The notes below the pieces were generated by a model. That model saw only the letters and a program-made list of their open reading frames with translations. It searched no databases and had not been told where the DNA came from. The translations under genes were made by a program, and so were the position numbers. Below, piece by piece: positions 1 through 32,901 of a DNA stretch of 32,901 nucleotides; within the stretch, counting starts at the first letter, position 1, and each line of letters begins with the position of its first letter. Source of the DNA: an uncultured bacterium (GTDB taxonomy: Bacteria > Patescibacteriota > Gracilibacteria > Absconditabacterales > Absconditicoccaceae); assembly GCA_903918675.1 (NCBI GenBank), contig CAIXFE010000005.1, positions 1 to 32,901 of the forward strand. The letters are read 5' to 3'.

Positions 1-69
1 ATAGATGATTAGCTAGAACCGAGAAAGTTAAACTATGTTTTGAATTCTTATCACGTACGATAAAATAAT

Positions 70-109
70 CCACCCGTTTTTGTCTCTAAAAAACCCACCC
101 CTTTTTGTC
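70..109. repeat. Two direct repeats of a CCACCC-TTTTTGTC unit
   Basis: The unit CCACCCgTTTTTGTC lies at 70-84 and CCACCCcTTTTTGTC at 95-109, a 25-base period, just downstream of the dnaA stop. Bases 1-126 carry no gene that I can support. A short inverted repeat, TTATC-N6-GATAA, lies at 48-63. Repeated blocks of this type can be terminal sequences of integrase-type insertion elements, but no transposase is visible, so that reading is a guess. Confidence 0.5.
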
Positions 110-126
110 CACTATACCACAATTTG

Positions 127-1605
127 CTACTTCTCCAATCGATCAATAAACACATTGTAATCATGTGAAATATCTTGATCGGTTTTGCATTTTTTCTCGA
201 TATTGTTGATGGCATAGATGACGGCCGCATGACCTTTTCCTCAGAAATAGTCACCGATCTTCTCCAATGTCCGGCCGAAATTTCTCTTGGCGATGAGCAT
301 CAAGATCTGACGCGCATTGGTCACTTCTTTTCTTCTTGCTTCGGATTTCAGTTCATTGACGCTGAGATTGTAATATTGGGCAACCATCTCTACGAGATGA
401 GAAAAATTTTGCAAGCTCTTGGAATTGGATTTGACGGCCATTTCTTTGTGCGTGATATCGTCTTGGACAGCGTAGCCAAGGGTCTTGAGACAGGCATATA
501 CATCATCATTAGTTAAGTCGGCATGTAATACTTTTTTTCTTGTGATCAAAATATTGAGCGCTCATTCCAGTTCTCTGACATTGTCTTTGACGTGCTTGGC
601 GATCAATTCCAGAAATGAAAAATCCATCTCCTCCCCTATCACTTGCAGCTTGGATTGAAGAATCGCAATCCTGGTTTCAAAGTCTGGAGCTTGGATATCA
701 GCTACAAGTCCCAAGGCAAAACGTGATTTCAATCTGGGCTCGATATGCATGAGTTCTTTGGGTGGGCGGTCAGAAGACAAGATGATCTGTTTTTTCTTCA
801 TCTGAAAATCATTGAAGATATTGTGAAATATTTCTTGCGTTTTATCCTTGTCTGCGATAAACTGGATATCATCTATCAATAAGACATCTACTTCGTCAAA
901 TTTTTTGAGGAGGCTGGAAAGTTTATTGCCTCTGACTCCGGTCACGATCTCGTCTACCAATTTGCTGGTCGGGAGGTAAACCACGACTTTCTCTGGAGAT
1001 TTGGAGATGATCTCATTGCCGATCGCCTGCATGAGATGTGTCTTTCCCAGTCCCACATTTCCGTACATAAACAAAGGATTGTATGCTTCGCCTGGATGTT
1101 CAGCTGCTGCTTTGGCGGCGGAAAATGCGATATTGTTATGCGATCCGACGATGAAGGTATCGAAAGTAAATTTGGGATCAAAGAGGATGCCGAAGTAATT
1201 CGTCAATTCACTTTTGAGTCAATTTTTTACTTGTACTGCTTCATTAGCTTTTATCTCTTTGACGTTTAATATTTTCTTGAGATCGACTAAGAGATCGCTG
1301 CCATTGGTAAACTTAGCGTAGACCACGAATTTGATCGTATATTGAGGATTGTAACTTTCGTTGACTGCATCTTTGATCGTCTTGGCAAAAAATTTCTTGG
1401 CCTGCGTGAGAACAAATTCATTGGGAACTCAGATATAGACGATCTTCTCATGGTCATCGACATTGACGATGCCGACTTTACAGAGGAAGGAAAGAATTTT
1501 TTTCTGATCCTCATGGACGGCCAAATGTCTGATGATCTTCTCTCGCATATCACGAAAAAGTGCCTTCTTCTCTTCATCGTATTGATCGACCATGTCCAAC
1601 AACAT
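127..1605 (-). CDS. dnaA: Chromosomal replication initiator DnaA
   Basis: The 492-residue protein binds origin DNA boxes and melts the origin in an ATP-dependent way. Domain I is at the N-terminus and includes a VPNEFVL segment near residue 60. The AAA+ domain has Walker A GNVGLGKT at about 182-189 and Walker B LLIDD at about 242-246. Domain IV carries the DNA-binding signature GGKGHAAVIYA from about residue 455. Several glycines, including the first of GGKGH (TGA at 241-243), are encoded by UGA; in the standard code the gene would fall into four pieces. The start is the ATG at 1605, because codons further upstream translate a low-complexity repeat (1640-1712). It is last in a run of minus-strand genes. 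The stop is TAG. Confidence 0.95.
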
Positions 1606-1639
1606 TGTAACAATAAGGTTATTTGATAAATTGTATCTC

Positions 1640-1712
1640 TGGATATTGAAACATTGAGGATTGAGGATTGAAACATTGTAATCTCTCAATGTCTCCATAT
1701 CTCAATGTCTCA
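1640..1712. repeat. Low-complexity GGATTGA/ATTGAGA repeats upstream of dnaA
   Basis: On the minus strand, variants of ATTGAGA and GGATTGAAACATTG are repeated between the 139-residue membrane protein and dnaA. They form the dnaA leader and belong to the same style of minisatellite seen elsewhere in the window. I see no clear DnaA-box cluster here. Confidence 0.5.
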
Positions 1713-1714
1713 AT

Positions 1715-2134
1715 TTATTTCTTTATTCTCTTCATCATTCTCTCTCTTATCTCCATCGATAATGCTCCTCTCCCATAATACACCTTACTGATAAGCTGAC
1801 TTTCTGTCAAAGAAAATCCTGCTGCGCTAAGCAGAGAATCTAGAGAATGAGTACCTGTCTTTGTACTGAATTTTTCTAGATATGCAATGCATAGTGTGCA
1901 GAATTCTTGATCATTGGCCTTGCTCATATTTTGGAGTAATAATTGCTTCTGCATGCGATCCATATCCTCATGATGATGCTGCTGATGTGTAGATTCTTTG
2001 CGATAATTCTTCAGGAGAAACAGACCATACACGCCGAGAAGGAGAAACAGCCCCGCGAGAAACCACACGCCAAAAACCCTCAGCGTAAAATCTAGCTGGA
2101 GTCCTGCTATATTGGGAAGCGCAAATCCATACAT
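1715..2134 (-). CDS. Small membrane protein next to the vWA gene (unknown, perhaps DUF4381-like)
   Basis: The protein has 139 residues. A hydrophobic segment at about residues 21-42 forms one membrane helix, followed by basic residues (KNYRK), a His-rich stretch (HQQHHHED) and a helical C-terminal domain ending in a strongly basic tail. The start is the ATG nine bases after the stop of the vWA gene; an in-frame TAG lies four codons upstream of it. In many bacteria vWA proteins are paired with one-helix DUF4381 proteins in MoxR/Bat-type operons, and the position and shape fit that. The sequence likeness is weak, so the family assignment is only a suggestion. The gene contains no UGA codon. Confidence 0.75.
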   Translation of the reverse strand: MYGFALPNIAGLQLDFTLRVFGVWFLAGLFLLLGVYGLFLLKNYRKESTHQQHHHEDMDRMQKQLLLQNMSKANDQEFCTLCIAYLEKFSTKTGTHSLDSLLSAAGFSLTESQLISKVYYGRGALSMEIRERMMKRIKK

Positions 2135-2143
2135 GGAGTCTGG

Positions 2144-2806
2144 CTAAAGAGCTAAAACGCTGATTAAGCAAAGGAGAACGATGAGCCAAGTGGCTTGAAA
2201 GGTGGAAAGGTTGGACCCTCCTTGGTGGAGGACAAGAGGTGGGAAGGTTGAAAGGTTAAGGTTTTTCGTGGTGACATCTCTATTATTAAGAGAATGGATT
2301 TGGGTTCATAGTAAGAGGTTTATTGCATGAGTTCTTAATGATGAAGGAAGATCAATATCTCCAATGATTACTAATTGTTTTCATTTGAGTGCTTCAGACA
2401 ATCATGTAGACCATTCCGACACGCTTCAACGCTTCAACGCTTCAACGTTTCAACTCTGTAAAACAAGAAGCCCATTGGCATATTGCAGCAAATTTCATGT
2501 ATCTAAAGTTGGCGGAATGAGATAATTGATTTCATCGCCATACGTGACGAGTCAAAATGAACGCTCTGGATGAGTCTGAACAAGTTGCGTAATAATTTGT
2601 TTCGCCGCATCTAATCTCGTGATCAGAGCTCAATTCTCTGCGATGATATCTTGCGTCAGCATTCAGGTATGCATATCTATGATGATCACTGTGGTAGGAT
2701 CATTGGTCTGCGGCGATGCGGGGATGAAAAATACTACTCCCGCCAAGATGATTGCCGCTACAAGTAAGCAAATCTTTATCCATATGATGGCTTTGGTATT
2801 GTGCAT
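2144..2806 (-). CDS. vWA-like domain protein with N- and C-terminal membrane helices
   Basis: The protein has 220 residues. A membrane helix lies at about 8-30, followed by a von Willebrand A-like core: the strand VIIIDMHTGM occupies the MIDAS position but has D-M-H-T-G in place of DxSxS, so metal binding may be weakened. Then come a helix (LDAAKQIITQLV), FGLVTYGDEI and IPPTLDTG. A last hydrophobic segment ends the protein. At least eight glycines are encoded by UGA. The coding DNA contains GTTGAA-type minisatellites at 2205-2260 and 2420-2455, the latter encoding GNVEALKRGSV. The start lies ten bases after the Nudix stop, and the stop is nine bases before the next gene, so this is clearly an operon. 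Resemblance to BatA/BatB is general only. Confidence 0.75.
2420..2455. repeat. GCTTCAAC minisatellite inside the vWA gene
   Basis: Three to four tandem copies of an 8-9 base ACGCTTCAAC unit lie in frame. On the coding strand they read GTTGAAGC. One of the frame positions uses TGA as glycine. Related repeats occur at 11150-11193, 15182-15218 and, with changes, at 19902-19937. Confidence 0.8.
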
Positions 2807-2816
2807 AATGACGAGC

Positions 2817-3248
2817 CTAATTAAAAGATTCTAGAAGTTTGTAGGCTTTGTCCCACAATGTTTTAAGTGATTGGTAGGTAAGTTTTTCTCTGACTTTATT
2901 TGCCGGCAACCGGATCGTATCTTTTATCTCGGCCTTTTGTTTGATGACCTGCTGGCTTCATACAAATCATACATAATATCAGATGTATTTATCGATCACT
3001 TCCTGATCTCTTCTGGGATAGGTATAATGTTCTTTAAAGATTTTCTCTTGATATATTTTGACCTCTGGGATTCACGTTTCTTCTATAAATTCTCTTTGCG
3101 CTGCCATCAACGGAGTCTCCTCTTCTTCGGTATGGCCTTTGGGAAATCATCGATATCTTCCTCCGATAGTCTTGACGAGAAGCACCTCATAGTTTCCTTG
3201 TACATTTTTATAGATTGGAATAATTCCGTAAGAAAATTCTTTTATCAT
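2817..3248 (-). CDS. Nudix hydrolase
   Basis: The protein has 143 residues. Nudix enzymes hydrolyse nucleoside diphosphates linked to another group, and many clean damaged nucleotides or alarmones. The full Nudix box GX5EX7REFIEETGI is present at residues 38-60, with Gly59 and the preceding Gly34 encoded by UGA. The N-terminal strand reads YGIIPIY and is followed by EVLLVK. The C-terminus continues past the fold with KTLWDKAYKLLE, typical of a closing helix. The ATG at 3248 gives the family's usual length. Substrate cannot be deduced. It sits between the SufB/D-type gene and the vWA gene, all on the minus strand. Confidence 0.9.
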
Positions 3249-3323
3249 CGGCCTTTGGGAATAAAAAGTAGTGACGGGTTACGCGTCACGAGTTACGAGT
3301 TCTCCCGCTAGATATAATTGCCA

Positions 3324-4001
3324 CTAGTCACTAGTCACCAGACACTCGTCACTATATTTATCCAATAACAACTTCAGCTTCTCCGCATCTTGATCATTCA
3401 TACCGATTTTCATTTGTTCATAGATATGATTGAAATATCACTGGATCACAAGTTTCTGCGCCTGCTGAGGGGTCAATCCCCTGCTGGTCATGTATAATAA
3501 TTTTTCGCTATCTATCCTTTCTATCTTAGCTCCATGATTTGCTTGGACATCGTTGGATGCGACGCTTAACATAGGCTTGGCTTGGATGTGAATATGGTCG
3601 CCCAAAATAATATTCTCCTGTAAGAGTCCCGCGATAACCTTTGTCGTCCCGGGAGCGATCGCGATATCTCCATTCACTTCAATTGCACTTTCATCTTGGA
3701 AGAAACTGATCAGATGCACATGAGCCTGAGTCTGAGAATGGTCTATCTGGACCTGGATATCAGCCTGAGTTTTTTTTCCCAGAAAAATACCAAATATCTG
3801 GATATCACTTCAGGATCCGACCGTCTTCACGGAGATCCTACTACGTGCGTCTGTCCCCACGACCAAATATTTCAGCATACTTTTTTCTCCGACAAGAATT
3901 TCTCTATTAGCAGAAATATCTGCATATTGATCGATCAGAATATCCTGAGAATGCCTGGGTATTTTCGTGGTACCTATTTTATTGCGGAAGAAATGAGTCA
4001 T
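3324..4001 (-). CDS. Short SufB/SufD-family protein (Fe-S cluster assembly scaffold)
   Basis: The 225-residue protein contains the beta-helical core of the SufBD family: a repetitive beta-strand region (NREILVGEKSMLKYLVVG), then PMLSVASNDVQANHGAKIERID, which matches the conserved DVxAxHG segment, and LLYMTSRGLTPQQAQKLVIQGYF, the usual C-terminal helix pair. Typical SufB or SufD proteins have over 400 residues, so the N-terminal part is missing. SufBD scaffolds act with the ATPase SufC, which is not visible here. Gly residues at 3810 and near 3436 are UGA. The final ten residues translate a repeat (AGTGACTAG-like), so the end may have drifted. The family is clear; whether it is SufB-like or SufD-like is not. 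Confidence 0.85.
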
Positions 4002-4019
4002 AAAGTCTGTAAGGGTCTG

Positions 4020-4100
4020 TAAAGCGCGCCTGCCTCTGGCAGGTCTTAAAGTTTATAAAGTCTAAGTTCTAAGCTCTAAGCTCTAAGTTCTAAGTTCTAG
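4020..4100. repeat. CTAAGTT/CTAAGCT minisatellite and a CCTGCC palindrome
   Basis: Bases 4054-4099 are tandem variants of a 7-base unit CTAAGTT/CTAAGCT. The short inverted repeat GCCTGCC-TCT-GGCAGGT lies at about 4028-4043. The same CTAAG unit returns in inverted orientation at 7217-7248, and a longer version of the palindrome at 25228-25247. Confidence 0.8.
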
Positions 4101-4103
4101 AAA

Positions 4104-4616
4104 CTATTTATTCAATTCGTGTCTTCTGATAAGATTGAGTAATTCTGTCTTCGATGTCCCTGTATCTGAAGGATTTGCTGTAGTCGAAGTATCTGCTGGA
4201 GAAGTTGCGGATGTTTCATCTGCGCCCGTAAATCCGAATGAAGTATCTCCTGTCAATTCGCTTCCCGTCATATTATTGAGATCATTCTCCAGGCTAGGAT
4301 CATAAGCGTTGAGTCCTGTATCTGTCGAGCCACTGATTGCATCACCACTGAGCAATGCTCCACTCAAGAGATCTCCGGAAAGTTCTCCTCAACTCAATGA
4401 CAAGGAGCCACTGCCTCGGAAAACGTAACCCAATGATGCGGGTCTTGTAATAGTTACTTGTCCTCGTGCATCGCTTCGATCTCTCGTATTGAGAAAATTT
4501 ATATAATTGCTAAAGTTAAAATTAAATTTTGCCCAGCCGATCAAAAGCATGCCTACAATGAAGACAAGAAGGACTCGCAAAATATATTTCAAAATCTTTC
4601 CAAAAAGCGAATGCAT
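4104..4616 (-). CDS. Single-pass membrane protein with Ser/Thr/Asp-rich tail, unknown
   Basis: The protein has 170 residues. A membrane helix at about residues 8-27 (ILRVLLVFIVGMLLIGWA) follows a short basic N-terminus, so the rest probably lies outside the cytoplasm. The outer part is low complexity: runs of SGS, LLSGALLSG, and many Thr, Ser, Asp and Pro residues. It ends with a small charged segment (LLNLIRRHELNK). One UGA glycine at 4389 joins the two halves. It is the first gene of the leftward run that ends in dnaA, and it starts downstream of the candidate promoter at 4648-4675. I do not recognise a family. Confidence 0.7.
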
Positions 4617-4647
4617 ATGGTTTTGTTAGAAAATAAATGATGCTTTA

Positions 4648-4675
4648 TCTATATTCATTATGTTTTGCATATCAA
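4648..4675 (-). promoter_or_regulatory. Candidate promoter for the leftward run ending in dnaA
   Basis: On the minus strand TTGATA, sixteen bases, then TATAGA, placing transcription start about 25 bases before the ATG at 4616. It is divergent from the promoter at 4708-4735. It was found by eye. Confidence 0.5.
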
Positions 4676-4707
4676 CAAAAAAAGACTATACTGCTTTATG
4701 AATAAGT

Positions 4708-4735
4708 TTGACATTATCGTAATAATGTTTATGCT
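4708..4735 (+). promoter_or_regulatory. Candidate promoter for the secreted Asn-rich protein
   Basis: A perfect TTGACA, sixteen bases, then TATGCT. A second possibility, TTGCTC at 4761 and TATAAA at 4785 with an 18-base spacer, lies closer to the ATG at 4826. Confidence 0.45.
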
Positions 4736-4825
4736 CTAATATGCGACATAAGCAGGCTTATTGCTCTCCTTTTGAGGCATCGAGTATAAAGCATATTCTC
4801 TATTTTACTTTCTAAATGTGTATTC

Positions 4826-5935
4826 ATGAAAAAGTTTCTGATTTCATTGATTGGTAGTGTTGCTTTGTTCGGCGGATTTTTTGCCGTCGTTTCTGCTCAT
4901 ACCAATAATGACTGTAGAGATGTAGAATTTAATAATGGCACTGTCTGTGTCGCGATGAATCAAACGAGCAACAATCACTTCGAGCTTCAGACTGATAACT
5001 CTGTCGGGACGATGAGATGTGACCTCCTTCTGCCTGACAATAGCCTTAGAAGCATCTCCTCATGTAACGGCTCATTTACCTACAATGGACAGAATACAGG
5101 AAAATTTAAACTGTATATCAGATCCAACGAGAATGCACCTACAGATCGAGATGGCAAACCAAGCAGCAACAGTCAACGAACCTATCCTCAATGGATGTAT
5201 GATTTTGACAATGGTGAATTTACCGATAGTGTAAATAACAACAACAATAATAACAATAATTCCAATGGTGACTTAGATAATTTCTATCTCACTACGGATG
5301 ATTCTTCTCCCTCTACCTATCAATATGTTGATCTCAACATTAAGGCTAGAGATAGCAGCAATAGTACGCTTACTGATTTCTCTGATACCGTAAAATTTAA
5401 AGTCTATTATGGAAACGCAGACAATTCTTCTTGGACATTAACTACTTCTTCTAGTTACTATGCTATGGCCTCTAACTACAATACCTACGGCTATAACTTC
5501 GATTCCTCTGACAATGGATATGCTCAGATCAGCAATGCTATTGAATTCAAAAATACCAACTACGATTACAAAGTTAGAGTGTACGATGAGAATGACACTT
5601 CTATCTACAAAGATATTATCTTCTATGTGAATGGTAATGGGAATGGGAATGGGAATGGGAATAATAACAATAATAGCAGTTCCGTAGATGGCTTTACCTC
5701 TACCGAGCTCAGCACCGTACAATCTATGTATGATGCTTGGCCTTCGATGATTACCAATCTTAAAAACACTTATTCAATATTGAGAAATAGCACTGCACGG
5801 AAAAATAGATCTGACACCTTCTATGATGCTATGAAAGATATCCTAGATGATGTCTCTAGTAGGACCTATGATACTTACGATAGCTACTATGCAGGCTTCT
5901 TATCTCGATATAATTATACGATCAGTATCAGATAA
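4826..5935 (+). CDS. Secreted Asn/Ser/Tyr-rich protein without UGA codons
   Basis: The protein has 369 residues. A classical signal peptide is present: MKK, a hydrophobic core LISLIGSVALFGGFFAVV, then SAH. The mature protein has an N-terminal Cys-containing region (residues about 25-80), a poly-Asn linker at about 138-147, a beta-rich middle region (YLTTDDSSPSTYQYVDLNI, like an Ig-type or DUF domain), a second (NG)n/Asn linker at about 271-285 and a helical C-terminal domain of about 80 residues. None of its 21 glycines is encoded by UGA, unlike almost all neighbours of similar size, and the frame is open in the standard code. It is followed by a strong terminator. It is probably an abundant surface or exported protein; no family is recognised. 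Confidence 0.9.
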   Translation: MKKFLISLIGSVALFGGFFAVVSAHTNNDCRDVEFNNGTVCVAMNQTSNNHFELQTDNSVGTMRCDLLLPDNSLRSISSCNGSFTYNGQNTGKFKLYIRSNENAPTDRDGKPSSNSQRTYPQWMYDFDNGEFTDSVNNNNNNNNNSNGDLDNFYLTTDDSSPSTYQYVDLNIKARDSSNSTLTDFSDTVKFKVYYGNADNSSWTLTTSSSYYAMASNYNTYGYNFDSSDNGYAQISNAIEFKNTNYDYKVRVYDENDTSIYKDIIFYVNGNGNGNGNGNNNNNSSSVDGFTSTELSTVQSMYDAWPSMITNLKNTYSILRNSTARKNRSDTFYDAMKDILDDVSSRTYDTYDSYYAGFLSRYNYTISIR

Positions 5936-5954
5936 TCTCCGATTTTCAATGACA

Positions 5955-5987
5955 TAAAAAGAGGTGGACGCAGGTCTGCCTTTTTTT
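5955..5987 (+). terminator. Rho-independent terminator
   Basis: AGGTGGAC (5962-5969), loop GCAG, GTCTGCCT (5974-5981), then a run of seven T. The stem has two G-T pairs and is extended by an A-run before it. It closes the secreted-protein gene. Confidence 0.85.
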
Positions 5988-5997
5988 ATTCCTCTCA

Positions 5998-6049
5998 TTC
6001 TTTGATTTGAAAATTCATCTATAATCCATAAGCTATGGTATATAGCTTA
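5998..6049 (+). promoter_or_regulatory. Candidate promoter and hairpin/operator ahead of the prepilin gene
   Basis: TATAAT at 6020-6025 is preceded, sixteen bases earlier, by a weak -35 TTCTTT. A perfect 8-base inverted repeat, TAAGCTAT-ggtat-ATAGCTTA (6029-6049), starts just after the -10 box. It could be an operator or a 5' leader hairpin. Confidence 0.45.
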
Positions 6050-6085
6050 GTTGTATCAATGAATTTTTAATTTTCACCTTTATCC

Positions 6086-7219
6086 ATGAAGAAGAAATGA
6101 TTCACTCTCCTGGAGATACTGATTTCGGTCACGATCTTTTTTATCTTGCTGGTCGTGGTTCTTTGATTGTATACTAGGATGATAAGGCTCAAATACAATA
6201 TCCAAGCGAGACAATCTTTGGTAGAAAATTCATACAATGCGATGGAAAAGATCAATTTATTACTCAAAGATTATACGATAGACTATGAAGAATATTTCAA
6301 TAGGCAAGAAGTCTGATGCAATGGGACTGCCTGATCATGATTTACGCGGGATGTCGGGACTGGAGGATACTGTGCAAATTTTTCTGCATATGGGAATGAT
6401 AATTATCTTGCCGATGGAACGCATAAAATATATTATTGCAGTTCCATAGGATTATTGAATGAACCTTGAGTAATAGCCTGAGCTGATGTACAAAATGGGA
6501 ATGGTTGTGCTCAGACAGGATACCAATCCTTTGGTGAATATTATCGGCAATTTCGAGATGTCAAAAATGATGTAGATAGTATCTCTGGAGCCGTAGGCGA
6601 TGAAGATGATCAAGATGTACTGAAATGACCTGCCGCTATCAGCGATGCCACTGGCGTGCAAGAATTGTATTTGATTTCTCAAGATGGAAAACAGAGAGTC
6701 TACCTAAGAAGAGCCTTGATAGAAAGCGGGGACTGGAATAAGGATGGCATAACGTGAAATGTGGCCAGCGATAATTTATATACCCTACAAATTTTGAAGC
6801 TCAGAGGATTTGATGCAGGGACACATCATGATTTCGATCCAGTAAATTCTTCTGGAGTCTATGATGGGAATATCGATACTCGAGCCTGTGATTACGCGCA
6901 AGGATTTATCTGTCAGGGAAGTGGCGTCAGCGCACTCTATTCATGATATGCACTGCCTGCTGATAGTAACGATGGACGAGTAAACCTCTTCGACCAAGAT
7001 CTGACAGTAAGCAATCGAAACCTCGTGATCTCTCCTACCAAAAATCCTGATTACGCGTTAGCTCAAGACGAAGTGCAGATCAATCCCTACTTTACGATCT
7101 CATTGACGAATAGTTTATATGGAAAAATATGGTACAAAAAACTCTGACTGCCGTCGTTGGATGACTTCCAATTGAGCTTGCAGACGAGTTTTTCTACGAA
7201 AGGATGGTATACGAAGTAG
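6086..7219 (+). CDS. Type IV prepilin-like protein (minor pilin or pseudopilin)
   Basis: The protein has 377 residues. The N-terminus MKKKG-FTLLEILISVTIFF is a class III signal: prepilin peptidase cuts after the Gly and the next Phe is methylated, with Glu at +5. That Gly is encoded by TGA at 6098-6100, direct support for the glycine reading. The hydrophobic helix runs to about residue 27. The globular part is large (about 340 residues) and contains several Cys residues (CNG, GYC, YYCSS, GCAQ, RACDYAQGFIC), so disulphides are likely outside the cell. Length and position suggest a PilW/PulJ-like minor component rather than a major pilin. No assembly genes are in the window. It ends at TAG, followed by CTAAG repeats. 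Confidence 0.88.
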
Positions 7220-7320
7220 AGCTTAGAACTTAGAGCTTAGAACTTAGAGATATTATTTTATCTAAGGTCTAAGAGCTACTAACTAAGGTCCAGACTAAGG
7301 TCTAAGAGCTACTAACTAAG
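7217..7320. repeat. CTAAG-type repeats with a 26-base direct repeat
   Basis: Bases 7217-7248 are AGAGCTTAGAACTT repeats. A 26-base sequence beginning CTAAGGTCTAAGAGC occurs at 7262-7287 and again at 7295-7320, a 33-base period. It overlaps the end of the small minus-strand reading frame described next. Confidence 0.85.
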
Positions 7321-7493
7321 ATCTCGTTTAAGACTTTATAGACTATTTTTTTATATTGCGCTTCGTCCATTTCAATAGTCTGCTCATAATACAGTAGCAG
7401 TTTCTTGACGATGAATTTCTTGGTCTGCATCTGTTTGTGGATGCGGTTGATTTTGATTTTCAATAATTTCTGGCTGAGGATAGGTTTCTTCAT
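7302..7493 (-). CDS. Possible small Lys-rich protein, overlapping another frame
   Basis: The frame has 63 residues and starts MKKPILSQKLLKIKINRI. It is basic and helical, ending MDEAQYKKIVYKVLNEIL. It overlaps the frame at 7351-7551 in another register, so both cannot be ordinary genes. The C-terminal half looks more protein-like than the other frame's end; a frameshift joining the signal peptide of the other frame to this tail would give a plausible small exported protein. No family is known. Confidence 0.3.
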   Translation of the reverse strand: MKKPILSQKLLKIKINRIHKQMQTKKFIVKKLLLYYEQTIEMDEAQYKKIVYKVLNEILVSSS

Positions 7494-7551
7494 CTAAGAT
7501 AGAGGTAAATTCACACATGATAATAAGAATAAAGAATAAAAAAACTCTCAT
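7351..7551 (-). CDS. Possible small exported protein
   Basis: The frame has 66 residues. MRVFLFFILIIMCEFTS looks like a signal peptide or lipoprotein-type leader, followed by a hydrophilic, Gln/Pro/Glu-rich stretch. One UGA codon must be read as Gly to reach the TAA. It overlaps the frame at 7302-7493. The leader is the best evidence; the end of the frame looks random. Confidence 0.35.
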
Positions 7552-7599
7552 GATGCTGATGACCGTGAGAGTATGGTAGATTTTTATAATAAGCAAAAA

Positions 7600-8037
7600 C
7601 TACACTCACGGCTTGGGTGGCTTCTTGATTTGCTTGAATTGTCTGATGAGATCACGAAGTGTCATATTTAGAACGATACCTTTAATTTAAAAAAATGCCT
7701 CCACTGCTGTGATGCAGGAAGGGATTTGAAGTGGATGATATTTTTTCTCATTACCTCAAAAGTTCCTGCAGTGCAGTCTTCTTAGAGGTCTTCTTAATGT
7801 GGGAGAAATAAATAGTCATAAAGTGATGTGATATAAATGATATTGAGTATATAGGAATCTTGTTGCGAAATGCAAGAGTTTTTTATATAAAATTCTCCTT
7901 TTACTAATTCTGTCCCCCTTTGCGAAGGGGGAAGTCCGGAGGACAGGGGGATTTTAAATCCTCCACCCTAAAGGGTTCCCCCTCCTTTAAAAAAGGAGGA
8001 CAGGCTAAGTGAATACTTCAAGAACTCAAGAATAACT
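7600..8037. other. Gene-poor stretch before the transporter gene
   Basis: On the minus strand a 21-residue frame MTLRDLIRQFKQIKKPPKPGV (7600-7665, stop TAG) could be a tiny peptide, without further support. Bases 7690-7860 hold no convincing frame. A weak inverted repeat TCCACT/AGTGGA (about 7700-7735) is followed by a T-run and might be a terminator-like structure or a small RNA. The remainder is the palindromic repeat at 7911-8004. Confidence 0.4.
7911..8004. repeat. Palindromic REP-like element
   Basis: CCCCCTT-TGCG-AAGGGGG (7914-7931) is followed by GGAGGACAGGGGG, and a second hairpin CCTCCTTT/AAAGGAGG lies at 7981-7999, then ACAGG. The outer sequences are inverted copies of each other (CTGTCCCCC and GGAGGACAG types). 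This is a typical intergenic palindromic element. Confidence 0.8.
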
Positions 8038-8038
8038 A

Positions 8039-8077
8039 AGACTTTCTGCTTGAAAAAAAGCTGATAATTACTACCTT
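8039..8077 (+). promoter_or_regulatory. Candidate promoter for the MFS gene, copy 1 of a duplicated segment
   Basis: TTGAAA (8050-8055), sixteen bases, TACCTT (8072-8077), about 40 bases before the ATG. The 21-base block beginning AGACTTTCTGCTTGAAAAAA at 8039 recurs exactly at 9420, in front of lysS. Confidence 0.45.
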
Positions 8078-8115
8078 ATGAGAAATAACTGCTTTACCCC
8101 TTCGTTACTCCCCCA

Positions 8116-9333
8116 ATGAATTTTCTGAAAAATTTTATCCAATTCAAAACTCTAGATCCTGTCGTGAGGCAATTAGTAATCGTCGCGGTAGTTTCCAGTA
8201 TTGGCCAGATTATTTTCGGTACCTTCATCAATATCTATGCCTATCAGATTTCCGGTTGATGGAACGGTCTTTTACGAGGAATGGTTGGCATGCTTACTAC
8301 GACCTTCTTGGCATTTCTTGTGGTAGGAGTCTTTTCTCGTAAATATAATATTAATATGAAACCCTTACTTATCTGGGGGGTGTTCATATATGGACTCTCT
8401 TTTCTTTTTATGATCCCCAAAGACATCACCTCTATCATTGCTTGATATATCGTATATTGAATAGGTAATGGTCTTTTTTACTGTGCATTCAATACCTATG
8501 AGCTCAAAAGAGTTGAGATCAAGCATAGAGGAAATTATTCTGGGATCTGGACAGCGTTTTCATGACTTGCAAAAATACTTGTCCCCTTATTCGTAGGTCT
8601 CTTATTTTTTCTGATGAAAGATATTTCCATCGATCCTTATGTTGTCCTACTCCCCATAGGAAGTGTTTCCTGTTTCATCAGTCTATATCGACTACGTAAA
8701 ATCCCTAATGAATATCTCCCAAAATTAGATCTCGCCGATATTCGTCATTTTTTCAAGAGAAAGAATGCCCGATGATTGTTTAACGTCTCCCTCAGGGGCT
8801 CGTATTGGATAGCTTCGCTCGCTCTGCTTATCATTTCGTTTTATCTCCTTAAGACAGAGGCCAATGTTGGGATATACACCTCCATTATCGCGCTATTCAC
8901 TTTATTAGCACTTATTTCTATCTGAAGACAGGTGAATGAAAACAATAGGGTGCGCTATCTTGGATTCGCTTGTCTTGGCCTAGCTCTCATGTACATATTT
9001 TATGCCTACCATATCACTACCTTATGACTTATTGTCGTCTCGATAGGAAGTGTCACCTTAGTGCCAATTCAATCTATTATGGATAAGGTGAATTATATGC
9101 GCGTATTGGAATCACTCCAATCACCTACGCAGAATATTTTCAGCCCCATTCTCTCAGCAGAATTTCTCCTCTACGTCATCAGAATGGTATGTATAGGCAT
9201 TCTCCTGTTTTTGGTCTGATCCAATACGAAGACAGTTATGAAATACGCGCTTATCATATCAGCGATAGGAGTGCTTCTCATTTGGTTTTCTTTACGGATG
9301 CGAGAAAGGAAACAAAGGGATGGGAGAACTTAG
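8116..9333 (+). CDS. MFS-type membrane transporter
   Basis: The protein has 405 residues and about 11-12 hydrophobic segments. After a short N-terminus (PVVRQLVIVAVVSSIGQIIF) helices follow in pairs joined by basic loops (FSRKYNINMK, LKRVEIKHRGNYSGIW), and a longer charged loop at about 195-225 (RLRKIPNEYL to FKRKNARG) separates two six-helix halves. This layout is that of the major facilitator superfamily. The HRGNYSGIWTAFSGLAKILVP segment matches the usual helix 4-5 region. Seven or more glycines inside helices are UGA. The basic C-terminus RMRERKQRDGRT ends at TAG. The substrate is unknown. Confidence 0.8.
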
Positions 9334-9537
9334 TGCTTAGACCTTACTTGTCCTCGCAGAGGAAACTTTGAAACTCAGACTTTACGGACCTTAAGACTTT
9401 ACAGACCTTAAGACTCGATAGACTTTCTGCTTGAAAAAAATAAGCTAATTACTACTTATATACAAACAATTACTACATAATTACGTCCGCTAGGACAAAT
9501 TACTCATTACGATTTTAGTATATTCATAATTATCCCA
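9333..9537. repeat. Mixed short repeats between the MFS gene and lysS
   Basis: Bases 9376-9420 contain variants of AGACTTTACGGACCTTA repeated three times. Bases 9478-9515 carry ATTACGTCCGCTAGGAC and ATTACTCATTACGATT, which recur in altered form at 25190-25275 in the paralogue array. No gene is visible. Confidence 0.7.
9420..9458 (+). promoter_or_regulatory. Candidate promoter for lysS, copy 2 of the duplicated segment
   Basis: TTGAAA (9431-9436), sixteen bases, TACTTA (9453-9458). The upstream 21 bases are identical to 8039-8059. Confidence 0.45.
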
Positions 9538-11760
9538 ATGGACGAAATTAAAACTACTGATCATCAAGGCGAACGCGAGGTGCGTATTGCGAAGATTCAG
9601 AAAATCAAAGAGATGGGGATCGTCCCTTATGCTCAGCATTTCGATAAGAAGAATTTAATCTGAGATATTATAAGAGAATATGAAACTAAGGAGCATCGCG
9701 ATATCAACGATATCATTCCTGCCCCTATAAACCAGGTCCAGACTGCAGGAAGAGTCATGTTGTATCGTAGTCATGGCAAGCTTGCTTTCGCGAAATTGCT
9801 GGATAGCACGGATGAGATACAATTGATGTTTCATCGCGACAACTGCAACCTAATGACTAATGACGGATGACTAATGACTAATTTGAATGATGGAAGTGAA
9901 GAATGAATGAGTGCTTATAAGTTTATGGAAAAGCTGGTCGATGTCGGCGATTTCATAGGCGTAACCTGAGAGGTATTCAAGACGCACAAAGGAGAACTTA
10001 CGATATTTGTGTCAGCTTTTACTTTCCTTTCCAAAGCCATCAGGCCGCTTCCCGAGAAGTTTCATGGCTTGCATGATCAGGAAGATATTTACAGAAAAAG
10101 ATATCTGGATCTCGTCACGAACCCCGAGTCCTATCAGAGGTTTCTCTTGAAGTCGAAGTTTTACCAGGTGTTGAGAGAGTTTTATACCAAGGAATGATTT
10201 GTGGAAATCCAGACTAATATCTTGTGAAATAGCGCATCATGAGCTGCTGCGAAACCCTTCATCACGCATCACAATGATTATGACAGTGACGTTTATCTGA
10301 GGATAGCATTTGAGACGGGACTGAAAAAGGCGACCGTCGGAAGGTTTGAGAAAGTCTTTGAGATCGGACAAGACTTTAGGAATGAGGGCTCAGATCCGAG
10401 TCATCTCCAGGAGTTTACGCAGGTAGAACATTATGCCGTCTATCGAAATTATGAAGACAATATGAAGTTTACCGAGAAGATGATGGATTATATTTTTGAT
10501 CAATTGCAATTGCCCAAAAAATTTCAAGTCATGGATAAAGAAGGACAGAGCAAGGAAGTTGATTTCACGACACCGCGAGAAAGGATAGATTATACCAAGG
10601 GTATCTTGGATGCCTGCGGCATCGATATCACGAAATATGGATTGGATGATGCTGATATCTTGAAGAAAGATATTCTAGGGAAGAAAATAAATTTTGAATG
10701 AATGGAGAAAATGGGCACCATTACGCTCATTGATTATCTGTACAAAAAGGTATTGAGACCTACGATCGTAGGTCCTGCATTCATATACAATTATCCTGTC
10801 ATCATGCAGCCACTCGCAAGAGTCTCTGATGGAGATGGAAATATTGTCGAACAATTCCAACTGTTGGTCAATGGCCGAGAAATCTGCAAAGCCTATTCAG
10901 AGCTGGTAAATCCTCTCGAGCAACAAGCCAACTTCGATAAGCAGACGGAAGCTGCGAATAAGGGCGATGAAGAAGCTACTTCGGGCGATGATGATTTCGT
11001 CACTGCGATGGAATATGGAATGCCCCCACAATCCGGCTTCGGTATGGGATTGGAGAGAATTCTAGCTATCATCACTCAGCAAGAGAATCTCAGAGATGTT
11101 GTGATGTTCCCATTAATGAAACCTGAAGTTAAGAGAACAGAAGAAGATGGGAACGTTGAAATGTTGAAAGGTTGAAAAGTTGAAAGGTTGTCCGTGAAAG
11201 ATGAAGAAAATACTGACTATTGAACACTGCCGGCATTGGAAGATGTTGAAAAATTAGCGAAAAAATATCTGAAAGACACCTACAGACATTGTCTGGATGT
11301 CGCGAAGGTCATGAAACATTTCGCTCATAAATTAGGTCAGAACGAAGAGATTCGATACATCGCCGGACTGTTGCACGATATCGATCGAGATCATGTCGGC
11401 AAAGATCCTACGAAGCATATGGGAGAAGAATTTGAGAAGATCGTCAGCGAAGTTCATCTTCCTAAAATATTAGCAGATGATATCAAGTCACATTATACGA
11501 GCAAGACATCAGTCGCCGTCAGCTCTCTCCTCAGAAGATATCTAGTATCGGTAGATGAATTGACAGGATTTATTTTCGCGGTAGGATTGATGAGACCGAC
11601 AGGATTGGAGTGAATGGACTACTCCTCCGTCAAGAAAAAATTGAAAGATAAAAAATTCGCTGCAGGAGTCGATAGGACTGAAGTGCTTAATTGTGAGAAA
11701 TATCTTGCTATTCCTTTGGATCAGTTTGTACCGGAGATGATTAAGGCGATGAGAGGATAA
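9538..11760 (+). CDS. lysS: Lysyl-tRNA synthetase fused to an HD-superfamily hydrolase
   Basis: The protein has 740 residues in one frame. Residues 1-540 form a class II LysRS: the OB-fold anticodon domain (about 55-170), motif 1 near 190, motif 2 FRNEG around 280-284 and motif 3 GFGMGLERI at 500-508. Residues about 567-740 match a compact HD hydrolase family: YRHCLDVAKVM with His584, GLLHDID with His613-Asp614, and the family-specific tail SVKKKLKDKKFAAGVDR. The join at 11150-11235 is a GTTGAA repeat with UGA codons, so the fusion exists only if UGA is read through as Gly; standard LysRS ends at about 500 residues. The OB domain carries a repeat-derived insertion (residues 103-124). The stop is TAA. 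The HD domain's substrate is unknown. Confidence 0.92.
11150..11193. repeat. GTTGAAAGGTTGAAA minisatellite at the LysRS-HD junction
   Basis: Four units of GTTGAAA with small changes lie exactly between the two domains and are translated GNVEMLKGGKVERLSV. The TGA at 11173-11175 falls inside the repeat. Confidence 0.85.
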
Positions 11761-11799
11761 AGCCTAGTTTAATAGCTTTATATAGGTTATTTTTCGGGA

Positions 11800-12417
11800 A
11801 TGGATAGTTCTTTAAATACGATGAGGGATACAAATTTAAGTACCTGATTTGCTACCTCTAATGAGGCAGAACAGATTTTTGAATTACAAAAGAAAAATTT
11901 AGAAAAGAATTTATCATTAACTGAAAAGCAATCACAGTGATTTCTAAGTCTTGATAATTCCTTTGAAGAGATTGAGGATCTTATCAATGACCACCTCGTT
12001 ATAGTCGCTAGAGATTGAGGAAAAATCGTGTGATACCGGACAATTATCCCATTGGAGAAGGCTCCCCGTATAGATTTTGAGAAACCTCTATTGGACGCAT
12101 CTACTAATATGGAATATCTATGAAGACCGCTAAAAGATTACAAATACTGCATCATGGGACAATCCTGCGTAGATATAAATTATAGGGGAAGGAAGGTTTC
12201 TGAAATTTTGAAAGATTTGTTTATCGAAAAGTTTTGATGAAAATTTGATTTTTGAATCTGTGAAATCAGTGAAAATAATACACGTTCAATGAATGTGCAT
12301 ATAAGCAAGCTCGGATTTAAAATCATAGGAAATTATGATCGTAATGGCACCAATCGAGTAGTCAGTTTATTACCACTGAAAGAGAATATGGAACTCATGG
12401 ATACCATTGGAAGATAG
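11800..12417 (+). CDS. GNAT-family N-acetyltransferase
   Basis: The protein has 205 residues. It matches the acetyl-CoA transferase fold: an N-terminal helix, LVIVARDGGKIVGYRTIIPL (beta strands 2-3, with UGA glycines), then a motif A-like GQSCVDINYRGRKVSEIL that contains the cofactor-binding loop (YRGRKV), and the C-terminal CEISENNTRSMNVHISKLGFKIIGNY, the usual N-x-x-x-x-x-x-x-LGF ending of GNAT enzymes. The substrate cannot be told. The start is the ATG at 11800; one at 11821 is also possible. It lies between lysS and holB in the same direction, 32 bases before holB. Confidence 0.85.
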
Positions 12418-12449
12418 ACATAAACTTTCGCTTTACCCTCATCCCAAAC

Positions 12450-13361
12450 ATGCTGATCTGAAATACGGAATCCCAACACCTCCTTAAATCCTACCTGGAT
12501 ATTTTTCTCGCATGAGAGAAATCTGCGCCATCATTCTATATCCTTGCAGGACCTGAACATACCGGGAAATCTAGTTATGTCCTAGAAGTGCTGAAAGAAT
12601 ATCTCGGTGATTATTTTTATAGCGACTTGCTCCACATCAAGGATTTTTCTTCAGAACTCGGGAAAAAACATACCCTGAAGATAGAATACGACAAGGGGAC
12701 TGAAACGTCCAAGATCTTAGTCAGCGATTTTCAATATACAGACCTCGGGATCAGAGAGATCAATATGCGATTGCAGCAATCTTTCGTCGGCAAGATGAAA
12801 GTTCTCTTGATAGAAAATATCGAGAGGATCACGCCGGAGGCGGCGAATGCCTTCCTCAAGAGCTGCGAAGAGCCGCTCCCCCATAGGCTAATTATCGCGA
12901 CGACATCACATACATCGCAGCTGATCGATACCATTATCTCTAGAGCGCTCGTCATCCATTTCAATGAGCTCTCGCCAAGTGAGCTGCTGGACTTCGCAGA
13001 TGAGCAGAAATTTTTCCCTGATCAGCCAGAGCTCAAAGAATTGGTCTGCGATATGGCTATGGGGAAGCCTGGAGTCTTGATCCAATTGCATGATCTGTTG
13101 TCCAGTGATGAAGTACTGACGCAGCAATTCATCGAGATCATCCCCATCCTCTCGAGTAAGAAACAATTATTTAAAGCGCATGATATCTTGAAGAATTTTA
13201 AGAAAAACTGAATTCTGGATGCTTTTCTGGACGGACGGATTTCGTACTGCATGAGCCACGGTTTCCAAGATCAGTCTAAACAACGGCTCAAAGTCAGAAG
13301 GATGATGGGAAGTAATGTGAATGTGGAGAACTTGATGTTGTATGGATTGTTGGAAAAATAG
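12450..13361 (+). CDS. holB: DNA polymerase III delta' subunit
   Basis: The protein has 303 residues. It is part of the clamp loader and helps open the sliding clamp. Walker A-like AGPEHTGKS lies at 33-41, VLLIENIERITPEAANAFLKSCEEP at about 118-142 is the characteristic delta'/tau motif, and TTSHTSQLIDTIISRALVIHF is the sensor 1/SRC region with SRA. No zinc-binding Cys cluster is seen, as in shortened versions of the subunit. UGA glycines occur early (codon 4 and codon 22), so the true start, the ATG at 12450, would be missed with the standard code. The C-terminus (VENLMLYGLLEK) is the usual helical collar. Confidence 0.85.
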
Positions 13362-13371
13362 CGTACCCCAT

Positions 13372-13480
13372 TTGTCATTCCGGCGCATCAGTCCAGCTCA
13401 GCTGGGTTAAGAACTTGCAGCCGGAATCCATATTAACCACTTATAACACTGTGGATTCCCGATCAGGTCGGGAATGACAA
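13372..13480. repeat. TGTCATTCC palindromic element
   Basis: Inverted ends GTCATTCCGG and CGGGAATGAC bound a segment with inner inverted pieces (CCGGAATCC, GGATTCCCG). It lies between holB and the CYTH gene. It is the same family as 14110-14201, 26809-26878 and 28430-28532. Confidence 0.8.
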
Positions 13481-13519
13481 TGTTTTAGTCTTTTAACTTT
13501 TTAATCTTTTAATCAATTC

Positions 13520-14092
13520 ATGGATATTACTAAACACCTCGAAGTAGAGATTAAATTCGCTCTCAGGAATCCTCATGAGACCTTGGATTTTTTGCAGAAA
13601 AATGGAACCTTCATCAAAGAGACCTTCCAGAAAGACACCTATTTTCTCCCTCCGAATAAGGATTATACTGCCGAGAAACCGATTACAAAATGGTTGAGAA
13701 TCAGAGAATCCGATAAGGGCGATAGCATCAATTATAAAGATTGGGCCCTGAAAGAGGGAGTCAATCAAAATTATTGCGATGAATTTGAAAGCCATATCGA
13801 CTCTGTCGAAGATGTGAAAAAGATATTCGGAGTCCTGGATATCAAGCCGCTGATCGTGGTAAATAAGAAGAGAAAAATATTTATGTATAAGGATATCGAA
13901 ATTGCATTGGATGAAGTGGATGAGTTGGGATGGTTTATTGAATTGGAAGCAAAGTGAGAATTCGCGAGCATCGAAGATGCGAGAGCTCACCTATATAAAA
14001 TCGCTGAAGAAATGTGAACCCAATTAGCAGATCAAGATCAGAAATGATATCCGTATGTGCTGCTTGAGAAGAAAGGTTTGATTAAGAATTAG
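13520..14092 (+). CDS. CYTH-domain phosphohydrolase/cyclase-like protein
   Basis: The protein has 190 residues. CYTH (CyaB-thiamine triphosphatase) proteins bind triphosphate substrates and divalent metal inside a beta-tunnel. The defining ExExK motif is present at once (E8, E10, K12 in LEVEIKF). Charged strand motifs follow: KWLRIRE, INYKDWALKEG, and the late strand FMYKDIEIALDEVDELGWFIELEAK, where the acidic residues lie in the usual places. It is open in the standard code to residue 145 and continues through UGA to the natural TAG at 190. The exact reaction (adenylate cyclase, thiamine triphosphatase, inorganic triphosphatase) cannot be decided. Confidence 0.9.
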
Positions 14093-14109
14093 TGCAGAGA
14101 GCAGTGCAT

Positions 14110-14201
14110 TTGTCATTTCGACGAAGGAGAAATCCTATACGGCTACCGAGAAAATATTCCGGTCGCTTTTTTAGGATCTCTCGCCCTGCTCGAGATGACA
14201 A
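14110..14201. repeat. TGTCATTTCGACGAAGGAGAAATC palindromic element
   Basis: TTGTCATTTCGACGAAGGAG at the left is the inverted counterpart of CTGCTCGAGATGACAA at the right, with GAAATCC and GGATCTC inner pieces. Such elements are spread through many bacterial genomes. It separates the CYTH gene from miaA, where the two genes converge. Confidence 0.85.
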
Positions 14202-14207
14202 TTGGCA

Positions 14208-15161
14208 TTATAAGCTATACACTCTATAAGTAACGCCATCCTTTGGCGATTGTTTCCCTTCGGCAATATATCTACGAAATCGACTCCTCTGCTTCTTGGC
14301 GAGCTGATGCGTATGGACTTTGAGAGCTTCTTCTAGCTCTTTTTCATTATATTTTCACTTGAGAAAATCTACGACTTCTTTGTAACCGATCCCTTGCATA
14401 GACTGTACACTTTCCGTGTACCCACGATCCAACAACGACTGCACTTCAGAGATAAGTCCTTCCTTCAGCATATCTTTGATCCTAGAGTTAATCCTTTTAT
14501 TCGTCTCTTCTTTGTCTCTCCGCAAACCGATCATGAGCAAAGGCCGCTGAACAGCCTGTTGCACGAATCACTCTGTCTTTGTCTTTCCGGTCGTATAAAA
14601 AATTTCCAAAGCTCTGACCAAATATCTGGTGGATTTGGGGTGCAGCTTGCTGGCTTCTTCAGGGTCAAGTTTGCTAAGTTCGCGGTGGAGATATCCAGGA
14701 TCGTTTTCTTCTTTGGCGAAGAGCTCATCTCTGAGTGGGTAATCGGGTTTTGCTTCCGGCATCGTAAAATTTTTGTAGATCGTATCGATATACAATCAAG
14801 TTCATCAGACGATCACTGGCAATTTGCCTCTTGCCTGAATTTCTCAAATCAGACGAATGGTATCTTTCTGCCACTGCCCTGCCGTATATCGCTGATCTGG
14901 ATCGACGATATCGATCTGATGATGAGGAGTTTTTTCACGAATTGCCAAAGGCACCTTATCCGTCCCGATATCCATATAACGAAAAATCTGCCTACTATCA
15001 GCAGAAATTATTTCCATATCGAAATATTCAGAAAGAAGTATGGACAGCTTACTTTTCCCAGTCGCTGTCGCTCATCGAATGATAATGACTCCCGTCGGAT
15101 TTTTTTCATGGAAGGATTGGATTTCTTCTTTCACTTCGTGAAGGATATCTTGGACTTCCAT
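14208..15161 (-). CDS. miaA: tRNA dimethylallyltransferase MiaA
   Basis: The protein has 317 residues and transfers a dimethylallyl group to A37 of tRNAs that read codons starting with U. The P-loop GATATGKS is at residues 30-37, followed by MEIISADSRQIFRYMDIGT with the conserved DSRQ, TPHHQIDIVDP, and VIVGGTGLY, in which two consecutive TGA codons encode GG. LVRALEIFYTTGK, IGLRRDK and GIGYKEVVDFLK are the usual C-terminal blocks. The C-terminus includes a basic KKQRSRFRRY tRNA-contact stretch. Nothing is missing, and length is typical. On the opposite strand a 262-codon frame overlaps it but is a shadow. Confidence 0.95.
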
Positions 15162-15181
15162 AATGAACGACTAAACGAATA

Positions 15182-15218
15182 AACGTTTAAACGCTTAAGC
15201 GCTTCAACGCTTTAACGC
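15182..15218. repeat. AACGCTTNAACG minisatellite
   Basis: Five tandem copies of AACGCTT/AAGCGCTT lie between the NTF2-like gene and miaA. They are the intergenic counterpart of the in-frame repeats at 2420-2455. Confidence 0.8.
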
Positions 15219-15992
15219 TTATTTAATTCCATACTTCCCTGGATTGAAAAATGGCATCTGAGAGCACTTTACCGTATCACACATGATCTTCCCTATTTTG
15301 TAGTTCTCTCCTCTTTTGATGAAGATGATAGATCGGTCTTCTGTATATGACTGAGTATTTGTAAGTGTGTATTGGAGAGTATAGGTCACTTTTTGTACGC
15401 TTAGGTCTGTCCCCGTACGTGGGACCAACTGGATATCACTAGGTTGGACGCCGTTAGGGACTCCACCCAGGAAGATGTTCAGTCGATTTCTACTGTAATA
15501 CGTCTTATATTCATTAGACAATCTCAGTGGCTGATCTGCCAGAGAATTCATGGTAGCTACATCTTTCTGATTCATTGCTGTATAAAATTGTGTCACGAGA
15601 GCTGCCAAATCTGTAGGCTGAGCTGCAAGAGTATCGTCTCCTGTGTCTGTAGGATAAGGGATATTCCCCGTTTGGATATTTGGCGGTTGCTGTGTGGTAA
15701 TTGGTGACAAGGTAGCTGCCTGGGACTCTTTTTGTCACTTGAGGACTGCAACATATAAGGCGAAGATAAATATGATCAAAGAGAAAAGAAAGAGAAGCAA
15801 AATGATATTATCTTTCCTGGGTGCATGGAGAATGTTCGTAACCCGAAATCCTTTTCCACGTTTTGACTTGAGAGGGAGATCATATTCCTTCTCTATCTTC
15901 TTGGGCCTGCCTGGTCCTGATTTTTTTTCCTTGGGAGTGGCCACAAATTTTTTGCTTGGTCTTCATGGTCCTGTCTTTTTTTTGTTTGGCAT
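15219..15992 (-). CDS. Membrane protein with AT-hook-like N-terminus and NTF2-like outer domain
   Basis: The protein has 257 residues. The first 60 residues are very basic and hold two AT-hook-like cores, GPGRPSKK (8-15) and GPGRPKK (26-32). A membrane helix covers about 63-84. The outer part starts with a Thr/Pro/Gln-rich linker (to about 110) and ends with an NTF2/DUF4878-like alpha-beta domain: DLAALVTQFYTAMNQKDVATMN, DIQLVPRTGTDLSVQKVTYTLQY and an ENYKIGKI strand. Two Cys residues near the C-terminus may pair. UGA supplies glycines at codons 10 and 86. The combination suggests a protein tethering DNA or another polyanion to the membrane, which is inference; NTF2-like domains often belong to secreted lipoproteins. 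Confidence 0.75.
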
Positions 15993-16212
15993 ATTCGGAT
16001 TGATTAAAAAAATTAAATTTGATTTATGTTATTTGAAATAATCGTTTATTGGTTTATTGGGAATCGGTGTATTGGGCCGGGCGCATCATTATTTTATCCA
16101 ATAAATCTCGAAAAAGTAAAGACCAACTGCTTTATCGGCTCTTTTTTAAACTTTTATTATATAAATTCAAGTTGATTTTGGTTGTGGAAATGACTAAATT
16201 GACTCTAATTCT

Positions 16213-16240
16213 TTGGAATAACTACAATTTTACGTATAAT
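16213..16240 (+). promoter_or_regulatory. Candidate clpP promoter
   Basis: TTGGAA, sixteen bases, then a perfect TATAAT. The leader would be about 148 bases and contain the CCAATAAC repeats. TTGACT-N18-TACAAT at 16199-16228 is an alternative. Confidence 0.45.
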
Positions 16241-16284
16241 TGTATGGTATATTTGTGTATTGGTGTATTGGGGATTGGGAGAAG

Positions 16285-16352
16285 AATCCCAGCCCAATAA
16301 CAAATAACCAATAACCAATAACCAATGACCAATAACAAATTACTAATGACCA
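16285..16352. repeat. CCAATAAC minisatellite in the clpP leader
   Basis: Seven or so copies of AACCAATAACC and related ACCAATGACC/ACAAATTACTAATGACC units. The same sequence occurs at 31170-31206 between the regulator and array copy F. Confidence 0.85.
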
Positions 16353-16394
16353 ATTCTTAAATTCCTAAATTTTTAAATTCTTAAATTAAAGACC

Positions 16395-16976
16395 ATGACC
16401 TTAATCCCAAGCGTTATCGAAAAGACAAAACTCGGCGAAAGAGTATACGATATTTATTCCAGACTATTGGAAGACAGAATTATCTTCGTCGGTGAACCTA
16501 TCGATGCTACTGTCGTCAATTCTATCGTCGCGCAAATGTTATTTTTGGAGAAGAAGGATCCTACGAAGGATATCATCATGTATGTAAATACTCCAGGTGG
16601 AGAAGTCTATTCTGGGATGGCGATCTATGATGCTATGCAACACGTCAAATGTGATGTCTGTGTCATCGCTACCTGATTAGCTGCCTCTATGGGATCCATC
16701 TTCTTGGTAGGAGGAACAAAGTGAAAGAGATATGCATTGCCTCATAGTAAGATCATGATCCATCAGCCCTTGATTTCATGAGGAGGACTGACAGGACAAG
16801 CTACAGATATCCAGATCGAAGCAGAAGAGATGATGAAGATCAAAAAAATGTTTATCGAAATTATGGCAAAACATACGGGACAGAAAATGGAAAAAGTCGC
16901 TCAAGATATGGAGAGAAACAAATGGCTCACTCCAGAGGAGGCATTGAAATATGGGATCATTGATAAGATTATCTAA
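16395..16976 (+). CDS. clpP: ATP-dependent Clp protease proteolytic subunit ClpP
   Basis: The protein has 193 residues. ClpP forms a tetradecameric serine protease that degrades substrates unfolded by Clp ATPases. The catalytic Ser98 sits in GLAASMGS, with the preceding Gly encoded by UGA (the standard code would stop at residue 93, just before it), and His123 in MIHQP; the Asp should be near residue 172. [20 protein letters not shown] is the typical oxyanion strand, and [22 protein letters not shown] is the usual C-terminal handle. There is no long propeptide. The stop is TAA; a terminator lies 84 bases beyond. No Clp ATPase gene is in the window. Confidence 0.97.
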
Positions 16977-17059
16977 ATAGACATAAGACATGAGTATCAA
17001 GTAATAAGTACCTTTTCAGTCTGTCTTGATACTTAATACTTACTACTTACATCTCCACG

Positions 17060-17083
17060 CCTCGACACGTTCGAGGTTTTTTT
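17060..17083 (+). terminator. Rho-independent terminator after clpP
   Basis: CCTCGA (17060-17065), loop CACGT, TCGAGG (17071-17076), then seven T. An additional imperfect inverted repeat (AGTATCAAG/CTTGATACTT) precedes it at about 16993-17040. Confidence 0.9.
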
Positions 17084-17109
17084 CTTGGGAAATAAATTAT
17101 ACGATTGGA

Positions 17110-17137
17110 TTGACATTTCGTACGGAATAATTATACC
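17110..17137 (+). promoter_or_regulatory. Candidate promoter of the 567-residue orphan gene
   Basis: Perfect TTGACA, sixteen bases, TATACC, about 37 bases before the ATG at 17175, with no Shine-Dalgarno sequence between. Confidence 0.55.
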
Positions 17138-17174
17138 AACACCAATTATTCTTTTATCATTTTCACCAATTGCC

Positions 17175-18878
17175 ATGGCAGAAGAGGAAAATATCAAACA
17201 ATCTGCAGAGTCTTTGATTCTGGATGAAAACAAAAAGATTGTGGAAACAAGTGAGGCTCTCTCTTTAATAACCATCTTGGGCGAAAAAGATCAGATTCCA
17301 AATGCCCCACATATAAAGGTTATTCAAATGAAGGAAACTGGAAAATTTCTTATCTTGAAAATAGATAAGACCGCAATTCTTTCTGATGGAGTAGATATGG
17401 TTTTGTGAGCTCGTCAAATGGAAGGCAAACGATATGTCTTTGTGATAAAAGATGCTTCGAATAAGGAGAGACCCCTAATTCACGTATATGACGAGAATGG
17501 CGAAAGTTATCCATGATTAGACAATGGATTTGTCCAAACAACTAATCAAGATACAAGATATATTGCCAATCCAAAATATGACTGATTTTTTGAAATTAAA
17601 AAAGTAGATAAAGAAGAATATAATGCTATTTCTCTACAAGGATTCGTCTTGAAAGAATGGTGCGATGAATTTGATCTCGAAGCAAATCCACGTTCTGCAG
17701 ATGATTTGCATAAGTATAGAGTAGCTAAGTATCATGATGGTATAGTGCCCATTCTAGAATGATCTATCGTATGCCCACAGAAGTTTGATACAATTGATAA
17801 TCGAGATCTTCGCAAGGGAAAAGAAACATATTTTGTAGGAGTGAGAGATGAAAGACAATATCCATATAATATGAGTACTGGCACTTTAGTACCTTATTTT
17901 GAAAATGGTGTTCCCATGAACCTATGAAGAATGGCGTGATTTTCAGAAGGTTGAAATGTAATTACCGACACATCACATGGTCTTTCTGAATTTAAGGAAT
18001 ATCATGTTTTTTACCCAAGTATAGATGGGAATCCAGAAGAAATTATCTGGGAAACAAAAGAAAAAGGTCCTCATGCAAATCTCTGAAATAATCGACCAAG
18101 GTATTATCCTTGATGAGATGGAGTCCCATGAATGTTTGTAGCCACTTTAGATGATGGGACGTACATACGTAAAGCGAATAATAATGTATATGAGTCAAAT
18201 AGTCAGAATGCATGGGAAAATGGTTCTTTGGAAAACAAGAATAACAAGGTTATTTCCATAAAGAATTGATTCGCTTATGTGTTTGACGGACAAAAATATT
18301 TTCTTAAGCCGTTAAAACAATATAAAAATGAAAAACAGAGAGATCTCTTCGCTCCATGATTCCCTTCTGAGATAAAGGAACTTCCATGATTTCAAGGGAA
18401 AGAGACTATCGATCCTTGGTTCCTAGTGACAAATGATGCTGGTAAAAAATATTTTTTGGATGAACATTATAATCTCGTAGAGAAATCATGGATTTGGTCA
18501 TGAATTGATACAAGGGAGGATTATAAGTGATATTGCGGTGGGCTACAAGCCTTTCCAGATCTGGATGTATCTACAGGAATTGATCAAGACACAATGGAAC
18601 AATCCTATTCATTTGTTCTCCTTGACCTTAATGATTCTCTTTACATAGCGAAACGTCTGACTAGTGCAAATGTATCTCCATGAGCACCAGCCTTGGAACT
18701 TATTAAAATAGATGAATGTATTGAACAAGGAAACTGATCTATTATTGTTAAAATTTGAGGCGAGATCTATGAAGGATCATGATCTGCAGAATCTGGGATG
18801 AATCAATATTTTAGACTTCTTCCCGTTATCCCTCAAGATAAGGTCAAATTAGATATATTAAAAAACTTTTCTCTATAA
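17175..18878 (+). CDS. Orphan protein of 567 residues, many UGA glycines
   Basis: I do not recognise a family. The start is the ATG after the candidate promoter at 17110-17137. The protein has no clear signal peptide or membrane helix. It is rich in Tyr, Asp, Asn and Gly and has repeated short motifs of the kind Y-x-x-x-N-G and KKYFLDEHYNLVEK/GQKYFLKPL, with segments such as KETYFVGVRDERQYPYNM and FVATLDDGTYIRKANN. A WG-repeat or propeller-like beta fold would fit but is only a guess. About twenty glycines are UGA, so in the standard code the gene would be cut into some twenty fragments. It is flanked by a promoter and a terminator and is therefore a single-gene unit. Confidence 0.8.
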
Positions 18879-18913
18879 CATTAAAATAAGTCGTAAACAT
18901 AAATTTCAGTCAC

Positions 18914-18943
18914 AAAAATCTCGCGACATTGCGAGATTTTTTT
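18914..18943 (+). terminator. Rho-independent terminator
   Basis: AAAAATCTCGC (18914-18924), loop GACATT, GCGAGATTTTT (18931-18941) and a continuing T-run. It could also work in the opposite direction. Confidence 0.92.
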
Positions 18944-19013
18944 CTTTAAAACCCAAATTACTACCTCGCACCTTCGAGATAGTAAAAAAGTCCAAAAATC
19001 TCTTGTCATACGC

Positions 19014-19041
19014 TTGACAAGTTGATGTAAATAATTATCCT
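19014..19041 (+). promoter_or_regulatory. Candidate promoter of the 151-residue orphan gene
   Basis: Perfect TTGACA, sixteen bases, TATCCT, about 30 bases before the ATG at 19072. It has the same layout as the promoter at 17110. Confidence 0.55.
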
Positions 19042-19071
19042 AGTGGTATCTTTATCCTCTCATTAGAACTG

Positions 19072-19527
19072 ATGGTAGAACTGACCCCAGACGAAACAAT
19101 AATAGACAAAGAAAAAACATTCTTTGTTGAAACAACTCCAATTGATACCACCCTATTCAAAAGTCGCATGCAAAATGTTGAAGATTTAGGTTTATGTCTG
19201 GTATATAAATGATATGCTTTGGCTAAAGGTAAATTACTTATACGCGGGACAAAAAACCAAATAGATTTAATTTTAAAAAATTTATGAGGAGTAGAAGAAA
19301 AGAGAGAAGTTGATAATTTCGAGAGAACATACACTATTTTAAAACCAGACAATGCAAATGACGAGAAAATAATTTCTGAGTTAAGCAATGCAGGGATCGA
19401 CTATCAAAACGACCACCCTCTTGTGTGGAAGATATCCGTCAAAAATGAATGAGAGCTGAAAAGATTTCAAGAAGTAGTACAAAAGATACAACCAATGGTC
19501 CACGCTAAATGAATAAATGAGGTGTAA
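19072..19527 (+). CDS. Orphan protein of 151 residues
   Basis: The protein MVELTPDETIIDKEKTF... is soluble and has a mixed alpha-beta pattern. GKLLIRGTKNQIDLILKNL is followed by a similar unit, WKISVKNEGELKRFQEVVQKI, so it may hold two related halves. No family is recognised. UGA glycines occur at four or five codons, including KGY and HAKGINEV. It converges on gltX, whose stop lies about 80 bases further, and it has its own promoter. Confidence 0.7.
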
Positions 19528-19606
19528 ATCATTGATATGACTGTGTTATCTCGAGAGGTAATGCCATTTTTTGTCTATGTAAAAAACACTCCTTCGCTGT
19601 TATCTG

Positions 19607-21274
19607 TTAACTGTTAACTCCATTCATTCTCTTCACTACTCTCTCCTTCCCCATCACCTGCATGACTGAAAAGAGATCTGGAGTCTGCGTAGCGCAACAG
19701 AGTTGCAACCTGAGAAACATTGCGAGATCTCCGATCTTTCAAATATATCCTCATTCTTTAAATTCTGCATTATTCCCGGCGAAGCCGTACTTTTTCCCAA
19801 TTTCTTTCAATTGATTAAACCAGTCCTCTACTGGCATACTTAGATCTAGCACTTGAATATATTCGGCTACAAATTTTTTCATGAGTTCCTTATCGGCTAT
19901 CACATTCCCACTCTTCAACGCTTCCACGTTCCCACTCATCTTCTCTCGCTCTGAATCATAGAAAAAACGCAATTGATTTTCAATATCCGCATACGTCGAA
20001 AATCTTTTAGGATCTTTAGGAGTGTGACGTTCGATGTTTAATGCGGCTTTCGTGTAAACAACATCCGACTCCATAAGTTTCGCCAGTTCTGGTCTATACT
20101 TTTTAGCTCGGGTCAGACTCTGCTCATATAATTCATCCGTTGAGATCCTTGATAAATATCCATTGTTTACGCTCTGCAATTTTACTAAGTCGAACAATGC
20201 TCATGCTTTATTCATATCTTCCAGCTTAATTTCAAAGTCGAGATAGGTCTTCTCAGGATTGGCTTTTTGCCGATCTTCAAATTTGGAATCGATCAAGTTG
20301 ATCAAGTATTCTAGAATTCACTGCACTGCATATCCATTCTCGAAAAAATATGCGACGTTCGCTTCAGGATCTTTTCTCTTAGAAAGTTTTCTCTTTTTCC
20401 CCTCATCAAGTTTCAATATCTGTGCGAGATGACAGTACTTAGGCGGAGTAAGACCGCATGCTGCGAAGAGCTGGAGATGTAACGGCACTGAAGGCATCCG
20501 CTCCTCTGCCCTAATGATATGCGACATCCTCATAAGATGATCATCCACGATATGTGCAAGATGGTAGGTTGGCAAGCCATCGGTTTTCAATAAAACAATA
20601 TCGTTATAATTATCCATCATCTCTATCTTTCCTCTCAGAATATCCTCGAAAACTACCCTTTTAGTGAGGTCTCCAGGTGAGCGAAATCTGATGACAAATT
20701 GTTTTGCGTCCTCATCTGAGCTCATAAGTTTTTTTTGTATCTCATCAGCACTCATATTTCTTCGTTTAGAATAGTTGCCATAAATGCCTGGAGTTTTCTT
20801 GGTTTTCTCCTGCTGTTTCCTGACTTCGTCTATTTCTTCTTCTGTCATCCGACAAGGATATGCCTTTCACTCTGAGATCAGTTGTTTGGCAAAGACTTGG
20901 TAGAAGTATTTTCTCTGAGACTGAATGTACGGTCAGTAGTCTCCTACGTTCGCATTGTTTTCTCAGATCGGCCCTTCCGTTATCGGTATGTTGAAAGTTT
21001 TGAGTAACTCAATGATCTCATTGATAGATCCCGCCACTTCTCTTTTCTGATCCGTATCTTCTATCCTGAGGACGAATATTCCATTATTCTGAGAACAAAA
21101 TTTCCATGCAGTGAATGATGCGAATATCGCTCCGATATGCAGAAATCCCGTAGGGCTAGGAGCGAAACGAGAGCTTATAGGATTAGTTCTCTCTGGGAAT
21201 TTCTTTTCTAGATCGGCAATTGTCTCTTTCACGTCTGGGAAGATCATATCGGCAATATCGTTTCGAGTTATCAT
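19607..21274 (-). CDS. gltX: Glutamyl-tRNA synthetase
   Basis: The protein has 555 residues. It charges tRNA-Glu, or also tRNA-Gln where GatCAB is used. The class I signature FAPSPTGFLHIG with HIG is at 37-48, the KMSKS-type KLSKR at about 296-300, and RIEDTD, DGLPTYHLAHIVDDH and LHLQLFAACGLTPP lie in the usual order. The C-terminal anticodon domain includes VEDWFNQLKEIGKKYGF. The start is the ATG at 21274; the family usually has 470-500 residues. About eight UGA glycines are needed. A stretch GNVEALKSGNV in the C-terminal part (19902-19937) is translated from a GTTGAAG-type repeat seen in other genes. The last codons run into a GTTAAC repeat. Confidence 0.93.
19902..19937. repeat. Degenerate GTTGAAG/CACGTTCCCACTC repeat inside gltX
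   Basis: CATTCCCACTCTTCAACGC and TTCCACGTTCCCACTC are partial direct repeats that encode GNVEALKSGNV. They resemble the vWA-gene minisatellite at 2420-2455. Confidence 0.55.
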
Positions 21275-21331
21275 TGTAATCAGAGGCAAAGAATAAAAAT
21301 GAGTTTATAATTTATAATTGATAATTGATAA

Positions 21332-21359
21332 TTTATAATTGCGGATTTTTTTATCACAA
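21332..21359 (-). promoter_or_regulatory. Candidate gltX promoter
   Basis: On the minus strand TTGTGA, sixteen bases, TATAAA, about 58 bases before the ATG at 21274. The leader is an AT-rich ATAATTGATAATT repeat. Confidence 0.45.
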
Positions 21360-21439
21360 GTTATCCATTAAGGATAGCAAATCGAAGATAATCATATCCC
21401 TTTGAAGTTCAAGAAAACCTCTATCATTGTGAGTCCCGG

Positions 21440-21715
21440 CTATTTGAATAGATTGCTATGTGATCCTATTTGAGCGAAAGTTATTTTTTTCTGCTCATCG
21501 TCTTTTTCGTAGATCACAAGTGTATCTGGCAACACATGAAGTTCTTGATATGCTTTAAGATCGCCACTGAGCTTATGATTTTTATACTTGGGAGGCAATG
21601 GTTTCTCATGGATAAGAAAATCCATCACCAAGAGAAATTCTTTATGAATTTTGGTCTGTGATTGATAGCGCTTATATTGTTTCTTGAATGTAGAAGTAAA
21701 CCCGACCTGATACAT
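21440..21715 (-). CDS. YafQ/RelE-type mRNA interferase toxin
   Basis: The protein has 91 residues. These toxins cut mRNA on the ribosome. KYKNHKLSGDLKAYQELHVLPDTLVIYEKDD holds the His and Asp of the YafQ group (H in NHKLSG, H and D in ELHVLPD), and the end ITFAQIGSHSNLF carries the last catalytic His and Phe. Length is typical of the family. The antitoxin gene is directly upstream, eight bases away. There is no UGA codon. Confidence 0.88.
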   Translation of the reverse strand: MYQVGFTSTFKKQYKRYQSQTKIHKEFLLVMDFLIHEKPLPPKYKNHKLSGDLKAYQELHVLPDTLVIYEKDDEQKKITFAQIGSHSNLFK

Positions 21716-21723
21716 GATCCAAG

Positions 21724-21984
21724 CTAAGACAATAAATCGCTCATCGCATCTTTTGCATTGGAGAAATATTTCCCAGATTTCTTGGTCTTTTTGACTTCTT
21801 GTTTCATTTCTTGGACATGTAAAAGCTTCTGATACAATTCGTATTCCTGATTGTTGAGGAGATAGAATTGCACTTGATTGTTGGCCAACACAGGCAAGGG
21901 ACGCGCGATTTTGCCTACCTTTCTGATAACATCGCTCATCTTCTCTCTGAGATCAGTAACAGAGACGACATCTGTAGCATACAT
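21724..21984 (-). CDS. Phd/YefM-type antitoxin
   Basis: The protein has 86 residues. VSVTDLREKMSDVIRKVGKIARPLPVL is the N-terminal DNA-binding and dimer domain of Phd/YefM proteins, and NNQEYELYQKLLHVQEM follows. The C-terminus is Lys-rich (EVKKTKKSGKYFSNAKDAMSDLLS) and should fold over the toxin. The antitoxin-first order and eight-base spacing are standard for such pairs. It probably represses its own promoter, using the palindrome at 22021-22036. Confidence 0.85.
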   Translation of the reverse strand: MYATDVVSVTDLREKMSDVIRKVGKIARPLPVLANNQVQFYLLNNQEYELYQKLLHVQEMKQEVKKTKKSGKYFSNAKDAMSDLLS

Positions 21985-22017
21985 AGCTTAAGATTTACCA
22001 AATAAAACCCTTAGTCT

Positions 22018-22045
22018 ATTCTAAGGAATTTCTTAGGAATTGCAA
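22018..22045 (-). promoter_or_regulatory. Toxin-antitoxin promoter with overlapping palindrome
   Basis: On the minus strand TTGCAA, sixteen bases, TAGAAT. The near-perfect palindrome CTAAGGAATTTCTTAG (22021-22036) covers the spacer and -10 region, a likely operator. Confidence 0.5.
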
Positions 22046-22051
22046 GAGAAA

Positions 22052-23548
22052 CTACTTAAATTTAAATCAAAGCTTTATCCTCTCTAGCCAATGCAATTCT
22101 GGCAATGGTAAACTATACTTCTTGAGGAAGTCGTACTCCATCGGAACAATTTTATAGTAATTTCCTTTATCATCTTTGATGACCTTTTTTAATATTTCTG
22201 GATTGATCTCTCGCTTGCCATCGAAAGTAAATCTTTGGTACGATGCAAGGTCCTTGGTAGAAATAACTTCTGCCGATGGAGAAATATCTGTACTTATCAC
22301 TCCATCTCTTCGGAGATATCCGGCTTTTGTTGCTTCCTCCTTCGTGAACGAATCGTCGATAAGATACGCAGCCGTATCGTTGAAGTAGAAGGGACACATC
22401 CATCACGGAAAGAACGATCACAAAATTCAGTCCTTCTCCATGTGAGTAAAAATCTCATCCGCTTTGGCATATCGCGCATCCTTCTCATACTGCTTATTGA
22501 AGATACAGTACGATTTATTTTTGAGGCCGATACAGCCCAAGCAATAGGAACAGCTCACCAAATAATAAGAATAGAAAATATGCGAGCACTGCTCTATCCC
22601 CGATGAACAGTAATAATTATCTCCGTGAGTGCCTCATCATTCTACGGCATAGAGATTGTTACTGTCCAATCACGTATCGAAGCAATCATAAAAATGATGG
22701 ACCGTTCCGGTACCACTGGTATACATCACGTTATGTCAGTTTTCAAGGTGATCAATAGAATACCCATTGATGACGTTCTTGGAGAAGGCGACATAATTTC
22801 ATTCGCAGTTTACAGAGTTGAGATTTTTGCCTTTGAGATCGACGTGAGCATAATATCATTCGAAAAGTAATGGATCGCTATATTTCTCCGCTTTGATCTT
22901 GAGAAATTCTTCTTTGGAATAGGGCGTATTCTCTATATAATAAGAACTATTTTCTAAGTCCGCGCAAGCAATGCAATTGTGGCATCAGACACAATTAGAA
23001 CAAAATCGCAGATCAGAAGAATTGATGATATATCTGGAGTAAAAAATATTCATAGAGTTATTTACGCATGAAGACTGGAAAATGTTGCTGGAGTTGTCAG
23101 TGACCAAATTGGATGAAATGATATTCACACAGTTGGTGACGATACAGAAAGAATACAGCACATTTTCACAATTCTCGATAATCACAGAACTTAGATAGGC
23201 ATTTTTGGATGCTAAAGAGGTATCTGCATACTCACAGGACTCATTACCTCACTGGTCCAACAGTTGTCCCAAAGGGACTTTCTTTCGCAATGTTGAGAAA
23301 TTTTCGAAAAAAGATTGACTGGTCGCCGGCTCAATACTATACTCCGTCAAAGAGTCTCTGACGGCATTGAAATCTTTAGGAGATAATAACTTGGGTGATC
23401 TGTCTGATGCAGGATATCTAGAAACGAATCATTGATTTTTATTGAATCACAAAGGCATCCGACTCGCAATTTCCTGAAGGTATTCACGGAAAGGAGTTTG
23501 TCTACGTCTGGCCTGTATTTTCTCTTTTCGGACCTGGAGATCTTGCAT
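22052..23548 (-). CDS. Array paralogue A: Cys-module beta-helix-like protein
   Basis: The protein has 498 residues and is the leftmost of seven array copies. The shared plan is: a basic N-terminus (about 1-30); a YP-x-x-x-R motif near 47; a segment ending in FENF-x-x-L before a (T/S)ENC-like motif; an Asn/Ser ladder (about 110-185) with units such as SKNAYLSSVIIENCENVLYSF; a first CX2CX2CX8C module from residue 189; a second from 333; NPFYFNDT-like residues near 385; and the conserved C-terminus (448-498). In this copy the last Cys of module 1 is Tyr (SSYYIEN), and the position after FFPGGM is CPFYF. I see no signal peptide or membrane helix. The ladder suggests a beta-helix and the Cys modules suggest metal binding; both are inference. 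Confidence 0.9.
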
Positions 23549-23606
23549 TATCGATACTACAAAAAAACTAAAGCAATGGTCTATGCTTGAGTCTTTATAC
23601 TGTTTT

Positions 23607-25103
23607 TTACTTAAATTTGAATCCTAATTTTATTCTCTCCAATCGATGCAATTCTGGCAATGGTAGTCCATATTTCACGAGAAAATCATATTCCATCTTC
23701 ACAATTCTATAACAGTTGCCCTTCTCATCCTTAATGACTTTCTTGAGGATATTGGGATCGATCTCTCGGTTTCCATTGAATCCGATTCTTTGAAAGTTGC
23801 TGAGCTCTTTGATCCTTACCACTTCTGCTCAAGCAGGGATATCTGTAGCCATGGCCTCATCACGCCAAAGGTATCATTCCTTCGTCACCTCTTCTTTGGT
23901 GAATGAATCATCAATAAGATATGCTGCCGTATCGTTAAAATAATAAGGATTCATAGAACCAGGGAAGAAATCGCCAAGGACTCATTCCTGGTCCATCTGA
24001 GCGAAAATTTTATCTGCTAACTCATGTCGCTCTTCTTTGGAGTATTCTTTATTTAGTATGCAGAACTGTTTGTTCTTCAATCCCACACATCATAGACAAT
24101 AAGAGCAATTTTCTAAGAAGTAAGAATAATAACAGTTAGTACAAGTCCCCATATAATCTGAGCTATAAAGATTGCTTCATTCTCCAGAATTCACTACATT
24201 ATAGGCCTTATCCAAACGTGGGGCACCGAGCGTAACGCCGTTCACTACCTCACTATTCCCGTTGATACTGCCAGACAAAAAAATATTTTGGCTGTCTCTC
24301 ATTCTGTATGCATAGAGACCATCTTGTACATTTTGTGATTCAATGAAAAAATGTCCCGTCACGTTTTTACTGATAATAAACTCATTGGTCTTGGTCTCAT
24401 CATATCGTTGCATGAATTGCTCTTTCTGCGCCAAGAATTCCTCTTTCTTGACGAGATATTCTTCTTTGGGATATGCTTGATTTTGGATGCAATAGGACTG
24501 ATTGAGGAGATTCGTACACAAAAGACAATCATGGCATCCGACCATATTTGAACTAAACCAGACATCACTGGAATTATTTACTAACCTGGAGTAAAAAATG
24601 TTGTACGAATTGAACACCGCAGTAGATCGATAAATATTCTGACAATTGTTTCGGACCATGATGCTATTGAGCACATTTCTACAACTCTCTTTGGTCTCGA
24701 GAGAATACATAATATTCTCACAATTAAGGCCTGCTCCGACGCAGAGATAGCCGTTTTTCAGTCATCGAAACGCTCATTCTGCATAATCGGAATTTTCATA
24801 GGGAGGAAATGCTCTGATCGCAATTTTGGGAATCTCATGAAAAAAGTTCCCGAAATTTTCCCGAAAGCTTTTGCTGAAATCATAATCTCTCCCATAGTCG
24901 GTCAGCCCATCCCTTTCTTGTTCATATACTTTGGGTGGTTTAATTATTCAGCGTCTGGGAGTATCAGGATAGATGCTAATCCCTTCCGGATATCTATAAA
25001 AATTCATTGGCTCCCGAGAGCAAAGCCTTTGGACGAATTGACGAAACGTGAACGATTTCGCTCTTTCTTTCATCTTGGCTTCTCGGATATGGATGTCTTG
25101 CAT
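23607..25103 (-). CDS. Array paralogue B
   Basis: The protein has 498 residues, equal in length to A and C. Module 1 is GCHDCLLCTNLLNQSYCIQN, module 2 NCSYCLGCVGLKNKQFCILN; all eight Cys are present. The ladder is particularly regular (CRNVLNSIMVRNNCQNIYRS, FNSYNIFYSRLVNNSSDVWF). The N-terminal part YGRDYDFSKSFRENFGNFF matches, from memory, the DFDFN-x-x-FFEQF pattern of Cys-rich proteins widespread in candidate-phyla genomes that have no known function. Only 58 bases separate its stop from the start of A, so A and B may be co-transcribed. Confidence 0.9.
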
Positions 25104-25138
25104 GAACGTGTTGCGGGATAAAGGATTGTCTTGAATTT

Positions 25139-25275
25139 GAGTTGGAATTTCGCCCTATAGGGCTGTAATGGCGCTTCGCTGTAATTAATTGTAATTACGT
25201 GAGCTCACGCGAACAAATTACTAATTACGCCTGCCTGCCGGTAGGCAGGTCCGTTAGGACTAATTACGATTCCTT
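25139..25275. repeat. AATTAC repeat with a CCTGCCTGCCGG palindrome between B and C
   Basis: TAATTACG units alternate with GTGAGCTCACGC and the palindrome CCTGCCTGCCGGTAGGCAGG (25228-25247), then GTCCGTTAGGACTAATTACG. The last part resembles 9480-9515 in front of lysS. Confidence 0.8.
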
Positions 25276-26772
25276 CTATTTTAATTTAAATCACAACTTA
25301 ATTCTATCTAGCCAATGCAATTCCGGCAATGGTAATCCATGTTTCACTAAAAAGTCATATTCCATTTTCACAATTCTATAACAATTCCCTTTAGAATCCT
25401 TGACTACTTTTTTCAATATTTCTGGATTGATAGTTCGTTCTCACTTTTCGTCAAATCCTTGATATCCGGCCAAGTCTTTGGTAGTAAGGACATCCGCTCA
25501 AGCTGGGATATCCGCTTTGATCTCATCCTCACGTCGAAGAAAGCCAGCTTTTATTACTTCTTCTTTACTGAAGTCTCCTACGAGATACGCTACGGTATCA
25601 TTGAAGTAAAAAGGGTTGAGCGATGCAGGGAAGAATTGGCCTAAGTTGCCATCTTGCTCCATCTGAGCGAAGATTTTATCTGCCAATGCAAATCGTTCTT
25701 CCTTGGGATATTCTTTGTTGAGGATACAAAATTCTTTATTTTTAAGCCCGATACAGCCAATACAATAATTGCAGTTTTCTAGGAATCTGCAGTAATACGC
25801 ATTGCTACATGTCGCGATACCATCGCAGTTGTAGAGATTATCTGACTTCACTCCTGCATCCAATGTTCCATAGAAATCTGAATTCCCATGTGCTCCTGCC
25901 TCGAAGACATCATACATATGTTCGTTGAGCTTGGATCACCCTACGACCAGGAGATTTTTTGCATCTTTCATTTCCAAGCTATAATACCCATTTTCTACAT
26001 CTTGAGATTTAAGCAGGAAGCTCCCTGTCACGTCTGTACTTCCATAATTCTTCCCTTCATATTTTACCTGAGCATAAAAATCGGCGTACATCTTTTTTTG
26101 ATCAAGGACCTCCTTCGCTTTTTTGAGATATTCATCTTTTTCGTATTTCTTATTTTTGATGCAGTAAGATTCATTCTCCATATCGTCACACATGATGCAG
26201 TGATGGCATCCCACCATATTACTGCAAAATCGGATATCAGATGAGTTCTGGATAAATCTAGAATAAAAGACATTTGTAGAATTTATGATTCACAGACACA
26301 TATACACATTTTGACAATAATTCCGCACCTGAGAAGAATTGAGCACGTCAGAACAATGTTCCTTTACCGTGAACCCATAAAGAACGTTTTCACAATCAGT
26401 AATGATAGAAAACGATAGATAGCAATTTTTGGACATATAGGCTCAGAAAGCAAAGTCGCAATTTTCGGTGCCACTCCGATTGAGCAATGCTGACAAAGGC
26501 GTCGTATCATATAGTTTTTTGAAATTATCAAAAAAATTAATTCAGAAATCATAATCCAATCCGTGGTCCGTATATGATGACCTATTTTCTTCAAATTCCC
26601 TCGTGGTTACCACTGGGCATGCCCTTTCTGTCTCAGGATAGATAGAAAGAAGATTCTGATTTTTATAAATCATTAGTGGGAATCGGCTTACCACTTCCTG
26701 CAGAAATGTCTTGTACTCATGGGCTTTTTTTATTGCCTTGATCTTGTCTTGTCGGGGTTGAAGTGTTGGCAT
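25276..26772 (-). CDS. Array paralogue C
   Basis: The protein has 498 residues. Module 1 GCHHCIMCDDMENESYCIKN starts at Cys189 and module 2 NCNYCIGCIGLKNKEFCILN at Cys334; all eight Cys are intact. The N-terminus starts MPTLQPRQDK rather than M(Q/P)DIK, but the following residues SIYPETERACPVVTTREFEENR fit the shared pattern, including YTDHGLDYDFGINFFDNFKKL with a UGA glycine. In the second half, DSKGNCYRIVKMEYDFLVKH closes the fold. The stop is TAG. The start is the ATG that lines up with the other copies; an upstream frame extends to 26814 but reads repeat sequence. Confidence 0.9.
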
Positions 26773-26808
26773 GGAAGGGATTAAAAGATTAAAAGATTTT
26801 GAAGATTG

Positions 26809-26878
26809 TGTCATTCTGAGCGAAGGCGAAGAATATAATTTGTTTACTTATATCCTTCACTAATCGTTCAGGATGACA
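26809..26878. repeat. TGTCATTCTGAGCGAAG palindromic element between C and D
   Basis: Inverted ends TGTCATTCTGAGCGAAGGCG and GTTCAGGATGACA with GAAGAATATA/TATATCCTTC inside. Its end is five bases from the stop codon of D, the same junction as seen between D and E. Confidence 0.88.
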
Positions 26879-26882
26879 GCCA

Positions 26883-28376
26883 TTATTTGAACTTAAACCC
26901 TAACTTAATTCTATCCAACCAATGCAATTCAGGCAATGGCAATCAATGTTTCATCAGGAAATCATATTCCATCTTCACTATTCTGTAACAATTTCCTTTC
27001 TCATCCTTGATCACTTTTTTCAATATCTCAGGATTGATTTCTCGAGCACCACTGGGGGCAAACATTTGGAATTTACTGAGGTCTTTGACACTTAAAACTT
27101 CCGAGCCTTCAGGAATATCGGTCGTGATAGCATCATCTCTCCAGAGGAATCATTCTTTCATGACCTCTTCCTTCGTAAATGAATCATCGATCAAATAGGC
27201 CGCTGTATCATTGAAATAGAAGGGATTAAGCTCGGCAGGAAAAGCATCTCATAAAATTCCATCGGTTTCCATTTTTTCGAAGATCTTGTTCGCCAAGGCA
27301 AATCGCTCTTCCTTGGGATACTCCTTATTTAATATGCAAAACTCCCTATTTTTCAATCCGATACACCCTAGACAATACGAACAGTTCTCTAGAAACAGAC
27401 AATAATAAATATTTGATCCGGGAGAAACTCGATGTGAGTTATACACATTTTGACAGTATCCTACAGAGAATGAACCATAGACATCGGTCTCTGCGGGAGT
27501 ATTTGTGAAACAATCATAGACACGCTCTGCTGGTTCTTTTCCTCAGACAAGAATGACGTTTCTCCCCTCGTTGATTTGAGCATTGTAGTAGCCATCTTGG
27601 ATATTGGCGCAGTTGATATTGTAGGTCCCGGTGACATCGTGGCTCGCAATATTATTTCATAGATTGGAAAGTTTGAGGTATCGTCAGAGAAACTGATCTT
27701 TTTGTCTGAGCAGTTCTTGCTTTTTTTGCAGGTAGTCTTCTTTGGCGTATACCTTGTTTTCTATGCAATAGGATTGGTTATCAAGATTGTTACAGAAGAT
27801 GCATTCTGAGCATCCTGTGAGATTGTCTGAAAATCGGATATTGGATGAATTGAGGATGTGCTTGGAATAGAAAATATTATACGATTTGATAATTCACTTG
27901 GAGAAATAAATATTTTCACAATTATCCCAGACCATAAATGAATTGAGCACATTTATGGAATGCTCCTTGATACTGAGGGAGTATAAAATATTTTCACAAT
28001 CGCGGATCACGACATAGCTGAGATATCAATTTCTGATACTCAAGGTCTGATCTGTAAAGTTTGCATTTTCACATTCACCGAAAAGAATCGTCGCTGGGAA
28101 ATGAACCCCCTGCATCAAGACCTTAATATTTTCGAAAAAAGATTTAGATGCGTCATACTCCAATCCACTCGCCGTCAATGCATCTCTCCCTTCTTCAAAC
28201 TGCTTATGTGAAACCACTCCTCAGACTCTTCCTGTATCTGGGAAGATGGTCGTCATTCAACTATTTTTATAAAATCCCAAAGCACGCCGAGAAGCTATGG
28301 TTTTGATGAACTCACGGAAGGGAGTATTTTTCCTCTTCTCTTGCATTTTGAGTTCTCGTTGTTTGATATCGGGCAT
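26883..28376 (-). CDS. Array paralogue D
   Basis: The protein has 497 residues. It begins MPDIKQRELKMQEKRK, almost the same as copy E, and continues FREFIKTIASRRALGFYKNS. Module 1 GCSECIFCNNLDNQSYCIEN and module 2 NCSYCLGCIGLKNREFCILN have all Cys. The ladder segment reads CENILYSLSIKEHSINVLNS and DNCENIYFSKGIIKSYNIFYSKHI. Several TGA glycines lie in the middle region, which in the standard code leaves this copy with no single long frame. The leader (ACTTCAATCCC) has no purine-rich ribosome site. Confidence 0.9.
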
Positions 28377-28429
28377 GGGATTGAAGTTAATGTTAAATGT
28401 TGAGTTCTAAGTGTTGAGTATTCTACTTG

Positions 28430-28532
28430 TGTCATTCTGTGATTATATGTCATCCTGAGCAAGGCCGAAGGATATAAGTAAACCAATTATATTCTTCACT
28501 CCGTTCAGAATGACAAACAATAAGGATGACAG
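28430..28532. repeat. Nested TGTCATTC palindromic elements between D and E
   Basis: An inner copy (TGTCATCCTGAGC ... GTTCAGAATGACA, about 28448-28515) lies inside the ends of an outer copy (TGTCATTCTG at 28430, GGATGACA at 28525-28532). The outer end is next to the stop codon of E. Confidence 0.8.
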
Positions 28533-28535
28533 CGA

Positions 28536-30041
28536 TTATTTGAATTTAAACCCTAATTTAATTCTCTCTAATCGATGTAATTCTGGCAATGGCAAACAAT
28601 ATTTCACTAAGAAATCATATTCCATTTTCACTATCCTATAGTGATTTCACTGTGGATCTTCAATAACTTTCTTGAGAATATCGGGACTGATCATCCACTT
28701 CCCCTCAGCATCGAATCATTGATAATTCTTCAGATCTTTCACCTTGATCACATCGGATCCTGCTGGGATATCCGTAGCTATCGCCGCATCTCTTCGCAGA
28801 TACCCATCTTTAGCCACTTCTTCTCTCGTAAAAGAATCATCAAGAGCATAGGCTATAGTATCATTGAAATAGAAGGGCGTCATTCCTCCAGGAAAGAAAT
28901 CCCCCAATGTTCCGTCTTTCTCCATGGAAGCGAATATCTTATTTGCAAGATCAAATCGTTCTTCCTTGGAGTACTCTTTATTGAAAATACAGAAGGTCTT
29001 ATTCTTCAATCCTATACACCCCAAGCAGAAAGAGCAGGATTCCATGAAATAACTGTAGTAAATATTTGAGCTCGTTACGATCATAGCGGTATTGTAACAA
29101 GTATGGGAATAGGTCCCTGTATCAATGCAGTTGTAGAAATCATGAGCACTTGGAGATCAGATACTGAGACAATTATAGACTTCTTCATCTCATTCCTTAC
29201 CTCCTGCCATGATAATATTTCTACCTCCTTTCGTCTGATAGACATAACTACCACGCTCTATATCTTGTGATTTGATGACAAAAACTCCGTTGGACACATT
29301 CGTACTTGCATAATTTTGTGGAGTAGGAATTTTACTTTTATATACCTGCTCAAATAAATTTTTATTTTTTAAAATGTCTTCTTTTTTTTGCAAATATATA
29401 GCTTTAGTATATTGTTGGTTCTCTATACAATAGGATTTATTTTCCAATCAGTTACAGAAGATACAATCGTGACATCCGATCATATTAGTACAGAGCCGAA
29501 TATTTGATGAATCGGTAATATACCTGGAATAAAATACATTGAATGATTTTAATATCCCACAGCCCATATAAATATTTTCATTATTATCCCATACCATGAC
29601 GCTATTAAAAACATTTTTACTATTATCTTTTACGCTACAACTATAGATAGCATTCTCACAGTCAACTACGACAATATAGCTCAGATAACCATTCTTTGTT
29701 CCATTAGTATTATCTACATAGGCACAATTTTCATTCATTCCTGACTGCACGAGATTTGGCAGATCGATAGTTTTCAAAAGAGTATTGAAATTCTCGAAAA
29801 AAGGGGCATTAAAATCATATAACAATCCTTCCTTGGTAAGATCATCCCTATTCTTCTGAAATTCTTCCATCGAACAGATATGAGAAATTCTTTCTTGTGG
29901 AGGGTATCTTGATATGATTCCATCTGACCATTTATACAGCACTAAAGTTCTTCGTGCTCCCACCTTCTTGATGAAGTCACGATACCCATCTTTTTTAATC
30001 TTCTCTTGCATCTTAAGTTCTCGTTGTTTGATGTCGGGCAT
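28536..30041 (-). CDS. Array paralogue E, divergent from the TrmB-type gene
   Basis: The protein has 501 residues. The N-terminus MPDIKQRELKMQEKIKKDGY is nearly that of D, which points to recent duplication or gene conversion. Module 1 GCHDCIFCNGLENKSYCIEN has a UGA glycine after the third Cys; module 2 SCSFCLGCIGLKNKTFCIFN is complete. The ladder includes CENAIYSCSVKDNSKNVFNS and NENIYMGCGILKSFNVFYSRYI. The candidate promoter at 30160-30187 would give a leader of about 110 bases. It is the first gene of a five-gene run (E to A) that could be transcribed together. Confidence 0.9.
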
Positions 30042-30159
30042 TTGAATCAGTGAACAGTTAAAAACTAACAGTTAACCCCGTAGCTTCGTACGGGACAAGC
30101 AGTGATGGTATTTTTTTCTTCTATCTTGTGTCATGCATCATGTATCTTGCATCAAACTA

Positions 30160-30187
30160 TTTATATACAAATGCTCCACAAAGTCAA
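30160..30187 (-). promoter_or_regulatory. Candidate promoter of array gene E and the run behind it
   Basis: On the minus strand TTGACT, sixteen bases, TATAAA. Its -35 box lies only 22 bases from the -35 box of the divergent regulator promoter. Confidence 0.55.
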
Positions 30188-30209
30188 TTTATAGTCACTT
30201 TAACATTAT

Positions 30210-30237
30210 TTGACTTTAAAATAGAAATCAGTACTAT
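30210..30237 (+). promoter_or_regulatory. Candidate promoter of the TrmB-type regulator
   Basis: TTGACT, sixteen bases, TACTAT, with the ATG about 80 bases downstream. The spacing to the divergent promoter would let one bound regulator affect both. Confidence 0.45.
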
Positions 30238-30318
30238 ATAAGCGCAAATATTCATTGTTTCCGTGTCGAAATCGTTATAACATTTTACGTTACCAAATTT
30301 ACCCATTTTTCTCTCCCT

Positions 30319-31092
30319 ATGGCGAAAATCTACGAAGATCAAATTATTCTTCTCCTCAAAAGACTCTGATTGACTGATAATGAATGTCAGATCTTTATCT
30401 GTTCACTCAAGACCTGACCATCGACCGTTATCCAATTGGCGAAGTATACTCAGCTCAAAAGGATCACTGCTCATGCGGTCATCGAGAGACTTTTGGAGAA
30501 ATGATTGTTGCTCAAAACTTATAATAAAAAGAAAAGATTAATCTACCCCAACACCGTGGATTCCCTAGAGAGACTTCTGGAGAAAAAGAAATACGAGATC
30601 AAATCCCTGCAGGAAGACATCCAGAAAAACGAGCCAATCCTCAAAAGTATCCAGTCTCGAAGCAGAAACTTCCCTAAGGTCAGATTTTATAAAGGGAAAG
30701 AGTGAATCGACATTATGCTGAATGAAGTTATTCAGGATAAAGAAGATATGAACGTCATTAGCGATTCTCAGCACTTCAACGATCTCATCGATAATGATTT
30801 CTTGGAAAAATCTCTGGCTATCAGAAATAAATATCATCTCAATATCAAAATGATTTTCCCTAGTGGGTTTGAGCACTTCTGCTACACGCAGGGGACGTAC
30901 AAACAGAAACTAGATATCTGAACCTTACCCACGCAGGATATCCTTGTGGGCGGGATGACCGTTCGAGGGAAGAAAATTGCGTATCACTGTTATGAGCAAG
31001 GGTTTATCACTACGACCATTGTAGAAGATGATTCTATTTCAAATATCATGCGTTTCATGTTTCAGAATGTATGGATGAATGCAAAGAAATAA
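30319..31092 (+). CDS. TrmB-family transcription regulator
   Basis: The protein has 257 residues. The N-terminal winged helix is clear: LGLTDNECQIFICSLKTGPS, TVIQLAKYTQLKRITAHAVI and ERLLEKGLLLKTYNKKKRLIYP (about 15-80), with UGA glycines in RLGLT, KTGPS and EKGLL. A coiled coil follows (LERLLEKKKYEIKSLQEDIQ, about 84-115). The C-terminal effector-like part contains VRFYKGKEGIDIMLNEVIQDKEDMNVIS and a beta-rich end. TrmB proteins repress or activate genes for transport and metabolism. It is the only plus-strand gene in the array region, and its candidate promoter is divergent from array gene E, so it may control that gene. It has no UGA-free start problem; the ATG follows a C/T-rich leader. 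Confidence 0.88.
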
Positions 31093-31212
31093 GGTTGAGA
31101 ATTGAAGGACTTCGTCCTGTTGAGAGTTGAGGGTTGGGACATTGAAAAATGGCACTCTTACTAACTGATTCCGGACCAATAACCAATAACGAATAACCAA
31201 TAACGATTCTTC
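31093..31212. repeat. GTTGAG and CCAATAAC repeats between the regulator and array copy F
   Basis: GTTGAGAATTGAAGG-type units lie at 31093-31140, with a small hairpin AGGAC-TTC-GTCCT at 31106-31118, and CCAATAACGAATAACC units at 31170-31206. The two genes converge here and no T-run terminator is visible. Confidence 0.7.
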
Positions 31213-32712
31213 CTATTTAAACTTAAAACCTAATTTAATTCTTTCCAGCCAATGCAATTCCGGCAATGGTAAAGCATATTTTACAAGAAAATCATATTCC
31301 ATTTTCACTATACGATAATAATTTCATTTTTCATCACGAATCACCTTCTTTAGGATTTCTGGATCGATTCTCCGATTTCATTCTCCATCAAAGCACTGAT
31401 ATTTCTCCAAATCTCCAACTTTTATAATCTCCGAATCCCCTCCGATATCTGTTCTTATTTCATCATCTCTTCGTAAATATCCATCCTGTGTTACCTCGTC
31501 TTTAGTGAACGAATCATCTACTACGTAAGCAATCGTATCGTTGAAATAGAAGGGATTCATGCTAGCGGGGAAAAACGTTCACAAACTTCAGTCTGCATCC
31601 ATCTGTTTAAAGAGCTCATTTGCTAGTTCAAACCATTCTTCTTTGGAATATTCTTTGTTGAAAATAAAGAATTGTTTATTTTTGAGACCGATACATCAAA
31701 TACAATAGGACGAATTTTCACAGAACATACTGTAATACATTTTACTACATGTCCCACATTGGACACAACAATAGAGATTGTTACACATGCCACATCCTAT
31801 ACTACCATACAAGTCGTAGACCTCCCCCGATCATCATAATATGGAATCATAGATATTTTTAGCTCCCTTATCTGATGCAATCAAACAAATATTTTTACTA
31901 TCTTTCACATTAAGGAGATAGTGCCCGTTTTTGATATTTCCAGATTGAATGATACATGATCATATACTATTTTCGGAATTATAATTTTCAAAGGGAAGTA
32001 AAAGCATCTGTTGATAATATTGATTATATTTCTCTTTCGCATCCAAGAGTTCTTTTTTCATAGCTAGATATTCCGCTTGTGTGTAGTGTTGATTATTGAT
32101 ACAATACTGTTTATTCTCTAGATTATTACAGAGAAGACATTCTTTACATCAAGTCAGATTAGCGCTAAATCGGCAATCAGAACAATTGGAGATATTCTTG
32201 GAGAAGAATATTTTATAAGAATTAGTGACCGCGGAAGAACTATACACATTCTGAGAGTTCTGGACTACTAATACACTGTTGAGAATATCTGCCGATTTCT
32301 GCTTCACAGAGAGTGAATATAAGACATTCTCCGACTCTGTCGTGACGAAAAAGCTCAGATATACATTTTTGGAATCGTGGATAACGTCGCCGTATTTCGT
32401 ATTTTCACATCAGAAAAACTGATACGTGACAGGGAAAGTAAATTTAGCAAATAAAGAAGAGAATTGATCAATTACTGGTTGGCCTGTAATAGTTTGCCCA
32501 GATTTTTTGATAATATCTTCATATTGGTACATATATTCATCATTGGACACGAGGGAACTTATCCTGCCAATCATAGGATATCTAGATACCTCTCCACGAT
32601 AGGGATAAAAAGCAAAACTCACTCGGCTTCCAATCTCTTTTACAAAATCTCTCCAGGGAGTGGATTTACGCTTGGCTTGGATTTTGAGTTCTCGTTTCTT
32701 GATGTCTTGCAT
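31213..32712 (-). CDS. Array paralogue F, with a degenerate second Cys module
   Basis: The protein has 499 residues. Module 1 GCKECLLCNNLENKQYCINN is intact. Module 2 reads NSSYCIGCIGLKNKQFFIFN: the first Cys has become Ser and the last Phe, leaving two of four. The N-terminus is MQDIKKRELKIQAKRKSTPW. The ladder includes SKNVYLSFFVTTESENVLYS and SADILNSVLVVQNSQNVYSS. A Cys-rich insert (GCGMCNNLYCCVQCGTC) precedes module 2 and contains extra CxxC pairs not obvious in the other copies, which might compensate. The leader contains three 11-base repeats. Confidence 0.9.
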
Positions 32713-32758
32713 GGAATGAATTCAAAGATTAAATGATTTGGAAGACTGCAAATTTAAG

Positions 32759-32791
32759 CTACTGTTCAACTACTGTTTATCTACTGTTTAA
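32759..32791. repeat. Three tandem 11-base CTACTGTTNAA units
   Basis: CTACTGTTCAA, CTACTGTTTAT and CTACTGTTTAA follow one another between copies F and G, upstream of F. Confidence 0.88.
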
Positions 32792-32811
32792 CTACCCTTC
32801 GACAACCTTTT

Positions 32812-32901
32812 TTATTTAAATTTAAATCAAAGTTTTATTCTCTCAAGCCAATGTAATTCAGGCAATGGCAATCAGTGTTTCTGCAGGAAGTCCAATTCCA
32901 T
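32812..32901 (-). CDS. Array paralogue G, cut by the window edge
   Basis: Only the last 29 residues are in the window: MELDFLQKHGLPLPELHWLE and RIKLGFKFK, then TAA. They match the invariant C-terminus of copies A-F (MEYDFL-x-K-x-x-LPLPELH-x-L-x-RIKLGFK). One TGA supplies the Gly of KHGLP. The array therefore continues beyond position 32901. Confidence 0.9.

What the first reader, a model, noticed from the sequence alone, without database searches (positions are those of the whole stretch)
4826..5935. Secreted protein that avoids UGA completely
All 21 glycines of this 369-residue protein use GGN codons, including an (NG)5 linker, while neighbours of similar or smaller size use UGA freely (at least eight in the 220-residue vWA protein). 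Either very high expression selects against UGA, or the gene was acquired recently from an organism with the standard code.
Basis: seen in the sequence. Interest (0 to 1): 0.5.

Follow-up and report, generated by a model that had tools for sequence, protein, structure and literature searches.

The report
Native surface protein lacking UGA glycines
In a bacterium that reads the stop codon UGA as glycine, one secreted protein uses no UGA at all; the gene is native and long-inherited, and the gap is a modest bias of its family, partly explained by neighbouring codons and partly shared with ribosomal proteins, not a sign of recent import.

Summary
The gene (4826-5935, 369 aa) has 21 glycines and no in-frame TGA, while TGA is 25.9% of glycine codons in a 482-kb sample of the same SR1-type genome. 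Its strength is modest: naive probability 0.0018, 0.020 allowing for variation between genes, 0.016 given neighbouring residues; context-adjusted, the gene ranks 17 of 231.

Recent import is rejected: 32 of 48 other genomes of its family carry a relative, mostly beside the same divergent neighbours.

Selection is partly supported. Over 19 genomes the family uses less TGA than expected (118 vs 163), most where ribosomal proteins also avoid TGA; in three TGA-rich genomes it uses slightly more. But the gene's other codons do not look ribosomal (rank 128 of 283).

The protein is a secreted Ig-like protein: signal peptide, 4-Cys domain, one Ig-like repeat (one to eight in relatives), Asn/Ser linkers, helical C-terminus. 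Four of its 'Arg' codons (CGA/CGG) are probably Trp.

The parts
4826..5935 (+). Gene of the finding: secreted Ig-like repeat protein, 369 aa, 21 Gly all GGN, 0 TGA; 4 CGA/CGG codons (residues 108, 118, 325, 361) probably Trp
4826..4897 (+). Probable signal peptide (residues 1-24, ...VVSA-H), read by eye; no predictor was run
   Evidence: sequence reading
4898..5224 (+). N-terminal beta domain (about residues 25-133) with four cysteines
   Evidence: AlphaFold2 model, block pLDDT 59-70 over residues 31-100; alignment A3
5225..5278 (+). Asn-rich linker, (N)9SNGD, before the Ig-like domain
   Evidence: sequence; low pLDDT
5264..5635 (+). Ig-like beta-sandwich repeat unit (residues 147-270), one copy here, up to eight in relatives
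   Evidence: repeat matches; fold matches Z 8-10
5630..5683 (+). (NG)5-N5-S3 linker; AAT-GGG unit expansion
   Evidence: sequence
5684..5932 (+). Conserved C-terminal domain (residues 287-369), three predicted helices
   Evidence: profile search; low-to-moderate-confidence models
4104..4616 (-). Divergent neighbour, membrane protein (by eye) without a Pfam family; conserved synteny partner, match in 13 of 18 relatives
3324..4001 (-). SufBD-core-like protein, second conserved synteny partner, match in 16 of 18 relatives
6086..7219 (+). Downstream gene with a type IV prepilin N-methylation motif; found beside the homologue in four same-genus genomes (G004, G005, G007, G008)

Best explanation
This is a native, vertically inherited, usually single-copy gene of one family of SR1/Absconditabacteria. 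It encodes a secreted, probably surface-exposed protein: signal peptide, 4-Cys beta domain, Ig-like beta-sandwich repeat(s) on Asn/Ser-rich linkers, helical C-terminal domain; most likely a short stalk or adhesin of these presumed epibionts (function inferred, not shown). The lack of UGA has three layered causes. (1) Context: 15 of its 21 glycines follow Asn, Asp or Tyr and 14 of 21 follow a codon ending in T, where this genome uses UGA about half as often. (2) Mild selection against UGA in this gene family, shared with ribosomal proteins in several of the genomes where UGA is not the main glycine codon; inferred to reflect slower or less reliable decoding by the UGA-reading tRNA-Gly. (3) Chance, helped by copying one GGG unit in the NG linker.
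For: Homologues at a conserved locus. Own genome: TGA share of Gly 13.8% after NNT versus 28-33% after other bases; expected TGA falls from 5.4 to 3.7 with neighbours. Across 19 genomes homologues have 118 TGA versus 163 expected, 16 of 19 below expectation, Wilcoxon p 0.005; counting only N-terminus plus first repeat, 79 versus 103.8, 14 of 19 negative, p 0.009; by gene-level beta-binomial without context, mean percentile 0.24, Stouffer z -3.8 (8 genomes of the genus -3.5, 11 others -2.0). Homologue observed/expected goes with that of r-proteins: rho 0.66, mean 0.62 with split backgrounds, 0.45 (two-sided p 0.056, one-sided permutation p 0.028) with wholly separate backgrounds. Own r-proteins (all 14 confirmed by Pfam) have 21 of 163 Gly as TGA versus 25.9% overall; EF-Tu 2 of 35. 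TGA-rich genomes G022, G036, G039: homologue above background (28 of 34, 14 of 23, 13 of 17), though none significantly in that call.
Against: The gene's other codons are not clearly ribosomal-like: CAI without Gly ranks 128 of 283 (an r-protein-versus-genome score ranks 64 of 283), and it uses GGC/GGG where r-proteins use GGA/GGT. With context and overdispersion the own-gene z is only -1.27, and the 19-genome total is z -2.8 rather than -4.8. In G004 and G007 the homologue is low although r-proteins are not; G021 and G041, also fairly TGA-rich, do not show an excess. No phylogenetic correction was made; 8 of the 19 genomes are one genus. Several homologues are incomplete because contigs end inside the gene.
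Confidence: 0.55

Rival explanations
1. Very high expression alone selects UGA out of the gene: it would be one of the most abundant proteins of the cell, such as a surface-layer or fibre protein.
For: Shared depletion with r-proteins across genomes; G037, G005 and G019, whose r-proteins are among the most depleted, have homologues with 1 TGA in 34, 29 and 57 Gly; EF-Tu also low, 2 of 35.
Against: Codon usage outside glycine is average by CAI (rank 128 of 283) and only somewhat raised by the r-protein-versus-genome score (rank 64 of 283); Gly codons chosen (GGC, GGG) are not the r-protein ones; no expression data.
Confidence: 0.25
2. Only context and chance: genes vary a lot in UGA share in this genome, and an Asn/Asp/Tyr-rich protein with T-ending codons is expected to have few UGA; zero is the low tail.
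For: Beta-binomial model predicts about 2.9 zero-TGA genes of this size class among 209 others, 2 seen; P 0.020; context-adjusted rank 17 of 231.
Against: Homologues in other genomes are low in most cases after context adjustment, also when repeats are counted once (16 of 19 and 14 of 19).
Confidence: 0.2
3. Recent acquisition from a standard-code organism.
For: Absence of TGA itself; the genome does contain other zero-TGA ORFs that look out of place (L015:9127-10480).
Against: 32 of 48 other family genomes have relatives, neighbours match in 13 and 16 of 18 relatives, genome-typical GC, homologues in TGA-rich genomes full of TGA, and CGA/CGG codons at columns where relatives have Trp, as the SR1 code predicts.
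Confidence: 0.02

Closest known systems
Bacterial Ig-like-domain surface proteins / adhesins (e.g. FdeC 4e9l, InvE 5n40)
   Same: Secretion signal (by eye), beta-sandwich repeats in variable number; the repeat model aligns to FdeC at Z 9.8, rmsd 2.5 over 97 residues and InvE at Z 9.4, rmsd 3.6 over 117.
   Different: No Pfam Big-type Ig-like family in any of 14 family members at E up to 1, no PDB sequence match of the family profile at E up to 0.1; own 4-Cys N-domain and helical C-domain. Many unrelated beta-sandwich domains score as high (GH2 enzymes, complement C3/C5, macroglobulins), so it is a shared fold only.
SR1/Absconditabacteria code (UGA = Gly; CGA/CGG = Trp; Shulgina & Eddy 2021, PMC8629427, passages seen)
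   Same: UGA is frequent in frame in the same genome; own CGA/CGG codons align to Trp codons of relatives.
   Different: The passages seen give code assignments and overall codon usage, not gene-level or context-level avoidance of UGA.
Giant surface proteins of Vampirococcus lugosii (PMC8080830, passages seen)
   Same: An Absconditabacterium with many large surface proteins thought to attach to the host, some with PKD, DUF11 or fibronectin domains.
   Different: This protein is small here (369 aa; up to 1241 aa in relatives) and has no such Pfam match; homology to those proteins was not tested.

Membership tests
Bacterial Ig-like repeat surface protein | Ig-like beta-sandwich domain | tested here: met
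   AlphaFold2 model of residues 151-270, block pLDDT 70-86, with Z 9-10 to FdeC, InvE and other beta-sandwich domains. Model used table 25, i.e. Arg at the four CGA/CGG positions, all outside this domain.
Bacterial Ig-like repeat surface protein | Sequence match to a curated bacterial Ig-like family (Pfam) | tested here: not met
   0 of 14 members match such a family at E up to 1; the 17 families listed are scattered single-member matches
Bacterial Ig-like repeat surface protein | Tandem copies of the domain | tested here: met
   Met in the family, not in this copy: one repeat here and in G036 and G039, two to eight in the complete homologues elsewhere, e.g. eight matches in G019. A collapsed repeat in this draft assembly cannot be excluded.
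Bacterial Ig-like repeat surface protein | Export and display on the cell surface | not testable with these tools
   Signal peptide read by eye only; no localisation data
Highly expressed gene under codon selection | Glycine codon bias parallels that of ribosomal proteins of the same genome | tested here: inconclusive
   Avoidance of TGA parallels r-proteins across 19 genomes, but GGC/GGG are used where r-proteins use GGA/GGT
Highly expressed gene under codon selection | Other codons resemble ribosomal proteins | tested here: not met
   CAI without Gly rank 128 of 283, where the five r-proteins of at least 150 aa rank 5-27; r-protein-versus-genome score rank 64 of 283, r-proteins 7-34
Recently acquired gene | Absent from close relatives and from the conserved gene order | tested here: not met
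   Present in 7 of 8 other same-genus genomes; neighbours conserved
Recently acquired gene | Atypical base composition | tested here: not met
   GC 37.6% versus 37.7% in the genome sample
SR1 code with CGA/CGG = Trp | CGA/CGG align to Trp, not Arg, in homologues | tested here: met
   Over 95 own genes and 428 pairs: of 322 own CGA positions 103 align to TGG (Trp) and 147 to CGR; of 117 CGG, 48 and 44; Arg is not among the eight commonest partners of either, while AGA aligns to Arg in 2145 of 2763

The most novel reading that the evidence does not exclude
A reassigned sense codon is under translational selection whose direction flips between lineages: in SR1 genomes where UGA is a minor glycine codon it is purged from ribosomal proteins, EF-Tu and this surface protein, and in AT-rich lineages where UGA has become the main glycine codon the same surface protein prefers it. 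The protein would then be among the more abundant ones of these uncultured epibionts.
Probability: 0.3. Interest if true: 0.5.

Novelty: new member of a known kind. Interest (0 to 1): 0.3.

Why it matters
UGA=Gly in SR1 and Gracilibacteria is usually treated as a settled fact of the code. That its use differs between genes, follows ribosomal proteins in some genomes and depends on the preceding base suggests that the new codon is still not equivalent to GGN, which can be tested from genomes alone. It also corrects the reading of this protein: four apparent arginines are probably tryptophans.

Tried and rejected
Recent import: rejected. UGA avoidance as a general property of exported proteins: a crude N-terminal test gave TGA 23.4% versus 26.6% of Gly, too small. 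The first correlation of homologue and r-protein depletion (rho 0.58) shared a denominator, so it was redone with separate (0.45) and split (mean 0.62) backgrounds. The unadjusted signal of the 18 relatives (z -4.9) and the context-adjusted one of 19 genomes (z -4.8) shrink; the latter becomes -2.8 with overdispersion. tRNA supply: a search of the draft genome gave 41 matches, 39 over the cut-off; among these 39 places, examined with ARAGORN, the only Gly tRNA called was GCC, neither UCA nor UCC, so the draft is probably incomplete there and copy number could not be tested; the two sub-threshold matches were not examined. Pfam/NCBIfam for the whole protein: only sub-threshold, implausible matches. 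The C-terminal model alone was low-to-moderate confidence and was not fold-searched, so no statement on its fold is made. Promoter scan: 10 matches versus 6.7 expected, uninformative; the only terminator-like matches lay inside the gene. Papers: four searches (20 of 32, 15 of 34, 10 of 488 and 15 of 20 papers listed) showed no title or abstract start on gene-level UGA avoidance in SR1; only passages of PMC8629427, PMC4032931 and PMC8080830 were seen, so this is no evidence of absence. The CAI was computed with CGA/CGG counted as Arg.

Full report
OBSERVATION. The window is a whole contig (C5, 32,901 bases) of a draft genome of 1,390,329 bases in 123 contigs (contig length). Of seven named relatives, four are titled candidate division SR1 (Absconditabacteria) and three uncultured bacterium. 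The gene at 4826-5935 has 369 codons, 21 glycines and no TGA. I sampled 482,297 bases (35%) of the genome and called 340 genes with a simple codon-score caller: TGA is 2,103 of 8,127 glycine codons (25.9%). Three of 210 genes with at least 15 Gly have none: this one, ribosomal protein L6 (Pfam), and an ORF without a Pfam family in L015.

CONTEXT. In this genome the TGA share of Gly codons is 13.8% after a codon ending in T, versus 27.7-32.6% after other bases; for example GAT 7%, TAT 7%, AAT 12%, AAC 32%. Fifteen of this gene's 21 Gly follow Asn, Asp or Tyr and fourteen follow a codon ending in T. Expected TGA falls from 5.4 to 3.7. A control argues that the effect is not just T next to T: among N/D/Y/F/H codons the T-ending share is 0.50 before TGA (n 256), 0.66 before TGY, 0.61 before TGG and 0.71 before other T-starting codons. 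The raw share is lowest after T in 15 of 18 relatives, but the controlled comparison shows it clearly only in the same genus (0.59 before TGA versus 0.79 before TGY), not in relatives pooled (0.75 versus 0.78) or in the TGA-rich ones (0.81 versus 0.77). After context adjustment the gene ranks 17 of 231 in its genome.

FAMILY. A search of 99 genomes, own included, found the protein in 34: own, 32 of 48 others of the family, and 1 of 50 (E 0.008) in other families of the class. A profile of the C-terminal domain matched 32 of 49 family genomes, own included, in most of them once; two (G035, G047) only weakly. Neighbours are conserved: the divergent protein 4104-4616 has a match in 13 of the 18 relative genomes examined and the SufBD-like protein 3324-4001 in 16, mostly immediately beside the homologue; G019 and G021 have another neighbourhood, and G037 shares the downstream genes with the homologues of other genera. 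Relatives differ in the number of Ig-like repeats, from one (G036, G039) to eight (G019, 1,241 aa). The gene therefore is not a recent import.

SELECTION. For 18 relatives plus the own genome I compared the homologue, r-proteins of the S10-spc region (15 genes including SecY, 10 in G007; SecY left out of counts) and background genes. Unadjusted, the 18 homologues have 118 TGA versus 166.6 expected from flanks. By gene-level beta-binomial the mean percentile over 19 genomes is 0.24 (Stouffer z -3.8; genus -3.5, others -2.0). With a context model (898 background genes, 22,851 Gly), the 19 homologues have 118 versus 163.0, 16 of 19 below expectation, Stouffer z -4.8, or -2.8 after allowing for the gene-level overdispersion of 2.9. 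Counting only N-terminus and first repeat, to avoid copied codons, 79 versus 103.8, 14 of 19 negative. R-proteins in the same genomes have 853 versus 1,064.5. Homologue and r-protein depletion go together (rho 0.66; 0.70 with first repeat only and 0.62 on average with split backgrounds; 0.45, two-sided p 0.056, with separate backgrounds). In G022, G036 and G039, where TGA is 54-69% of flanking Gly codons, r-proteins are not depleted and the homologue lies above background, not significantly for any one of them against flanks (context z +2.9, +0.7 and +1.5, or +1.7, +0.4 and +0.8 with overdispersion). G021 (below) and G041 (level) are fairly TGA-rich and do not show this. Against expression as the sole cause: codons for other amino acids in this gene are average by CAI (rank 128 of 283) and rank 64 of 283 by an r-protein-versus-genome score, and G004 and G007 homologues are low without r-protein depletion. 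There is no phylogenetic correction, and gene calls in relatives are greedy long ORFs.

PROTEIN. AlphaFold2 with 16 rows gave mean pLDDT 60.6; the Ig-like domain (about 151-270) reached 70-86. VIA-align gives Z 9-10 to many beta-sandwich domains, including adhesins FdeC (Z 9.8, rmsd 2.5, 97 residues) and InvE (Z 9.4, rmsd 3.6, 117 residues), but GH2 enzymes and complement score equally; a shared fold says nothing of function. No Pfam Ig-like family of adhesin type and no PDB sequence match at E up to 0.1. The C-terminal 83 residues are predicted as three helices at mean pLDDT 67. A downstream prepilin-like gene (6086-7219, N-methylation motif) is kept beside the homologue in four same-genus genomes. 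A role as a surface stalk or adhesin is inferred from architecture and from the presumed epibiotic life of these bacteria (PMC8080830, passages).

GENETIC CODE. Shulgina & Eddy (PMC8629427, passages) predict CGA and CGG to be read as Trp in Absconditabacteria. In own genes CGA and CGG align mostly to Trp codons or CGR of relatives, and Arg is not among the eight commonest partners, so the table-25 reading of this protein is probably wrong at residues 108, 118, 325 and 361. The structure models used the table-25 letters.

Noticed in passing
window, all genes; gene residues 108, 118, 325, 361: CGA/CGG behave as Trp codons in this genome (CGA 103 of 322 and CGG 48 of 117 aligned to TGG; Arg not among the eight commonest partners), so table 25 alone mistranslates it. 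Already predicted for Absconditabacteria.
   Followed up: yes
own genome sample (L002-L021, L041-L060, window) and same genus: TGA (Gly) is avoided after codons ending in T: 13.8% versus 28-33% after other bases; the T-ending share of preceding N/D/Y/F/H codons is 0.50 before TGA and 0.66 before TGY. With this control clear only in this genus.
   Followed up: partly
r-protein loci L083-L100 and L015: Ribosomal proteins avoid TGA strongly in some SR1 genomes (G037 4 of 156, G005 14 of 162, G026 20 of 153) and not in others (G004, G006, G036, G039, G041).
   Followed up: partly
window 22052-32769, minus strand: Six similar-looking proteins of 497-518 aa, five in close succession and one after an intervening gene, with near-identical C-terminal sequence by eye; no Pfam family for the two tested, no PDB sequence match for the one tested.
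   Followed up: partly
window 30319-31092: A TrmB-type regulator on the plus strand lies between the fifth and sixth of these similar genes.
   Followed up: no
L015:9127-10480: Two adjacent ORFs without TGA, no Pfam match for the larger one, on the ribosomal-protein contig; candidates for foreign DNA or contamination.
   Followed up: partly
L188:254-365 (G000:C75:2053-2164): A tRNA-like match of 112 bases with an apparent insert, over the Rfam cut-off but not called by ARAGORN.
   Followed up: no
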